A stretch of DNA of 64,000 bases from Croceicoccus sp. (GTDB lineage: Bacteria; Pseudomonadota; Alphaproteobacteria; Sphingomonadales; Sphingomonadaceae): positions 1 to 64,000 of the forward strand of contig NZMY01000029.1 in assembly GCA_002694745.1 (NCBI GenBank), read 5' to 3'. The notes beneath the pieces are model-generated. The model was given only the letters and a program-made list of their open reading frames with translations. It was not told where the DNA came from and searched no databases. The translations under genes and the position numbers were made by a program. Positions 1 through 64,000 of the stretch are shown here, piece by piece (within the stretch, counting starts at the first letter, position 1; every line of letters begins with the position of its first letter).

Positions 1-104
1 GAAAAATGCCGTCGAAGACGCTCGCCCGGACTACGCCGCCAACGTCAGATCAAGGCCCATCCACTTCGCTGCTGCGGCCTCATGAATAAACCGGGCTAGG
101 CGCA

Positions 105-857
105 TTGGCGCTGCCAAGTCTCAGGTCCCGGATGAGTGGTAATACGATCAGCATCTGTGCATCCCTGCTGATGGCCGGGGCGCTTGTCGCATTATCACGA
201 ACGAACGGATTCGTTCTTGCGGCAATGGTGCTTCTGGTGGTCGGTCTCGCATGGATCGCCATGATGTCGATCCTGAACGGATCGGCGCAGGCCGGCTCTC
301 CCGACTGGGTGAAGGCGCGGGCGCTGTCGGTCTATCTGCTGGTCTTTCAGGGGTCGATGGCCGGGGGATCGCTCCTGTGGGGCTGGACCGCCAGCCAGTT
401 CGGCATTCCGATGGCGCTTGCGGTTTCAGGCTGCGGCCTGCTTGTCATCACTGTATTGGTCGCGCCCCTCTTCCGGCTGGAAGCGGCTCCCACGCTCGAT
501 CTCGCGCCCTCGCTTCATTGGCCCGACCCGCAGGTGGAAGGCGACCGGGACATCGACAGCGGTCCGGTTCTGGTCACAGTCGAATATTGGATCGATCCCG
601 CCCGCATGGCGGAATTCATGGCCGCCATGCGCGCCATGAAACGCATTCGCCGCCGCGACGGGGCCATGCAATGGGGCCTCTACGAAGATGCTTCTCGCAA
701 AGGCGTCGTGCTTGAAACATTTACGGTCGAAAGCTGGCTTGAGCACAAGCGTCAGCATCGTCGGATAACCAATGCGGACCGCGTCGAGCAGGACGTGGTC
801 AGGGCGTTCCATCTGGATGACGAACCACCGCTCGTCCGCCATTTCATAGCCCCCTGA
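105..857 (+). pseudogene. N-terminally truncated MFS exporter (MFS_3-like) with C-terminal ABM-like domain
   Basis: What is left is the second half of a major-facilitator exporter. Three or four hydrophobic segments fill about residues 10-125 and include the family-typical run PDWVKARALSVYL. A soluble tail (about 150-250) resembles the antibiotic-biosynthesis-monooxygenase-like domain found at the end of these transporters. Family members are usually about 500-550 residues, so the N-terminal half is missing. Homology seems to start at about position 90, directly after an in-frame TAA (87-89), and the only start in reach is TTG at 105. No alternative frame in bases 1-86 restores the missing half. 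A decayed gene or a recombination remnant is more likely than a working transporter. Confidence is moderate because the window edge hides what lies upstream. Confidence 0.55.
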
Positions 858-911
858 TCCTCTGGCAGGAGCTCCGAAGGAGTGAGGCCGTCAAGGCTGC
901 CCACCCGCCAC

Positions 912-1838
912 TCAGACATCGGCCATTGCACCGGCTGGCGCGTCATGTTCTCCCGAAGCGACGATGTTGTCTACCAGCCATTTTGCGGCAGGGCCCGGCG
1001 GGCGGTCACCGCGCCAGATCGCGCGAAAGCGATAGGTGCCGCCGGGGTGGTCCGGCATCTGCAAATGCAGCAGCGTGCCGGCCACCAGATCCGCTTCGAC
1101 CATCGGCCGCGGCATATTGCCCCAACCGATCCCCTCGCGCAGCAAGGCGTGTTTCGCGCCGAGGTCGCCAAGACGCCACGTGCGCGGACTGACGACGGAG
1201 AAATCGCGCCCCTCGGTCGCGCGCGACCGGTCGGTAAGGACAAGCTGCGTATGGTCGCGGGCGGCACCCGGCGGCAGCGGACTCTGCCGTGCCAGCGGGT
1301 GGTCAGGCGCCGCTACGGGGATCATGGTGACGAGGCCTGCGGGCAGGCCATCGATCCCCTCGACCCCTGCGGACAGGGGTCCGGACACGCCGATGATCGC
1401 TGAGCCGTCGAGCACATTGGCGGTCACGGCTCCCAGCGCTTCGACCTGAAGGCGCAGCGTCACCGTGGGAAAGCTCTCGGCAAAGACACGCAGGATCCGT
1501 GCCAGCCGGTCGGCCGGGAACATGACGTCGACAGCAAGGCCGACTTCGGCCTCCAGTCCGTCGAGCAGCCCCTTGGCCCGTGCCCGCAGATCGGCGACCT
1601 TGCCCGAAACCGCTCTTGCGTCGGCAAGGACGGCGTGGCCCGCCTCGGTCAAGACGGGTTTCTTCGTCCCCTCGCGGTCGAACAGGGTCAGCCCCAGCTG
1701 CGCCTCGAGATTTGCGATACCGTAGCTGATCACCGAGACGGCACGGTTCAAGCGGCGTGCGGCGGCGGCGAAACTGCCTTCCTCCACGATGCACTCGAAG
1801 ATCCGCAACTGGTCCAGCGTGGGCGTTCCGGGCTCCAT
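912..1838 (-). CDS. LysR-family transcriptional regulator
   Basis: A 308-residue LysR-type regulator. The winged helix-turn-helix is at about residues 8-66 (SFAAAARRLNRAVSVISYGI, then the ALE-like LEAQLGLTLFDRE), and the periplasmic-binding-protein-like effector domain follows (about 92-295). It is transcribed divergently from the pirin/DoxX pair, with 129 bp between the start codons. Known LysR biology makes it the likely regulator of that pair, sensing a redox-active or aromatic effector. The effector is not readable from sequence. The length is normal for the family. Confidence 0.9.
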   Translation of the reverse strand: MEPGTPTLDQLRIFECIVEEGSFAAAARRLNRAVSVISYGIANLEAQLGLTLFDREGTKKPVLTEAGHAVLADARAVSGKVADLRARAKGLLDGLEAEVGLAVDVMFPADRLARILRVFAESFPTVTLRLQVEALGAVTANVLDGSAIIGVSGPLSAGVEGIDGLPAGLVTMIPVAAPDHPLARQSPLPPGAARDHTQLVLTDRSRATEGRDFSVVSPRTWRLGDLGAKHALLREGIGWGNMPRPMVEADLVAGTLLHLQMPDHPGGTYRFRAIWRGDRPPGPAAKWLVDNIVASGEHDAPAGAMADV

Positions 1839-1967
1839 GGGTATAGGCTCGCTTTTCAGTTTTATCGAACGTTATCGTCTATTTTATCCCAGTTTTCGAG
1901 AAAGTCGAGTGCGCCTACATCGGTCCGGCAGCGGCAATCGGGCCGCGACAAGGAAAGGATCGATACG

Positions 1968-2666
1968 ATGATCGAACTCCGTCCATTCGAAAGCCTGGGC
2001 TCGGCCAATCACGGCTGGCTCGATGCCCATCACCATTTCTCCTTCGCCGGTTACCACGATCCCGAAAGGGTACATTGGGGCGACCTTCGCGTCTGGAACG
2101 ACGATACGATCGCGCCGGGCACCGGATTCCCCCCGCATCCGCATCGGGACATGGAAATCATCACCTATGTCCGCGAAGGAGCGATCACCCACGAGGACAA
2201 CCTTGGCAACAAGGGCCGTACCGAAGCGGGCGACGTGCAGGTCATGTCCGCAGGATCGGGTGTCCGTCATTCGGAATACAACCGCGAGGACGTGACGACC
2301 CGCATCTTCCAGATCTGGATCATTCCGGAAAGCCAAGGCGGCGATCCGTTCTGGGGCGCAAAGCCCTTTCCCAAGGGCGATCGTTCCGGGCGTTTCGTGA
2401 CGCTGGCGTCGGGCTTTGGCGACGATGCCGATGCGCTTCCCATCCGCTCACGCTCGCGTGTGCTGGGGGCGACGCTGAAGGCCGGCGAAAGCGTGACCTA
2501 TCGGCTGGGCGACAAGCGCAGCGCCTATCTCGTCCCCGCGACGGGGCAGGTTCGGGTCGAGAACGTCACCGCAAAGGCCCGCGACGGCGTCGCCATCGCT
2601 CAGGTCGAAAGCTTTACCGTAACCGCCATCGAAGACAGCGAAATCGTGCTGGTCGATGCCGCCTGA
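1968..2666 (+). CDS. Pirin family protein (YhaK/quercetin dioxygenase-like bicupin)
   Basis: A 232-residue cytoplasmic cupin. The pirin metal-binding set is visible: HPH at 57-59 and H101/E103 in GVRHSEY. A shorter second cupin fold follows. Some relatives (E. coli YhaK/YhhW) cleave quercetin or respond to redox stress; the in vivo substrate is unknown. The reading frame stays open further upstream, but ATG at 1968 is preferred because it has AGGAAAGG about 10 bases before it and the family-typical N-terminus MIELRPF. DoxX follows 25 bp downstream. A pirin-DoxX pair opposite a LysR gene recurs in proteobacteria and points to electrophile or oxidative stress. Confidence 0.88.
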   Translation: MIELRPFESLGSANHGWLDAHHHFSFAGYHDPERVHWGDLRVWNDDTIAPGTGFPPHPHRDMEIITYVREGAITHEDNLGNKGRTEAGDVQVMSAGSGVRHSEYNREDVTTRIFQIWIIPESQGGDPFWGAKPFPKGDRSGRFVTLASGFGDDADALPIRSRSRVLGATLKAGESVTYRLGDKRSAYLVPATGQVRVENVTAKARDGVAIAQVESFTVTAIEDSEIVLVDAA

Positions 2667-2691
2667 GATTGAAGAGATAAGGAGACCTACA

Positions 2692-3126
2692 ATGCAGAAC
2701 ATCGAAACCGTCCAGCCCGTCGCATCGCCTGTCACCGTCAGCGCTAGCGATAGCCTTGCCCTTGCCGCGCGCGTCCTGATCGCCGCCATCTTCGTGATCA
2801 GCGGGTTCGGCAAGCTGACGGATCCCGCAGGGACCGCCGGCTATGTCACAGCCATGGGCCTCCCGCTTCCCGAAGTGGCGACATGGATTGCCATAGCGGT
2901 TGAACTGGGCGCGGGCATCGCACTCGCCGTTGGGTACCATACCCGTTCGGCCGCGGCGATCCTTGCCGTCTTCAGCTTGGCGACTGCCGTGCTGTTTCAC
3001 GCCGATATTGGCGATCAGAACCAGTTCATCCATTTCTTCAAGAACGTGGCTCTTGCCGGCGGGTTGCTGCAGGTTGCGGCATTCGGATCAGGTAGGCTGT
3101 CGGTAGATGCTGCATTTAGCCGCTGA
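2692..3126 (+). CDS. DoxX family membrane protein
   Basis: A 144-residue inner-membrane protein with four predicted hydrophobic helices (about 22-42, 58-80, 85-105, 113-133). The N-terminal signature ARVLIAAIFVISGFGKLTDP and the later HFFKN segment are typical of the DoxX/YphA group, which are quinone- or thiol-linked accessory membrane proteins of unsettled biochemistry. ATG at 2692 is chosen because AAGGAG lies 8 bases upstream; the frame reads through from 2656 without a better start. It is cotranscribed with the pirin gene and followed by a strong intrinsic terminator, so the two genes form a complete operon. Confidence 0.88.
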   Translation: MQNIETVQPVASPVTVSASDSLALAARVLIAAIFVISGFGKLTDPAGTAGYVTAMGLPLPEVATWIAIAVELGAGIALAVGYHTRSAAAILAVFSLATAVLFHADIGDQNQFIHFFKNVALAGGLLQVAAFGSGRLSVDAAFSR

Positions 3127-3150
3127 ACACAGAAATGTAGAAGATTGCGA

Positions 3151-3177
3151 AGGGCGGGACTTGGTCCCGCCCTTTTT
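3151..3177 (+). terminator. Intrinsic terminator after pirin-doxX
   Basis: A GC-rich inverted repeat (GGGCGGGAC / GTCCCGCCC, three-base loop) is followed by TTTTT. It lies 24 bases after the doxX stop and ends the pirin-doxX operon. Confidence 0.88.
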
Positions 3178-3294
3178 CATTGCTTGATGAAAGCACGCTC
3201 GCTCAGTCCATTCAAAATGCTGTCGAAGGCTGAATGCTCGAAAGCTTGCAGCAAGCCGGTTCGAATTTGGGAAAGTCGGCTACGTCAGCGATAG

Positions 3295-4206
3295 CTACTT
3301 TCCCTTGCCAGCTTTTTTCGAGAACGTACGCGCGAGATCGATGAAGGCTTTAAACGCGGCGGAAGGATGACGCCTGCCCGGATAGTAGAGCGCCAAGGGG
3401 GCGAGCTGCGGGGTCCAGTCTTCGAGCACCATCTCCAGCCGCCCGGCGTCGAGATCATCGCGCACATCGGATTCCATGACATAGCCGATGCCCGCGCCTT
3501 CCAGCAGGGCGATGCGCGAAAGGCTCGCCTCGTCGAGCGTGATCGGGCCGGTGACGTCGATCTGGGTGGGCTGACCGTTCTTCTCGAACTGCCAGCGATA
3601 TGGAGCGCCGTTGGGAAGCCGGATCCGGAGGCATGACTGGTGCAGCAGATCCGGTGGCACCAGCGGCTTACCGTGCGCCTGAAAATACGCCGGCGAGCCC
3701 ACCACTACATTTCTTCGGCCCGGTCCCAAGGGCACGGCGATCATATCACTCGGCACCAGATCCCGGGCCCTAACGCCGAAGTCGAACCCCTCGGCGACGA
3801 CGTCGACAAGTCGGCCTTCGGTGACCAGATCGATGTGAACCTGAGGATAGAGCTTCAGAAACTTCAGGATGAGCGGGGACAGGATTTCGCGTGCCGCCGT
3901 CGCGAAGGCGTTGATGCGCAATGTGCCCGAGGGTGTCTCCTGTTGCGAGCGCGCTGCGTTCATCGCATCGTGGATGTCCAGCAGCGCTGGCCCAACCCGT
4001 TCGACGAAGTCTCGTCCGGCATCTGTCAGCGAAACGCTGCGGGTGGTCCGATTGAAGAGGCGAACGCCAAGTTGCCGCTCCAGCTTGCTGATCGCGTTAC
4101 TGAGAGCGGTCGTCGACATCTCGAGATCGAGTGCCGCGGCACGGAACGACCCTCGTCGGGCGATCGCAAGAACCGCATCGAGTTCGACCAAACCGTGCCT
4201 CTTCAT
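3295..4206 (-). CDS. LysR-family transcriptional regulator
   Basis: A 303-residue LysR-type regulator. The DNA-binding domain covers residues 5-65 ([20 protein letters not shown], then [20 protein letters not shown]), and the effector domain about 92-295. It belongs to the large CrgA/DmlR-like branch, judged by the [12 protein letters not shown] and [17 protein letters not shown] segments. It is divergent from the SnoaL-like/SDR/tag genes with 119 bp between starts, the usual layout of a LysR regulator and its target. The small-molecule effector is unknown. Confidence 0.9.
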
Positions 4207-4325
4207 TGTCCCTCAAATCGTGACGTTTCATCCTACTTTGTCCCGATTATCGGCGAGTTCGTCCATAGCTAAATTGTCTCCAACCGCGAACGACCAATCC
4301 GGTCACTCGCCAAAGGAGACGAGCG

Positions 4326-4655
4326 ATGGCTATCGAGCTACCCAAACCGATTGCTGGCTACTTCGAAGCGGACAAATGCCTGAGCGCTGAGGCGATCGCC
4401 GCATGCTTTGCTCCGGCGGCTGTCGTCAGGGATGAGGGTCACACCTATGCCGGGCGCGACGCGATCCGCAGGTGGAAGGATCAGTCCTCAGCAAAGTACA
4501 ACTACAGGGCGGAGCCATTCTTGATCGCTGAAGAAGGTGGGCGGATCGTCGTTGCCTGCCGCCTGGTCGGTGATTTCCCCGGCAGCCCCGTCGACTTAAG
4601 CTACTTCTTTGTCCTCGATGGCGAGGAGATCGCCGAGTTGGAGATCGTCCCATGA
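4326..4655 (+). CDS. SnoaL-like / NTF2-fold protein
   Basis: A 109-residue protein with the NTF2-like cone-fold pattern: an N-terminal helix, then [18 protein letters not shown] and GRDAIRRW. The C-terminal strands include [21 protein letters not shown]. Members can be isomerases, hydratases or plain ligand binders, and the catalytic residues cannot be assigned here. AAAGGAG lies 5 bases before the start. It overlaps the downstream SDR gene by 4 bases (ATGA), so the two are translationally coupled and probably act on the same metabolite. LysR control from the divergent gene is inferred. Confidence 0.8.
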
Positions 4656-5431
4656 TCCCGTTTGTCACCCTTACAGGTAAGTGCGCGCTGGTCACCTCCG
4701 GCACCCGCGGCGCGGGAGCGGCCACGGTGGCCTTGTTCGAGGAACTGGGCGCCCGTGTTCTGACGACGGCCCGGACCAAGCCCGAAAGCATGGCAGCCTC
4801 GAAGTTCGTTGCTGCCGATCTAACGCGAGCCGAAGATTGCGCGATCTTGGCCGAAGCCGTGCGTGAACGGTTGGGCGGCGTCGACATCATCGTCCATATG
4901 CTGGGCGGCTCATCGTCGCCAGCGGGAGGCCATGCGGCCTTGAGCGACGCACAATGGCAGCAGGAGCTCGATCTCAATCTGATGACTGCGGTCCGCCTCG
5001 ACCGGGAGCTCGTTCCTGAGATGGTGGCGCGCGGCAGCGGCGTCGTGATCCATGTAAGCTCCATCCAGCGCGTGCTGCCCCTGCCAGAGACCACAACGGC
5101 CTACGCAGCTGCCAAAGCGGCGTTGTCGACCTACAGCAAGAGCCTCTCCAAGGAGGCTGCACCGAAGGGCGTGCGTGTAGTTAGCGTTGCGCCCGGCTGG
5201 ATCGAAACTGAGGCGTCCGTAGACCTGGCGAAGCGGTTGGCGGCTGAGCACGGTGCCGATATCGAGGAAGGCAAGCAGATGATCATGGATTCGCTCGGCG
5301 GCATCCCGATCGGCAGGCCATCGAAGCCGGAGGAGGTGGCGAACCTGATCGCGTTTCTAGCGTCTGACCGGGCGGGCACGATCTCCGGCGCCGAATATTT
5401 GATCGACGGCGGTACCGTTCCGACTCTTTGA
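4652..5431 (+). CDS. SDR-family NAD(P)-dependent oxidoreductase
   Basis: A 259-residue classical short-chain dehydrogenase/reductase. The Rossmann glycine motif is at 15-22 but reads TSGTRGAG rather than the usual TGGxxGIG. The catalytic residues are S136/S137, Y151 and K155 (YAAAK), and the C-terminal substrate region ends in the usual [14 protein letters not shown]. It overlaps the SnoaL-like gene by 4 bases and the tag start by 1 base (TGATG). The substrate is unknown; such SDR plus SnoaL pairs often modify small ketones or quinones. Confidence 0.88.
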
Positions 5432-6006
5432 TGAAAGACTGTGAGATGGCCAAAGAGCACCCACGATGCGCATGGGCCGAGGGCGATACCCTGATGGCCT
5501 CTTATCATGACGAGGAATGGGGCGTGCCGCAGCATGACTCGCGCATGCTATGGGAAATGTTGATGCTCGAAGGATTCCAAGCCGGCCTTGCCTGGATCAC
5601 CGTTCTCAGAAAGCGGGAAGCATTCCGCAGGGCGTTCGCCGGGTTCGATCCCGCGATTGTTGCCAGCTTTGGCGAGAAGGATGTCGCGCGGTTGATGGCG
5701 GACCCTGGTATTGTCCGCGCTCAGCCAAAGATCAGGGCCACGATCGCAGGCGCGCGGATATATTGCGACATGGCCACGGGTGGCGAGAGCTTTGCCGACT
5801 TCTGCTGGTCATTCACCGATGGCAAACGTATCCTGGGCAGCGGCCGAGAATGGATCGCTAACTCGCCGCTGTCGGAGAGGATCTCTAAGGAGATGAAAAG
5901 CCGAGGGTTCAAATTTGTCGGGCCCACGATCGTGTATGCTTGGATGCAGGCGGTCGGCATCGTCAACGATCATGCCATCGACTGTTTCCGTCACAGCGAA
6001 GTCTGA
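5431..6006 (+). CDS. tag: DNA-3-methyladenine glycosylase I
   Basis: A 191-residue base-excision repair enzyme that removes 3-methyladenine from alkylated DNA. The zinc-snap residues of the Tag family are all present: C13 and H26 near the N-terminus, H181 and C185 near the C-terminus. The conserved EGFQAGLAWITVLRKRE segment follows at about 47. ATG at 5431 is taken as the start because it overlaps the SDR stop (TGATG); ATG at 5446 is a possible alternative that still keeps all zinc ligands. A repair gene coupled to a LysR-linked SDR unit is unusual and may be simple gene packing. Confidence 0.92.
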   Translation: MKDCEMAKEHPRCAWAEGDTLMASYHDEEWGVPQHDSRMLWEMLMLEGFQAGLAWITVLRKREAFRRAFAGFDPAIVASFGEKDVARLMADPGIVRAQPKIRATIAGARIYCDMATGGESFADFCWSFTDGKRILGSGREWIANSPLSERISKEMKSRGFKFVGPTIVYAWMQAVGIVNDHAIDCFRHSEV

Positions 6007-6220
6007 ACAGACGGCAGGTCTCAAGGACCTCCATCGACCGCCTGAATGTCGCTTTTGTCGGCGGCAGCTGTCCGACGATCGGCGCACTCGAATGTCCGCT
6101 TTCCGCCCAATCGCTTCTCAAAGCTGCCAGTCAGCAATCGGCCCAAAAGCTGTCAAAAGTGCCCATTATTGTCCGTTTGGGTAAACACGCAAATCGCAGA
6201 AATCTGCGGATCTTCGCGTA

Positions 6221-6297
6221 TGGTGCGCCCGACAGGATTCGAACCTGTGGCCCCCAGATTAGGAATCTGATGCTCTATCCTGCTGAGCTACGGGCGC
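6221..6297 (-). tRNA. tRNA-Arg (anticodon CCT)
   Basis: On the minus strand a 77-nt cloverleaf starts GCGCCCGTAGCTCAGC and ends with an encoded CCA. The anticodon loop TTCCTAA gives CCT, reading the AGG arginine codon. The D-loop, the TTCGAATCC T-arm and a seven-pair acceptor stem (GCGCCCG/CGGGCGC) are all intact. The 214 bp between tag and this tRNA hold no convincing gene. No integrase or duplicated tRNA end marks it as an attachment site. Confidence 0.97.
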
Positions 6298-6361
6298 GCC
6301 GGGGGTTCGTTTAAGGTCGGTTCGTGAAAATGGCAATCGCCCAGCAAAACCCGGCGGCGTT

Positions 6362-6859
6362 TCAGTTGACCGCGTCGGGAGGCGCGACAGGGAACGGCAA
6401 GGCGGCGATTTCGACACCCTCCTCGATCAGCTGTTCGGCTTCCTCAATGCTGGTCTCGCCGTAGATCGCCCGCTTCTCGCTTTCGCCGTAATGCATCGAA
6501 CGGGCCTCTTCGGCGAAATTGCCGCCGACCCATTTCGACTTTTCGAGCACCTTCCGCTGGATCTCGGCCATGGCGACCAGTGCGCGCTTCGCCTCGTCCG
6601 ACAGGGGCGCAATCGTCGCAACGGCGCTGTCCTGACCGACTTCCACCGTCACCTCGCGCCGCACGGGCCGTGTTTCGACCTGCTGGTTCCCCTTGCGGCC
6701 CACGGCTGGCGCCATCAGGGCCTTTCCGACATCGCTGGATCCGCATTGCGGGCATAGCAGCAGGCCCTGCTCGCGCTGCCGCTCAAAATCGGCGGAGGAG
6801 CGAAACCAGGCCTCGAAGCGGGCATCATCCGCATGGCAGTGAAGATCGAAAACAATCAT
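6362..6859 (-). CDS. DUF1178 family protein
   Basis: A 165-residue protein of unknown function. The family-defining N-terminus MIVFDLHC...FEAWFRSSADFERQ is followed by CPQC (C36, C39), which with C8 probably forms a zinc ribbon. The middle is charged (about 60-110), and a short HYGE-containing block (SMHYGESEKRAIYGE) is conserved in the family. The start is set at the methionine of MIVFDL; an in-frame start four codons upstream (6871) would overlap the nitrilase gene by 4 bases and cannot be excluded. The grxC-nitrilase-DUF1178 order suggests one operon and a thiol or protein-quality role. Confidence 0.87.
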   Translation of the reverse strand: MIVFDLHCHADDARFEAWFRSSADFERQREQGLLLCPQCGSSDVGKALMAPAVGRKGNQQVETRPVRREVTVEVGQDSAVATIAPLSDEAKRALVAMAEIQRKVLEKSKWVGGNFAEEARSMHYGESEKRAIYGETSIEEAEQLIEEGVEIAALPFPVAPPDAVN

Positions 6860-6867
6860 TACAAATG

Positions 6868-7698
6868 TCACTTAGTGATTGCGCGCCGGTTAGCAAGGCT
6901 GGGCAGCTGCGCACGTACGCTCTCTATGCGCCCAGGATCGATCTCTGCGAAACCCACGCCCGCGTCCTCGCCGCCCATGTCGAGCACGACTTCGCCCCAT
7001 GGATCGACGACCAGCGAATGGCCATAGGTCTTGCGGCCATCCTCGTGCTCGCCAACCTGCGCCGCGGCGATCACATAGGCGCTGGCCTCTATCGCGCGGG
7101 CCCGCAACAGCACGTGCCAATGGGCCGCGCCGGTCGGCCGGGTGAAGGCGGCGGGGCATGCAATCGCGTCGCAGCGCGCATCGCCAAGCGCGGCCCACAA
7201 GGCGGGAAAACGCATGTCATAGCAGACCGCAAGGCCAAGGCGGCCGATCGGCGTTTGCGTGGTCACCACACGCTCGCCCGGCGCGAAACCGTTGGATTCG
7301 CGCCAGCTTTCGCCGCCGCCATCGCCGGTCAGATCGACGTCGAACATGTGTATCTTGTCATAGCGGGCCGCCACGGTGCCATCCGGCCCGACGACGAGCG
7401 AGCGGTTCGCCCAGCGGCTCTCGCCATCCTCGCGCCGAATCGCGAGTGAACCGAGCGCGACCCAGATGTCATGATCCTTGGCAGCATGGGCGATGGCCGA
7501 AAGAACTTCGCTCTCCCGCTCGGTCACGACATTTGCAGCCGCCCGCTGGCGGTTGCGGTCGAGCATGCCCGACATTTCGGGCGTGAAGAGCATCTCTGCC
7601 CCGCCCGACGCCGCCTCGGTCACGGCATCCAGCAGGCGATCCGTGTTGACGGCCGGATCGATGCCCGTGTTGGCCTGATATAATGCGATGCGGGTCAT
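6868..7698 (-). CDS. Carbon-nitrogen hydrolase (Nit1/Nit2-like amidase)
   Basis: A 276-residue member of the nitrilase superfamily. The catalytic triad is readable: E41 (LFTPEMSG), K115 (RYDKIHMFD) and C159 (LAVCYDMRF). The sequence fits the Nit/omega-amidase branch, whose best-known role is metabolite repair such as hydrolysis of deaminated glutathione. The glutaredoxin gene directly upstream fits a glutathione context. It lies 20 bases after grxC and 8 bases (or minus 4, depending on the next start) before the DUF1178 gene. Confidence 0.9.
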   Translation of the reverse strand: MTRIALYQANTGIDPAVNTDRLLDAVTEAASGGAEMLFTPEMSGMLDRNRQRAAANVVTERESEVLSAIAHAAKDHDIWVALGSLAIRREDGESRWANRSLVVGPDGTVAARYDKIHMFDVDLTGDGGGESWRESNGFAPGERVVTTQTPIGRLGLAVCYDMRFPALWAALGDARCDAIACPAAFTRPTGAAHWHVLLRARAIEASAYVIAAAQVGEHEDGRKTYGHSLVVDPWGEVVLDMGGEDAGVGFAEIDPGRIESVRAQLPSLANRRAITK

Positions 7699-7718
7699 GT
7701 CCGCTCAGCAGCCTGACA

Positions 7719-7994
7719 TCAGCGACCCAGCATCGGATCGAGCTTGCCCTCGCGCTCCAGCGCGGCGAGATCGTCGCTGCCGCCGATAGCCTTGTCGTCG
7801 ATGAAGATCTGCGGAACGGTGCGTGCACCGGGCGCGCGTTCGCCCATTTCCTGCCGCTTGGCCCGGTCCATGGTGACGTCATACTCAGTGTAATCGACGT
7901 CCTTTTCTTTCAGCAACGCGATGGCGCGGTGGCAATAGGGGCAGCCGAACTGCGTGTAGATTTCCACCTTGGGCGTGGCAGTCTGATCGTTCAT
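7719..7994 (-). CDS. grxC: Glutaredoxin 3
   Basis: A 91-residue dithiol glutaredoxin. The CPYC active site is at 18-21 (FGCPYCHRAI), and the cis-proline/glutathione-binding TVPQIFID segment and GGSDDL motif follow. It reduces protein and glutathione mixed disulfides in the cytoplasm. ATG at 7994 is preferred over the TTG directly before it. It heads the grxC-nitrilase-DUF1178 unit and is divergent from the heat-shock gene, with 208 bp between the two starts. Confidence 0.93.
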   Translation of the reverse strand: MNDQTATPKVEIYTQFGCPYCHRAIALLKEKDVDYTEYDVTMDRAKRQEMGERAPGARTVPQIFIDDKAIGGSDDLAALEREGKLDPMLGR

Positions 7995-8048
7995 CAAAAT
8001 TCCTTCTCACTTCGTGCGATCTTGTCGTTCGCGTGGATCGCGCCAGCA

Positions 8049-8078
8049 CTTGAATAGCGAAGGCGGATTACCAGATAT
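8049..8078 (+). promoter_or_regulatory. Predicted sigma-32 (RpoH) promoter of the hsp20 gene
   Basis: CTTGAA at 8049-8054 and CCAGATAT at 8071-8078 are separated by 16 bases (CTTG-N18-CCAGAT). This matches the alphaproteobacterial RpoH pattern CTTG-N17/18-CNTATNT with small deviations. It points at hsp20 and would give a leader of about 115 nt. Inference from pattern and context only. Confidence 0.6.
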
Positions 8079-8084
8079 CAACGG

Positions 8085-8202
8085 CGGAAGGCCATGCCGG
8101 TTTCGGATGGCCGTCCGCTTCGTCTGGCAGGAAGTGCGGATGCCCGTTTTCGGGGTCCGCCGAAACCTGCCGCTGGATTGCTTCTGATGGAGGATTTGCA
8201 AG
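8085..8202 (+). promoter_or_regulatory. Candidate ROSE-type RNA thermometer in the hsp20 leader
   Basis: The leader can fold into several hairpins, for example GGCCA near 8090 with TGGCC near 8127. In the last one, CTTCT (8181-8185) faces the Shine-Dalgarno GGAGG (8189-8193) across a three-base loop. The stem continues into mismatches (G opposite A, U opposite U), as in ROSE elements, where a TTGCT-type segment masks the ribosome site at low temperature. Alphaproteobacterial small heat-shock genes are the classical ROSE carriers. Fold energies were not computed. Confidence 0.55.
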
Positions 8203-8685
8203 ATGAACCGTTTCGATTTTACCCCCTATCGTCGGACCACCGTCGGCTTTGACCGGCTGTTCGATCTCCTTGAAAACAACGCACGCGCAGGTCAGGGCGA
8301 CAATTACCCGCCCTTCAATATCGAGCGCAGCGGCGACGACGCCTATCGCATCACGCTGGCCGTCGCAGGCTTCAAGCCCGAGGATATCGACATCACGGCG
8401 CAGCAGAACATGCTGACCGTGCAGGGCCGTAAGGCGGACGACGGCGAAGAGCGCGAATATCTGCACGTCGGCATCGCCCAGCGCGGGTTCGAACGCCGCT
8501 TCGAACTGGCCGATTTCGTGCTGGTCAAGAACGCGCAGCTCGCCGACGGCCTGCTTGTCATCGACCTTGAGCGTGAAGTGCCCGAGGCGATGAAGCCGAA
8601 GAAGATCGCGATCAACAACGCCAAGAAGCTGAGCGTGATCGACGGCTCGGACAAGAATGACGAGACCGAGGAAAAGGCCGCCTGA
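8203..8685 (+). CDS. Small heat-shock protein, Hsp20/alpha-crystallin family
   Basis: A 160-residue ATP-independent holdase of the IbpA/HspA class. The N-terminal PYRRTTVGFDRLFDLLEN, the alpha-crystallin domain (about 38-130, with YRITLAVAGFKPEDI and the AQRGFERRFELADFV strand) and the C-terminal PKKIAIN segment are all typical. The acidic tail DKNDETEEKAA is also common in alphaproteobacterial members. It is monocistronic: a sigma-32-like promoter and a ROSE-like leader lie upstream, and a strong terminator follows 24 bases after the stop. Confidence 0.93.
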   Translation: MNRFDFTPYRRTTVGFDRLFDLLENNARAGQGDNYPPFNIERSGDDAYRITLAVAGFKPEDIDITAQQNMLTVQGRKADDGEEREYLHVGIAQRGFERRFELADFVLVKNAQLADGLLVIDLEREVPEAMKPKKIAINNAKKLSVIDGSDKNDETEEKAA

Positions 8686-8709
8686 TCAGCGCTTTTCTTC
8701 GATGACAGG

Positions 8710-8742
8710 AGGCGCGGCCGGGCAACCGGTCGCGCCTTTTTT
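8710..8742 (+). terminator. Intrinsic terminator after hsp20
   Basis: A twelve-pair stem (AGGCGCG-GCCGG / CCGGT-CGCGCCT, loop GCAA) is followed by TTTTTT. It isolates hsp20 from purB. Confidence 0.92.
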
Positions 8743-8854
8743 GTTCGGCCTTGCACGATGACGGCAGCGCGCCCCCTTGCCATTGCGGTCACTCCGGCCT
8801 AGCCGCGCGGGTCAAATCGCAACCCGCCGCAATCGCAGACCGGAGCCTTGACCC

Positions 8855-10165
8855 ATGGTCCCACGTTACGCCCGCCCCGCCATGACCGCCATCTGGGAGC
8901 CGGAAGCGAAATATCGCATCTGGTTCGAACTGGAAGCGCACGCGACCGAGAAGCTGGGCGAACTTGGCGTGGTGCCGCCGTCTGCCGCCAAGGCCTTGTG
9001 GGACTGGTGGGCGACCGATCCGAAGATCGACGTCGAGGCGATCGACGCGATCGAGGCGGTGACCAAGCATGACGTGATCGCCTTTCTGACCTGGGTGGCG
9101 GAGAACGTCGGCGACGAAGCGCGTTTCATGCATCAGGGCATGACCAGCTCCGACGTGCTGGACACGACGCTGGCGGTGCAGCTTGACCGCGCCTCCGCGA
9201 TTCTGCTGGAGGATCTCGACAGGCTTCTCGCCGCGATCAGGACGCGCGCGGAAGAGCACAAGTACACGCCCACCATCGGCCGCAGCCACGGCATCCACGC
9301 CGAACCGGTAACCTTTGGCCTCAAGATGGCCGAGGCCTATGCCGAGTTCAGCCGCTGCAGGGAGCGCCTTGAATTCGCGCGCAAGGAAATCGCCACCTGC
9401 GCGATTTCGGGCGCGGTCGGCACCTTTGCCAATATCGATCCCAGCGTCGAAGCCTATGTGGCCGAGAAGATGGGCCTTGCCGTTGAACCCGTGTCCACGC
9501 AGGTTATCCCGCGCGACCGCCACGCGATGTTCTTCGCCGTGCTGGGGGTCATCGCCTCGTCGATCGAGCGGCTGTCGGTCGAGGTGCGCCATCTGCAGCG
9601 CACCGAGGTGCTGGAGGCCGAGGAATATTTCTCGCCGGGCCAGAAGGGTTCGTCGGCGATGCCGCACAAGCGCAACCCGGTTCTTACCGAGAACCTCACC
9701 GGCCTTGCCCGCGTCGTCCGCGGCGCGGTCGTTCCGGCGATGGAGAACGTTGCGCTCTGGCACGAACGCGATATCTCGCACTCCTCGGTCGAGCGGTTCA
9801 TCGGCCCCGATGCGACGATCACGCTGGATTTCGCTCTCGCCCGCCTGACCGGGGTGGTCGAAAAGCTGCTGGTCTATCCCGAGCGGATGCAGAAGAACCT
9901 CGACCGCATGGGCGGCCTTGTCCATTCGCAGCGCGTGCTGCTGGCACTGACGCAGGCGGGCGTAAGCCGCGAGGACGCCTATCGCCTTGTCCAGCGCAAT
10001 GCGATGAAGGTCTGGGACAGCGACGGCGAACTTTCGCTGCTCGAACTGCTGAAGGCTGACGAGGAAGTGACTGCCGCGCTGACCCCGCAGCAGATTGAGG
10101 AAAAGTTCGACCTCGACTATCACTTCAAGCATGTCGACACGATCTTCGCGCGGGTCTTTTCCTGA
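8855..10165 (+). CDS. purB: Adenylosuccinate lyase
   Basis: A 436-residue fumarase/aspartase-superfamily enzyme. It acts twice in purine synthesis, splitting SAICAR and adenylosuccinate to release fumarate. The signature loop GSSAMPHKRNP, the TSSDVLDT segment near residue 90 and the GRSHGIHAEP motif carrying the catalytic histidine are all present. The length is normal for the short (430-435 residue) PurB class. The start MVPRYARP is the family standard. A separate transcription unit: the hsp20 terminator lies upstream and 109 bp separate it from the lapA-like gene. Confidence 0.97.
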   Translation: MVPRYARPAMTAIWEPEAKYRIWFELEAHATEKLGELGVVPPSAAKALWDWWATDPKIDVEAIDAIEAVTKHDVIAFLTWVAENVGDEARFMHQGMTSSDVLDTTLAVQLDRASAILLEDLDRLLAAIRTRAEEHKYTPTIGRSHGIHAEPVTFGLKMAEAYAEFSRCRERLEFARKEIATCAISGAVGTFANIDPSVEAYVAEKMGLAVEPVSTQVIPRDRHAMFFAVLGVIASSIERLSVEVRHLQRTEVLEAEEYFSPGQKGSSAMPHKRNPVLTENLTGLARVVRGAVVPAMENVALWHERDISHSSVERFIGPDATITLDFALARLTGVVEKLLVYPERMQKNLDRMGGLVHSQRVLLALTQAGVSREDAYRLVQRNAMKVWDSDGELSLLELLKADEEVTAALTPQQIEEKFDLDYHFKHVDTIFARVFS

Positions 10166-10274
10166 AGGCTCGCCTGCGATCCGGGGATGTCGAGGCAGGG
10201 TGGCCAAGGGTCGTTTTCGCGCTTAGGATCAGTCGCGTGAAGGGTCTGCAAAACCGCGCCAGACGGGAGAATTC

Positions 10275-10613
10275 ATGAAGATCATACGCAGCGTCCTGTG
10301 GGTCGTCATCATCGTGGCGCTAGCCCTGTTCACGGCCTTCAACTGGACGGCGGTCGACATCCGGATCTGGGAAGGCCTCGTGCTTGAAACGAAGCTGCCG
10401 GTCCTGATCCTCGTCGCATTTCTGCTGGGCTATGGCCCGATGTGGCTGACCCATCGCACCACGGTGTGGCGACTGAAGCGGCGCATCTCCTCGCTTGAGG
10501 CGTCGCAGCGTTCGCTGATCGCCAGTCAGACGCCTGCGGAACCGGCGTCCACCCGTCCGGTATCTGGCGGAACCGGCCTCGACAGCATTGACACCAAGGA
10601 CGGCCGGCCATGA
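10275..10613 (+). CDS. LapA-domain (DUF1049) inner-membrane protein
   Basis: A 112-residue protein with two hydrophobic helices (about 5-23 and 40-60) flanking a short loop that contains FNWTAVDIRIW. A basic, coiled-coil-like tail follows (WRLKRRISSLEASQ). This is the LapA/YciS architecture, linked in E. coli to lipopolysaccharide assembly and LpxC turnover, although the distant alphaproteobacterial members are uncharacterised. GGGAGAATTC precedes the ATG. It overlaps pyrF by 4 bases and is the first gene of the biosynthetic run. Confidence 0.82.
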   Translation: MKIIRSVLWVVIIVALALFTAFNWTAVDIRIWEGLVLETKLPVLILVAFLLGYGPMWLTHRTTVWRLKRRISSLEASQRSLIASQTPAEPASTRPVSGGTGLDSIDTKDGRP

Positions 10614-11284
10614 GCAATCCGGTTTACCTTGCGCTCGACCTGCCACAGATCGAGGCGGCGAAGGAGCTGGCCGGCAAGGTCCAGGGCCATATCGGCGGGC
10701 TGAAGCTGGGTCTCGAATTCTTCTGTGCGCACGGACACCACGGCGTGCACGAAATAGCGCAGCTTGGCCTCCCGATCTTCCTCGACCTGAAACTGCACGA
10801 CATTCCCAACACGGTTGCAGGCGCAATGCAGGCCATCCACGTGCTCGAACCCGCCATCGTCACGATTCACGCGGGCGGTGGGCGCGCGATGATGGAGGAT
10901 GCCAAGGCCGCCGCGGGCGAAAAGACCAAGGTCGTGGCGGTCACCATGCTGACCAGCCTCGACGAACGCGATCTGGCCGCTACCGGCGTGGACAGTACCG
11001 CTCACGACCAGGTGATGCGGCTTGCCGAACTGGCCGAAAAGGCGGGTCTCGACGGGATCGTCTGCTCCGGACAGGAAGTGGCCGCGGTCCACAAGCAGTG
11101 GAAGCAGGGCTATCTGGTCGTGCCGGGCCTGCGTCTTGGCGGAAGCGCGGTCGGTGACCAGAAGCGCGTGGTCACGCCGCGGCAGGCGCGCGACGACGGG
11201 GCCAGCGTCCTGGTGATCGGGCGCGAGATTTCCAAGGCGGAAGACCCGCTTGCCGCCGCCCGCGCGATTGAGGCGACGCTCTGA
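10610..11284 (+). CDS. pyrF: Orotidine 5'-phosphate decarboxylase
   Basis: A 224-residue TIM-barrel enzyme that decarboxylates OMP to UMP in pyrimidine synthesis. The catalytic DxKxxD tetrad is clear (D59, K61, D64 in DLKLHDIPNT), and the C-terminal phosphate-binding loop has VIGREISKAEDP. It overlaps the lapA-like gene by 4 bases. Its TGA lies immediately inside the next reading frame, so translation of the following secreted protein is probably coupled to it. Confidence 0.96.
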   Translation: MSNPVYLALDLPQIEAAKELAGKVQGHIGGLKLGLEFFCAHGHHGVHEIAQLGLPIFLDLKLHDIPNTVAGAMQAIHVLEPAIVTIHAGGGRAMMEDAKAAAGEKTKVVAVTMLTSLDERDLAATGVDSTAHDQVMRLAELAEKAGLDGIVCSGQEVAAVHKQWKQGYLVVPGLRLGGSAVGDQKRVVTPRQARDDGASVLVIGREISKAEDPLAAARAIEATL

Positions 11285-11790
11285 TCCTGCTCGCCCCGAT
11301 CCTCGCGCTGGCCGCTGCCGCGGCGCAGGCCGAACTGCCGCCCAAGACTAGCGTATTGGCCGGGCCGTCCGCGGGGTTTCAGCTGCCTGCGTGTTCGCGT
11401 TCTACCGCAGGGCCGGTCGAAGGCGGCTGGGAAGTGCGAAACGACGAAATCATCGCGATGGAACAGGCGCTGGCGCAATTGCTGCCCGCCCTCGCCGCGC
11501 GTGACGGCTATACGCCGGGGACCGAGAATCCCGATCCGCTGACCTATCGCCCGAACGATCCGCGCTGGCAGCGCGAAGTCTTCGGTATCACGCGTGGCGG
11601 CAAGCGCCTGATCTATGCCAATTTCGTGCCCGCCGACATCATGCCCGATCAGCGTCACATGCCGACGAATGTCTGCGATGGCGGTCCCGCCTTCTTCGGC
11701 GTGGAATTCGATCCTGCGGCGGGGCAGATCACCCATATCGCCTTCAACGGCGCGCTGGGCGGTCCGTTCTGGCCCGTCTACACGCCATGA
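11281..11790 (+). CDS. Secreted hypothetical protein with non-canonical start
   Basis: The frame opens after a stop at 11269-11271. It encodes a textbook signal peptide (LILLAPILALAAAAAQA, then mature ELPPKTSV) and a conserved-looking globular part of about 150 residues. No ATG, GTG or TTG exists before TTG at 11356, which lies after the signal sequence. Translation probably starts at CTG 11281 (overlapping the pyrF TGA) or ATC 11284. The mature part has two widely spaced cysteines (in PACSR and NVCDGG) and the motif PNDPRWQREVFGITRGGKR. I do not recognise the family. It overlaps the GNAT gene by 4 bases. Confidence 0.7.
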   Translation: MILLAPILALAAAAAQAELPPKTSVLAGPSAGFQLPACSRSTAGPVEGGWEVRNDEIIAMEQALAQLLPALAARDGYTPGTENPDPLTYRPNDPRWQREVFGITRGGKRLIYANFVPADIMPDQRHMPTNVCDGGPAFFGVEFDPAAGQITHIAFNGALGGPFWPVYTP

Positions 11791-12305
11791 ATCTGCCCGA
11801 AAGCGTCACGCTCCGCCGCGCAGGACCGGACGACGCGGATGCATTGAAGCCTCTGATCGAAGGCGGCTATCGCGGGGGTTCCGCACGGCGCGGCTGGACG
11901 CATGAAGCCGACATCATCGAGGACGAGCGGATCGGCGCGGACGAACTGGCATGCATGCTTGACGATCCTTCGATCCATTTCCTGATCGCCGAGAGCGAGG
12001 GCCGCGCCATCGGCTGTATTGCCGTGACCGACAAGGGCGGCGCGCGCGCCTATTTCGGCCTGCTTTGCGTCGATCCCCCGTTTCAGAGCAGCGGTCTGGG
12101 TTCACGCCTGATACGCGCGGCGGAGGATCTGGCACGCGATCTTGGTGCCGAAGTGATGGATATCTCGGTGATCGAGGACCGTCGCGAGCTGATCGCCATG
12201 TATGAGCGCAAGGGCTATCGCGACACCGGCGAGCGCGAGCCCTTCCCCGCGCCCCAGCCGCGCCCCTTGTTCTTTCGCCTTTTCGAAAAGCGCCTGCGGG
12301 CCTAA
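11787..12305 (+). CDS. GNAT-family N-acetyltransferase
   Basis: A 172-residue acetyltransferase. The acetyl-CoA-binding motif A is at about 90-115 (YFGLLCVDPPFQSSGLGSRLI), and the ELIAMYERKGYRDTGERE block near the C-terminus is typical of the family. The substrate is unknown. It starts inside the stop of the secreted protein (ATGA) and ends 10 bases before trpF, so it is part of the operon. A role in tryptophan synthesis is not implied. Confidence 0.87.
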   Translation: MNLPESVTLRRAGPDDADALKPLIEGGYRGGSARRGWTHEADIIEDERIGADELACMLDDPSIHFLIAESEGRAIGCIAVTDKGGARAYFGLLCVDPPFQSSGLGSRLIRAAEDLARDLGAEVMDISVIEDRRELIAMYERKGYRDTGEREPFPAPQPRPLFFRLFEKRLRA

Positions 12306-12315
12306 CAGGCCGTCC

Positions 12316-12957
12316 ATGAGCAGCGCACAGATCAAGATTTGCGGCATCAACGATCCTGTCGCCATGGACGCGGTCATCGCCGCCCATGCGGATTACGCGG
12401 GGCTGGTGTTCTATCCTCCCTCGCCGCGCAATGTTGGCCTGCATGACGCGTCGCTGCTGGCAGAGCGATCGGGTTCGCAGATAAAGCGCGTGGGACTGTT
12501 CGTCGATGCCGACGATGGCTCGATCGGCGATGCCGTATCGGCGGGGCGTCTCGATGCCTTGCAGCTTCATGGATCGGAATCGTCGGCCCGCGCTGCGGAA
12601 TTGCGCGCAAGGTTCGGCCTGCCGGTGTGGAAGGCGATTGCGGTCGCGGGTCCGGGCGATGTCGAACGGGCAAGCCAATATGCGGGTGCGGCGGACCTGA
12701 TCCTGTTCGATGCCAAGACGCCCAAGGGCACGCTGCCGGGCGGAATGGGGCTGTCGTTCGACTGGTCGCTGCTGGTGGCCTATCGCGGTGCGCTGCCGTG
12801 GGGCCTTGCGGGCGGGATCAGCGCTGCGAATGTCGCGGACGCGGTCCGGCAGACGGGCGCGCCGCTGGTCGACGTATCTTCGGGCGTCGAGAGCGAACCG
12901 GGCGTCAAGGACCCGGACCGCATCGCCGCTTTCGCCAGGGCTGTGCGCGGCGGCTGA
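12316..12957 (+). CDS. trpF: Phosphoribosylanthranilate isomerase
   Basis: A 213-residue TIM-barrel enzyme converting N-(5'-phosphoribosyl)anthranilate to CdRP in tryptophan synthesis. The catalytic cysteine lies in IKICGIND (about 7-14) and the catalytic aspartate in GLFVDADD. The phosphate-binding end [12 protein letters not shown]...[15 protein letters not shown] is standard. ATG at 12316 gives the family N-terminus [10 protein letters not shown]; the open frame upstream belongs to the GNAT gene in another phase. trpC and trpD are not in this window. Confidence 0.96.
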
Positions 12958-13021
12958 AACCGGGCACCATTGCCCCCGCGGGCGCTGGACAAGCCCCGCC
13001 CTCTCTGCCAATCGCGGGGCC

Positions 13022-14269
13022 ATGAACGACACGGCAATTCCGACGCGGCCCAACAGCTTTGCGAACCAGCCCGACGAACGCGGTCATTTCGGCCAGTTCG
13101 GCGGTCGCTATGTGTCCGAAACGCTGATGCCGCTGATCCTCGATCTGGAGCGCGAATATCGCGCGGCCAAGCAGGACCCGGCCTTTCACGAACAGTTCGA
13201 GGATCTGCTCGAACATTACGTGGGCCGTCCCAGCCCGCTCTATTATGCGGAGCGGCTGACCGAGGAACTGCGCAAGGACGCGCCCGCCGGAAAAGGCGCG
13301 CAGGTCTGGTTCAAGCGCGACGAGTTGAACCATACCGGCGCGCACAAGATTAACAATTGCATCGGCCAGATCCTGCTGGCGATCCGCATGGGCAAGACCC
13401 GCATCATCGCGGAGACCGGCGCGGGTCAGCACGGCGTGGCGACCGCCACCGTATGCGCGCGTTTCGGCCTGCCTTGCGTGATCTACATGGGCGCCACCGA
13501 TGTAGAGCGGCAGCAGCCCAACGTGTTCCGCATGAAGCTGCTGGGCGCCGAAGTGGTGCCGGTCAAGGCAGGCGCGGCGACGCTGAAGGACGCCATGAAC
13601 GAGGCGCTGCGCGACTGGGTCGCCAATGTGCATGACACGTTCTATATCATCGGCACGGCGGCCGGTCCGCATCCCTATCCGGAACTGGTCCGCGATTTCC
13701 AGTCGGCGATCGGGCGCGAGGCTCGCGCACAGATGCTGGACCGCGTGGGACGCCTGCCCGACATCTGCGTCGCGGCGATCGGCGGCGGTTCCAACGCGAT
13801 CGGCCTGTTCCACCCCTTCCTCGACGACAAGGACGTCGCGCTGCTGGGCGTGGAAGCCGCGGGCTATGGGCTGGACAAGGAACATGCCGCATCGCTGGCG
13901 GGTGGCGCGCCGGGTATCCTGCATGGCAACAAGACCTATCTGCTGCAGGACGAGGACGGCCAGATTACCGAGGGTCATTCGATCAGCGCGGGCCTCGACT
14001 ATCCCGGCATCGGGCCGGAGCATGCGTGGCTGCGTGATATCGGCCGGGTCGAATATACCAGCGCGACCGACAGGGATGCGCTCGACGCCTTCCAGCTTCT
14101 GTGCCGGACCGAGGGGATCATCCCTGCGCTCGAACCCAGCCATGCGATTGCCGCAGTGGTGAAACGCGCAATGGACATGGACGCGGACCAGATCGTCCTC
14201 GCCAATCTGTGCGGGCGCGGCGACAAGGACATCTTCACCGTCGCCAAGGCGCTGGGGGTCGATATATGA
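13022..14269 (+). CDS. trpB: Tryptophan synthase beta chain
   Basis: A 415-residue PLP enzyme condensing indole and serine. The Schiff-base lysine is K109 (HTGAHKINN), the phosphate loop is GGGSNAIG, and the C-terminal [21 protein letters not shown] is typical of TrpB1, the form that partners TrpA. A short insert at about 85-94 ([10 protein letters not shown]) is a minor lineage feature. The start MNDTAIP at 13022 is supported by the position of the conserved [11 protein letters not shown]. It overlaps the small membrane-protein gene by 4 bases. Confidence 0.97.
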
Positions 14270-14448
14270 ACCTCGTCGCGAGGGTCGGGACCGATTTTGC
14301 CCTGTTCTTCACGTCGCTGATCGGGGCCATATTGCTGACGAGGTATATACTGGACCGCGTGATCGCCGTCTCGCTGACCGATCTGATCGAGGCTGCGATC
14401 GCGGCGCTGATCATCGCGCTGGGCCGGACACTGCTCGGGAAGAATTGA
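14266..14448 (+). CDS. Small membrane protein between trpB and trpA
   Basis: A 60-residue protein, almost entirely hydrophobic. One helix is at about 10-32 ([19 protein letters not shown]) and a second at about 40-55 ([18 protein letters not shown]), with a basic end LGKN. It is squeezed between trpB (ATGA overlap) and trpA (TGATG overlap), so it cannot be an accidental frame without disturbing trp stoichiometry. I do not recognise a family. It could tether the TrpAB complex to the membrane, or be unrelated and conserved only by position. Confidence 0.7.
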
Positions 14449-15236
14449 TGAGCCGTTTCGAAGACACTTTTGCAAAGCCGCGCCCCGCGCTCGTCTGCTT
14501 CATCACGGCGGGTGACGGCGATACGGCGGCCAATCTCGACGCGCTGGTCGAAGGCGGCGCCGATGTGATCGAACTGGGCATGCCCTTCACCGATCCGATG
14601 GCGGATGGTCCGGCGATCCAGCTGGCGAATTTGCGCGCCTTGGGTGCGGGCACCCGGACCGCCGACGTGCTGGCGATTGCGCGCGATTTCCGCGCACGGC
14701 ATCCCGATATCCCGCTGGTGCTGATGGGCTATGCCAATCCGATGGTTCGGCGCGGGGCGGACTGGTTCGCGCGCGAGGCCAAGGCCGCGGGAGTCGATGG
14801 CGTGATCTGTGTCGACATCCCGCCCGAAGAGGACGATTCGCTAGGCACCGCACTGCGCGCCGAGGGGCTGGCCCCTATCCGGCTGGCGACGCCGACCAGC
14901 GATGCCAAGCGCCTGCCCGCCATTCTAGATGGCGCGGGCGGGTTCCTCTATTACGTGTCGGTTGCGGGGATCACGGGCCTGCAGCAGGCCGCGCAGGCCA
15001 GCATCGACGATGCGGTTGCGCGCCTGAAAGCCGCGACCGATCTGCCGGTCTGCGTGGGTTTCGGCGTGCGCACGCCCGAACAGGCGGGAGAGATCGCGCG
15101 CGTGGCCGATGGCGTGGTTGTCGGCTCCGCGCTGGTTGATCTTGTGGCCAAACATGGCCACGACGCGCCCACCCATATTCGTGAACTGACCGCCGCGCTG
15201 GCCGACGCCGTGCACGCGGCGAGGGAGACCGTCTGA
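14448..15236 (+). CDS. trpA: Tryptophan synthase alpha chain
   Basis: A 262-residue TIM barrel cleaving indole-3-glycerol phosphate and channelling indole to TrpB. The catalytic acids are E42 and D53, in [14 protein letters not shown]. The [10 protein letters not shown] loop and [10 protein letters not shown] are also present. ATG at 14448 overlaps the previous stop (TGATG); the TTG one codon earlier is less likely. Its own stop overlaps the accD start (TGATG), extending the coupled chain. Confidence 0.97.
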
Positions 15237-16087
15237 TGAGCTGGCTGAATGAAGTCCGCAAGCGCCTGCCCTTCGTGGCCAAGCGCGACACGCCCGACAA
15301 TCTTTGGCGCAAGTGCCCCGGTTGCGGCGAGATGCTGTTCGTCAAGGAATACGAGGACAATCTGTGGGTCTGCCCCCGCTGCGAGCATCACGGCCGCATC
15401 GGTGCGGATACCCGCCTTGGGCAGGTTATGGACGCGGGCTACACCGTGCTTCCCGCACCGAAGGTCAAGGAAGACCCGCTGAAATTCCGCGATACCAAGA
15501 AATACACTGAGCGACTGCGCACGGCCCGCTCCGGCGCGCCGCATCCCGATGCGCTGACCACGGCTGATGGAACGATCGATGGACGCAGGGCCGTCGTGGG
15601 CGTGCAGGACTTCGGTTTCATGGGCGGATCGATGGGCATGGCCGTGGGCGATGCGTTCGTCGCCGGTGTCGATCATGCGGTGAAGACCGGCTGCCCCTAT
15701 GTGATCTTTACCGCGGCGGGCGGCGCGCGCATGCAGGAAGGCATCTTGTCGCTGATGCAGATGCCCCGCACGACGGTCGCGATCCGGCGGCTGCATGATG
15801 CGGGCCTGCCCTATATCGTGGTGCTGACCGATCCGACCACCGGCGGTGTCACCGCCAGCTATGCGATGCTGGGCGATGTGCAGATTGCCGAGCCCAATGC
15901 GCTGATCGGCTTTGCCGGACAGCGGGTGATCCAGGACACGATCCGCGAGCAGCTGCCCGAAGGTTTCCAGCGGTCCGAATATCTGCACGAACACGGCATG
16001 CTCGACATGGTCGTGCCGCGCGGCGAGATCCGCGAGACGCTTGCCCGGACCATCGACTACCTGATGACCGCCCGGCAGGCGGCCTGA
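15236..16087 (+). CDS. accD: Acetyl-CoA carboxylase carboxyltransferase subunit beta
   Basis: A 283-residue subunit that, with AccA, transfers the carboxyl group from carboxybiotin to acetyl-CoA, giving malonyl-CoA. The N-terminal zinc ribbon has C27, C30, C46 and C49 (KCPGCGEM...VCPRCEHH), and the crotonase-fold region contains [12 protein letters not shown]. It is coupled to trpA by TGATG. The trpA-accD-folC order is a recurring alphaproteobacterial arrangement that links tryptophan, fatty-acid and folate synthesis transcriptionally. Confidence 0.97.
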
Positions 16088-16108
16088 ACCCGGCAGCCCA
16101 AGCCGACG

Positions 16109-17434
16109 ATGCGCGACTTCGCCGTGTCCGACGATCCGCGCGTCCAGGCGCAGCTCGACCGGCTTGAGGCGCTGTCGGTACCGCAGGGGCGGCTGGGACT
16201 GGACGCGATCCGCGCCCTGCTGGACAGGCTGGGCAATCCGCATCGCGCGATGCCGCCCGTGTTTCACATCGCAGGCACTAACGGCAAAGGATCGACCAGC
16301 GCCTTCCTGCGCTACATGCTGGAGGCAGACGGCAAGCGGGTTCATCAGTTCACCAGCCCGCATCTGGTGCGTTATAACGAGCGGATACGCCTTGCCAGCG
16401 AGCTGATTTCGGACGCGGCACTGGCCGAGCTATTGGCCGAAGTCATCGACGCGGGCGAGGATGTCGGCGCAAGCTTCTTCGAGGTCACCACGGCCGCCGC
16501 CTTCCTTGCCTTTAGCCGCACGCCTGCCGATGCCTGCGTGATCGAGGTGGGCCTTGGCGGACGGTTCGACGCCTCCAACGTGCTGGAGCATCCGGCGGTC
16601 TGCGGTATCGCCACGCTGGGCATGGATCACGAACGTTTTCTGCTTGCACCCGACGACAGTGCACCGGCGCATCCGATGGCCCGCATCGCGTTCGAAAAGG
16701 CGGGCATTGCCAAACCGGGCGTTCCCCTGGTGACGCAGGCCTACGGACCACAGGCGGAAGACGCGATCGCAGCGGTGGCCGCCAACAAGGGATGTCCGCT
16801 GCACATGCGCGGCATCGATTGGCACGCGCAGGTGGCAGCCGGCAGTATCGAATACCGCGACCGGCATGGCGTGCTGACCCTGCCGCTGCCAGCCCTGCCC
16901 GGGGTGCATCAGGCCGACAATGCAGCGCTGGCGGTCGCGATGCTGCGACATCAGGATATTGTCAGCGTCAACCGCGCCGCGCTTGCGCAGGGGATTGTGG
17001 AGGCACGCTGGCCCGCGCGGTTGCAATATCTGTCCGAGGGTCCGCTGACGGCCATGGTCGCGCCTGCCCGTGTCCTGCTGGACGGCGGGCATAATCCCGA
17101 CGCGGCGCGCGTGCTTGCCGCCTATCTGGCTGCCCTGGACGACAAGCCCCATGCAATCTGCGCGATGCTGGACAACAAGGATGCGCGCGGTTTCCTGACG
17201 CCGCTCGCGCCGTACCTTGCCAGCCTGACGCCAGTGCCGATCCCCGGCCATGCGTTCCATGCGCCCGAATATCTGGCGCAGGTCGCTGGCGAACTGGGAA
17301 TTGCGGCGCATGTCGCATCCTCGGTCGAGGATGCCCTGGCCCGCCTGTCCGGTCGCAATAAACCGGTGCTGATCTGCGGTTCGCTCTATCTTGCCGGCAC
17401 GGTGCTGCGCGCCAATCGCGAACTGCCGGACTAG
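16109..17434 (+). CDS. folC: Bifunctional folylpolyglutamate/dihydrofolate synthase
   Basis: A 441-residue Mur-ligase-fold enzyme adding glutamate to dihydropteroate and folates. The ATP P-loop GTNGKGST is at 56-63; FTSPHLVRYNERIR and DGGHNPDA, both family hallmarks, follow. It is 21 bases downstream of accD and ends the operon. Its TAG stop shares the palindrome CTAG with the stop of the opposing ampG-like gene, a tail-to-tail overlap of 4 bases. No intrinsic terminator is visible there. Confidence 0.96.
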   Translation: MRDFAVSDDPRVQAQLDRLEALSVPQGRLGLDAIRALLDRLGNPHRAMPPVFHIAGTNGKGSTSAFLRYMLEADGKRVHQFTSPHLVRYNERIRLASELISDAALAELLAEVIDAGEDVGASFFEVTTAAAFLAFSRTPADACVIEVGLGGRFDASNVLEHPAVCGIATLGMDHERFLLAPDDSAPAHPMARIAFEKAGIAKPGVPLVTQAYGPQAEDAIAAVAANKGCPLHMRGIDWHAQVAAGSIEYRDRHGVLTLPLPALPGVHQADNAALAVAMLRHQDIVSVNRAALAQGIVEARWPARLQYLSEGPLTAMVAPARVLLDGGHNPDAARVLAAYLAALDDKPHAICAMLDNKDARGFLTPLAPYLASLTPVPIPGHAFHAPEYLAQVAGELGIAAHVASSVEDALARLSGRNKPVLICGSLYLAGTVLRANRELPD

Positions 17435-19173
17435 CTGACCAGCTCCGGCGCGACCACGCCCGCGCGGCGCCCCAGACGCGCCTGCCGCACCCATTCGACA
17501 ACGCAGGCCACCACCGCGATCATGCCCAGCGCGGTCGTGAGGATGAAGACCGGGTAATAACCGTCCTGGTCGATCATCTGCCCCAGCGCCCCGCGGCCCA
17601 GCGTGCCGATCAGGAAGGTGAGCGATGACAGCAGCGCATATTGCACCGCCGAATAGCCCTTGGCCGTGATCGAAGACAGATAGGCCACCAGCGCCGCCCC
17701 GGCGAGACCGCCCGCCACGTTCTCACCCGCAATCGCCATCATCAGCTTCGCCAGACGCAGATCGCCGCCGAGCCATTCGACAAGCGTCGTGAACCCGGTG
17801 AAGTTCGACACCAGCTCCATGTAATAGCCGCCCAGCGCCAGATCGGCATAGAGCAGGTTCGACAAGGCCGCCGTCAGCGCGCCGATGAACAGCACCGCCA
17901 TCCGCCCGATAAAGCCGAACAGCGCGCCGCCCAGCATGATGCCGAACATCAGCGCGCCCACGCCAAACCCCTTGGACGCGATGGCCACTTCGTCCTTGGT
18001 GTACTGCAGTTCGCCCAGATAGAACGGATAGGCAAAGCTGCCCCAGACGGTGTCGGTGAACCGGTAGGACAGCACCAAAGTCAGCACGATGATGACCGCC
18101 CAGCCCAAGCGCCCCACAAATTCAGTCAGCGGCAAGATCAGCGCGCGGTATCCATGGTCGACGAATCCGTCCACCGGTCCGCTCTTCGCGGCGATGTCCG
18201 TCAGCGTATAGCGCCCCTTGCGGCGCCAGTTTTCCAGCACTGCGGCGATAATCACCGGCACGACGACCGTGGCGATGACGATGATCGGCCCCATGCCCGT
18301 AATGAATTCGACCGAATCGGGCCGCGATTCCGGATCGGAACTGAGCGAGCGGAACATGAAGACGCCAACCGTGACCAGCGCCCAGCCCCACAGCACGCCC
18401 ACGATCGCCAGCGCCCAGCCGCGAATGCGCGGTTCAAGCTGACCGGGATTGCGCAATTCGCGCAGCGCCTCGTCATCGGCGGCGATGGACGCGACCGTCT
18501 GGTCGGGTTCGGGCGCAAAGATGGCTGCGACGGCAATCGCCATCATGATGCCGCCCATGATCGCATAGACAGTCGGCCAGTCGGTCCGGTCCGCGATCAC
18601 CAGCGCGAGCGCGCCGCCGACCAGCACCGCCGTCCGCCAGCCGAGCTGATACACGGTCGACAGAATGTCGATGGTCGCCTGCTCGTCCGCGACATCGACG
18701 CGCCATGCGTCCATCACCACGTCCTGCGTGGCGCCCGCAAAGGCGCCGATCGCCGCCATCAGCGACAGCAGGCCGATCGCGCCCGCCGGATCGAGGCGCG
18801 AGACGACCAGCAGCACGCCGCCCAGCAGGAACTGCGCGGTCACGATCCATTGCTTGCGATGGCCCAGCCGCTTGATCCCGGGCAGATCGACCTGGTCCAG
18901 TACCGGCGACCACAGGAACTTGAAGCTGTAGGCAAGCCCGATAAGCGAGAACACGCCCATCGTCTCGAGGTTGATCGACGTATCGCTCATCCACGCGTAA
19001 AGCGTTGAAAGCAAAAGCGTATAAGGCAGGCCCGAGGCAAAGCCGAACAGCAGCATATAGGCCGTCTTGCGGTTCTTCAGCGCAGCGAGCAGCGCGCGCC
19101 ATCCCGGCTTCTTCTTGGCCGGCGGCGCCTTGGCCGGTTCGCCGGAATCCTCGGTTACGGGCGTGCTGCTCAT
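17431..19173 (-). CDS. ampG: AmpG-like MFS transporter (muropeptide permease family)
   Basis: A 580-residue inner-membrane protein with about 14 hydrophobic helices. AmpG signatures are visible: FGFASGLPYTLLLSTLYAWM near residue 40, FKFLWSPVLDQVDLP, and TQDVVMDAWRVD near helix 4. AmpG imports anhydro-muropeptides for peptidoglycan recycling and, in some species, beta-lactamase induction. The central cytoplasmic loop (about 205-235) and extra helices make it longer than E. coli AmpG (491), as is common in sphingomonads. ATG at 19173 is chosen for the GGAGAGCGG just upstream; the frame is open further but without plausible signals. Confidence 0.88.
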   Translation of the reverse strand: MSSTPVTEDSGEPAKAPPAKKKPGWRALLAALKNRKTAYMLLFGFASGLPYTLLLSTLYAWMSDTSINLETMGVFSLIGLAYSFKFLWSPVLDQVDLPGIKRLGHRKQWIVTAQFLLGGVLLVVSRLDPAGAIGLLSLMAAIGAFAGATQDVVMDAWRVDVADEQATIDILSTVYQLGWRTAVLVGGALALVIADRTDWPTVYAIMGGIMMAIAVAAIFAPEPDQTVASIAADDEALRELRNPGQLEPRIRGWALAIVGVLWGWALVTVGVFMFRSLSSDPESRPDSVEFITGMGPIIVIATVVVPVIIAAVLENWRRKGRYTLTDIAAKSGPVDGFVDHGYRALILPLTEFVGRLGWAVIIVLTLVLSYRFTDTVWGSFAYPFYLGELQYTKDEVAIASKGFGVGALMFGIMLGGALFGFIGRMAVLFIGALTAALSNLLYADLALGGYYMELVSNFTGFTTLVEWLGGDLRLAKLMMAIAGENVAGGLAGAALVAYLSSITAKGYSAVQYALLSSLTFLIGTLGRGALGQMIDQDGYYPVFILTTALGMIAVVACVVEWVRQARLGRRAGVVAPELVS

Positions 19174-19269
19174 CCGCTCTCCTTGCATTGGCGTGGGGTT
19201 TAGGACGCATGATCGGCAAGGTGCAATCGCCGGCCGCCCGTTGTCACCCGACTTGCGCGAGGCTGCGCG

Positions 19270-20223
19270 ATGGCGCATGGCGCGGCCCTGAACGGACTTG
19301 GCCATTCACACAATCACAGGCGAACCGAATTGACCGGCGACAGACGCCCCCCATCGCGAAACGACCGTTCCGGTCAAGGCCGTGCGAGCGGCAGGCCGGG
19401 CGCGCGCCGCACATCGGGCAAGCCCGGTAGTGGCCGCCCGAAAGGACCGACCGCGCCTTCGCCCGATCTGCCGAAGCGCGATGGCGACCGGATCGCCAAG
19501 CTGCTCGCCCGCGCAGGGCTTGCATCGCGGCGCGAGATCGAGCGGATGATCGCCGATGGGCGCGTCGCCATCGACGGCAAGGTGCTGGATACGCCCGCGA
19601 CAGTATTGACCAGCCTGAAGGGCGTCACCGTCGACGGCAAGCCGGTCGCCGCGGCGGAGCAGGCGCGCCTGTTCCGGTTCCACAAGCCGCAGGGCCTGCT
19701 GACGGCAGAGCGCGATCCCGCCGGGCGGCCGACCATCTATACCGCGCTGCGCAATGCGCTGCCGGCCAATGCGCCGCGCCTGATGCCGGTCGGCAGGCTC
19801 GACCTCAACACCGAGGGGTTGCTGCTGATGACCAATGACGGCGAGTTGAAGCGCGCGCTGGAGCTGCCATCGACCGGGATTCCGCGCACCTATCGCGCGC
19901 GCACTTTCGGCGACATCACGCAGGCGCAGCTTGAGGACTTGATGGACGGGATCGAGATCGACGGCGTCCGCTATGGCCAGATCGACGCCAATATGGAGCG
20001 ACGCACGGGCCGCAACCAGTGGATCGAGATGACGCTGACCGAGGGCAAGAACCGCGAAGTCCGCCGCGTGCTGGAACATCTCGGGCTGAAGGTATCGCGC
20101 CTGCTGCGCTTGGCCTATGGCCCGTTCGCCCTTGGCGATCTGCCGCGCGGACAGGCGGCTGAAGTGCCGCAAAAGGATGTCGAAAGACTGCGCAAGGGTC
20201 TTAAGGCGGAGTCGTCGTCTTGA
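19270..20223 (+). CDS. Pseudouridine synthase, RluB/RsuA family
   Basis: A rRNA pseudouridine synthase with a basic, low-complexity N-terminus (about 1-68), an S4 RNA-binding domain (about 70-130, RIAKLLARAGLASRREIERM) and the RsuA/RluB catalytic core. The nucleophile is the aspartate of GRLDLNTEGLLLMTNDG (D178 from this start). RluB modifies 23S helix 89 and RsuA 16S U516; the extended form favours RluB. The start is uncertain: ATG 19270 is used, TTG 19330 would also keep the domains. It overlaps rsmD by 4 bases. Confidence 0.88.
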   Translation: MAHGAALNGLGHSHNHRRTELTGDRRPPSRNDRSGQGRASGRPGARRTSGKPGSGRPKGPTAPSPDLPKRDGDRIAKLLARAGLASRREIERMIADGRVAIDGKVLDTPATVLTSLKGVTVDGKPVAAAEQARLFRFHKPQGLLTAERDPAGRPTIYTALRNALPANAPRLMPVGRLDLNTEGLLLMTNDGELKRALELPSTGIPRTYRARTFGDITQAQLEDLMDGIEIDGVRYGQIDANMERRTGRNQWIEMTLTEGKNREVRRVLEHLGLKVSRLLRLAYGPFALGDLPRGQAAEVPQKDVERLRKGLKAESSS

Positions 20224-20816
20224 AACCGGGCGGCGGAAAATCGGGCGCAGCAAAACCGGGCAAGGCTTCAGGATTGCGCATCATCGCGGGCGAATGGCGG
20301 GGCCGCCGCCTTGTCGCGCCCGAAGGCGATGCGACGCGTCCCACCGCCGACCGTACGCGCGAGGCGCTGTTCTCGATGCTGGTCAGCCGCCTCGGCAGTT
20401 TCGAGGGCCTGTTCGTCGCGGATCTGTTCGCCGGTTCAGGCGCGCTGGGGCTTGAGGCTTTGTCACGCGGAGCCGGGCGCGTACTGTTTGTCGAACAGGA
20501 TGCGGCCGCATTGCGTGCACTTTGCAGCAATATCGCTGCGTTGGGGGCGCAGGCGCGCTGCGACGTTCGCGCCGGGTCCGTCCTTTCGCTGTCGCAGACT
20601 TCGACCCCGCCCGATCTGATCTTGATGGATCCGCCCTATGGCACCGGGGCAGGCGCTGTTGCACTCGATCGGCTGGACAGGCTGGGATGGGTGGAAAGCG
20701 CGACCTGGATCAGCATCGAGACGGCGCGAGACGAGGATATATCGGTCAAGGGTTTCGAAAGCGAAACCGTGCGCGACTGCGGCAAGGCGCGGCTGCATAT
20801 CTTGCGGAAGATCTAG
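20220..20816 (+). CDS. rsmD: 16S rRNA (guanine(966)-N2)-methyltransferase
   Basis: A 198-residue SAM-dependent methyltransferase acting on G966 of 16S rRNA during 30S assembly. Motif I DLFAGSGALGLEAL is at 68-81 and the catalytic DPPY at 137-140. The N-terminal RIIAGEWRGRRL and the TRPTADRTREALFSML block are diagnostic of RsmD. TTG at 20220 is the start, sharing TTGA with the stop of the pseudouridine synthase. Two rRNA-modification genes are thus translationally coupled. Confidence 0.95.
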   Translation: MKPGGGKSGAAKPGKASGLRIIAGEWRGRRLVAPEGDATRPTADRTREALFSMLVSRLGSFEGLFVADLFAGSGALGLEALSRGAGRVLFVEQDAAALRALCSNIAALGAQARCDVRAGSVLSLSQTSTPPDLILMDPPYGTGAGAVALDRLDRLGWVESATWISIETARDEDISVKGFESETVRDCGKARLHILRKI

Positions 20817-20827
20817 GGCGGGATGCA

Positions 20828-20862
20828 AAAAAGGATGGCCGCGCGAAAAGCGGACCATCCTT
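20828..20862 (-). terminator. Intrinsic terminator between convergent genes
   Basis: An inverted repeat (AAGGATGG-CCGC / GCGG-ACCATCCTT, loop GCGAAAA) has an A-run on its left, i.e. TTTTTT on the minus strand after the stem. It serves the secreted-protein gene best and may also act weakly for rsmD. Confidence 0.85.
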
Positions 20863-20908
20863 CTCCCCCGTTCGGTTGGCCCGCGTATCCACGCAGGCCG
20901 AGCGAAGG

Positions 20909-21454
20909 TTACATATTGTCGTCGGCCTGCATCTTTTCCTGCGCGCTCATCTGGCTGGCAGGCTCTCCCGGCCAATAATCGAGCGGCACGTTACCGAAAT
21001 TCTTGCCGGCTTCGCGCGGGTTGATGCAATTGTCGGTGCGGCCATCGGTGCACAGCGGATATTCGCCATTGTGCGGCGGCGGTGCCTGCTGGACCACGGC
21101 ATTGTCCCGCATGATATAGACCGGATCCACCGTCCCGGCGGCAGAGTTGGCCGCGAACTGGCTTTCGATCGCGCTCCACGCCTGCTGCTGCTGCATCGGC
21201 GACATGGCGGCAATCTGGGCGCGCTGTTCGACCGTCAGGGTCCAATAGGCGTCCTGCTGCGTCGGCGTCAGCGTCCAGTAATAGGTCTGATAGCTCACCG
21301 GCCAGGTTGCGAACTCACCCTTCTTGGCGGGCGACCAGCCGTCATAATCGGCCTGCTGCGCCTCGGTCATCTCGACCGTCATTTCCTGCGCGTGGACGGC
21401 CATGGGGGCTGCGCCCAGCATAAGGGCGGCGCCTGCGATAAGTATGCGTCTCAT
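20909..21454 (-). CDS. Secreted hypothetical protein, W/Y/Q-rich
   Basis: A 181-residue protein with a clear signal peptide (MRRILIAGAALMLGAAPMAVHA, cleavage before QEM). The mature part is rich in tryptophan, tyrosine and glutamine. It contains an approximate repeat around YQTYYWTLTPTQQDAYWTL (about 55-73) followed by VEQRAQIAAMSPMQQQQAW. Two cysteines in PLCTDGRTDNCINP probably form a disulfide in the periplasm. I do not recognise a domain. It is single, with its own terminator, and points away from uvrD with 137 bp between starts. Confidence 0.78.
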   Translation of the reverse strand: MRRILIAGAALMLGAAPMAVHAQEMTVEMTEAQQADYDGWSPAKKGEFATWPVSYQTYYWTLTPTQQDAYWTLTVEQRAQIAAMSPMQQQQAWSAIESQFAANSAAGTVDPVYIMRDNAVVQQAPPPHNGEYPLCTDGRTDNCINPREAGKNFGNVPLDYWPGEPASQMSAQEKMQADDNM

Positions 21455-21573
21455 GAGGGTTCTCCTCCTCGTTGAATTTCTTCGTTTCTTGCCTCTCCTA
21501 CGTTTCCAGAGGGTAAATCGTTCCGCCGCGGCGGTGAATGGCGTGATCTCAGCGCCTTGCGCCAGGGGGCCGC

Positions 21574-21588
21574 GTTCCCTAACTGTTC
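21574..21588 (+). promoter_or_regulatory. LexA (SOS) box of uvrD/pcrA
   Basis: GTTC-CCTAACT-GTTC is a perfect match to the alphaproteobacterial LexA operator GTTC-N7-GTTC. It ends 3 bases before the ATG of the helicase, leaving no room for a Shine-Dalgarno sequence. Confidence 0.8.
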
Positions 21589-21591
21589 ACA

Positions 21592-23916
21592 ATGTCCGAC
21601 AGCGCGCTTACCCCCTCGCCCACCACGCCGAACGAGCGTCAGGAACCCTGGCTGACCGCATTGAACGCGCCGCAGCGCGAAGCCGTAATGACGACCGAGG
21701 GGCCGGTGCTGATGCTGGCCGGGGCTGGAACCGGCAAGACGGCGGCGCTGACGGCGCGGCTGGCCCATCTGGTCGCCAGCCGCCGCGCATGGCCCAGCGA
21801 GATCCTGTGCGTCACCTTTACCAACAAGGCCGCGCGCGAGATGCGCGAACGCGTCGGATCGCTGATCGGCCCGGCGGTCGAAGGCATGCCGTGGCTGGGC
21901 ACGTTTCACGCCATCGCCGCCCGAATGTTGAGGCGTCATGCCGAACTGGTCGGGCTGCAATCGAACTACACGATCATCGACACCGACGATCAGATCCGCC
22001 TGCTGAAACAGCTGATCAATGCCAATGACATCGACGAGAAGCGCTGGCCCGCGCGGCAGCTGGCCGGGCTGATCGACCGCTGGAAGAATCGCGGCCTGCT
22101 GCCCGGCGATCTAGATGCGGTGGAGAACGAGGCCTATGCCAATGGCAAGGGCGAGCAGATGTACCGCCTTTACCAAGACCGGATGAAGGCGCTGAACGCC
22201 TGCGATTTCGGCGATCTGATGCTGCACATGGTCACGATCCTGAAGACCCATCCGGACGTGCAGGCCGAATATCGCCGCCGTTTCAAATATATCATGGTGG
22301 ACGAATATCAGGACACCAACGCAATCCAGTACCTGTGGCTGCGACTGCTGGCCGAGGTGAAGGGCGATGCCGGTCACAATATCTGCGTGGTGGGCGACGA
22401 CGACCAGTCGATCTATTCATGGCGCGGCGCGGAAGTCGCCAATATCCTGCGGTTCGAGCGTGATTTTCCCGGCGCGGCGATCATCCGGCTCGAACAGAAC
22501 TATCGCTCCACCCCGCAGATCCTGGCCGCCGCTTCGACCCTGATCGACGCGAACAGCGAGCGGCTTGGCAAGACGCTCTGGACCGAAAAGCCGGAGGGGG
22601 AGAAGCTGCGCGTCATCGGCGTATGGGACGGACCCGAGGAAGCGCGCCGCGTGGGCGAGGAAGCCGAGGCGCTGATGCGCGGCGGGATCCGGCTGGCCGA
22701 CGCCGCCATCCTCGTTCGCGCGCAATTCCAGACGCGCGAGTTCGAGGATCGGTTCATCCAGATCGGCCTCAACTACCGCATCATCGGCGGTTTCCGGTTC
22801 TATGAACGGGCCGAGATCCGCGATGCGCTGGCCTATCTGCGCGTCATCGCGCAGCCGTCCGACGACCTTGCGTTCGAACGCATCTACAATACGCCAAAGC
22901 GCGGACTGGGCCAGAAGGCGCTGGAAAAGCTGCACCGCCATGCGCGGCAGGCGAACATGCCGCTGGCCGCCGCCGCGCTCGACATCTGCGACACGGACGA
23001 ACTGCCCGCCCGTGCACGCAACACGATGCTGGGTCTGATGCGCAATTTCGCCCGCTGGCGCGAGAAAGCGAAGACGCTGGCGCCTGCCGAACTGGCGCGC
23101 ATCGTGCTCGACGAAAGCGGCTATACCGAGGCGCTGCAGGCCGAGAAGAGCGCCGAGGCGGCAGGACGGCTCGAGAACCTGTCCGAGCTTGCCCGCGCGA
23201 TGGAGGAATATGAGACGCTGGGCGCGTTCCTCGAACATGTGTCGCTGGTGATGGACAACGATTCGGCGGACGATGCCGACACGATTACCATCATGACGAT
23301 GCACGCGGCCAAGGGGCTTGAGTTCGACTACGTGTTCCTTCCCGGCTGGGAAGAAGGCGTGTTCCCTTCGCAGCGCGCGATCGACGAAGGCGGTCTCAAG
23401 TCGCTGGAGGAGGAGCGGCGGCTTGCCTATGTCGCGATCACGCGGGCGCGCAAGCGATGCACCATCCTGCACGCCGCCAATCGCCGGATCTATGGGCAAT
23501 GGTCCAGCGCGATCCCCTCGCGCTTTATCGATGAATTGCCCGACGACATGATCGAGATGGAAACGACGATGACGGGCGGCGCATCTCTATGGCGCGCCAG
23601 CTTTAGCGAGCGCGACGATCCTTTCGCCCATGTCGCGGCGGCTCAGCCTTCGCGCGCGATGACACGCGGCCCCGGTTTCCAGCGCGCGTCGCAGGGCCAG
23701 TTCGACGCCGCGCCCAAACGCATTCCCGAACCGCGCCGCAGCGCGGCCAGCTTTGCCGCAAAGCCGCGTACCGACATCGCCATCGGACAGCGCGTGTTCC
23801 ACGACAAGTTCGGCTACGGAAAAGTCGTCGCGCAGGAAGGCAACAAGCTGGAGATCGAGTTCGAGCAGGCCGGGACCAAGCGCCTGCTCGACAGTTTCGT
23901 GAAGCCCGCCGACTAG
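21592..23916 (+). CDS. uvrD: ATP-dependent DNA helicase UvrD/PcrA
   Basis: A 774-residue superfamily 1A 3'-5' helicase for nucleotide-excision and mismatch repair and for displacing RecA or stalled polymerases. Walker A AGAGTGKT is at 43-50, the VDEYQDTN Walker B is at about 239-246, GDDDQSIYSWRGA is motif III, and YVAITRARKR is motif VI. The C-terminus carries a PcrA-type KOW/Tudor-like segment (HDKFGYGKVVAQEG), which binds RNA polymerase in homologues. An exact LexA box abuts the start codon, so it should be SOS-inducible and possibly leaderless. Confidence 0.95.
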   Translation: MSDSALTPSPTTPNERQEPWLTALNAPQREAVMTTEGPVLMLAGAGTGKTAALTARLAHLVASRRAWPSEILCVTFTNKAAREMRERVGSLIGPAVEGMPWLGTFHAIAARMLRRHAELVGLQSNYTIIDTDDQIRLLKQLINANDIDEKRWPARQLAGLIDRWKNRGLLPGDLDAVENEAYANGKGEQMYRLYQDRMKALNACDFGDLMLHMVTILKTHPDVQAEYRRRFKYIMVDEYQDTNAIQYLWLRLLAEVKGDAGHNICVVGDDDQSIYSWRGAEVANILRFERDFPGAAIIRLEQNYRSTPQILAAASTLIDANSERLGKTLWTEKPEGEKLRVIGVWDGPEEARRVGEEAEALMRGGIRLADAAILVRAQFQTREFEDRFIQIGLNYRIIGGFRFYERAEIRDALAYLRVIAQPSDDLAFERIYNTPKRGLGQKALEKLHRHARQANMPLAAAALDICDTDELPARARNTMLGLMRNFARWREKAKTLAPAELARIVLDESGYTEALQAEKSAEAAGRLENLSELARAMEEYETLGAFLEHVSLVMDNDSADDADTITIMTMHAAKGLEFDYVFLPGWEEGVFPSQRAIDEGGLKSLEEERRLAYVAITRARKRCTILHAANRRIYGQWSSAIPSRFIDELPDDMIEMETTMTGGASLWRASFSERDDPFAHVAAAQPSRAMTRGPGFQRASQGQFDAAPKRIPEPRRSAASFAAKPRTDIAIGQRVFHDKFGYGKVVAQEGNKLEIEFEQAGTKRLLDSFVKPAD

Positions 23917-23943
23917 CGGGTCTTCACGCCGTTCGCTGCGAGA

Positions 23944-25383
<1,440 letters not shown>

Positions 25384-25584
25384 TCAGTGATCCTGTTGGA
25401 CGTATTAAACGGATTTGGCGAAAGGCGCATGGAACAGCCTGTTCGGCAAAAGGGCCGGCATATGACGCGCAAAAGCCATCGTCAGCCAGACCACCGGCGT
25501 ACCGGCCAGCCGCCTATGCGCGCAGCAGGCTAAAAGTCAAGGAAAAGCACGAGTCGGTTTGGCGGCGCCGTGACCGCTCAAAAC

Positions 25585-26100
25585 TTACTTTTCGTCCTCG
25601 GCGCTCTCTCGCGGCTCGCTGAACCCGCCCAGCGTGCAATCCGTACCCGAACGCGCATGCAGTCTTTCGCGCCCGGCGCACAGCAGGCCGTCGCGCGGCC
25701 GCTCGACGTAAAAGCCGGAATAGAAACCCTGCACGGGGCACGATCGTTCGAAGCTGGCAGAGATCACCGTGCGGTCGCGCATGAACAGCAGCAAGCGCCG
25801 CCCCTCGGCCAGGCGGACACCTGCAACTTCGGACAATGGCACACAGCCGTCCTTCACTGGGCTGGCAGCATCCGCCGATCGCGTGACCGGCCGTGCATCG
25901 GGCACGGACATTTGCGAAGGCACCTGCCGCGCACCGAAAGGCGTGATGCGCACGATCACCCGGCGTTCGACCCGGATCTGGTGCTGAACCGCTTCGAAGG
26001 TTTCGGGTACCGGATGGGATTGATCGGAAACAGGAGGCGCTTCGCCCGGAACGGTAAGGCCAAGCACCGTCGCTGCAAAAAAGGCAAACCCGCTCGCCAT
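25585..26100 (-). CDS. Secreted hypothetical protein
   Basis: A 171-residue protein. It begins with a short hydrophobic segment (MASGFAFFAATVLGLTVPGEA) that looks like a signal peptide. A proline-rich stretch follows and then a domain with four cysteines (about 87-151, in KDGCVPL, ERSCPVQ, GLLCAGR and GTDCTLG) that could form two disulfides. I do not recognise a family. ATG at 26100 is preferred because the frame continues upstream only with atypical composition. It is divergent from the FAD-dependent dehydrogenase. Confidence 0.62.
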   Translation of the reverse strand: MASGFAFFAATVLGLTVPGEAPPVSDQSHPVPETFEAVQHQIRVERRVIVRITPFGARQVPSQMSVPDARPVTRSADAASPVKDGCVPLSEVAGVRLAEGRRLLLFMRDRTVISASFERSCPVQGFYSGFYVERPRDGLLCAGRERLHARSGTDCTLGGFSEPRESAEDEK

Positions 26101-26240
26101 CGGCAATGTGTGTCCCTGTTCTGCGTGGCCGCAAGAGTGCGAAGCGGCATGTCCCGGCGGCGCATTGCGCGATCCGCATTTAACCCCGCCTGAACCGCAG
26201 ATAATTGCGTAAAAGGCTGCTGCCGTGCATGAAGCGGGCC

Positions 26241-27683
26241 ATGACACAGACGAGCGCAACGGCGGTCACCGACGCCGATCCGATACTGAACGAACTGCGC
26301 GGACTTCTTGGGGCCCGCGGCGTCACCACCGATACCGATGCGATGGAACCATGGCTCACCGACTGGCGCGGGCGCTATCACGGCAAGGCCCGCGCGCTCG
26401 TCCAGCCGGAAAATGCCGAGCAATTGTCGGCGCTGGTGCGGCTTTGCGCCAAAGAGGGCATCCCGCTGGTGCCCCAGGGCGGCAATAGCGGCATGGTCGG
26501 CGGCGCCACCCCTGACGAGAGCGGCGACGCGATCCTGCTGTCGCTGCGCCGCATGAACGATCTGCGCGTGGACGCCGAAAGGGGCACGGCCGAATGCGGC
26601 GCGGGCGTCATCCTCCAGACTTTGCACGAGGCGGCTGAGGATCAGGCGCTGCGCTTCCCCCTTTCGCTCGGCGGCAAGGGGTCCGCCACGGTCGGCGGCT
26701 TGATCTCCACCAATGCCGGCGGGACGCAGGTGCTGCGTCACGGCACGATGCGCAGTCTGGTCGAAGGGCTGGAAGTCGTGCTGGCCGACGGTGCGATCCT
26801 CGATCTGACTTCGGCCCTGAAGAAGGACAATCGCGGTTTCGATCTGAAGCAGCTGTGGATCGGGTCGGAAGGCACGCTGGGGATCGTGACGCGCGCTGTC
26901 CTGCGGCTGGTCCCCGCCATTGCCGAAAGGCGTGTGGTTTGGGCAGGAGTCGACACCATCCACGAAGCGCGCACGCTTTTGCTGCATTGCCAGCAAGCCC
27001 TGCCCCAGGCGCTGGAGGGGTTTGAGGTCATTCCGCGCGTGTGCCTCGATCATGTTCTCGATTACATGCCCAATGCGCAGGCCCCGCTGCAGGGGAGCCA
27101 TGGATGGAACGCGCTGATCGAATTCGTCGCCGACCGCGAAAGCGCGTCAGCGCTGGGAGACGCGGTCGAGAATGCGATGGGCGCGGCGCTCGAACAAGGG
27201 CTGATCGAGGATGCCGTCATTGCCGCCAGCGAAGCGCAGGCCAATGCGTTCTGGGAACTGCGCGAGAACGTGCCCTCCGCCGAACGCCAGCGCGGACCGG
27301 CCAAGCAGCACGACATCTCCGTTCCGGTCGCTGTCATGCCCGAATTGCTGGAACGCGCCGAACGCGAGATCCCGGCCCTGTTCCCCGGTGTCGAAGTGGT
27401 GGGCTTTGGCCATCTGGGCGACGGCAACATCCATCTTCACGCCGTCGCACCGCAAGGGTCCGAGATTCAGGCGTGGGAAAAGGAAACGGGCAATGCGGTC
27501 AGCGCGCATATCTATCGCATGGTAACGCAAGAGGGTGGTTCGATCAGCGCGGAACACGGCATCGGGCAGGACAAGCTGGCGACGCTGCGCGAAACGCGCG
27601 ACCCGGCTGCGCTGGATGTCATGCGCAGGGTGAAACAGGCGCTCGACCCCGACGGGCTGCTCAATCCCGGCAAGCTTGTCTAG
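26241..27683 (+). CDS. FAD-binding oxidoreductase (GlcD/D-2-hydroxyglutarate dehydrogenase-like)
   Basis: A 480-residue flavoprotein of the VAO/PCMH family. The FAD-binding domain (about 50-220) contains VPQGGNSGMVGGATPD and GGLISTNAGGTQVLRHGTMR. The C-terminal FAD-oxidase domain contains FGHLGDGNIHLH and ends AEHGIGQDKL...ALDPDGLLNPGKLV. Members oxidise D-2-hydroxyacids (D-lactate, D-2-hydroxyglutarate) and pass electrons to ETF or quinone; the exact substrate is open. The start is uncertain among three nearby codons; ATG 26241 (MTQTSATAV) keeps the whole domain. Confidence 0.87.
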   Translation: MTQTSATAVTDADPILNELRGLLGARGVTTDTDAMEPWLTDWRGRYHGKARALVQPENAEQLSALVRLCAKEGIPLVPQGGNSGMVGGATPDESGDAILLSLRRMNDLRVDAERGTAECGAGVILQTLHEAAEDQALRFPLSLGGKGSATVGGLISTNAGGTQVLRHGTMRSLVEGLEVVLADGAILDLTSALKKDNRGFDLKQLWIGSEGTLGIVTRAVLRLVPAIAERRVVWAGVDTIHEARTLLLHCQQALPQALEGFEVIPRVCLDHVLDYMPNAQAPLQGSHGWNALIEFVADRESASALGDAVENAMGAALEQGLIEDAVIAASEAQANAFWELRENVPSAERQRGPAKQHDISVPVAVMPELLERAEREIPALFPGVEVVGFGHLGDGNIHLHAVAPQGSEIQAWEKETGNAVSAHIYRMVTQEGGSISAEHGIGQDKLATLRETRDPAALDVMRRVKQALDPDGLLNPGKLV

Positions 27684-27836
27684 CCGGCCTTGCGCCCGCC
27701 CGGTTTCCCCCGATGATCGCCTGCGGCATCCCGGCCCTGCTTGCACCGGCGCACCCTAACGCCTAAAGCGCCCGGCCAGAGCCAGCGCGCCCGCGCGACC
27801 GGTTTCGATCCAGTTCAGATTTTTCGGAGAATTCCC

Positions 27837-28616
27837 ATGGCGAGCGCGCCGCAAAACGCCAATCTTCCGCTGTTCTACAAGAACCTCGTTCCGCTGAACT
27901 CCAACGCGCATGCCAACTGGCGCGCGAAGAGCACCGAGAAGGCGCCCTGGCTTGCCAAGCAGCACGCCATTCCGCTGACGGTCGAGGAATTTCCGCAGGC
28001 GCAGCGTAATTTCCCCATCGTCTTCACCGCGGGCAACAGCCCCGTTCCCATCGCGCTGATGGGCCTGAACGAGGGCGTGAACACCTATTTCGACGATGAC
28101 GGCACGATGATCGATCCGGTCTATGTCCCGGCCTATGTGCGCCGCTATCCGTTCCTGCTCGCCAAGCTGGACAACACCAGCGACCAGCTGTCGCTCTGCG
28201 TCGATCCCGATAGCGATCTGGTCGGCGAATATGACGAGGGCGAGGCGCTGTTCACCGACGGTCAGCCCAGCACGGCCACGCAGAACATCCTGAAGTTCAA
28301 CGAGCAGTTCGAACAGGCCGGCATGAAGACGCAGAACTTCATGGAAGAGCTGAAGAAGCACGATTTGCTGATGGACGGCGAAGTCTCGATCCGCCGCGAC
28401 GACAACGAACAGCCTTTCGTCTATCGCGGATTCCAGATGGTCGATCAGGCCAAGCTGCGCGAAATTCGCGGCGACGTCCTGCGCGGATGGAACCAGAACG
28501 GCCTGCTCGCTCTCGTGTTCGCGCATCTCTTCTCGCTTGACCTGACGCGCGAGATTTTCGCCCGGCAGATTCGTCAGGGCAAGGGACCCAGCACCAACGC
28601 GGCGTCCAACGGCTGA
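27837..28616 (+). CDS. SapC family protein
   Basis: A 259-residue protein matching the SapC family named from the Campylobacter S-layer locus; in sphingomonads and relatives its role is unknown and not necessarily S-layer related. Recognisable blocks are FYKNLVPLNSNAHANW near the start, FPIVFTAGNSPVPIALMGL (about 60-78) and YVPAYVRRYPFLLA. No signal peptide is evident, so it is probably cytoplasmic. CGGAGA lies a few bases before the ATG. It is monocistronic. Confidence 0.85.
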   Translation: MASAPQNANLPLFYKNLVPLNSNAHANWRAKSTEKAPWLAKQHAIPLTVEEFPQAQRNFPIVFTAGNSPVPIALMGLNEGVNTYFDDDGTMIDPVYVPAYVRRYPFLLAKLDNTSDQLSLCVDPDSDLVGEYDEGEALFTDGQPSTATQNILKFNEQFEQAGMKTQNFMEELKKHDLLMDGEVSIRRDDNEQPFVYRGFQMVDQAKLREIRGDVLRGWNQNGLLALVFAHLFSLDLTREIFARQIRQGKGPSTNAASNG

Positions 28617-28702
28617 TCGCCATCAGCGATCGGCTGGCCGCAAAACTGACCCTATATGGGACGGATAAATAACTAGAAAAATTTTTATTGATTGATGCGT
28701 TC

Positions 28703-28731
28703 TTGCAACAGCCTTGCATATCGCATATATG
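28703..28731 (+). promoter_or_regulatory. Predicted sigma-70 promoter of a small RNA
   Basis: TTGCAA (28703-28708), a 17-base spacer and TATATG (28726-28731) sit in an AT-rich patch. They predict a transcript starting near 28738, with no coding frame downstream. Confidence 0.5.
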
Positions 28732-28737
28732 GTTGAT

Positions 28738-28840
28738 GTCCGTTGCGGGCTTCCCTCATGGCCCCACGGACTGGTGCGAGCGATTGCACCACCTCCCTGA
28801 ACCTTGACCACCTCGTGCCATGCGCACGGGGTGGTTTTTT
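28738..28840 (+). ncRNA. Candidate small regulatory RNA with CU-rich anti-Shine-Dalgarno motifs
   Basis: The roughly 103-nt region folds into three hairpins on paper. Hairpin 1 pairs 28739-28743 with 28766-28770 and 28747-28750 with 28761-28764, exposing the loop TTCCCTCATG. Hairpin 2 pairs GGTGC (28773-28777) with GCACC (28786-28790). Hairpin 3 is a 12-pair intrinsic terminator (28807-28834) ending in T6. A single-stranded linker ACCTCCCTGAACCTTG lies between. Both the loop and the linker are complementary to AGGGAGG-type ribosome sites, as in several trans-acting alphaproteobacterial sRNAs. No protein frame explains it. It could instead be only a leaderless terminator region. Confidence 0.6.
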
Positions 28841-28855
28841 ATGGGCTGCCCGCCC

Positions 28856-29842
28856 CTACTCTGCCGCGTCGCTATAGGCCCAGCCGCCGCCTGCGATCAG
28901 GCCGGCGAGCAATTGCGCCAGTTCGCTTACGATGCGGCCTTCTTCGCCGGTGCCCTGTTCGCGCGGCTGACCAGCCTGATCGAGATAGCGGGCGCGATCG
29001 ATTTCGAGTTGCAGGGCATGGATGTCCTGCCGCGGGCGCCCGTGACGATCCAGCACATAGCCGCCCGCATAGGGCCGGTTATAGGCGGGAACCGCCAGCG
29101 CGCGCGAAAGCAGTTCCATCGACGAGGCAGCGAGCGACGACGCGCAACTTGCGCCGAAACGATCGCCCACGACATGGGTGGGGCTGGCACCCCTCCCGGC
29201 AGGCGGCAGGCTGGGCATGGAATGCAGGTCGATGAGAATCGCATATCCATGCCGCTCCTTCAGCCGCGCCAGTTCGCGGCCAAGGGCCAGGTGATAGGGA
29301 ACATGCACGGCGGCGATGCGGCGCTCCGCCTCCTCGGCGGACAGCGGCTGGCGCCATAATTCGCCAAGGCCCGGCAAGCGGCGCGGAAACAGCCCCAGCC
29401 CCCGCGCCGCGCGCGACTGCTGTCGCGGCAGGTCGGGAAGGCGCGCACCGGAGGACGGCGGCGGTCCGCTGAACATACCGCGGTCGATGTCGCCGGTATC
29501 GCGGTTGAGGTCGATCATCGCGCGCGGAACATGAGCAACCAGCAGGCTTGCCCCGCAGGCGGCGGCGGCCATGCGTCCGATCCGATCCACGAAGCGATCC
29601 TCAAGCCGCTGCGCCGCCATCTCGCCGTGACGCATGGATTCGATCAGTCCCGGCGGGTAGGCCCTGCCCGCGTGCGGTACAGCGATCAGGACGGGAAGAC
29701 CGCCTTCACCCGATCGCTGCAGGCTATAGGCGGGCCGCGCCGTGCCGGGCACATGGCCGCCGGATGTCAGCCCCGCGTCGTCCGCTGCATCGGATCTGGC
29801 CCCGAATCTTTGAGAATCCCGCTGCGGGGCATCGTCCTTCAT
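28856..29842 (-). CDS. N-formylglutamate amidohydrolase family protein
   Basis: A 328-residue zinc-dependent hydrolase of the HutG/FGase family. Conserved parts include VLIAVPHAGRAYPP (about 50-63), DLNRDTGDID and LIDLHSMPS (metal-binding aspartate/histidine). The C-terminal YAGGYVLDRHGRPRQDIHALQLEIDRARYLD is diagnostic. The usual reaction releases formate from N-formylglutamate in histidine breakdown, but no other hut gene is nearby, so the substrate may differ. The start at 29842 (MKDDAPQ) is a best guess; the first 40 residues are poorly conserved. It is divergent from cpdR. Confidence 0.87.
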   Translation of the reverse strand: MKDDAPQRDSQRFGARSDAADDAGLTSGGHVPGTARPAYSLQRSGEGGLPVLIAVPHAGRAYPPGLIESMRHGEMAAQRLEDRFVDRIGRMAAAACGASLLVAHVPRAMIDLNRDTGDIDRGMFSGPPPSSGARLPDLPRQQSRAARGLGLFPRRLPGLGELWRQPLSAEEAERRIAAVHVPYHLALGRELARLKERHGYAILIDLHSMPSLPPAGRGASPTHVVGDRFGASCASSLAASSMELLSRALAVPAYNRPYAGGYVLDRHGRPRQDIHALQLEIDRARYLDQAGQPREQGTGEEGRIVSELAQLLAGLIAGGGWAYSDAAE

Positions 29843-30028
29843 GCGGCCAAGGCTGCGACGTCGCGGGCGGCAGGTCAATGTCTGGCTGTTCCAAAGGTGC
29901 ACAGGCTGTGCGAAATTCTCATCTGCATCGCAACATACGTTATAGAGGCTCCGGCGGTTCGGGACGGGCTGGCTCCATACAGCAAAGCCTTGGCTATCAG
30001 CCGATTAGAGGGAAATAAGGTGACATCG

Positions 30029-30406
30029 ATGATTCGCATTCTGCTGGCTGAAGACGAGGAATCGATGCGGACCTATCTTGCCCGCGCGCTGGAAAATGCG
30101 GGTTATGACGTGGTCGCCGTGGACCGCGGCACGCATGCGCTTCCGCTGCTTAAGGACGAACATTTCGACTTGCTGCTGTCGGATATCGTGATGCCGGAAA
30201 TGGACGGCATCGAACTGGCGCAGCGCTGCGCGAAGGTATCGCCGTCGACCAAGGTCATGTTCATCACCGGCTTCGCGGCCGTCACGATGAAGGCCAGCCG
30301 CGAGGCTCCGCAGGCCCGCGTATTGTCCAAACCGTTCCACCTGCGCGACCTTGTTCTGGAGGTCGAACGGCTTTTCGACGATAATGTGGCCAGTATCGAA
30401 CGATAG
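30029..30406 (+). CDS. cpdR: Single-domain response regulator CpdR
   Basis: A 125-residue receiver-only protein. The acidic pocket is LLAEDEESM (E8-D9-E10), the phospho-acceptor is D52 (LLLSDIVMPEMDG) and the lysine is in VLSKPFHLRDL. In Caulobacter and rhizobia unphosphorylated CpdR delivers substrates and PopA/RcdA to ClpXP, coupling proteolysis to the cell cycle through the CckA-ChpT phosphorelay. ATG 30029 has AAGG 8 bases upstream; GTG 30020 is an alternative. It is monocistronic, followed by tRNA-Val. Confidence 0.88.
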   Translation: MIRILLAEDEESMRTYLARALENAGYDVVAVDRGTHALPLLKDEHFDLLLSDIVMPEMDGIELAQRCAKVSPSTKVMFITGFAAVTMKASREAPQARVLSKPFHLRDLVLEVERLFDDNVASIER

Positions 30407-30440
30407 GGCCGGGAATTTTTTCGTACCCTGTCGATTGGGC

Positions 30441-30469
30441 TTGAACAGCACGAAATCCATCGCTAGGGG
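30441..30469 (+). promoter_or_regulatory. Possible promoter of tRNA-Val
   Basis: TTGAAC (30441-30446) and TAGGGG (30464-30469), 17 bases apart, lie about 50 bases before the tRNA. The -10 is weak but GC-rich -10 elements are usual for stable RNA genes in this group. Confidence 0.35.
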
Positions 30470-30517
30470 ACGCGCCTGCCTTCCGGGACGAACCGGTCGG
30501 CAGCACCGCGACAGAGT

Positions 30518-30592
30518 GGGCGTATAGCTCAGTGGTAGAGCACTGTGTTGACATCGCAGGGGTCGGAAGTTCAATCCTTCCTACGCCCACCA
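30518..30592 (+). tRNA. tRNA-Val (anticodon GAC)
   Basis: A 75-nt cloverleaf beginning GGGCGTATAGCTCAGTGG, with the anticodon loop TTGACAT (GAC, reading GTC/GTT), a TTCAATC T-loop, the acceptor end TACGCCC and an encoded ACCA. All stems pair. Confidence 0.97.
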
Positions 30593-30649
30593 TCGCGGCT
30601 CTCTGACAATCGAGAACATCAGCGGTTCCGCTAACGAAGCCGGCCGGCA

Positions 30650-31627
30650 TCATGGAACGAGAATCGTCGCGCCACTCGTCTCGCGCGCTTCCAGCTTGCG
30701 GTGTGCCTGCGCGGCCTCACGCAAGGGAAGGCGTTGCCCTATGTCCGCGCGCAGCACGCCGCTTGCGATCATGTCCGTCAGGCGGCGCGTTCCGGCTTCG
30801 AATTCCTCCCTTACCGCGTAATAATCCATCATGGTCGGGCGCGTGACCATCAGCGAGCCATGCGACGACAGTTCACCCAGTTTCACGCCGGTCACCGGAC
30901 CGCTGGCATTGCCGAAACTGACGATCAGCCCCCTGCACTTCGCCGCTTGCAGCGAGCATGGCCACGTCGCCGCACCCACTCCGTCGAGCACCACATCCGC
31001 GCCGCGCCCGTCGCTTTCGGCAAGGACCGTTTCCATGACATCATCCTGATCGTAACCGCAGACCGCGGACGCACCCGCGGACAGCGCAATCTGCCGCTTC
31101 TCGTCCGTGCTGGCGGTCGCCACGACGCGCGCCCCGATATGCGCAAGCCACCGGATCATGATCTGCCCCGTCGCACCCGCGCCTGCATGGACCAGCACCA
31201 CATCGCCCGCCTGCACCTTGGCGCACCGCTCGATCAGTGCTTCGGCGGTGCAGCCTTTCAGCATCAGCGAAGCCGCCTGATCGAAGTCGACCTCTTGGGG
31301 AAGAGATACCAGCCAATCGGCATTCACGATCCGGGCCGAGGAATAGGCGCCAAGCCCCGACTTGAATGTCGCCACCCGGTCGCCGGTACGAAAGCGATCG
31401 ACCCCTTCGCCGACGTCTTCGATCACCCCGGCCGCTTCTAGACCCAGGCCACTGGGCAGCGGGACCGGATAGAGGCCCGACCGGTGATAGGTATCGATGA
31501 AATTGACGCCCACCGCCTCGTGGCGCAGCAGGACCTCTCCGGGGCCCGGATCGCCAAGTTCCACCTCGCGGAAATGGATGACGTCCGGATTGCCGTTCGT
31601 GTCGATGACTGCCTGAATTGCCTGCAT
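30650..31627 (-). CDS. qor: NADPH:quinone oxidoreductase (zinc-independent MDR family)
   Basis: A 325-residue quinone reductase/zeta-crystallin-like enzyme. The GroES-like N-domain has GVNFIDTYHRSGLYPVPLPS and GLEAAGVIEDVGEGV; the cofactor domain has VLVHAGAGATGQIMIRWL (about 145-162). Zinc-binding cysteines of true alcohol dehydrogenases are absent, as in Qor. It reduces quinones and other electrophiles with NADPH. It is read divergently from icd. Confidence 0.92.
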   Translation of the reverse strand: MQAIQAVIDTNGNPDVIHFREVELGDPGPGEVLLRHEAVGVNFIDTYHRSGLYPVPLPSGLGLEAAGVIEDVGEGVDRFRTGDRVATFKSGLGAYSSARIVNADWLVSLPQEVDFDQAASLMLKGCTAEALIERCAKVQAGDVVLVHAGAGATGQIMIRWLAHIGARVVATASTDEKRQIALSAGASAVCGYDQDDVMETVLAESDGRGADVVLDGVGAATWPCSLQAAKCRGLIVSFGNASGPVTGVKLGELSSHGSLMVTRPTMMDYYAVREEFEAGTRRLTDMIASGVLRADIGQRLPLREAAQAHRKLEARETSGATILVP

Positions 31628-31813
31628 GCCGTTGGTGTCCCTTCCTTGCCGGATCCTGCTACGTGCAACCGCATCGCATTACCACCCCGCCGATAGATCG
31701 CAGGCGACCGCCCTTGCGCCGACGGCGCGCTTTGCTAAGACCCGCTCGACTCATTCGTGCGCGGTGCTCCTTGCCGCGCTCCCTCAAAACACACGAAGAG
31801 AGATGAAAGCCCC

Positions 31814-33040
31814 ATGGAGAAGATCAAGGTAAAGAACCCCGTCGTCGAAATCGACGGCGACGAGATGACGCGGATCATCTGGGAATGGATCCGCGAGCGC
31901 CTGATCCTCCCCTATCTCGACATCGACCTGAAATATTATGACCTGTCGGTGCAGAAGCGTGATGAGACGGACGACCAGATCACCGTCGATGCGGCCAATG
32001 CCATCAAGGAATATGGCGTCGGCGTGAAATGCGCCACCATCACCCCCGACGAGGCTCGCGTCGAGGAATTCGACCTCAAGAAGATGTGGCGCTCGCCCAA
32101 CGGCACGATCCGCAACATCCTTGGCGGCGTGGTCTTCCGCGAACCGATCGTGATCTCGAACGTGCCGCGGCTGGTGCCCGGCTGGACCGACCCGATCGTC
32201 GTCGGCCGTCACGCCTATGGCGACCAGTACCGCGCGACCGACACGCTGATCCCCGGCAAGGGCAAGTTGCGCCTCGTCTTCGATTCCGAGGACGGCCAGA
32301 ACGACCTCGACCTCGAAGTGTTCGAATTCCCGGCACCGGGCGTCGCGATGGCGATGTACAACCTGGACGAATCGATCCGCGACTTCGCGCGCGCTTCGTT
32401 CAACTATGGCCTCGGCCTTGGCTGGCCGGTGTATCTGTCGACCAAGAACACCATCCTCAAGGCCTATGACGGGCGCTTCAAGGACCTGTTCCAGGAAGTG
32501 TTCGACACCGAAGGCTTCAAGGAAAAGTTCGAGGCCGCCGGCATCACCTACGAACACCGCTTGATCGACGACATGGTCGCCTCGGCCCTGAAGTGGAGCG
32601 GCAAGTTCGTCTGGGCCTGCAAGAACTATGACGGCGACGTGCAGTCCGACACGGTTGCGCAGGGCTATGGCTCGCTGGGCCTGATGACATCGGTGCTGAT
32701 GGCGCCCGACGGCAAGACCGTGGAAGCCGAAGCCGCCCACGGCACCGTCACCCGCCATTACCGCCAGCACCAGCAGGGCAAGGCGACCAGCACCAATCCG
32801 ATCGCGTCGATCTTCGCATGGACGCGCGGCCTGATGTATCGCGGCAAGTTCGACGAAACGCCCGAAGTCGTGAAGTTCGCCGAGACGCTGGAGCGCGTCT
32901 GCATCGAGACGGTCGAGAGCGGCAACATGACCAAGGATCTCGCCCTGCTCATCGGCCCCAGCCAGAGCTGGTCGACGACCGAGCAGTTCTTCGAGGCGAT
33001 TGTCCAGAATCTCGAAAAGGAAATGGCCAGCTGGGCCTGA
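31814..33040 (+). CDS. icd: Isocitrate dehydrogenase (NADP+), dimeric eukaryote-like type
   Basis: A 408-residue TCA-cycle enzyme that converts isocitrate to 2-oxoglutarate and makes NADPH. The N-terminus [19 protein letters not shown], the substrate motif [12 protein letters not shown] (about 94-105) and the NADP motif [13 protein letters not shown] are those of the homodimeric type II class common in alphaproteobacteria, not the E. coli type. The chosen ATG gives the standard N-terminus. A terminator follows, so it is monocistronic. Confidence 0.97.
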
Positions 33041-33064
33041 TTTCCTCTCTCGTGCATTAGAACG

Positions 33065-33100
33065 GCACCGGCCTCGCGTAATGCGCGGGGCCGGTGTTTT
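33065..33100 (+). terminator. Intrinsic terminator after icd
   Basis: GCACCGGC-CTCGCG / CGCGGG-GCCGGTG with a short loop is followed by TTTT. It separates icd from the GNAT-nitrilase gene. Confidence 0.85.
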
Positions 33101-33138
33101 CGCATTCAAGACCCGCCAGTTTCCCGAAAGAGTACCCC

Positions 33139-34764
33139 ATGGCCAACACCCGCGCCCGCCTCGAAGTCCGCCAGGCACGAGCGTCCGACGTTTCCGGCAT
33201 CGCCGCCCTCGTGCGCCGCGTCTATGACGACATGCCGGCCTATACCTATGGCGAGATCCGCGGCCAGATGAACAATTTTGCCGAAGGGTGCTTCGTCGCC
33301 AAGCTCGACGGCAAGGTGGTCGGCTATTGCGCGTCGATGCGCGTGTCGCAGGGGCTTGCGTTCTCACCGCACGACTGGGACGAGATTACCGGCAACGGCT
33401 TTGGCATCCGGCACGATCCGACCGGCGACTGGCTCTACGGCTATGAGATGTGCGTCGACCCAAAGGTGCGCGGTACGCGCATCGGCAGGCGGCTTTATGA
33501 GGAACGCCGCTCGCTGGCCGAGCAACTCGAACTGACGGGGATCGTCTTTGCAGGCCGGATGCCCAACCTGCGCCGGTTCTGGCGGCGGGTCGAGGGGCCG
33601 GAGGATTACCTTGAAAAGGTGATCGAGGGAAAGCTGCACGATCCCGTCCTGCGCTTCCAGATGGCCAACGGTTTCGAACCCAACGGCATCATCAAGAACT
33701 ATCTGCCCGAGGATAAGAAATCCAAGGCCTATGCGGTCCGCATGGTCTGGAGGAACCCCTTTGTCGACCGCGACCAGCCGACCAAGTTCCGCCTTCCCCG
33801 CGGTGTCGAGCAGGTTCGCATCGCGACCTGCCAGCTTCAGGCGCGCGCGGTGAAGGATTATGACGAGTTCATGCGCGGCATCGAATATTTCGTTGATGTG
33901 GCTGCCGATTACGAAGCGGATTTCATCCTCTTTCCCGAGATGTTCACCCTGCCCCTGCTCTCCTTCGCCGAAAAGGAACTGAGCCCGCAGGAAGCGATCG
34001 AAGCGCTGAGCTGGTACACGCCCAAGATCCGCAAGGCGCTGTCCAAGATGGCGCTGGAATACAACATCAACATCATCGGCGGGTCGCATCCCACGCGTAT
34101 GGAGGACGGGGACATCCACAATGTCGCCTATGTCTGCCTGCGCGACGGTTCGATCCATGAGCAGGAGAAGATCCACCCGACCCCGAACGAGGATTACTGG
34201 TGGAACATCAAGGGCGGCGATTCCATCGACGCCATCCAGACCGACTGCGGTCCGATCGGCGTGCTGATCTGCTATGACAGCGAGTTTCCGGAACTCGCCC
34301 GACGCCTGGTCGACGAAGGCGCGCGCATCATCTTCGTGCCCTTCTGCACCGACAGCAGGCAGGGTTACATGCGGGTACGCTATTGCGCGCAGGCCCGCGC
34401 GATCGAGAACCAGTGCTATGTGGTGATGAGCGGAAATGTCGGTAACCTGCCGAACGTCGGCAACATGGACATCCAGTACGCGCAGTCCTGCATCCTGACG
34501 CCCTGCGACTTCCCCTTCGCCCGCGACGGCATCGCTGCCGAGGCGAGCGAGAACGTGGAGACGCTCACCATTTCCGACGTCAATCTGGCCGATCTGTCAT
34601 GGGCACGCGCCGAAGGCACGGTGAAGAACCTCGCCGACCGCCGCTTCGACCTTTACCATATCGAATGGGACGGCAAGGTCGGCAAGGTCGCGCCCGATCC
34701 CGAGCATGTTGCCGAAGCGCAGGGCGGCAGGCCGCTTGGTCCGAAACACGCAGGCGGAGGCTAG
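33139..34764 (+). CDS. GNAT acetyltransferase-carbon-nitrogen hydrolase fusion
   Basis: A 541-residue two-domain cytoplasmic protein. An N-terminal GNAT domain (about 7-200) has the CoA loop GYEMCVDPKVRGTRIGRRLY. A nitrilase-superfamily domain (about 225-510) has all catalytic residues: E267 (LFPEMF), K344 (EQEKIHP) and C378 (LICYDSEFPE). The fusion is widespread in bacteria, but its substrate has not been settled; acylation and amide hydrolysis of the same amine are the obvious guess. ATG 33139 gives MANTRARLEV. Its TAG shares CTAG with the stop of the convergent gene. Confidence 0.92.
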   Translation: MANTRARLEVRQARASDVSGIAALVRRVYDDMPAYTYGEIRGQMNNFAEGCFVAKLDGKVVGYCASMRVSQGLAFSPHDWDEITGNGFGIRHDPTGDWLYGYEMCVDPKVRGTRIGRRLYEERRSLAEQLELTGIVFAGRMPNLRRFWRRVEGPEDYLEKVIEGKLHDPVLRFQMANGFEPNGIIKNYLPEDKKSKAYAVRMVWRNPFVDRDQPTKFRLPRGVEQVRIATCQLQARAVKDYDEFMRGIEYFVDVAADYEADFILFPEMFTLPLLSFAEKELSPQEAIEALSWYTPKIRKALSKMALEYNINIIGGSHPTRMEDGDIHNVAYVCLRDGSIHEQEKIHPTPNEDYWWNIKGGDSIDAIQTDCGPIGVLICYDSEFPELARRLVDEGARIIFVPFCTDSRQGYMRVRYCAQARAIENQCYVVMSGNVGNLPNVGNMDIQYAQSCILTPCDFPFARDGIAAEASENVETLTISDVNLADLSWARAEGTVKNLADRRFDLYHIEWDGKVGKVAPDPEHVAEAQGGRPLGPKHAGGG

Positions 34765-35036
34765 CGCGCCTCCGCCGCGAGGGCCGAACGCCTTCTCGCC
34801 AGCAAGCGGTAGATCGCGAACAGGATCAGCAGGTTTACCAGCGGCGCCAATATGGCAACCGCCGGGCCGACCATGCCCAGACGGTCGGCCAGCCAGATCC
34901 ATGGCATGCCCAGCGGGATCAGGAAAATGCCCGAAAGCGGATCCCTTTCCTGCCCGAACAGGCCAAAGGTACCTATGATCAGCAGACCGAGCGCGATGAC
35001 ATAGAGCACCGCGAAGATCGCGCAGACGATCCTCAT
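34761..35036 (-). CDS. Small hypothetical membrane protein
   Basis: A 91-residue protein with an N-terminal helix (about 4-25), a middle hydrophobic stretch (37-50) and a C-terminal helix (56-80) followed by the basic end [12 protein letters not shown] do not recognise a family. It overlaps the upstream lipoprotein gene by 4 bases (ATGA), so the two probably form a unit: a lipoprotein with a membrane partner. Confidence 0.7.
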
Positions 35037-35716
35037 CCGCCGACGACCAGCGCATCGGGAATGACGTAGCGTTCAGGACCGAAGACGATCGTGCTTTCGT
35101 CACCCGACCGCGTGGCTTCGAAGTCCCAGCCGGCAGACCCGTCGGCCTGTGCGCTGTCGGCACCGTAGGCTTCGGTGCCCTGAAAATAGATGGCCCGCTT
35201 TGTCCCATCCGGCTTGGTGACCTCGACAAGCGTCGTGCCGTCATCGCCCCATCCGCGCTTGACCCCCGCGTCGCACATCGCTGCCGAGGCATTGGCGCCG
35301 ACGGTACATGAGAGGGTCGTTGTTGCGTTATAATCCGTTCCGGGGACCAGTGCGTCGCCATCTCCGGCCATGGCCGTCTCCATACCGGCATTCGCATCAC
35401 CCATCGGGACCGAGACCACGGTGACGCCATCGATGGTCGCCACGACCGAACCGCCCAGCGCCGCGGCCTCCGCCTCGGTAGGACAGCCGACCAACGTCGC
35501 GCTGTCATCCAGGTAATCGGCCACGGCCGCGCTTTCACCAAGCTGGCGGCATGGATCGCCCGCTGCCGGGTATCCGTCGCCGAAAGGGGAAAGGCTGGCA
35601 GGGAAAACGAACGCCGTGTCCGCCGCCATGTCGTCATCGGGAATTTCGGCAGGAGAGCCGCATGAAGACAAGATCGTGCCCGCAGCCATGATCGATACAA
35701 GCAGTTTGATACGCAT
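35033..35716 (-). CDS. Hypothetical lipoprotein
   Basis: A 227-residue protein with a lipoprotein signal ([20 protein letters not shown]; lipobox LSSC). The acidic linker [10 protein letters not shown] and a beta-rich C-terminal part follow, including [17 protein letters not shown] (about 167-183), which resembles short beta-hairpins of outer-membrane-associated lipoproteins. Three further cysteines (in DPCRQ, VGCPT and LSCTV) may form disulfides. The function is unknown. It is coupled to the downstream small membrane protein. ATG 35716 is preferred over the adjacent TTG. Confidence 0.75.
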
Positions 35717-35880
35717 CAAGCTCCCTCCCGGTTATGTCGATATGCAATTTCTATCGCATATTGTCGCAGAAGTCGCTTTGAATTTGAACAAAACCCATCA
35801 TCGGCCATATGCTATTGCGAGTCTATTGCATTAGTGTCGACATCGTGAGACTGTCCGCTTCCGGCAATGATGGAGACAAC

Positions 35881-36294
35881 ATGTATCGATTCCTGGACGA
35901 ACGCATCGCAGCCCTCGATGACGGCGCGCGCTTCACGGTCGAGGCCATTCGATTGTGGGTGTCGGCCGTTGCCGAACGCAAATGTCCCGCGGACGCGATC
36001 ACGCCGCTTTTTCTCGACCGCCGGATGATCGCGGCGCTGGCCCCGTTCCACCGCGCGCTGACGCTGCTTGCGGTCCATGCGCGCATCCAGATCGGCTTTG
36101 CACAAAGCTGCTGCCCGGTCGTGGCCGAGGGCGAGGCGCTCTTTCTCTCGCTGCTCGACCGGGACAGTGATCGCATGAATGTCTGCGAGGCTGCCGTCAG
36201 TTCGCCCCATGCCGAACGGCTTTGCCGTTCGATCATGGAACTTGAGGCGGCGATGCAGATTGCGGGTCTGGCGCCGGGACCGGCCCGGCGCTGA
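35881..36294 (+). CDS. Hypothetical protein (possibly DUF6628-like)
   Basis: A 137-residue mostly helical protein. It contains FLDRRMIAALAPFHRALTLLA and a CC pair in FAQSCCPVVAEGEALFLSLL, a pattern I associate with a small sphingomonad family (DUF6628), but I cannot confirm this. A further cysteine lies in AERLCRSIMELE. No signal peptide. TGGAGACAAC precedes the ATG; an upstream in-frame TTG at 35809 is less likely. It stands alone, tail-to-tail with the molybdenum-enzyme operon. Confidence 0.65.
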   Translation: MYRFLDERIAALDDGARFTVEAIRLWVSAVAERKCPADAITPLFLDRRMIAALAPFHRALTLLAVHARIQIGFAQSCCPVVAEGEALFLSLLDRDSDRMNVCEAAVSSPHAERLCRSIMELEAAMQIAGLAPGPARR

Positions 36295-36304
36295 ACCCCG
36301 TCCG

Positions 36305-38506
36305 TCAGGCGATGGCGGGCAATCCGGCCAGATGCTTTTCCAGCGTGATGGGATAGTCGCGGACACGCACGCCGGTCGCATTATAGATCGCATTCGCAAT
36401 CGCCGCGCCAACGCCGCACAGGCCCAGCTCGCCGACGCCCTTCGCCTTCATGGGAGACGTCGTCTCGTCCGCCTCTTCAAGGAAGATTACCTGCTGGTGC
36501 GGAATATCGGCATGCACCGGCACTTCATAACCGGCAAGGTCGTGATTGACGAAGAAACCAAAGCGCTTGTCGACCGCCATTTCCTCCATCAGAGCGGCAC
36601 CCGCCCCCATCGTCATCGCGCCGATGACCTGGCTGCGTGCCGATTTGGGGTTCAGGATGCGCCCTGCCGCGCAGACCGCCAGCATGCGGCGAATGCGCGG
36701 CTCTCCGGTATAGGCGTTGACCGCCATTTCGACGAAGTGTCCTGCGAAAGTGGATTGCTGGAACTGCTTGTTGAGGTCGCCGTATTCGATCGCATCTTCG
36801 GCCACGAGCTCGCCCGCAGAGGCTGCGCTCGCCAGCGATACCGACCGGCCTCCGGCGCGGATCTGGCCGTCGGCGAAATCGACATCGTCCGCCGCATTGA
36901 AGCCGGCCGCCGCAGCCGCCTGCTCACGCAGCTTGACGCAGGCGGCATAAACGCCCGCCGTCGAATTGGCTGCACCCCATTGCCCGCCCGAACCAGCGGA
37001 AACGGGAAAATCGGAGTCGCCCAGATTGACCGACACATGGTCGAGCGGGACGCCCATCATCTCTGCAGCAGTCTGCGCGATGATTGTATAGGTGCCGGTG
37101 CCGATATCGGTCATGTCGGTCTCGACCGTCACGCGCCCATCCGGCGACAGGCGCACCCGCGCGGCCGATTTCATCAGGAGATGGTTGCGAAACCCGACAG
37201 CCATGCCGGTTCCCACGAGCCATTCACCCTCGCGGCGCTGACCGGGACGGGGATAGGCCTTTTCATCGCTCCAGCCGAATTCGGCTGCGCCGCGCTTCAG
37301 ACATTCGATCATCTGCCGCTGGCTGTAGGGACGATCGGTGTTCACCGGATCGACCTGCGTATCGTTGACGATGCGCAGATCGACGGGATTCATGTTCAGC
37401 TTTTCCGCCAGCTCGTCCATCGCGATTTCCAGCGCCATCAGTCCCGGCGCTTCGCCCGGCGCGCGCATCGCATTACCTTCCGGCAGGTTGAGCACGCCCA
37501 GCCGCACCTGCGTGAACCGGTTTTCACCCGCATAGAGCAGTTCGGTCTGCGCGGTCGCGGTTTCGATATCGCCGTTCGGCAGGTTCCCGTTGACCGACAC
37601 ATGCGAGATCGCGGTCAGCCGCCCGTCGTTCTGCGCGCCCAGCTTGATGTGCTGGATCGTGGCGGGGCGGTGCGTGGTGTTGTTGAAGACGAAAGGACGC
37701 GGCAGCATCAACTTGACCGGACGGCCGACCTGCCGTGCTGCCAGCGCCGCCAGCACGGCGTCGCTACGAAGGAACAGCTTCGAGCCGAACCCGCCGCCCA
37801 GAAAAGGCGAATCGACCCGCACGTTTTCGGCCGGGATCTTCAGTGCCGCGGCGAGCGACCGCTTGTTCCACTGGATCATCTGGTTCGATGTCCAGACGGT
37901 GACCTTGTCGCCTTCCCAGTTCGCGATGCTGGAATGGCACTCCATCATCGCATGGCTTTCATCGGGCGTGGTGTAGGTCGCGTCGACCGTGACCGGCGCG
38001 GCGGCATAGGCCGTGTCGAAATCGCCGTGGCGTACCGTGCTGTCTTCCTTGGCCGGTGCCGATGGCGCGATCGCGGCCAGGTCGAACTGTCCGGGCGCGC
38101 GATCATAGCGCACGCGAACCAGCGAAGCGGCAGCGCGGGCCTGCTCGAACGTTTCGGCCACCACCAGCGCTATCGCCTGATGATAGTGCTGCACCTCGCG
38201 GCCGCCGAACAGATTGGCGGTGTTGAAGCCCATCAGCGGTACGGGTTCGTGATCGAGCGTCGAAAGGATGCCGATGACGCCCGGCGCAGCCTTCGCTTCG
38301 CCCAGATCCATCGAGGTGATCCGGCCCTTCGCGATGGCCGAACCGACGACATAGCCGTAAAGCTGCCCCTCCACGACGTCGTGGCGTTCATAGGCATAGG
38401 GGGCCATCCCCGTGGTCTTGAGCGGGCCGTCGATGCGGTTCGTCGCCTTGCCGACCAGCTTCATCTGGTCGATCGGGTTGGTGCCTGCGGGTGTATCGAA
38501 TTTCAT
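36305..38506 (-). CDS. paoC: Molybdopterin-binding subunit of a PaoABC-type aldehyde oxidoreductase
   Basis: The 733-residue large subunit of the xanthine-oxidase family. It binds the molybdenum cofactor and oxidises substrate. Conserved blocks include [20 protein letters not shown] near the start, [31 protein letters not shown], and the C-terminal [18 protein letters not shown] with the catalytic glutamate (E693, equivalent to E692 of E. coli PaoC). It overlaps the FAD subunit by 4 bases. In E. coli PaoABC is periplasmic and detoxifies aromatic aldehydes. The maturation factor PaoD/XdhC is not in the window. Confidence 0.92.
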
Positions 38507-39468
38507 GCCGCGTTTCCTTTCGCGCGGGCCTCGGCAAGGACGGCGGCCAGCGTTCGCTCGACCAGCGGGACCTTGAAGGCGTTATCTTCGGTCGTCGACG
38601 CGCCCTGCGTCAGCACGCGGGCAGCAGCGGTCGCGCCATTGCGCAATTGCGCATCCGCATCTTCGCGCCGCCATGGTTTCGAACCGATGCCGCCGACAGC
38701 GAACCGGCCCGTGCCGTCGGGCTGGATGACCGCTGCGACGGAAACCAGCGCAAAGGCATAGGACGCGCGGTCCCGGACCTTGCGGTAGATATGCGTTCCG
38801 CCCAGCGGCTTGGGCAGGGTCACCGCCGTGATCAACTCGCCCGGTTCAAGCACATTGTCCTTTTCCGGCGCGGTTTCCCAGGTCCGGTGAAATTCGGCGA
38901 TCGGGATCGCACGCGTGCTGTCGTCCGGCTTCACCGTTTCGACCACCGCGTCCAGAACCCGCATCGCCACCGCCATGTCGCCCGGATAGGTCGCGATGCA
39001 TTTCTCGCTGACGCCCAATATGCCCAGCGGCCGCGAATAACCCTCGATCGCGGCGCAGCCGGAACCGGGGCTGCGCTTGTTGCACGGCTGGTTGATGTCG
39101 TAGAAATACGAACAGCGCGTCCTTTGTAGCAGATTTCCGGCAGTCGTGGCCTTGTTGCGAAGCTGCCCCGATGCGCCGGCCACGATGGCCCGCGTCAGCA
39201 CGGCATAGTCACGCCGGACCGTCTCATGCGCGGCCAGCGCCGTATTAGACACGAGCGCCCCGATCCTGAGACCACCCTCTTCGGTCGGCTCTATACTCTC
39301 AAGGCCAAGCCCGTTGACATCGACCAGATGGGTGGGCGTCTCCACCTCGATCTTCATCAGGTCGATGAGATTGGTGCCGCCGGCGATGAACTTGGCGCCC
39401 TGCCGTTCGCTGACCGCGCGGGCGGCCTGCTGGGGCGAGGAAGCGCGTTCGTAGGTAAAGGCCCTCAT
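38503..39468 (-). CDS. paoB: FAD-binding subunit of the aldehyde oxidoreductase, with extra 4Fe-4S site
   Basis: The 321-residue FAD subunit. The FAD site is in [20 protein letters not shown] (about 26-45) and [20 protein letters not shown] (about 99-118). Four cysteines (C119, C129, C138, C157) match the 4Fe-4S insertion described for E. coli PaoB, which sets this enzyme apart from ordinary xanthine dehydrogenases. The open frame continues upstream, but ATG 39468 overlaps the preceding gene by 4 bases and gives the standard N-terminus MRAFTYERA. Confidence 0.92.
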
Positions 39469-40106
39469 GCGCTCGCTCCCGCGACCTGCGCCATGGCTTC
39501 GGCGATGTTGGAATAGGCGCCGCAGCGGCAGATATTGCCGCTCATCCTCTCGCGCATCTCCATTTCGGTCGGCGCAAAGCCGCCGGTCAGGTCCTCGCTG
39601 ACATGGCTGGGAATGCCCTTGCGGATCTCTTCCAGCGTCGCGACGGCCGAGCAGATCTGTCCCGGCGTGCAATAGCCGCACTGATAACCGTCATGTTCGA
39701 CGAAGGCCGCCTGCATGGGATGCATGTCGCCGGGCGTGCCCAGTCCCTCGATCGTGGTGACCTCGTCCCCTTGGTGCATGACCGCGAGGCTGAGGCAGCT
39801 GTTGATGCGCTCTCCGTTCACCAGAACGGTGCAGGCCCCGCACTGGCCGTGATCGCAGCCTTTCTTGGTACCGGTCAGCTTCAGATGCTCGCGCAAGGCG
39901 TCGAGCAGCGTGACCCGCGTATCGAGATCGAGCGCGCGTTCCTCGCCATTGACGGTGAACCGGATCGATTCGGTAGGCACCTCTCCCGTCTGCGCCGCGG
40001 CGGCAGCGGACAGGGGCGGAGACGCGGTCACCGCGACCGTCGCCGCGCTGCTGGCAAGCAGCCCGCGCCTCGAAATGGGGAGGATACCGCTTTTGTCGTC
40101 TGGCAT
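39465..40106 (-). CDS. paoA: 2Fe-2S subunit of the aldehyde oxidoreductase, Tat-exported
   Basis: The 213-residue iron-sulfur subunit. A twin-arginine signal ([20 protein letters not shown] at 13-14) predicts folded export to the periplasm. The plant-ferredoxin cluster uses C84, C89, C92 and C104, and the second cluster C143, C146, C193 and C195 (QCGYC and CRCG). It is the first gene of the operon; the other subunits lack signals and would travel with it. The 269 bp upstream up to tRNA-Glu hold no other gene I can support. Confidence 0.94.
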
Positions 40107-40328
40107 GATCGGGACCGTCCAAATATTGGCATGAATGAATATTCCGCGAGAGACAGATTCGCTCGCTTCCGGACCGAGGCATCGATACGGGCGCTGTTTC
40201 TATGTTGCATGGAAAGCGATTTTTCCCAACACAGCCCAAGGTGCACTCGAAGCCCGCAGGATGCACAGTTGATGCTGCAAATGCGACATGAAAATTCGGC
40301 CGCCCGAGAAAAACTCTGCAATCTGCGC

Positions 40329-40356
40329 TTGACCCCCGCGCGTCACCTACCTAAAG
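40329..40356 (+). promoter_or_regulatory. Possible promoter of the tRNA-Glu pair
   Basis: TTGACC (40329-40334) is followed after 16 bases by CTAAAG (40351-40356), about 20 bases before the first tRNA-Glu. It is a reasonable stable-RNA promoter by position. Confidence 0.4.
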
Positions 40357-40375
40357 GCGCATTCCGCACCACGGA

Positions 40376-40450
40376 GGCCCCTTCGTCTAGCGGTTAGGAC
40401 GCGGCCCTTTCACGGCTGAAACACGGGTTCGATTCCCGTAGGGGTCACCA
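40376..40450 (+). tRNA. tRNA-Glu (anticodon TTC)
   Basis: A 75-nt cloverleaf starting GGCCCCTTCGTCTAGCGG. The anticodon loop CTTTCAC gives TTC, reading GAA/GAG. The T-arm GGTTCGATTCC and an encoded CCA are present. It differs from the next tRNA at only two bases. Confidence 0.97.
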
Positions 40451-40475
40451 AGGTGCGGCCTTGCCTTCACGGCAT

Positions 40476-40550
40476 GGCCCCTTCGTCTAGCGGTCAGGAC
40501 GCGGCCCTCTCACGGCTGAAACACGGGTTCGATTCCCGTAGGGGTCACCA
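40476..40550 (+). tRNA. tRNA-Glu (anticodon CTC)
   Basis: A 75-nt cloverleaf identical to the preceding tRNA-Glu except T to C in the D-loop and T to C in the anticodon (TTC to CTC), so it reads only GAG. The two genes are 25 bp apart and were clearly made by duplication. Confidence 0.97.
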
Positions 40551-40884
40551 GACCTTTCCCAGAAACCCGATTTTTTCGACGTGCTCGTCGCTGGCGCCGG
40601 TTGCAGGCAACAGGCCTTCCCGGCCTTGCTCTACGTATTGGTTAATCCTTGGGTATTAACGGTCCGGTTTGCGACGCCGCGAGCGATCCCCGCCGCAACC
40701 GAACGCGAATATCTGCCGCTATCAGGCCGTTAACGAATCGGAAGGACCCATTCCCGGTGCCTGCGACGCTTCAAGCGCGCTTCAACCGCGACCCGCCATG
40801 ATTCCTTGTAGCATATTGCCGGATCGCCGGGCGCTCCTGTCTAATTCTCACGCGAATCGGCGTGAACGGTGCCAGGGGATTGCG
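40551..40884 (+). other. Non-coding stretch between tRNA-Glu and a small membrane protein
   Basis: These 334 bases hold no gene I can support. GTTAAT and ATTAAC form a perfect inverted repeat with an 8-base centre at 40641-40660, possibly a regulator site. No intrinsic terminator with a clear T-run follows the tRNA pair; GATTTTTT at 40569-40576 may serve that purpose. Confidence 0.4.
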
Positions 40885-41298
40885 ATGAGATCCGCAAATT
40901 ATTGTCGTTGCCCGATGGGTCTGCAAAGCGATGCGATTTGTTCGCATTGCGGCCGTCAGACATCGCCGGACCGGTTGCATGCGGCCATGCGCGAGGCCGG
41001 GCTAGTCGTCAGCCGCAGCCCGCGGGGGGCCGCGTGGAGGCGCAGCGCAAGCGCCTTCCTGATCCTGCTGGGCGGCCTGCTGGCCATCGTCGGTCACAGC
41101 GGAGATGAACTCGCTCTCCAGACGATGGGTATAGCCGTTGCCGGTTGCGGCGCCGTTCTGGCGGCGGGTCCGGGCGCGGTTCGGCTGATGGCGGCATTCG
41201 CCAACTCGCGCACCGGGCGGGTCGCGATCGGAGGATGCATCGCGCTTGTCCTCGCCCTTGCCCTGGTGCTGGCGGACAACCCCACCCTGTTCCGCTAA
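40885..41298 (+). CDS. Small membrane protein with N-terminal zinc-ribbon-like motif
   Basis: A 137-residue protein. C7 and C9 (YCRCP) with C19 and C22 (ICSHCGRQ) could bind zinc. After a basic linker come about three hydrophobic helices (about 50-67, 75-92, 110-130). AGGGGAT lies 7 bases before the ATG. I do not recognise the family. It lies 117 bp upstream of phoR in the same direction, so it might be expressed with the phosphate genes, although no PHO box is seen before it. Confidence 0.62.
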   Translation: MRSANYCRCPMGLQSDAICSHCGRQTSPDRLHAAMREAGLVVSRSPRGAAWRRSASAFLILLGGLLAIVGHSGDELALQTMGIAVAGCGAVLAAGPGAVRLMAAFANSRTGRVAIGGCIALVLALALVLADNPTLFR

Positions 41299-41415
41299 AG
41301 ACGGAAAGCTGACCGCCGGACGACAACCGCCCGCTTCGGACTGGCGCGTTGGCCAGCGCGTGACTATCGAAGTCGCGATGTTGAGCGCCGCGTATCGATT
41401 CACCAGGGCCGGAAG

Positions 41416-42636
41416 ATGAACCTGGCCGGCTTTCCATGGGGCGGGATGGCCCTCGCGGCGCTGGGCGCCCTGGCGATCTGGTTCACCACCTATGACGCGC
41501 CGCTTGCAGGCGCGATCCTGCTGGTGTGGATTTGCTCGCTGCTGCTGCGCCGCCGCGAACCGCCCCCGCCTCCGGAGCCGCCTGCGCGAGGCACGCTTGG
41601 GCCGGAGCAGACACGCGAACTGATCGAGCCCCTGTCCCAGCCCTATCTGATGATGGAAAAGGGCCGGATCAGCATCGCCAATCGTGCCGCGCGCGAGGTT
41701 CTGGGACCGCATATCGTCGGTCAGGATGCACGCGTCGCGATCCGCCACCCTGAGGCCATTCGCCTTCTCGACCGCAAGGGCGGCGGCACCGCGACCATCA
41801 GGGGATTGTCGGGTCCGCGTTCGATCTGGAACGTATCGGTGCGTCCGGTCGACGATGCGCGCATCACGATCGAACTGGTCAATCGCACGGCGGAAGCGGA
41901 TATCAGCCGCGCCCATACCGATTTCGTCGCCAACGCCAGCCATGAACTGCGCACGCCCCTGTCCTCGATCATCGGCTATGTCGAAACCATGCTGGAGGCG
42001 GACGCGGATGATGGCCGGCCGATGGAACCGGCGACGCGCCATCGGTTCCTGGAAGTCGTGGCGAAGGAAGGGAGACGCCTGCAGGCACTGGTCGAAGACC
42101 TGATGAGTCTGTCGCGCGTCGAGGCGGGCAAGCACGAGCTGCCACCAACCGTGCTGGACCTGCGGGAACTGGCCGAACAGGTCGTATCTGGCATGACCTC
42201 GCTTCACGGAAAGGATCGCATCGTCCTGGACGCCGACCCGCACCCCATGCCCGTACGCGGCGATACGCAGCAACTCGATCAGCTGATGCGCAATTTGATC
42301 GACAATGCGATGAAATACGGATCGAAGTCCGAACCGGTGCGCGTCACCGCGAAAGATGGCGAAGCCAGCTATGAACTGACGGTCGCGGACAGCGGCGAGG
42401 GTATCGCGCCCGAACACTTGCCCCACCTCACCCGGCGGTTTTATCGTACCGATCCCGGTCGCAGCCGGGCAGCGGGCGGAACCGGGCTTGGCCTTGCTAT
42501 CGTGAAACACATCGTAGAGCGTCATCGCGGTCGGCTGGATATCGCCAGCGAGCTGGGCGTGGGCACCACGATCACGGTAAGATTGCCGCGGCATGTGGAA
42601 GACGAATCGCAGCGAGTGAAAAAAACGGTCGCCTGA
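41416..42636 (+). CDS. phoR: Phosphate regulon sensor histidine kinase
   Basis: A 406-residue membrane kinase. Two N-terminal helices (about 9-24 and 28-44) are followed by a proline-rich linker, a PAS-like region (about 70-160), HisKA with H176 (ANASHELRTPL) and an HATPase domain (NLIDNAMKYG, DSGEGIAPEHLPHLTRRFYR, GGTGLGLAIVKHI). The short membrane anchor without a large periplasmic loop is typical of PhoR, which senses phosphate status through PstSCAB-PhoU rather than a ligand. It phosphorylates PhoB, encoded at the far end of the same cluster. Confidence 0.93.
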   Translation: MNLAGFPWGGMALAALGALAIWFTTYDAPLAGAILLVWICSLLLRRREPPPPPEPPARGTLGPEQTRELIEPLSQPYLMMEKGRISIANRAAREVLGPHIVGQDARVAIRHPEAIRLLDRKGGGTATIRGLSGPRSIWNVSVRPVDDARITIELVNRTAEADISRAHTDFVANASHELRTPLSSIIGYVETMLEADADDGRPMEPATRHRFLEVVAKEGRRLQALVEDLMSLSRVEAGKHELPPTVLDLRELAEQVVSGMTSLHGKDRIVLDADPHPMPVRGDTQQLDQLMRNLIDNAMKYGSKSEPVRVTAKDGEASYELTVADSGEGIAPEHLPHLTRRFYRTDPGRSRAAGGTGLGLAIVKHIVERHRGRLDIASELGVGTTITVRLPRHVEDESQRVKKTVA

Positions 42637-42730
42637 GCGCAGGTAAGCATCTGCCGCGAGAAATTTTTTTACGAAAAGTTTTCGCAGAGTTCCGCCGTTT
42701 GGGCGCGGTTGCTGGTGCCTGAGAAATGCG

Positions 42731-42803
42731 TTGTAACAAAACTGTCACCGAACGGTCATAGGGGCGTCGGCAAATGGTCATCTAATTGTCATCAAAGTGT
42801 AAT
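42731..42803 (+). promoter_or_regulatory. Extended PHO-box array upstream of the phosphate porin
   Basis: Seven heptamers resembling CTGTCAT start exactly 11 bp apart at 42731 (TTGTAAC), 42742 (CTGTCAC), 42753 (CGGTCAT), 42764 (GCGTCGG), 42775 (TGGTCAT), 42786 (TTGTCAT) and 42797 (GTGTAAT). Four keep a perfect GTCA core; the other three differ from it by one base. The classical PHO box is two such units, bound by a PhoB dimer. The array runs to 4 bases before the ATG at 42807. Confidence 0.8.
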
Positions 42804-42806
42804 TTC

Positions 42807-44213
42807 ATGCATCGTCCACTCACTGTTTCCCTTGCCGGTCTTGCCATGATCGCCGCCTCTCCCGCTGCTTATGCGCAGCAGGACGATCGCGCGATGGAGG
42901 CGGTGCAATCCGAACTCTCGGCAATGCGCGCCGCCATGGATGCCATGAATGCGCGTATCGAGGAGCTGGAAGGCGAACTGGCCAGAACCCGTTCAGCAGC
43001 CGCGAACGAAGCGGTCCCGGCGGAAGCTGTCCCGACCGAACGGGCAGACATCGCCGTCGCGCAAGCAGCGGCCGCGCCCGCCGAGGAAGCACCGCAGACC
43101 ACAATCGCGTGGAACGGAGGCCCCGAATTGTCACACCCCGACGGCTGGAGCTTTGGCGTCAGCGGCCGGTTGAACTATGACGCGGCCTATATCGATGCGC
43201 CGAAAAGCACGGGCCGCGATGAAGGATTTTCCAGCGGCGCCCGCCGTCTGCGCGTCGAGTTCGAGGGCGAGGTCCCCGGCAATTTCGGCTATGATCTGGG
43301 CATAGAGGTCGGAAGCGGCGAGGCCGTCGTGATGGACGCGACGATCAGCCATCGCAGCGGTCCGGTTACCTTCATGGTTGGCCAGCACAACACCTTCCAG
43401 TCGATGGAAGAGCTGAGCAGCAGCCTGCACACGTCTTTCATCGAACGAGCGGCCTTCACCGACGCATTCGTGTTCGAACGCCGCGTCGGCGTGTCGGCGC
43501 AATATTTCGAGGACGACTTTGTGGTTCAGGGCGGGCTGTTCACCGACAATATCGAAGCGCTCGACAACCGGAACGAGGGCGGCGACCTGCGGATCGCTTA
43601 CACGCCCAAGGCCGGCAACACGCAGCTTCACGTCGGCGGATCGGTCCACTACACCGATCTCGACGGGCTGACCGAAAATCTGCGCTATAGCCAGCGGCCT
43701 CTCGCGCGGCCTCCGCGTACCCGTTTCGTCGACACCGGCGTCTTTTCGGCGGACAGCGAAACCGGCATCGGCGCCGAAGCCGCCGCCATTTTCGGCCGCC
43801 TTCACGTCGCGGGCGAAGCCTTTTGGCAGCATGTCGAGCGGACGGACTTTGCCGATCCAACCTTCTTCGGTGGCTATGCAGAGATCGGCTATTTCCTGAC
43901 GCCGGGCGATCGCCGCGGCTACAAGAAGGGCGTGTTCGAGCGTATCAGGCCCGCCAACCCGCTGAACGAGGGCGGTTTCGGCGCCCTGCAGTTCAACCTT
44001 CGCTACGATTACCTCGACCTTCAGGAAGCCGATATCACAGGCGGAGAGCAGAACCTGTACGGCGCCTCGCTGGTGTGGACGCCCACTGACCACACGCGCT
44101 TGCTGATGAACTATGCCTATATCGATTACGACAATGCGGTCTTCGCGACGGCCAGCGGTGACACCGATTATGGCGTCCACAGCCTCAGCGCACGGGCCCA
44201 ACTGGATTTCTAG
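42807..44213 (+). CDS. Phosphate/polyphosphate-selective porin (OprO/OprP family)
   Basis: A 468-residue outer-membrane porin. The signal peptide MHRPLTVSLAGLAMIAASPAAYA is followed by a predicted coiled coil (about 28-58, EAVQSELSAMRAAMDAMNAR) and an A/P/E-rich linker. A beta-barrel follows, with alternating aromatic strands, ending in the terminal phenylalanine (SARAQLDF) needed for BAM recognition. It takes up phosphate or polyphosphate under starvation. It sits between phoR and pstS behind its own PHO-box array. No Shine-Dalgarno sequence is visible before the ATG. Confidence 0.9.
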   Translation: MHRPLTVSLAGLAMIAASPAAYAQQDDRAMEAVQSELSAMRAAMDAMNARIEELEGELARTRSAAANEAVPAEAVPTERADIAVAQAAAAPAEEAPQTTIAWNGGPELSHPDGWSFGVSGRLNYDAAYIDAPKSTGRDEGFSSGARRLRVEFEGEVPGNFGYDLGIEVGSGEAVVMDATISHRSGPVTFMVGQHNTFQSMEELSSSLHTSFIERAAFTDAFVFERRVGVSAQYFEDDFVVQGGLFTDNIEALDNRNEGGDLRIAYTPKAGNTQLHVGGSVHYTDLDGLTENLRYSQRPLARPPRTRFVDTGVFSADSETGIGAEAAAIFGRLHVAGEAFWQHVERTDFADPTFFGGYAEIGYFLTPGDRRGYKKGVFERIRPANPLNEGGFGALQFNLRYDYLDLQEADITGGEQNLYGASLVWTPTDHTRLLMNYAYIDYDNAVFATASGDTDYGVHSLSARAQLDF

Positions 44214-44273
44214 CGAAAACTTCCACACCTAAAGCACTAATAATCAGATATTTAGATCCGTTGCACCGTACCG

Positions 44274-44291
44274 ATGTCACTTAACTGTCAT
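44274..44291 (+). promoter_or_regulatory. PHO box of the pstSCAB-phoU operon
   Basis: ATGTCAC-TTAA-CTGTCAT fits the PhoB consensus with one mismatch. CATATT at 44300-44305 is a suitable -10 about 8 bases downstream. The ATG of pstS is at 44336. Confidence 0.85.
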
Positions 44292-44335
44292 ATGCAGTCC
44301 ATATTGGCGCGTGCGATTCGAAAGGAAATTTTTTC

Positions 44336-45376
44336 ATGCGCATGATGAAGCCCCTCCTGCTGGCCGCGCTTTCGGCCACCACCCTTGCCGCCTGCGGCGG
44401 ACCCCAGTCCGCCGGACGGGACCAGATCAAGGCCGTGGGATCATCGACGGTGTATCCTTTCGCCAAGGCCGCGGCCGAGGAATTCAGCCGCAGCTATCCG
44501 CAGTTCTCCTCGCCGATCATCGAATCGACCGGCACCGGCGGCGGCTTCAAGCTGTTCTGCGGCGGCGTCGGCACCCAATATCCCGACATCGCCAATGCCT
44601 CGCGTCGCATGAAGGCTTCGGAGTTCGAGAACTGCCAGGCAAACGGTGTGACCGAAGTGGTCGAGCTGCAGGTCGGCCTCGACGGCGTGGCCATCGCGGA
44701 ATCGCTTGAGGGTCAGAATTTCTCGCTGACCCCGGCGCAGGTGTACGAGGCGCTGGCGGCAGAACCCTATGGCAAGCCGCAAACCGCCAAAAACTGGTCG
44801 GACATCGATCCGTCCTTCCCGAACGAGCCGATCCTCGTTTACGGCCCCCCGCCGACCTCGGGCACGCGCGACGCGCTGGCCGAGCTGATCCTGACCGCGG
44901 GCTGCGAGACCGATCCCTCGATCGCCGCCATGAAGGAAAGCGACGAGGATCGCTATGAGCAGATCTGCACCGAAGTGCGCAGCGACGGCGCCTATGTCGA
45001 GCAGGGCGAGAACGACAATCTGATCGTCCAGAAGCTTGCCACCAATCCCAAGGCGATCGGTATCTTCGGCTATTCCTTCCTCGAGGAAAACGCCGACACG
45101 CTGCGGGGATTGAGCCTTGGCGGTTTCGAGCCGACCTACGAGAACATCGCCAGCGGCAGCTATCCCGGCGCCCGTCCGCTCTACATTTACGTCAAGAAGC
45201 AGCATGTGGAAGCCGTGCCCGGATTGAAAGAGTATCTCTCGACTTGGGTCGAGAACTGGGGCAAGGACGGCCTGCTTACGAGCAAGGGCATGATCGCCTC
45301 CACGCCCGAGGCGGCAGCCCGCAACGCCGAAGTGGCCACGAACCTGACGACGATTCAGGCCACGGATCTGCAATAA
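44336..45376 (+). CDS. pstS: Phosphate ABC transporter substrate-binding lipoprotein
   Basis: A 346-residue phosphate-binding protein. The signal is lipoprotein-like (lipobox LAAC, C20). Phosphate-contact blocks are GSSTVYPFAKAAAEEF (about 35-50), ESTGTGGGFKLFCGG and GPPPTSGTRDALAELI. Two CxxxC-like pairs may make a disulfide. It belongs to the PstS branch seen with PstC/PstA of about 430-460 residues. AAAGGAAA precedes the ATG, and a PHO box lies 45 bases upstream. First gene of pstSCAB-phoU. Confidence 0.95.
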   Translation: MRMMKPLLLAALSATTLAACGGPQSAGRDQIKAVGSSTVYPFAKAAAEEFSRSYPQFSSPIIESTGTGGGFKLFCGGVGTQYPDIANASRRMKASEFENCQANGVTEVVELQVGLDGVAIAESLEGQNFSLTPAQVYEALAAEPYGKPQTAKNWSDIDPSFPNEPILVYGPPPTSGTRDALAELILTAGCETDPSIAAMKESDEDRYEQICTEVRSDGAYVEQGENDNLIVQKLATNPKAIGIFGYSFLEENADTLRGLSLGGFEPTYENIASGSYPGARPLYIYVKKQHVEAVPGLKEYLSTWVENWGKDGLLTSKGMIASTPEAAARNAEVATNLTTIQATDLQ

Positions 45377-45397
45377 AGCGAGCCTGATACCCTAGCG

Positions 45398-46780
45398 ATG
45401 TCGCCAGCAATTCTCGTTCTTCTTGCACTCGGCCTTGGCTTGGCCGGGTGGCTGGCGGCTCGCTCTCGGGCCTATGCCTTCAAGGGCAGCGATTCGGTTC
45501 GCCTGCATTCGCTGCCCAGCTATCACGCCTGGTATGTCGCGCTCTGGGCCTTCGTACCGGCCATTCTGTTCGCACTGGTGTGGAGCGTGGTGAGCCCGCA
45601 GCTCATCCTGCAGGCCATGCTGTCGCATCCCGCGGCCGATGCGCTGCCGCCCTTCGGCCTCGCGCGCAATACGATCCTTGGCGAGGCGATCGCGGTCGCG
45701 AATGGCGACATGCAGGCGGTGTTCGATCCGCGCGCGCAGGGCCTCGTCGAACCGGCGCGCGATGCCATCTCCCGCTATGGGCTCATCGGCCTTGCGATCA
45801 CGCTGATCGCCGGCTTTGCCGGGGGCGCGTTTGCCTTCCTGAAACTGCGTCCCGACTTCACCGCGCGCACCAGGGTCGAGCGCATGGTCATGGGGCTTCT
45901 GCTGCTGGCATCGCTGGTGGCGATCCTTACGACATTCGGCATTCTTGCGTCGCTCTTGTTCGAAACCGTGCTCTTTTTCGGCATGGTCAATCCGATTGAT
46001 TTCCTGTTAGGCACGCATTGGTCGCCCGATCCCATGCGCGACCCTGCCTATACCAGCGGCGAAGATTACGGCGCGCTGCCGCTGTTCTGGGGCACCATCT
46101 ACATCGGGGCGATCATCGCGATGATCGTGGCTATCCCGCTGGGCATGGGCAGCGCGATCTATCTGACCCAATATGCCTCGCCCACGCTGCGCCGCTGGCT
46201 CAAGCCCATTCTCGAGATTCTCGCGGGCGTACCGACGGTGGTCTATGGCTATTTCGCCGCGCTGACGGTGGCGCCGTTCATCCGCGACGTTGCGCAAGGC
46301 ATCGGCATTTCCAGCGCCAGCAGCGAAAGCGCGCTGGCCGCCGGTCTGATCATGGGGGTGATGATCATCCCCTTCGTATCCTCCATGGCGGACGATTCGA
46401 TTGCCGCGGTCCCTGCCGCCATGCGTGACGGCAGCCTGGCCATGGGTGCGACGCAATCGGAAACGATCCGCCGGGTCCTCATTCCGGCCGCGCTTCCGGG
46501 CATCGTCGCGGGCGTCATGCTCGCGGTGTCGCGCGCGATTGGCGAAACCATGATCGTCGTGATGGCGGCGGGCGCGTCGGCCAATCTTTCCGCCAATCCG
46601 CTGGAGAGCATGACGACGGTGACCTACCAGATCGTTGCCATGCTGACCGGGGAAGGCAGTTTCGACCATCCGGCGACCCTGTCCGCCTTTGCGCTGGGCA
46701 TGGTTCTGTTTGCCGTTACCCTGACGCTCAACTTCATCGCGCTGCGCGTGGTGAAGCGCTACCGCGAAGCCTATGAGTAA
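45398..46780 (+). CDS. pstC: Phosphate ABC transporter permease PstC
   Basis: A 460-residue inner-membrane permease. An N-terminal extension contains two helices (about 2-18 and 42-62) and a periplasmic loop. The ABC permease core (about 220-450) has the EAA loop (RDGSLAMGATQSETIRRVLIPAALPGIVAG). The longer form compared with E. coli PstC (319) is usual in alphaproteobacteria. It overlaps pstA by 8 bases. Confidence 0.95.
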   Translation: MSPAILVLLALGLGLAGWLAARSRAYAFKGSDSVRLHSLPSYHAWYVALWAFVPAILFALVWSVVSPQLILQAMLSHPAADALPPFGLARNTILGEAIAVANGDMQAVFDPRAQGLVEPARDAISRYGLIGLAITLIAGFAGGAFAFLKLRPDFTARTRVERMVMGLLLLASLVAILTTFGILASLLFETVLFFGMVNPIDFLLGTHWSPDPMRDPAYTSGEDYGALPLFWGTIYIGAIIAMIVAIPLGMGSAIYLTQYASPTLRRWLKPILEILAGVPTVVYGYFAALTVAPFIRDVAQGIGISSASSESALAAGLIMGVMIIPFVSSMADDSIAAVPAAMRDGSLAMGATQSETIRRVLIPAALPGIVAGVMLAVSRAIGETMIVVMAAGASANLSANPLESMTTVTYQIVAMLTGEGSFDHPATLSAFALGMVLFAVTLTLNFIALRVVKRYREAYE

Positions 46781-48071
46781 GCGTGCGATGAACACTGCCT
46801 CCCCTTCCCCGGACATCGACGCCATCGAACGGCAGCGCGCAGACCGCAACGCGATGCTCGCGAAGCGGTTGAAGAAGCGTTACGCGGCCGAAAAGCGTTT
46901 CCGCATTCTCGCCATGCTCTCGGTTTTTGTATCGGTTGCGGTTCTGGCCGTGCTGCTGTTCGCGATGACGTCGAACGGGATCGCGGGTTTCACGCGGGCC
47001 GAACTCAAGGTGCCGATCCGCTTCACCGAACTGGGCCTTGCCGTCGATCAGAGCCAGTTGGAACAGCCGGGGGCCGAGGCGATGCTGCGCTCCGCCGGAT
47101 TGGACGATGCGCTGCAGTTCGCGGCGACCCAGGCATATGGCGCCGAGGTTGCCGCCCAGCTTGGCGGCGGCGCCTCGCGTGACCTTGCTTCCAAGATCGC
47201 GTCCGATCCCGACATGCTCAATCAGGACGTCACCGTTTCCCTGCCGGTGCGGGACGATCTCGCCGCGGCCTACCGCGGTGAAGGCCCTGCCGAATTGCGA
47301 GCCCTGGCGGCCCGATTGAAGGACGAAGGCGTTCTGTCGCGCGCGATCGACTGGGGCTTTCTGGCGCGCGCCGACGCGACCGAGCCTCAGGAAGCGGGCA
47401 TCTGGGGCGCGCTCAAGGGATCGCTGCTCACCATGATCGTAACGCTGGTGCTGGCGTTCCCGATCGGGGTGCTGGCAGCGGTGTATCTCGAGGAATATGC
47501 GCCCAAGAACAAGTGGACCGACATCATCGAGGTATCGATCAACAATCTCGCGGCGGTGCCCTCGATCATCTTCGGCTTGTTGGGCCTCGCCGTCTTCCTA
47601 TGGATCTTTCCCAATCTGCGCTCGGCGCCGATCATCGGCGGCATGACGCTTGCGCTGATGACGATGCCGGTGATCGTGATCAGCGGGCGCAACGCGATCA
47701 AGTCGGTGCCCCCTTCGATCCGGGACGGCGCCCTCGCCATCGGCGCATCCGAAGTGCAGGTCGTGTTCCATCACGTCCTGCCGCTTGCCCTGCCCGGCAT
47801 CCTGACCGGCACGATCATCGGCATGGCCCGCGCCTTGGGCGAAACCGCGCCGCTGCTGATGATCGGCATGCGCGCCTTCGTCGCCACCCCGCCAGCCGGC
47901 TTTACCTCGCCGTCCAGCGTGCTGCCCGTCCAGATCTTCCTCTGGTCGGACGAGATCGACCGGGGTTTTGTCGAGCGTACATCTGCCGCGATTATCGTGC
48001 TATTGCTCTTCCTGCTGGCCATGAACGGCCTCGCCATATACCTGCGCAACAAGTTCGAACGCCGCTGGTAA
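46773..48071 (+). CDS. pstA: Phosphate ABC transporter permease PstA
   Basis: A 432-residue permease. The cytoplasmic N-terminus is basic (about 1-45), a first helix (about 46-66) and a periplasmic domain of about 130 residues follow. The permease core (about 210-425) has the EAA loop [28 protein letters not shown]. It forms the PstC-PstA channel of the high-affinity phosphate importer. Another in-frame start four codons later (MNTASP) would remove most of the 8-base overlap with pstC. Confidence 0.95.
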
Positions 48072-48087
48072 ACCCAGAGACCGTCAA

Positions 48088-48903
48088 ATGAAGATGACCA
48101 TGCACGAACCCAACACGGCCGAGGCCGCCACGCACACCGCTTCTGCCAGGCCGAAGATATCGGCCAATGACGTCTCCGTGTTCTACGGAGACAAGAAGGC
48201 GATCGACGAGGTGTCCATCGACATCCACACGCGTTACGTGACGGCCTTCATCGGCCCTTCCGGATGCGGTAAGTCGACCTTCCTGCGCACGCTGAACCGG
48301 ATGAACGACACGATTTCCAGCGCGCGGGTCGAGGGTGAGATCCTGCTGGACGGCGAAGACATCTACCGATCGAGAATGGACGTGGTGCAATTGCGCGCCC
48401 GCGTCGGAATGGTGTTCCAGAAACCGAACCCGTTCCCCAAGTCGATTTACGAGAACATCGCCTACGGTCCGCGCATCCACGGGCTCGCCTCAACCAAGGC
48501 GGAAATGGACCGGATCGTCGAGGAATCACTGCAGCGCGCGGGACTGTGGGAAGAGGTGAAGGACCGGCTGGCGGATTCGGGCACAGCACTCTCCGGCGGG
48601 CAGCAGCAACGCCTGTGCATCGCCCGCGCGATCGCCGTCGATCCCGAAGTGATCCTGATGGACGAGCCCTGTTCGGCGCTCGACCCGATTGCCACGGCCC
48701 GTATCGAGGAGCTGATCGACGAGCTTCGCGGCCGCTATGCGATCGTGATCGTCACCCATTCTATGCAGCAGGCGGCGCGCGTGTCGCAGCGGACGGCGTT
48801 TTTCCACATGGGCAAGATGGTGGAATACGGGAAGACAAGTGACATCTTCACGAATCCGCGCGAAGAACGCACGAAGGACTACATCACGGGGCGCTACGGC
48901 TGA
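48088..48903 (+). CDS. pstB: Phosphate ABC transporter ATP-binding protein
   Basis: A 271-residue ATPase that energises phosphate import. Walker [10 protein letters not shown] is at 56-64; the ABC signature LSGGQQQR, Walker [14 protein letters not shown] and the H-loop [11 protein letters not shown] follow. The N-terminal 22 residues are variable; a later methionine (M5) could be the start. It lies 16 bases after pstA and 2 bases before phoU. Confidence 0.97.
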
Positions 48904-48905
48904 TT

Positions 48906-49580
48906 ATGGAACACACGGTCAAGGCGTTCGAGGAAGACATCACCCGCCTCCGCGGTCTGGTCGCGGAAATGGGCGGTCTTGCCGAACTTTCGGTACAGGA
49001 ATCGCTCGACGCCATCGTCAATGGCGACGAGGATCTGGGAAATCGCGTCATTGCGCGCGACAAGGAAATCGACGCGCTCGAGATGGAGATCGACCGGCTG
49101 GCCGTTCGCACCATCGCGCTGCGCGCGCCGATGGCCGACGATCTGCGCGAAGTGATCGCGGCGCTGAAAATCGCGGGCGTGGTCGAACGTATCGGCGATT
49201 ACGCCAAGAACATCGCCAAGCGCGTCAACCGGATCGAAGGTCGCCGCCGGTTCGAGCCGCTCGCGCTGATCCCCGCAATGGGCGAGATCGCGGTCGAGAT
49301 GGTGCACGACGTGCTCACCGCCTATGCCGCTCGCGATCCCATGCTGGCCAAGGAAGTGATCGCCCGCGATGCGCGCGTCGATGCATTCTACGACAGCATC
49401 TTCCGCAACGTGGTCACCCACATGGTCGAAAACCCGGCCACGATCGGCAGCACCGCGCAATTGCTGTTCGTCGCGCGCAATATCGAACGCGTCGGCGACC
49501 ATGCGACCAATGTCGCGGAAATGGTGCATTTCTCCGCCACCGGCTCCTATCCGCCGGACCGCGAGGATACCGAGCGCTAA
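48906..49580 (+). CDS. phoU: Phosphate signalling protein PhoU
   Basis: A 224-residue protein of two three-helix PhoU repeats. Each carries the metal-binding E/DxxxD pattern (VIARDKEIDALEMEIDR at about 41-57 and VIARDARVDAFYDSI at about 155-169). It relays the transport state of PstSCAB to PhoR and keeps PhoR in phosphatase mode when phosphate is plentiful. It ends the pst operon; 103 bp separate it from phoB. Confidence 0.95.
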   Translation: MEHTVKAFEEDITRLRGLVAEMGGLAELSVQESLDAIVNGDEDLGNRVIARDKEIDALEMEIDRLAVRTIALRAPMADDLREVIAALKIAGVVERIGDYAKNIAKRVNRIEGRRRFEPLALIPAMGEIAVEMVHDVLTAYAARDPMLAKEVIARDARVDAFYDSIFRNVVTHMVENPATIGSTAQLLFVARNIERVGDHATNVAEMVHFSATGSYPPDREDTER

Positions 49581-49614
49581 AATCCCGCCGGACAGTCGCA
49601 CGCAAATCAATCTC

Positions 49615-49632
49615 TTGTCATATGCCGGTAAT
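49615..49632 (+). promoter_or_regulatory. Probable PHO box upstream of phoB
   Basis: TTGTCAT-ATGC-CGGTAAT has one perfect half and one with a single mismatch. A weaker unit lies in the same 11-bp phase at 49593 (CAGTCGC). It lies 52 bases before the phoB start, suggesting autoregulation in addition to read-through from pst. Confidence 0.45.
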
Positions 49633-49683
49633 AAAAAGCGTGTGATGGGAGGATCGAACAGCCACTGACAAGGATCCGAGGAT

Positions 49684-50373
49684 TTGCCCGCTCCGCGCCT
49701 GCTTCTCGTCGAAGACGATCTCTCGCTTGCCGAGCTCTTGCAATATCGCTTCGAGGCCGAGGGCTATGAAGTGCATGTCACCGGCGACGGCGACGAAGCG
49801 CTGATCCTTGCCGACGAACAGGCGCCCGATCTGGTCATTCTGGACTGGATGGTCGAAGGCACCAGCGGCATCGAGATCTGCCGCCGCCTGCGCCGCGACA
49901 AGGAAACGGCGCATGTTCCCATCGTGATGCTGACCGCGCGCGGAAGCGAGGACGATCGCATCCGTGGGCTGGAAACCGGTGCCGACGATTACGTGACCAA
50001 GCCGTTCTCCCCGCGCGAATTGATCGCGCGCGTCGGCGCGGTGCTCCGCCGCGTACGTCCGGCGCTTGCTGGCGAGATGCTGGAAGTCGGCGATATCAAG
50101 CTGGATGCGACCAGCCACAAGGCAACCCGCCGCGGCCAAGCACTGCAACTTGGCCCGACGGAGTTCCGCCTGCTGCGATTCTTCATGGAGCATCCCGGAC
50201 GCGTGTTCAGCCGCGGACAATTGCTGGATGCGGTCTGGGGCACGGGCAGCGACATCGAACTGCGCACGGTCGACGTCCATATTCGCCGTCTTCGCAAGGG
50301 CTTGTCCGTCGAGGGTAGCAAGGACCCGGTCAGGACGGTGCGGTCGGCCGGATATGCATTCGAAGCGTCCTAG
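49684..50373 (+). CDS. phoB: Phosphate regulon response regulator PhoB
   Basis: A 229-residue OmpR/PhoB-type regulator. The receiver has E10-D11-D12 and the phospho-acceptor D54 (VILDWMVEGTSG). The winged-helix DNA-binding domain is about 130-227 (LGPTEFRLLRFFMEHPGRVFSR). It binds PHO boxes as a dimer when phosphorylated by PhoR. The start is TTG at 49684, preceded by CGAGG; no in-frame ATG or GTG lies nearby upstream. A TTG start may keep the basal level low. Confidence 0.95.
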   Translation: MPAPRLLLVEDDLSLAELLQYRFEAEGYEVHVTGDGDEALILADEQAPDLVILDWMVEGTSGIEICRRLRRDKETAHVPIVMLTARGSEDDRIRGLETGADDYVTKPFSPRELIARVGAVLRRVRPALAGEMLEVGDIKLDATSHKATRRGQALQLGPTEFRLLRFFMEHPGRVFSRGQLLDAVWGTGSDIELRTVDVHIRRLRKGLSVEGSKDPVRTVRSAGYAFEAS

Positions 50374-50520
50374 TCATTTTTGCTGCGCTGCAAGATTGAC
50401 AGAAGATTAACACCGGCGCAGCCTGACCTTTGTCGGGTATAACATCGACGTTCAAAATATACCGGTTATGCCCGATGGAAAACTGCGCCTGTCGCGCAGG
50501 TTCCAACAAGGGGAAAACTG

Positions 50521-50973
50521 ATGAAAACTGCAAGACTACTTGCGCCGCTTGTCGCGGCGACGATGGCGTTTGCCTGCCCTCAACTTGCGATGGCCCAAAG
50601 CGAATGGCCGTTTGTCAGTGGTGAATATGTCGAGGTATCCGGTATCGAGATCGATGACGGACATGGGCTGGATTATGCCAACCATCTGGCCGGCATGTGG
50701 CGCAAGGGTCAGGCCTTCGCAATGGAACAGGGCTGGATCACCGGTTACGAAGTCCTGATCAACTCGTTCCCGCGCAAGGGCGAGCCCGATGTCTATCTGA
50801 TGACGCGCTGGACCGAATGGGAAACGCCCGAAGAAGAAGAAGCGCGGGCCGAGGCCTATCGCAGGCACATGGCGATGACCGAATCCGAGATGCAGAGCGC
50901 ATCGGGCGACCGTGCGGAATACAGGACCGTGGCGAGTTCCATATTGCTGCGGTCGATGAAGTTCCGCGACTGA
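50521..50973 (+). CDS. Secreted hypothetical protein downstream of phoB
   Basis: A 150-residue protein with a signal peptide (MKTARLLAPLVAATMAFACPQLAMAQ, cleavage after AMA). The mature part has the sequence GEYVEVSGIEIDDGHGLDYANHLAGMWRKGQ and an acidic helix EWETPEEEEARAEAYR. The pattern is reminiscent of small dimeric alpha+beta barrel proteins (ABM/NIPSNAP-like), but this is not certain. AAGGGGAAAA precedes the ATG. In the 147 bp after phoB there is a 6-bp hairpin (50483-50499) and TATAAC at 50438-50443, a possible -10, so it may have its own promoter. Confidence 0.7.
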   Translation: MKTARLLAPLVAATMAFACPQLAMAQSEWPFVSGEYVEVSGIEIDDGHGLDYANHLAGMWRKGQAFAMEQGWITGYEVLINSFPRKGEPDVYLMTRWTEWETPEEEEARAEAYRRHMAMTESEMQSASGDRAEYRTVASSILLRSMKFRD

Positions 50974-50976
50974 TCT

Positions 50977-51004
50977 AGGGCGGGTTTGGGTCGCGCCCGC
51001 CCCT
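50977..51004. terminator. Possible bidirectional terminator hairpin
   Basis: AGGGCGGG / CCCGCCCCT with an 11-base loop lies between two convergent genes. Neither side has a proper T-run, so termination here is only possible. Confidence 0.35.
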
Positions 51005-51037
51005 ATCCTAATCATAGATGTCCTAACAGTCGATGTC

Positions 51038-51790
51038 CTAGCGGCAGAAACTGCCGAAACCTCGATCCGCCTGGTCGAGATGAAAATGATCTTCATGCAG
51101 CGCATTATATTCAGGCGACAGCACAGTGCCGAATACGTCGCAGGCCCCGTCCCGTACCTGCCGCAGAAACGCCGCCTCCGGATTGCCGGAGCCTTCCTCC
51201 GCCCAATCGCCTGACAAGGTTAGCTGCCGTCCATCCTCCAGCGTAAACCCCGCGATATCGATGGCATTGGCGGTCGCATGTTCGCTCCATCGTCCCGTGG
51301 TGCCGCCATTGACGCGCCTGCAGCTATAGGTGCCGAGGTGCTGCAGGCTTGCCACCCTGCTTCCCAGCAATTGCTCCGCCGCGGGCTGCACCCGGTGCCG
51401 CATCCACCAGACGAGCGCCGCATCGACTGCGCAGCTGGCCTCTGGCGCCGAGGGCGAAAGCTGCAGGCCGCGATCCGCGAGATCGGTGATCCGAAGCCTG
51501 TCCTCGCGCCGACACGCGCCCTCCCCCGCCGGATCGAGCGGCGTGAAGGGAATACCGGCCCGGTCCAGCGCATCGCGGCACAGGCCGGGATCGCCGCGCA
51601 GCGATGCCAGCTTGGTCCCCGTCGCCCAGCCTTCGGGACCATTCAGATCGAGCGGCGCGCGCGGATCATGTTCCGGATGCGCCTTCAGCCAGCCATGCGC
51701 ACCGGCCCCCAGCGCGAGCAGCACGAACAGAACGATGATCAGGCGATCGATGCGGAAGGGGCGGGGCGGCAGGCGTTTTTCGATATTCAC
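51038..51790 (-). CDS. Extensin-like C-terminal domain protein
   Basis: A 250-residue protein with an N-terminal membrane anchor (about 14-34, RLIIVLFVLLALGAGAHGWL) and an extensin-like_C (DUF/peptidase M15-like) domain. CAVDAALVWWM, the HLGTYSCRRVNGG segment, the SEHATANAIDIAGF metal-binding motif and DHFHLDQ are present; histidines and aspartate match the zinc site of D-Ala-D-Ala-type peptidases. It probably acts in the periplasm on peptidoglycan. The start is GTG at 51790, one base after the dnaE2 stop (TGA-A-GTG), so translation is coupled to dnaE2. Confidence 0.83.
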   Translation of the reverse strand: MNIEKRLPPRPFRIDRLIIVLFVLLALGAGAHGWLKAHPEHDPRAPLDLNGPEGWATGTKLASLRGDPGLCRDALDRAGIPFTPLDPAGEGACRREDRLRITDLADRGLQLSPSAPEASCAVDAALVWWMRHRVQPAAEQLLGSRVASLQHLGTYSCRRVNGGTTGRWSEHATANAIDIAGFTLEDGRQLTLSGDWAEEGSGNPEAAFLRQVRDGACDVFGTVLSPEYNALHEDHFHLDQADRGFGSFCR

Positions 51791-51791
51791 T

Positions 51792-54700
51792 TCAATGGAA
51801 ATCCCGAGAAGGCGGTAGGATCCGGGGCACGATCCGGACATCGCGCGGATGCCGTCCCTGGAACCCGCATTCGCGGTTGCCGGCGGGCGGCGGCTCCCAC
51901 GGATCGATCGGCAGGATCGCACCGTCGGGTGCGCTGCCATGCGGAGCGGCAACCGCGGGGTCGTCCGCCCCTTCGCGCAGATTGTCGCGCGGGTTCATCT
52001 TGGCGGGGAGCGGGCTCTGCACATGATCGGCGCGGGCCAGCACCGTCGGCATCATGTCGTCGGACAGAGCATGCAGCGCGTGATTGGCATCGACCATGTG
52101 CTGCACGATCACATGAACCACGTCATCGTCATATTCGACCCGGCCGCGCACTTCCATCAGCCGCGCGCCCATCACCACCTTGCGGTATTTCTCCTTCAGA
52201 TGCGGCCAGACGACCAGATTGATGACGCCGGTCTCGTCCTCCAGCGTGATGAAGCATACGCCCTTGGCGCTGCCGGGGCGCTGACGGATCAGCACGACGC
52301 CCGAAACCTGCACGTTGGAACGGAACTTGCGGTCGCGCAGGTCGCAGGCGCGGATGAAACCGCGTTCGGCAAGTCCGGCGCGCAGGAAAGCCATCGGATG
52401 CGCCTTCAGCGAGAGGCGCATGGTCTGGTAATCCGCCACCACTTCCTCGGACAGGGGCATCGCGGGAAGACGGGCAGGCGCAGTCTCCGCCCCCTCGTCG
52501 CGGGCCCTTGCCGCCTCGAACAAGGGCAGCGGCGGGGCCGATACGATGGAACGCGCATCCCATAAAGCCTGCCTGCGCGACAATCGCATAGAGCCGAAGG
52601 CATCGGCATGGGCCAGACGCTCGATATGCGCAGCCGGAATGCCCGATCTTTCGCGCAAGGCAGCCACATCGGGAAAGGCGCCGTGATCCTCGCGCGCGGC
52701 GATCAGGCGGGCCGCGACATGTTCGGGCAGGCCGTCCACCTGCCGCAGGCCCAGCCGCAATGCGACGCCATCGCGTTCCGCAGGTTCCAGCGTGCAATCC
52801 CATTCCGACAAGTTCACATCGGCAGGCCGCACCTCCACCCCGTGCTCCGCCGCGTCGCGCACGATCTGTGCAGGCGCATAGAACCCCATCGGCTGCGAAT
52901 TCAGCAGCGCGCAGGCGAAGGCGGCAGGGTAATGGCATTTCAGCCAGCTCGACACATAGACCAGATGAGCAAAGCTGGCGGCGTGGCTCTCGGGAAAGCC
53001 ATATTCGCCGAAACCGCGGATCTGGTTGAAGCAGCGCTGCGCGAATTCGCGGTCATAGCCGCGCTCCACCATGCGTTCGACCATCATGTCCTGAAGCTCG
53101 TCCACCATGCCGCGCGATCGGAAGGTCGCCATCGCCTTGCGCAACCGGTTGGCTTCCGCCGACGAGAACTTGGCGGCATCCAGCGCGATCTTCATCGCCT
53201 GCTCCTGAAAGATCGGCACGCCCAGCGTGCGGCCAAGTATGCTGGACAGCTCATCGGGCGGCCCGTGCGCAGGGCCGGGAGCGGGGATTTCCACGCGTTC
53301 CTCTCCGCGCCGGCGCTTGAGATAGGGATGCACCATGTCGCCCTGAATGGGGCCGGGTCGCACGATGGCGACCTGAATCACAAGATCATAGAACTCGCGC
53401 GGGCGCAGGCGCGGCAGCATGTTCATCTGGGCCCGGCTCTCCACCTGGAACACGCCCAGCGAATCCCCGCGCCGCAGCATGGCATAGGTCTCGGGATCCT
53501 CGCGCGGGACACTGGCCAGCGTCAGCGCGCGGCCATGGTGATCGGCCACTTCGTCGAGGCATTTCCGGATGCAGGTCAGCATGCCCAGCGCCAGCACGTC
53601 GACCTTCAATATGCCCAGCGCCTCGATATCGTCCTTGTCCCATTCGATGAAGCTGCGATCGGGCATCGCGCCATTGCCGATCGGCACCGTCTCGGTCAGC
53701 GCGCCCTGCGTCAGGATGAAGCCGCCGACATGCTGCGACAGATGGCGCGGCATGCCGATCATCTGCTGGGTAAGCGCCAGCACCCGCCGCAGATGCGGAT
53801 CGCTGATGTCCATGCCGGTCTCTGCCACATGCGCCTCGCCGATCTCGCGTCCCCAGCCGCCCCAGACGGTGCCTGCCAGCTTGGAGGTCACATCCTCGGA
53901 CAGGCCCATCGCCTTGCCCACTTCGCGGATCGCCATGCGTGGGCGGTAATGGATGACGGTGGCGCACAGGCCGGCGCGGTGGCGCCCGTATTTCTCATAG
54001 ATATGCTGGATCACTTCCTCGCGCCGCTCATGCTCGAAATCGACGTCGATGTCGGGCGGCTCCTTGCGCTCTTCGGAAATGAAGCGGTCGAACAGCAGGG
54101 CGTGGCGCGCGGGATCGACCGCCGTGATCTCAAGGCAATAGCACACCGCCGAATTGGCGGCAGAGCCGCGCCCTTGGCACAGGATCGGCGGATCGACGCT
54201 GCGCGCGAAGTCGACGATGTCCTTGATGGTCAGGAAATAGCGGGCCAGGTCCAGCTTCTCGATCAATGCCAGTTCGCGCGCAATCGTGGCGCGGATATGA
54301 TCGGGCACGCCGGCGGGATAATCCTCTGGCGGATAGCGGCGCGCTGCCCCCTCCCATGTCAGGATTTCCAGATGCTGCTGCGGCGTGCGGCCCTGCGGAT
54401 AGATCTCCTCGGGATATTCATAGCGCAGCTCGTTCAGGCTGAAGCGGCACCTGTCCGCCAGATCCCGCGCGGCGCGTATCGCATGGGGCCAGCGGGCGAA
54501 CAGGCGCATCATTTCTTCCGGCGCCTTCAGATGCCGTTCGGCATTGGCGTGCAGCAGATAGCCGGCCTTCGCCACGGTGGTCTTGTGCCGGATCGCGGTC
54601 ATCACGTCCTGCAGCGGACGGCGGTCGGGCGCGTGGTAATGCACGTCATTGGTCGCCAGGATCGTCATCCCGTTGTCCCGCGCCAGCGCGTTCAGCCGTT

Positions 54701-55373
54701 CGATCCGGGCGATATCGTCGCCGCAATACAGATGGCTGGCCGCAAGATGGCGCAAGGATGGCAGCATTGCGCCCAGATGCGGCACAAGTCTGGCAAAACT
54801 CAGCCGCCTTTGCGCCGGTTCTGGCGCGCTGCCGTCCAGCGGAACGACATTGCCGGGAAGGCTGACCGTGATGTCCGCATCCAGATCCGGCGGCGGCAGG
54901 GCGATCAGGTGCAGCGCCCCTCCTCCATCGTCGGCGGCATGGGCGGCCAACATCGCCAGATCGATCTCGCATATGCCCTTGTCCTGCCAGTCGCCGGACA
55001 GGGTTTGCATGCGCCCCCGGCTGATCAGGCGCGACAGCCGGCCATAAGCCGCGCGTGTTTCGGGATAGGCGAGGAACGCGAGGCCCTCCACGGTCTCGAT
55101 CCGCGCGCCGATAACGGGGCGCAGACGCAGGGTTTCCGCCTCGGTATGGATGCGCACCACGCCTGCCAGCGAATTGGCATCGGCTATCCCGATCGTGTCA
55201 TAGCCGAGTGCACGCGCCGTCGTGACCAGATCGACCGCATCCGACGCGCCGCGCAGGAAGGTAAAGCACGACACCAGCCCCAGCTCGACGAAAGGAGCTC
55301 TTTCGGGCGTGTCTATCGCATCGGGATCGACATCGATCCGGCGGCGGTCGGGCGTAAGCGGGGCGTCGGGCAT
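51792..55373 (-). CDS. dnaE2: Error-prone DNA polymerase III alpha subunit, DnaE2
   Basis: A 1193-residue C-family polymerase for translesion synthesis. An N-terminal PHP domain (about 28-290, FVELGLVSCFTFLRGASDAVDL) is followed by the polymerase core with the catalytic aspartates in PPDIDVDFEHERREE and the GRGSAANSAVCY motif. Helix-hairpin-helix and OB domains are in the last third (VSGVVLIRQRPGSAKGVCFITLED). The DnaE2-specific C-terminus lacks the usual tau-binding tail. It acts with ImuA and ImuB in SOS mutagenesis, and lies 137 bp after udgX in the same direction. Confidence 0.96.
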   Translation of the reverse strand: MPDAPLTPDRRRIDVDPDAIDTPERAPFVELGLVSCFTFLRGASDAVDLVTTARALGYDTIGIADANSLAGVVRIHTEAETLRLRPVIGARIETVEGLAFLAYPETRAAYGRLSRLISRGRMQTLSGDWQDKGICEIDLAMLAAHAADDGGGALHLIALPPPDLDADITVSLPGNVVPLDGSAPEPAQRRLSFARLVPHLGAMLPSLRHLAASHLYCGDDIARIERLNALARDNGMTILATNDVHYHAPDRRPLQDVMTAIRHKTTVAKAGYLLHANAERHLKAPEEMMRLFARWPHAIRAARDLADRCRFSLNELRYEYPEEIYPQGRTPQQHLEILTWEGAARRYPPEDYPAGVPDHIRATIARELALIEKLDLARYFLTIKDIVDFARSVDPPILCQGRGSAANSAVCYCLEITAVDPARHALLFDRFISEERKEPPDIDVDFEHERREEVIQHIYEKYGRHRAGLCATVIHYRPRMAIREVGKAMGLSEDVTSKLAGTVWGGWGREIGEAHVAETGMDISDPHLRRVLALTQQMIGMPRHLSQHVGGFILTQGALTETVPIGNGAMPDRSFIEWDKDDIEALGILKVDVLALGMLTCIRKCLDEVADHHGRALTLASVPREDPETYAMLRRGDSLGVFQVESRAQMNMLPRLRPREFYDLVIQVAIVRPGPIQGDMVHPYLKRRRGEERVEIPAPGPAHGPPDELSSILGRTLGVPIFQEQAMKIALDAAKFSSAEANRLRKAMATFRSRGMVDELQDMMVERMVERGYDREFAQRCFNQIRGFGEYGFPESHAASFAHLVYVSSWLKCHYPAAFACALLNSQPMGFYAPAQIVRDAAEHGVEVRPADVNLSEWDCTLEPAERDGVALRLGLRQVDGLPEHVAARLIAAREDHGAFPDVAALRERSGIPAAHIERLAHADAFGSMRLSRRQALWDARSIVSAPPLPLFEAARARDEGAETAPARLPAMPLSEEVVADYQTMRLSLKAHPMAFLRAGLAERGFIRACDLRDRKFRSNVQVSGVVLIRQRPGSAKGVCFITLEDETGVINLVVWPHLKEKYRKVVMGARLMEVRGRVEYDDDVVHVIVQHMVDANHALHALSDDMMPTVLARADHVQSPLPAKMNPRDNLREGADDPAVAAPHGSAPDGAILPIDPWEPPPAGNRECGFQGRHPRDVRIVPRILPPSRDFH

Positions 55374-55404
55374 GGCGGCACCATGACGGCCCTAGCCGCG
55401 CGGG

Positions 55405-55492
55405 CATGCACAGGTTTCCCCATGCTGTCCCGGCCTGTCCACAGGGATTTCCGCAGGTCTGCGCACAGGCTTGTCCACAGGATCTCCACAGC
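55405..55492. repeat. Cluster of CCACAGG-like repeats before dnaE2
   Basis: Five short direct copies of a TCCACAGG-type word occur in about 90 bp: ATGCACAGG, TGTCCACAGG, TGCGCACAGG, TTGTCCACAGG and CTCCACAGC. TTGTCCACA is one base from the DnaA box TTATCCACA. The function is unclear. Confidence 0.5.
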
Positions 55493-55510
55493 GGGCCATA
55501 TGCGCAAGGG

Positions 55511-56941
55511 TCACGCCAGCGCCTCCAGCCGCGCGGCGACGGCGGCCAGGTCTTCGCCAAACAGGCGCGTCTGTTCCTCGCGCGCGGCCCCTTCCAGGCG
55601 GAGCAGATAGGACGGGTGCGCGGTCACCCACAGCTCGCTGCCATCCTCCAGCTCGATCGGCTTGCCCCGCGCCTTGGTGATCGAAACCGTCTTGCCCAGC
55701 ATGGACCGCGCCGCACTGGCCCCCATCGCCAGCACGAGGCGCGGCTTCACGATCGAGCGCTCGGCCTCTACCCACCAGCGGCAGATGTCGATTTCCTTGG
55801 CGGCGGGCGACTGGTGCAGGCGGCGCTTGCCGCGCTGCACATATTTGAAATGCTTGACCGCATTGGTGACATAGGCGGCCTTGCGGTCGATCCCCACCTG
55901 TTCGAGATGCACGTCCAGCAATTGCCCGGCGGGGCCCACGAACGGGCGGCCCTGCAGATCCTCGTTATCGCCGGGCTGTTCGCCCACGATCATCAGCGGG
56001 GCGCCCGCGGGCCCCTCGCCCATTACCGCCGTGTTGTGCAGTTCACCGATCGGGCAGCGGGCACAGGCATGAATCGCCTTGTCGACCGCGTTCAGCGTTT
56101 CGGGCCGCTCTTCCTCATCCATCGCACCTGCCGATACCATCGCCGCCTCTCGCGCCTGCGCGCCCGCGACGAGTTCGGGAATGAGCTGCGCCTCGGGCAT
56201 GTTCTTCCAGTACTTGCGGGGCATTTCCTTGAGCATGGCCCCGATCTTCAAACGCGCCGGATTGAAAATGGATGCGTAATAGCCGCGCCACATCTCCTCG
56301 ACCGGATCGCCCGTAGGCGCATCGGCGCGCGTGGCCGGGGGGCCTTCGCGCAGCGTCTCGCCGTCCCAGTGCAGGCTGCCGCGCGGGGTCAGGATCGACC
56401 AGCGCATATTGGCAAAGCGGCGCGTGAAGAACCCCGCGTTGTGGCGCAGGATGTGGTGGAACGGTTCGAACCAGGCGACGAAATATTCGCCCTCCTCATG
56501 CTCGACCTCGCGAAAGCGCAGGAAGGCGCGCATCTTGTGAATGTCGCGGCGGACCGCGCGCGCCATGTCGGCCATCGCTCGGATGTCGGCATCGGCCGCA
56601 TCCTCGATCAGCCGCGGTTTCGACTGCAGCCGCCACAGCACGCGATAGAGCAGGCCAAAGCGTTCCGGATCGGAATGCATGATGACCGTCTTCGCGATTT
56701 CCATGAAGCGGCGCGATACGCGCGGCTGCGCGGCGTCCCTGTCGGGCACGGGCAGGCGGCGGTCGCCATGGGTGAACAGATTGCCCGCCGGGCCGCCCGG
56801 TTCGGACCATGCGATGCGGTCGGGCGGCACGTCGGCCATGACCATGCGCCGCGCATGATCGCGCCATTCGGCGAAATCGTCCGGCGCGGCCATCGGCACC
56901 ACGTGATAGGCGCCCAGCCTGACATGCTGAAGCGCCGTCAT
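55511..56941 (-). CDS. udgX: UdgX family uracil-DNA-binding protein fused to DUF4130/TIGR03915 domain
   Basis: A 476-residue fusion. Residues about 1-240 match the radical-SAM-associated repair domain (DUF4130, PERFGLLYRVLWRLQSKPRL, EEGEYFVAWFEPFHHILRHN). Residues about 275-476 are a family-4-like uracil glycosylase of the UdgX type: CARC at 293-296, GEQPGDNED at 320-328, the UdgX-specific R-loop KRRLHQSP at 372-379 and HPS at 442-444. In mycobacterial UdgX the loop histidine (here H376) bonds covalently to the abasic sugar. It overlaps the radical-SAM gene by 4 bases. Confidence 0.92.
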   Translation of the reverse strand: MTALQHVRLGAYHVVPMAAPDDFAEWRDHARRMVMADVPPDRIAWSEPGGPAGNLFTHGDRRLPVPDRDAAQPRVSRRFMEIAKTVIMHSDPERFGLLYRVLWRLQSKPRLIEDAADADIRAMADMARAVRRDIHKMRAFLRFREVEHEEGEYFVAWFEPFHHILRHNAGFFTRRFANMRWSILTPRGSLHWDGETLREGPPATRADAPTGDPVEEMWRGYYASIFNPARLKIGAMLKEMPRKYWKNMPEAQLIPELVAGAQAREAAMVSAGAMDEEERPETLNAVDKAIHACARCPIGELHNTAVMGEGPAGAPLMIVGEQPGDNEDLQGRPFVGPAGQLLDVHLEQVGIDRKAAYVTNAVKHFKYVQRGKRRLHQSPAAKEIDICRWWVEAERSIVKPRLVLAMGASAARSMLGKTVSITKARGKPIELEDGSELWVTAHPSYLLRLEGAAREEQTRLFGEDLAAVAARLEALA

Positions 56942-58185
56942 GCCGCGAACAGGTCCAGTTGCCGCCCCGCATCGGGGGCGACCAGCGCCTTGAGATCGGC
57001 CCGGTCGGTCAGCGTCACGGGCCGCCAGTCGGCCGTGACGATGAAGGGCCGCAGCTTGGCCACCGACACGGTCAGCTTTGCGATATCGTCCAGCCGCAGG
57101 GTGCGATGCCGCCGCGCGCTGAGGATCTGGCCCACCCCGCGCGTACCCAGCCCCGGCACGCGCAGCAGCGCCTCTTTCGGCGCACGGTTCACGTCGACGG
57201 GAAAGCTTTCGCGGAACTTCAGCGCCCACGCCAGCTTGGGATCGATGTCCAGTGGCAGCATGCCGTCCACACCGGCAGCCTGCGCCACCTCGCCCGGCGA
57301 ATAGCCGTAGAAGCGCATCAGCCAGTCCGACTGGTATAGCCGGTGCTCGCGGATCAGGGGCGGACGCTTCAGCGGCAGCACCGCGCTGGCATCAGGAATG
57401 GGGCTGAAGGCCGAGTAATAGACACGCCGCAGCCGGTGCTGGCCGTAAAGCGCGCTGGCCCGGTTGACGATATCGGCATCGCTGGCTCCGTCGGCACCCA
57501 CGATCATCTGGGTCGACTGGCCCGCGGGCGCATAGCGGGGCGCATGGCGAAAGCGCTTCTTCGCGTCGCGCGCCTCGGTGATGGCATCGTTCATCGTGCC
57601 CATCGCGCCATCGATGGTCTGCGCGTTCTTGTCGGGCGCCAGCCGCACCAGCCCGGCCACGGTGGGCAGTTCGACATTGATCGACACCCGGTCGGCGTAC
57701 AGCCCCGCGCGGCGCACGATCTCTGCATCGGCCTCGGGAATGGTCTTGAGGTGGATGTAGCCGCGGAAATCATGCTCCTCGCGCAGGATGCGCGCGGTTT
57801 CGACCAGCTGCTCCATCGTATGGTCGGAATTGCGGATGATGCCCGAAGACAGGAACAGCCCCTCGATATAATTGCGCTTGTAGAACGAGAGCGTCAGATC
57901 GGCCACTTCCTGCGGCGTGAAGCGCGCCCGCTCCACGTTCGAGCTCTTGCGGTTCACGCAGTAGTGGCAATCGAAGATGCAATGATTGGTCAGCAGCAGC
58001 TTGAGCAGCGAGATGCAGCGCCCGTCGGGCGCATAGGCGTGGCAGATGCCCATCCCCTCGGTGGACCCGACGCCCTTGCCCCCGCGGCTGTCGCGTTTGT
58101 TCGTGCCCGACGATGCGCAGGACGCATCATATTTGGCGGCATCCGCCAGGACTTTCAGCCTTTCGATTACGGTCTTCTGTATCAT
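56938..58185 (-). CDS. Putative DNA modification/repair radical SAM protein
   Basis: A 415-residue radical-SAM enzyme of the TIGR03916 type. The cluster cysteines are C69, C73 and C76 (CIFDCHYC). A helix-hairpin-helix DNA-binding region follows in the last quarter (APKEALLRVPGLGTRGVGQIL), and the protein ends QLDLFAA (QLDLF at 409-413), a consensus beta-clamp-binding peptide. Its reaction is unknown; homologues are paired with the DUF4130 protein, here fused to UdgX and overlapping by 4 bases. A LexA box lies 13 bases before the ATG, with AGGAG between. Confidence 0.9.
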   Translation of the reverse strand: MIQKTVIERLKVLADAAKYDASCASSGTNKRDSRGGKGVGSTEGMGICHAYAPDGRCISLLKLLLTNHCIFDCHYCVNRKSSNVERARFTPQEVADLTLSFYKRNYIEGLFLSSGIIRNSDHTMEQLVETARILREEHDFRGYIHLKTIPEADAEIVRRAGLYADRVSINVELPTVAGLVRLAPDKNAQTIDGAMGTMNDAITEARDAKKRFRHAPRYAPAGQSTQMIVGADGASDADIVNRASALYGQHRLRRVYYSAFSPIPDASAVLPLKRPPLIREHRLYQSDWLMRFYGYSPGEVAQAAGVDGMLPLDIDPKLAWALKFRESFPVDVNRAPKEALLRVPGLGTRGVGQILSARRHRTLRLDDIAKLTVSVAKLRPFIVTADWRPVTLTDRADLKALVAPDAGRQLDLFAA

Positions 58186-58198
58186 GCGCGACTCCTGC

Positions 58199-58213
58199 GT
58201 TCACTATATGTTC
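58199..58213 (-). promoter_or_regulatory. LexA (SOS) box of the radical-SAM/udgX/dnaE2 operon
   Basis: GTTC-ACTATAT-GTTC on the plus strand (GAAC-N7-GAAC on the minus) is an exact alphaproteobacterial LexA operator, directly upstream of the radical-SAM gene. Confidence 0.85.
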
Positions 58214-58561
58214 TTCGAGGCTCGGTGGCCAGCCTGAAAAATCGAACATAATTTTCACAAGAATCTGCCAAAGGTTAACCATATTGTGTTCTTTTGTGGC
58301 TCAAACGTGGAGTTGTCTTTGTCATATGAATTACAAGCTGTGTTAACTATTTGCTGGATTTTTTGAGGATAAGATCAGATAAAGGGGAAACGGCTCATCG
58401 GCATGCATGCCTTGATGAAGCGGTAAATCAGGGATCGCGGATGTCGAATAGCACGGAAGGCCTCCGTGTGGGGGCGGCGGAGTTTTGGCTTCGCCGCCCT
58501 TTGGCTTGATGCACTGCAATTGCGTGGTTGGTCCTGAATAATCCGGTCGGGTTCGGGAACT
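58214..58561 (-). other. Intergenic region between imuB and the radical-SAM gene
   Basis: These roughly 350 bases hold no gene I can support. A second LexA-like site with one mismatch, GTTC-TTTTGTG-GCTC, is at 58288-58302. GGGCGGCG / CGCCGCCC with a 12-base loop (58472-58499) is a strong hairpin but has no T-run on the minus strand. Confidence 0.4.
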
Positions 58562-60181
58562 TCAGCCGAATATTCCCTGCAGAAACCATTCGGGCGCGCC
58601 GCCCCGGCCGTCGCCTGCAAGACCGAGGCGATAGATCCAGAAACGCCGCCCCTCGCCATCCTCGATCCGGTAGTAATCGCGCAGCCTTGCCGCCCCCTTT
58701 TCGCGCCACCATTCGGGCGCGATGCGTTCGGGACCCTCGGCGCGGGCCACATCGTGCAGCCCGCCGCGCCAGCGAAAACGCTGAGGCAGTCCGTCGGGGG
58801 TGGCATAGAGAACGGAAATCAATTCCGCCTTGTCCAGCAGCTTGAGCGGGCGGGCATGGAAGGCAAAACTCTCCTGCGCGGCCGGCAGGCTGTCGAGCGG
58901 CGCCTGCCAGCGCTGCGCGCGTTCGGGCACATGGCTGGCATGCGGCACCGGACGGCGCACGGCCTGCGGGCCCAGCCGCGCGGCCAGACGGTCGACACAG
59001 GCTGCAAGGCTGGTGCCATGCTGCTGCGCGGACGCCTCGAGATCCCCCTGCGCCAAGTCCAGCGGCTCTGCCCAGCGAACCACCAGCCGCGCCATCTCTA
59101 TCCCAAGCCCCGCATCGATCGTCGCGATGCGTTCGGCGAACAGGCGGCAGATATGGGCCCCGTCGCGCGTGGCGGCGGCCAGTTCGAGCGTGCGGACCGC
59201 GACTTCGCCGTCGACCCGCCAGCATGCGAATTCAAGCCTGCGCGCGCCTTCCCCCCTGCCTTCCAGTTCGCGCATCATGGCGGCGGCCAGATCGGCCAGC
59301 ACCGTTTCCAGCAAGGGCAGATGGCGGATCGGTTCCATCAGGCGCAGCTGCACCATCGCCGGCGATTTGCCGATCACCGGAAGCATGGGTTCGGGGACGA
59401 GCCCGATCATCTGGTCGCGCCGCATCAGCGGATTGGCCATGGCCGAACGGCGGTTGCGAAAGCGGCGCGACAGGGCGTCGCGGCCGATGTCGTCGAGATC
59501 GCCCAGACGCTTCAGCCCCAGACGGCGCAGCACCGTCAGCACATCGTCGTCCAGCCGCAGCGCGGCCACCGGCAATTGCGCAAGACAGGCCGCGATATCG
59601 CCATCTTGTGGCAGGATCGCGCCACCCTTGTGCCCCGATGATGCCGCGAAATGCGCCAGCGCCCATGCGGCCCCGGCGGTGGGCGCGATCGCCAGCCGTA
59701 CCGTCAGGCCGCGCCGTTCGAACACGCGCGACGCATCGGCCAGCAGGCGCGGCTCTCCGCCGAACAGATGCGCCGCGCCGGTGATGTCGACGATCACGCC
59801 GTCGGGCGGATCAAGCGCGCTCCATGGTCCCCAGCGCTGCGCCCAGACGGCCAGCCTTTCCAGAAAGGCGAGATCGCCCGCGGGATCGGCAGGCCGGACG
59901 TCCAGCGCGGGACACAGGGCGCGCGCATCGGCCAGCATGGTGCCGGTCCGCACGCCCGCAATTTCCGCTGCGCGATTGGTGGCGGTGATGCGGGGGCCAT
60001 GCGCCGTTTCGCAGATCAGCGCGACGGGGGTGTCCGCCGCCGCGTCCGCCCCTTCAGCCTGCCGCCAGCGATCGATCGCCAGCCGCGCGCACCAGATCGC
60101 CAGCACGCGCCGGTTGGGCGTGCGGTCGCTGGTGTGCGGCATCGTGATCGATCGGGCGGGCGGAGAGGATCGATTCCCCAT
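58562..60181 (-). CDS. imuB: ImuB, Y-family polymerase-like mutasome subunit
   Basis: A 539-residue Y-family homologue without polymerase activity in its family. Palm/finger blocks are LAIDRWRQAEG and DPPDGVIVDITGAAHLFGG (about 120-140), and a helix-hairpin-helix segment is TVLRRLGLKRLGDLDDIGRDAL. The C-terminal ImuB-C region ends RIEDGEGRRFWIYRLGLAG and EWFLQGIFG. ImuB bridges DnaE2 to the beta clamp and ImuA. ATG 60181 has GGAGGGGG upstream; ATG 60142 is an alternative. It overlaps the end of imuA by about 130 bases in another frame. Confidence 0.9.
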   Translation of the reverse strand: MGNRSSPPARSITMPHTSDRTPNRRVLAIWCARLAIDRWRQAEGADAAADTPVALICETAHGPRITATNRAAEIAGVRTGTMLADARALCPALDVRPADPAGDLAFLERLAVWAQRWGPWSALDPPDGVIVDITGAAHLFGGEPRLLADASRVFERRGLTVRLAIAPTAGAAWALAHFAASSGHKGGAILPQDGDIAACLAQLPVAALRLDDDVLTVLRRLGLKRLGDLDDIGRDALSRRFRNRRSAMANPLMRRDQMIGLVPEPMLPVIGKSPAMVQLRLMEPIRHLPLLETVLADLAAAMMRELEGRGEGARRLEFACWRVDGEVAVRTLELAAATRDGAHICRLFAERIATIDAGLGIEMARLVVRWAEPLDLAQGDLEASAQQHGTSLAACVDRLAARLGPQAVRRPVPHASHVPERAQRWQAPLDSLPAAQESFAFHARPLKLLDKAELISVLYATPDGLPQRFRWRGGLHDVARAEGPERIAPEWWREKGAARLRDYYRIEDGEGRRFWIYRLGLAGDGRGGAPEWFLQGIFG

Positions 60182-60911
60182 GGCCCCCTCCATCACAGGT
60201 GGCGAGTTCCGGCCTGATCCACCATGCACCGGGACGCAGGCCGCGTGCGCGGAACAATTCCCCGCGCCAGCCCGGCAGGCCGGGCGCCTGCGGATTCCAG
60301 CGCGGCGCATGCGACATGGCAGAGCGCACGTCCCACCGCATGCGCGCCGCCCCCAGATCGCGCCTTGCATCGAGGCGCACCAGCCATAGCGGCACCTGGT
60401 GGCGTTCCGCCGCCAGCACCAGCCGGCGCGAGGCGGTGAAATCCAGCGCCCGGGGATTGCCCGCGATCTCTCCCACCACGAAGGCAAGGTCGCGGCAGCG
60501 CACGCCTTCCTCCAGAGCGAACAGCGCATCCTCTGCGGTCCTGGCGGTGACATGGATCAGCCGGTGCGCAAGATCGCGCGGCAGGCCGGGAAGGAAAGGA
60601 CGACCGCCCGTGAGGATGGCCGCCGCGTCCTGAACCCACAGGAAGGCCCGCTCGTCATCGGTTTCGGTCAGGGCCTGCTGATCCCCCGGCCTTGGCGCGG
60701 ATCGCGCCAGTTCCAGCGCCAGCGCCGCCCCTGCCCCTTCGTCGCCCCGCGCAAAGATCTCTCCCGCCCCGCGAAAGGCGATGTCCGGGCTCCACCCCCG
60801 CGTCGAAGCGCCGTCCTTTCCATCCAGCCAGCGCGAACCCGCCAGTTCGGCAGCCGGAAACAGCCCTTCGGGAAGGGCGGCATCGGCATGATCGGAACCC
60901 GGAACAGCGAT
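60054..60911 (-). CDS. imuA: ImuA-like SOS mutasome protein with no canonical start codon
   Basis: The frame runs from a stop at 60975-60977 to TAA/TGA at 60054 and encodes a normal RecA/SulA-like ImuA sequence. It includes HADAALPEGLFPAAELAG, EDALFALEEGVRCRDLAFVV, and RALDFTASRRLVLAAERHQVPLWLVRLDARRDLG. No ATG, GTG or TTG occurs before GTG 60503, which would delete more than a third. ATC at 60911 (IAVPGSD) follows AGGAG by 7 bases and is the best candidate; ATT 60956 or a sequencing/frameshift error are alternatives. The C-terminus overlaps imuB. It is led by an exact LexA box. Confidence 0.62.
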   Translation of the reverse strand: MAVPGSDHADAALPEGLFPAAELAGSRWLDGKDGASTRGWSPDIAFRGAGEIFARGDEGAGAALALELARSAPRPGDQQALTETDDERAFLWVQDAAAILTGGRPFLPGLPRDLAHRLIHVTARTAEDALFALEEGVRCRDLAFVVGEIAGNPRALDFTASRRLVLAAERHQVPLWLVRLDARRDLGAARMRWDVRSAMSHAPRWNPQAPGLPGWRGELFRARGLRPGAWWIRPELATCDGGGHGESILSARPIDHDAAHQRPHAQPARAGDLVRAAGDRSLAAG

Positions 60912-60970
60912 GACAAAACTCCTGCTTGCAGTCGGATAAGAGGGCGAATCGGGAATCGGAAACGCCCTGT

Positions 60971-60985
60971 GTTCTTATTATGTTC
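60971..60985 (-). promoter_or_regulatory. LexA (SOS) box of imuA-imuB
   Basis: GTTC-TTATTAT-GTTC is an exact LexA operator; on the minus strand it contains CATAAT, a good -10 element, so LexA would cover the promoter. It lies 60 bases before the proposed imuA start. Confidence 0.85.
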
Positions 60986-61079
60986 CATACGCCTCGTCCA
61001 TGCACCATGGGGAAAAACGGAACGGCTGCGGGTTCTGCCCGTTGCGATAACAAGGACACGAAAACCGAAGGACACACAT

Positions 61080-61562
61080 ATGAAATACGAACAGGGCAAT
61101 CCCGACGAGATGAAGCACAAGTTCTGGAAAGAGCTGGCCTCTTCACCCTTCGTGATGTTGCAGCTCGACAGCAATCCGGACAGCACGGCACCGATGACGG
61201 CGCAGCTGGACAAAGACGCCAATCACGCGATCTGGTTCTTCACCTATCGCGACAATCATTTTGCCAAGATGGGCCCGGCCAATGCCAGCTTTGCGTCGGA
61301 CGGCCATAAGCTGTTCGCGCGCTTCCACGGCAATCTTGTCGAGGAAACGAGCAAGGAACGGCTGGAAAAGCAGTGGGACAATACGGTCGAGGCTTGGTTT
61401 CCGGAAGGCAAGACCGATCCCCGCCTGCTGATGATGCGGATGGATCTGGGCGATGCGACCATCTGGGATGCCGACCTTGGCCTGACCACCACCGCCAAGA
61501 TGCTGCTGGGCATGGATGTCACCCACGATGTGGGCGAGAACCACGCCGAAACCACACTGTAA
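61080..61562 (+). CDS. Pyridoxamine 5'-phosphate oxidase-like (general stress protein 26 type)
   Basis: A 160-residue split-barrel flavin/F420-type protein. Family blocks are FWKELASSPFVMLQL (about 15-29), MTAQLDKDANHAIWFFTYRD and HGNLVEETSKERLEKQWDNTVEAWFPEG, with RLLMMRMDLGDATIWD near the end. It probably binds FMN; the substrate is unknown, and in Xanthomonas and Bacillus relatives it is linked to stress. ATG 61080 has AAGGA upstream. It is divergent from imuA (168 bp apart), ending in a terminator. Confidence 0.85.
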   Translation: MKYEQGNPDEMKHKFWKELASSPFVMLQLDSNPDSTAPMTAQLDKDANHAIWFFTYRDNHFAKMGPANASFASDGHKLFARFHGNLVEETSKERLEKQWDNTVEAWFPEGKTDPRLLMMRMDLGDATIWDADLGLTTTAKMLLGMDVTHDVGENHAETTL

Positions 61563-61568
61563 TGCAAA

Positions 61569-61597
61569 AGGGGCCGCCCTCCAGGCGGCCCCTTCGT
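61569..61597 (+). terminator. Intrinsic terminator
   Basis: GGGGCCGCC / GGCGGCCCC with a five-base loop, flanked by AAAA and TTCGTTT. It may act for both convergent genes. Confidence 0.8.
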
Positions 61598-61637
61598 TTA
61601 TGCGATACTTCGCCTAGGCAATCAGGCGCCTATGCGA

Positions 61638-63074
61638 TCAGGCCGATCCCAGCAGGCCGGGGAACAGGCCGAACAGCAGGATCAGAAACACCGCCACCGG
61701 TGCCAGCCACGCCATGACGAGGCGATAAAGCGTCAACATACCCGCCGACAGGCCCGTCTCCGCCTCGACCAGCCTGCGATCCGCCTTCCAGCCGATGAAC
61801 AAAGATACGCCGAGCGCGGCAAGGGGTAGCATCACCTTGCCCGTCAGCCCGTCGATCGAATCCAGTATGTCGTTGTTCGCGAAGATGTCCCAGAACCACA
61901 GCGGCCTGACGTCGGACAGCACATTATAGCCCATCGCGCAGAACAGGCCGATCACATAGGCCCCGCCGCCGACCAGCAGCGCGGCGACCAGACGCTTTTG
62001 CCGAAAGCGGTCGATCACCCAGGCCACCGGCCCTTCGAGCAGCGAGATCGAACTGGTGAGCGCGGCGAAGAAGATCAGCACGAAGAACGCAAGGCCGATC
62101 AGCGAACCCGCCGGCATCTGCGAGAAGGCGACGGGCAGCGACTGGAACACCAGCACCGGCCCCGCCGCGGGATCGAGTCCCACCGCGAACACGATGGGAA
62201 AGATCATCAGGCCCGACAGCAGGGCCACGCCCGTATCGGCCGCCGCGATCATGCCCGCGGTCGGCGCCAGCTTCACATCGTCGCCGACATAGGCGCCATA
62301 GGTGATCAGCGCCGCGGAGCCGAGCGAGAGTGAGAACAGTGCCTGTCCCAGCGCCTCGTTCACCGCCGTAGGCGTCAGTTCGGAAAAATCGGGCGTGAAC
62401 AGGAACGCCAGCGCCTGCGCGAATTCACCGGTGAACGCGCCATAGATCGTGATCGCGACCAGCAGCACGAAAAACGCGGGCATCAGCGTGCTGGCCGCCT
62501 TTTCGATCCCGTCATGCACGCCCTTGGCGACGATCAGCACGGTGACCGCCATGAACGCCGTGTGCATCCCGATCATCATGCCGAGGTTGCCGAACAGCGA
62601 ACCCATGCGGCCGGTGATGATTTCCTGCGTCTCGCCCGCGAAGGCAGTGCCGAACGGCGCGCCCGCGCCGATCGAGGAGGCGACGTCACCGATCATCACG
62701 AAGACATAATACAGCGCCCAGCCCGCCACGACCGAATAGAAGGACAGGATGAGAAAGGCGGCGATGATCTCTATGCCGCCAAAGACCCGCCACTTGGTGG
62801 ACACGCCCGATTTTTCGGCGACGCGCGCGATCGATCCGGCGGCATCCTCGCGCCCCGTGCGGCCGATCATCACTTCGGACAGGACCAGCGGCAGGCCGAT
62901 CAGGAACACGCAGCCGATATAGACGAGAACGAAGGCACCGCCGCCATTCTCTCCCGCCAGGGTGGGAAAGCGCCAGATATTGCCCAATCCGACCGCCGCG
63001 CCGATCGCGGCGAGCAGGAATGCCGTCCGCGAGGACCAGCCCTGTTCACCGGCCTGTCCAGTCGCACCTGCCAT
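61638..63074 (-). CDS. Sodium-dependent transporter, neurotransmitter:sodium symporter family
   Basis: A 478-residue inner-membrane protein with about 12 helices (LeuT fold). The sodium/substrate motif is in the first helix (AAIGAAVGLGNIWRFPTLAGENGGGAF). The unwound sixth helix carries FSLSLGSAALITYGAY. Bacterial members import amino acids with sodium, but the substrate cannot be read from sequence. It stands alone and is divergent from panB with 140 bp between starts. Confidence 0.92.
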   Translation of the reverse strand: MAGATGQAGEQGWSSRTAFLLAAIGAAVGLGNIWRFPTLAGENGGGAFVLVYIGCVFLIGLPLVLSEVMIGRTGREDAAGSIARVAEKSGVSTKWRVFGGIEIIAAFLILSFYSVVAGWALYYVFVMIGDVASSIGAGAPFGTAFAGETQEIITGRMGSLFGNLGMMIGMHTAFMAVTVLIVAKGVHDGIEKAASTLMPAFFVLLVAITIYGAFTGEFAQALAFLFTPDFSELTPTAVNEALGQALFSLSLGSAALITYGAYVGDDVKLAPTAGMIAAADTGVALLSGLMIFPIVFAVGLDPAAGPVLVFQSLPVAFSQMPAGSLIGLAFFVLIFFAALTSSISLLEGPVAWVIDRFRQKRLVAALLVGGGAYVIGLFCAMGYNVLSDVRPLWFWDIFANNDILDSIDGLTGKVMLPLAALGVSLFIGWKADRRLVEAETGLSAGMLTLYRLVMAWLAPVAVFLILLFGLFPGLLGSA

Positions 63075-63214
63075 TCATCCCTCCGTTTCATCTGTAACCG
63101 GCCTGACTTATAGACACGAAACGCCCGCTGGAAACCCGCTGTCTGGCGTGCGTCCACATTGCGCCCCCTCTGGCGGACTTTCCAGCGCGGTGCTCGCCCG
63201 CTAGAACGCGGGTC

Positions 63215-64000
63215 ATGTCCACGACCTTTCAGCTCGACACCGCGACCAGCCGCGCCAATCCCACCCCCGCCCCGATGAAGCGCCTGACCGTGCCCAAGGT
63301 GATGCAGCGCAAGAAGGACGGGGTGACCGAAGAACCGCTGGTGATGCTGACGGCCTATACCGCGCGGATGGCACAGTTGCTGGATCCGCATTGCGATATC
63401 CTGCTGGTAGGGGACTCGCTGGGGCAGGTGATATATGGCCTGCCCTCCACGCTTCCCGTGACGCTCGACATGATGGCGGCGCATGGCGCGGCGGTGGTGC
63501 GGGGATCGTATCACTCGCTGGTCGTGATCGACATGCCGTTCGGCAGCTATGAAGCGTCGCCGCAGCAGGCATTCGAAAGCGCCAGCCGGATCATGGCCGA
63601 AACCGGCGCGGCGGCGGTCAAGCTGGAAGGCGGTGTCGCCATGGCCGAGACGATCAGCTTCCTCTCGCAGCGCGGCATTCCCGTGATGGGGCATGTCGGC
63701 CTGACGCCTCAGGCGGTGAACGCGCTTGGCGGATATATGGCGCGGGGCCGCAGCGAGGCGGAGGAAGCGCGCATCGTCGCGGACGGCAAGGCGGCGGCGG
63801 ACGCCGGCGCGTTCGCCGTGGTGATCGAAGGCGTGGTCGAGGATATCGCCATCGCGCTGACCGAGCAGCTCTCGATCCCGACCATCGGCATCGGCGGTTC
63901 GGCCCGCTGCGACGGACAGGTCCTGGTCGCCGAGGACATGCTGGGCATGTTCGAGCGCACGCCCCGCTTCGTCAAACGCTACAACGATATCGCCAGCGTC
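63215..64000 (+). CDS. panB: 3-methyl-2-oxobutanoate hydroxymethyltransferase, 3' end beyond the window
   Basis: The first 262 codons are present and the frame is still open at the window edge; the family is about 265-290 residues. PanB adds a hydroxymethyl group from methylene-tetrahydrofolate to 2-oxoisovalerate in pantothenate synthesis. Diagnostic blocks are [59 protein letters not shown] and [18 protein letters not shown]. An N-terminal extension of about 25 residues is lineage-specific. ATG 63215 has only a weak ribosome site. Confidence 0.95.

Follow-up and report, generated by a model that had tools for sequence, protein, structure and literature searches.

The locus raises the question of whether a radical-SAM protein that ends in a peptide of the sliding-clamp-binding type is held at the β clamp, and whether it would serve there the error-prone polymerase DnaE2 encoded close by, as a sequence-only reading had proposed. 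In the window, i.e., the whole 64 kb stretch of DNA analyzed, the genes and upstream elements concerned are:

51792..55373, minus strand: dnaE2, error-prone polymerase (P0003; NF004225, 1376 bits)
55511..56941, minus strand: TIGR03915 + UdgX fusion (P0002, 476 aa), with an ATGA overlap with the radical-SAM gene
56938..58185, minus strand: TIGR03916 radical-SAM gene (P0001, 415 aa; TIGR03916, 559.2 bits)
58199..58213, no strand assigned: LexA-type box GTTCACTATATGTTC upstream of the radical-SAM gene (fits GTTC-N7-GTTC)
58562..60553, minus strand: imuB open frame, whose inferred true start may lie at 60142 (IMS and DUF6504)
60054..60915, minus strand: imuA-like frame, start codon uncertain (NF033429, E 3.5e-5, 23.8 bits where the cut-off is 150)
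60971..60985, no strand assigned: second LexA-type box GTTCTTATTATGTTC upstream of imuA-imuB (repeat search)

This gene order agrees with the earlier reading, which had placed udgX and dnaE2 downstream of the radical-SAM gene. Members of TIGR03916 pair with TIGR03915, which in many cases is fused to UdgX, and P0002 matched both TIGR03914 (313 bits) and TIGR03915 (219 bits). Besides the TIGR03914 match, P0002 has the histidine-bearing KRR[IL]H loop, which we take to be the mark of UdgX, and H376 is invariant in 45 aligned sequences. Foldseek returned UdgX (6ajp, E 7e-20) as the best match for P0002; the UdgX half dominates the matches, and no PDB sequence match was found for the TIGR03915 half.

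The GTTC-N7-GTTC direct repeat is the alphaproteobacterial LexA site, and the box GTTCACTATATGTTC lies 13 bp ahead of the radical-SAM ATG. Taken singly, such a box is weak evidence, because the 64 kb contain four repeats against 1.5 expected; its assignment is solid because a LexA-type box recurs upstream of 176/209 homologues, compared with 88/7084 control windows. The LexA box claimed for this position thus stands, and P0001 is apparently induced by DNA damage. Since each has its own box, the radical-SAM–udgX–dnaE2 genes look like a second SOS unit next to imuAB. In the ImuB alignment, the ImuB encoded here has QESFAF where many relatives show QGELAF-like hexapeptides, and such aligned hexapeptides speak against the view, based on the strict pattern defined below, that ImuB of these loci lacks a clamp motif.

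P0001 matched the TIGR03916 model (rSAM_link_UDG) over residues 7–398, well above the 343.5-bit cut-off, as a full-length member of the family. Its parts are:

56947..56961, minus strand: Q409-L-D-L-F413, a motif of the clamp-binding type with AA and the stop behind it (homologue alignment)
57034..57207, minus strand: putative helix-hairpin-helix DNA-binding part, about residues 327–384 (weak profile matches)
57958..57981, minus strand: radical-SAM CxxxCxxC (C69, C73, C76)
58015..58119, minus strand: stretch with C23, C48, H49 and C57, which may ligate a second metal ion or Fe-S cluster

For comparison, we used 212 distinct homologues, mostly from Pseudomonadota and heavily alphaproteobacterial, with at most nine from elsewhere (five named and four faecal records). 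The CxxxCxxC that had been read at residues 69–76 is present in the translation and conserved in 211/212, the remaining row being a gap. C23, C48, H49 and C57 are each kept in 210/212; one homologue (L145) replaces all four together, and the other row is a gap. These residues probably form a second metal or Fe-S site, and P0001 is predicted to be a two-site enzyme. AlphaFold could not model residues 24–50, which cover part of this candidate site. The helix-hairpin-helix claimed near the end of the protein is plausible rather than proven, because the profile match to ComEA chains at residues ≈327–384 is weak (E 0.016); RuvA chains matched the same part, also weakly. DNA binding by P0001 is a prediction.

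The C-terminal sequence of P0001 reads ...APDAGRQLDLFAA*, i.e., it ends in GRQLDLFAA, as had been noted. A strict motif, Q[LMFIV]xL[FLIMW], sought in the last 22 residues, was present in 184/212 homologues and in 12/4631 background ORFs, the latter being stop-to-stop frames of ≥200 aa rather than confirmed genes, while shuffled tails gave a mean of 3.7/212 and a maximum of 12. Q409 aligned in all 212 homologues without anchoring, and L412 is kept in 202. A loose pattern in the last 45 residues was found in 212/212 homologues, but this proves little because 480/4631 background ORFs match it too. In the available text of PMC11139829, the clamp motif is defined as Q-φ-x-[LM]-[FL] or Q-φ-x-[LM]-x-[FL]; applied to the last 50 residues, that definition matched 181/212 homologues and 21/2540 background sequences, with 31/212 tails falling outside it (QMALW, QASLF, QLGFGF, QLSLI and others). 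On a tree of 210 homologues, the glutamine underwent no changes and L412 six, compared with 35–78 for five linker columns, and the motif switched sub-class 28 times with zero losses. The linker before the motif differs in length among homologues, its columns being free to vary. AlphaFold gave residues 409–415 a pLDDT below 50, predicting that the short tail is unstructured and probably flexible, so that the clamp motif (409–413) lies where it would be accessible. Within the same genome, which also has a DnaN gene, 12 of 14 distinct radical-SAM frames lack a terminal motif, and the second carrier sits behind a LexA-type box.

The terminal motif is thus kept in close and distant homologues alike. 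Its absence from close relatives, the outcome that the sequence-only reading had named as speaking against it, is not what the alignment shows. Based on these comparisons, the tail of P0001 very probably binds the β clamp.

Other causes for the conservation were weighed. The 3′ end of the gene might be constrained as DNA, serving as a ribosome-binding site or as the start of the overlapping downstream gene, and the ATGA overlap seen here does occur in 76/212 homologues. The strict motif, however, is found in 114/136 homologues without the overlap and in 70/76 with it, and many synonymous codon strings encode it (34 different ones for 82 QLELF tails). The codon counts contradict this explanation, which we regard as barely conceivable.

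Degradation tags of the ClpXP type end in ...AA, and the C-terminus might be such a tag, clearing an SOS protein. Both P0001 and 67/212 homologues do end in AA, but alignment column 415 is a gap in 124/212 and alanine in 69, in contrast to the constant Q409 and near-constant L412, and many homologues stop exactly at QLSLF or QLSLL. The variable AA and the invariant Q409 rule out a tag as the main reason for the conservation, making this a very improbable explanation, although an AA tag could stand alongside the clamp motif as a lineage add-on.

A docking site for another protein, such as the TIGR03915(-UdgX) partner, would also be conserved, and the pair is usually adjacent, with the partner domain within 600 bp of the radical-SAM gene in 159/179 homologues. 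Against this, the peptide is the exact clamp consensus QL(S/D)LF published in PMC11139829, as far as its available text goes, and most substitutions are within the tolerance of that motif (the 181/212 given above). The same tail also occurs in a second radical-SAM family, PA0069, for which no TIGR03915 or UdgX match was found in 81 loci with ≈1 kb flanks. Docking on the partner or another protein rather than the clamp is therefore quite improbable. The partner itself is not free of clamp-like motifs: P0002 has a loose QTRLF at 457–461, inside a confidently predicted helix, and in the last 35 residues of fused partners the loose QxxL[FL] occurs in 47/161, P0002 included. The statement that partners lack the motif is for this reason limited to the strict form, which was seen in 1/161 fused partners and, in a smaller set of 49 selected, in 1/45 among those listed.

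The sequence-only reading had tied the tail to DnaE2, suggesting that the enzyme may modify or repair a base or DNA-protein adduct ahead of bypass by DnaE2 and that the motif might be conserved especially where dnaE2 is adjacent. Here dnaE2 adjoins the radical-SAM–udgX pair and LexA-type boxes precede both SOS units; in the host order, dnaE2 is present in 79/82 radical-SAM-positive genomes and in 52/114 negative ones, so the association does exist at the genome level. Across widely sampled loci, however, dnaE2 lies within ≈7 kb of the radical-SAM gene in 38/152, and among 151 loci the strict motif is equally common without nearby dnaE2 (103/113) and with it (34/38). Loci from Bacteroides and Pusillibacter have the radical-SAM gene and TIGR03915, with near-terminal QLLLDF and QLSLF, and no dnaE2 or UdgX is annotated within the 13-kb stretch. 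A specific link to bypass by DnaE2 was not borne out: since the motif is as common without dnaE2 as with it, it belongs to the enzyme and not to the mutasome. On these counts a mutasome-only role is rejected, and a tail serving the DnaE2 mutasome specifically is unlikely. The family itself was found in 82/196 genomes of the host order and 53/299 of the phylum, as well as on plasmids of other phyla, and a Caulobacter vibrioides genome used as a control has a match to it. Viral contigs yielded two relatives, one incomplete, among 34 pattern matches, and the matching records included 10 from phages (four retrieved) and 158 from plasmids (six retrieved).

Returning to the clamp, we consider it likely that P0001 is a radical-SAM enzyme made in the SOS response, that its target is damaged DNA and that the β clamp keeps it at its site of action. 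Cleavage of LexA would switch on the radical-SAM, TIGR03915–UdgX and dnaE2 genes together. The enzyme would combine an Fe-S radical-SAM core, the second metal site, a helix-hairpin-helix gripping the DNA and a variable linker ending in QLDLF, which would dock in the peptide pocket of the clamp and so bring P0001 to clamps left on stalled forks or gaps. The TIGR03915(-UdgX) partner would perhaps be brought to the clamp via P0001. There, a damaged base may be restored or edited by the radical reaction, either ahead of synthesis by DnaE2 or in parallel with it, both substrate and order being guesses.

The PA0069/Rv2578c family, which we take to be SplB-like, suggests that this arrangement is not confined to TIGR03916. 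A PA0069-family radical-SAM protein in the same genome ends in QLALF and has a LexA-type box ahead of it; among its relatives the strict tail is present in 53/80 and the loose one in 78/80, and its best blastp match to P0001 had an E value of 0.31. Because the clamp-type tail is kept in relatives and is present in this second family, the enzymes of both families probably stay where DNA is being replicated or repaired. Most likely, both are SOS-induced and tethered to the β clamp. More tentatively, and with a little less than an even chance, clamp-tethered radical-SAM repair could be a general arm of the SOS response, comprising at least two families that show no direct similarity to each other but share clamp motifs and LexA boxes. 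It would deliver oxygen-sensitive chemistry to clamps at sites of stalled replication or of repair and reverse lesions directly, the two-metal-site DNA chemistry of TIGR03916 being new.

The conserved clamp motif points to the probable workplace of the TIGR03916 enzyme; it also lends itself to a rapid binding assay and to a mutant that cleanly separates functions. That another radical-SAM family has this tail, again with LexA-type boxes upstream, hints at a general rule and not a curiosity, and the two-family pattern makes the repair target of these enzymes an approachable question. In the part of PMC8307549 available, a table of genes for DNA repair in reconstructed and minimal genomes includes a "putative DNA modification/repair FeS-containing radical SAM protein", which may be a TIGR03916 member.

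How does P0001 compare with known systems? Spore photoproduct lyase (SPL) is a radical-SAM CxxxCxxC enzyme acting on DNA, but filing P0001 as SPL-like is unsupported, since the profile searches gave no match to an SPL family model and no SPL was among the best 50 of 70 PDB fold matches at E ≤ 0.001. Those best 50 include BioB, MiaB, HydE, RimO, LIAS and viperin. The likeness to MiaB and RimO is at the level of the fold only (7mjx, E 3.3e-6), and P0001 had no match to a methylthiotransferase family of that type in NCBIfam or Pfam. In its available text, PMC3765255 ties DUF4130 to SplB-like radical-SAM photolyases.

P0001 is a full-length match to TIGR03916/COG4277, described as a putative DNA modification/repair radical-SAM protein, and its pairing with TIGR03915/UdgX is likewise that of the family; COG4277 is presumably the same family as TIGR03916. 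SOS regulation of the COG1573–COG4277 operon has already been published (PMC8565304, as available in part). The available portions of the literature on TIGR03916/COG4277 mention no clamp-binding tail, second cysteine set or reaction. Likewise, no statement of a clamp-binding tail on these radical-SAM enzymes was found in the literature searched, which covered few subscription papers, and "radical SAM" occurs zero times in the available main text of PMC11139829.

According to the available text of PMC11139829 and PMC10421592, C-terminal clamp motifs in E. coli include those of Pol II (QLGLF), Pol IV (QLVLGL) and Pol III α (QVELEF), and ImuB has the clamp motif 352-QLPLWG-357. P0001 shares the peptide consensus with these clients and, with the E. 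coli ones, the C-terminal position as well. The PA0069/Rv2578c protein resembles the TIGR03916 protein in its LexA-type box and terminal motif but belongs to a different family. Whereas the clamp clients compared are polymerases or relatives of polymerases, P0001 is a radical-SAM protein.

The radical-SAM gene of the window encodes a protein that scored 559 bits against the TIGR03916 profile (cut-off 343.5), and it lies among the following features:

51792–55373, minus strand: dnaE2, downstream of the TIGR03915–UdgX fusion
55511–56941, minus strand: TIGR03915–UdgX fusion gene, 476 residues, with an ATGA overlap with the radical-SAM gene
56938–58185, minus strand: TIGR03916 radical-SAM gene, 415 residues, C69xxxC73xxC76, C-terminus GRQLDLFAA
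58199–58213: LexA-type box (GTTC-N7-GTTC), 13 bp before the radical-SAM start
58562–60553, minus strand: imuB frame, upstream of the radical-SAM gene
with imuB, upstream of the radical-SAM gene, minus strand: imuA-like frame
60971–60985: LexA-type box (GTTC-N7-GTTC), before imuA

The GTTC-N7-GTTC repeat, which we take to be the LexA site of Alphaproteobacteria, occurs twice more in the window. Since one of the two listed boxes stands ahead of each gene group, the window appears by sequence to hold two adjoining SOS units, imuA–imuB and radical-SAM–udgX–dnaE2. The sequence-only reading had described a CxxxCxxC at residues 69–76, an end in QLDLFAA, a LexA box upstream, and udgX and dnaE2 downstream, all of which were recovered.

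Homologues were gathered by a family search that scored above the cut-off in 82/196 genomes sampled from the order and, with overlap, in 53/299 from the phylum, by a scan of named genomes (80 kept among at least 590 relatives), and from plasmid (6/158), phage-collection (4/10) and viral-contig (two) records. The 252 loci gave 213 distinct proteins, and removal of one cut by a contig end left 212, at most nine of them from outside the Pseudomonadota (two Bacteroidaceae, two Clostridia, one Gemmatimonadota and four faecal records without a host). Other stop-to-stop frames of at least 200 aa from the same loci (n = 4631) served as background.

Of the 212 homologues, 184 had a strict motif, Q[LMFIV]xL[FLIMW], among their last 22 residues, compared to 12/4631 background frames, 4/1517 of those with at least 400 aa, and a mean of 3.7/212 in shuffled homologue tails. 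A looser pattern matched the last 45 residues of all 212 homologues, yet it is weak evidence because 480/4631 background frames matched as well. The published definition of the clamp-binding motif (PMC11139829) covered 181/212 homologues and 21/2540 background frames; the other 31 tails carried near forms such as QMALW, QASLF, QFELF, QLSLI and QLGFGF. The terminal motif is confirmed and extends beyond the window protein.

When the 212 proteins were aligned without anchoring on the motif, Q409 was invariant, position 412 was L in 202 and position 413 was F in 164. On a tree of 210 homologues (two were left out), there were 28 switches between motif sub-classes, with no changes at position 409 and six at 412, compared to 35 to 78 in five linker columns. 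The 82 QLELF tails were encoded by 34 synonymous codon strings and the 13 QLDLF tails by 12, and the strict motif was kept in 70/76 genes with an ATGA overlap with the next gene and 114/136 without. The alignment and tree pattern, the varied codons and the independence from the overlap point to selection on the peptide. In the AlphaFold model (mean pLDDT 84.1), residues 409–415 fell below 50, as would be expected of a free docking peptide. From the tails, it is likely that the enzyme is tethered to the sliding clamp.

The genome that contains the window gave 16 radical-SAM matches in 14 distinct frames (two pairs shared a frame), of which 12 had no terminal motif. Besides the window gene, the one exception, an unexpected one, is a gene of a second radical-SAM family, PA0069 (440 bits), on another contig, C28:

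L263:1228–1242: LexA-type box GTTCTTGTTTTGTTC, directly upstream of the PA0069-family gene
L263:1267–2364: PA0069-family radical-SAM gene, ending exactly in QLALF

Among 80 distinct PA0069 relatives, the strict motif occurred in the last 22 residues of 53, and the loose motif in the last 26 residues of 78 and the last 60 of all 80. A LexA-type box preceded the gene in 56/80, compared to 57/817 355-bp windows of these loci, upstream windows counted in. No useful similarity between the TIGR03916 and PA0069 proteins was detected by blastp (best E = 0.31).

The TIGR03915–UdgX partner is a mixed control for tail specificity: only 1/161 fused partners had the strict motif near the C-terminal end, and 47/161, the window's own included, had a loose QxxL[FL] in the last 35 residues. 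The window fusion has QTRLF at 457–461, which could represent an additional motif particular to this lineage or simply part of a helix. We did not count it as a tether because, unlike the radical-SAM tail, it sits in a helix (451–475) predicted with high confidence. This narrower control leaves the likelihood of clamp tethering unchanged, since the evidence for it comes from the tails of the radical-SAM proteins.

TIGR03915 was found within 600 bp downstream of the radical-SAM gene in 159/179 loci, and 38 of the 152 loci with wide flanks had dnaE2 no more than about 7 kb away. DnaE2 scored above the cut-off in 79/82 genomes of the order with the radical-SAM protein, compared to 52/114 without. 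The enzyme had been tentatively tied to DnaE2 bypass, but the strict motif was not conserved especially beside dnaE2, being present in 34/38 loci with dnaE2 nearby and 103/113 without (151 counted), and the specific tie was not upheld. In one Bacteroides and one Pusillibacter locus, the radical-SAM gene is accompanied by TIGR03915, and neither UdgX nor dnaE2 is annotated in the stretch. For these reasons, the tail is a property of the enzyme, and the mutasome is a frequent companion that is not needed. Two loci (L211 and L091) carry the radical-SAM gene with its tail motif, and neither TIGR03915 nor UdgX was found in them. In five others (L244, L247, L083, L081 and L231), a hemerythrin-like gene lies between the radical-SAM and TIGR03915–UdgX genes (PF01814, E = 1.7e-16 for the L244 copy, the other four being alike by eye); it might guard an oxygen-sensitive radical enzyme.

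Of the 209 loci with enough sequence, 176 have a LexA-type box in the 300 bp before the radical-SAM gene, compared to 88/7084 control windows from the same loci. The 33 loci lacking it include Xanthomonas, Bacteroides, Clostridia, Gemmatirosa and Acinetobacter, and also some Alphaproteobacteria (e.g., L116 and L132). LexA sites differ in other bacterial groups.

By Foldseek, the radical-SAM model was nearest to biotin synthase, MiaB, HydE, RimO and lipoyl synthase (best E = 2.6e-6, query TM about 0.3–0.4); spore photoproduct lyase was absent among the 50 matches listed. C23, C48, H49 and C57 were conserved in 210/212 homologues and were all replaced together in a divergent protein from a Gemmatirosa kalamazoonensis plasmid (L145), a pattern that suggests a second metal site, which would probably hold an auxiliary Fe–S cluster; AlphaFold modeled residues 24–50, which span part of this site, poorly. 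The plasmid protein retains the radical-SAM cysteines and a QLSLW motif, and a search of its locus found no TIGR03915 beside the gene. The helix-hairpin-helix previously read near the end was matched at about 327–384 by a ComEA-type profile, but weakly (E = 0.016). The substrate is likely a DNA base or adduct.

A UDG and COG4277 operon is reported to be under SOS regulation in Bacteroidetes, SOS regulation of a UDG-based repair system is cited for Verrucomicrobia and Alphaproteobacteria (both PMC8565304), DUF4130 is linked to SplB-like radical-SAM proteins and uracil DNA glycosylases (PMC3765255), and LexA regulons include radical-SAM proteins (PMC9380542, PMC7739468). No clamp motif in a radical-SAM protein was found by title or in the available portions of related papers, mostly non-subscription literature. 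Mycobacterial ImuB is reported to require its clamp motif for foci (PMC10421592). In many radical-SAM loci, ImuB has a clamp-type hexapeptide resembling QGELAF (QESFAF in the window), so there may be either competition for clamps or sharing of them between ImuB and the radical-SAM enzyme. This hexapeptide form in the ImuB group of the window differs from the QLPLWG form.
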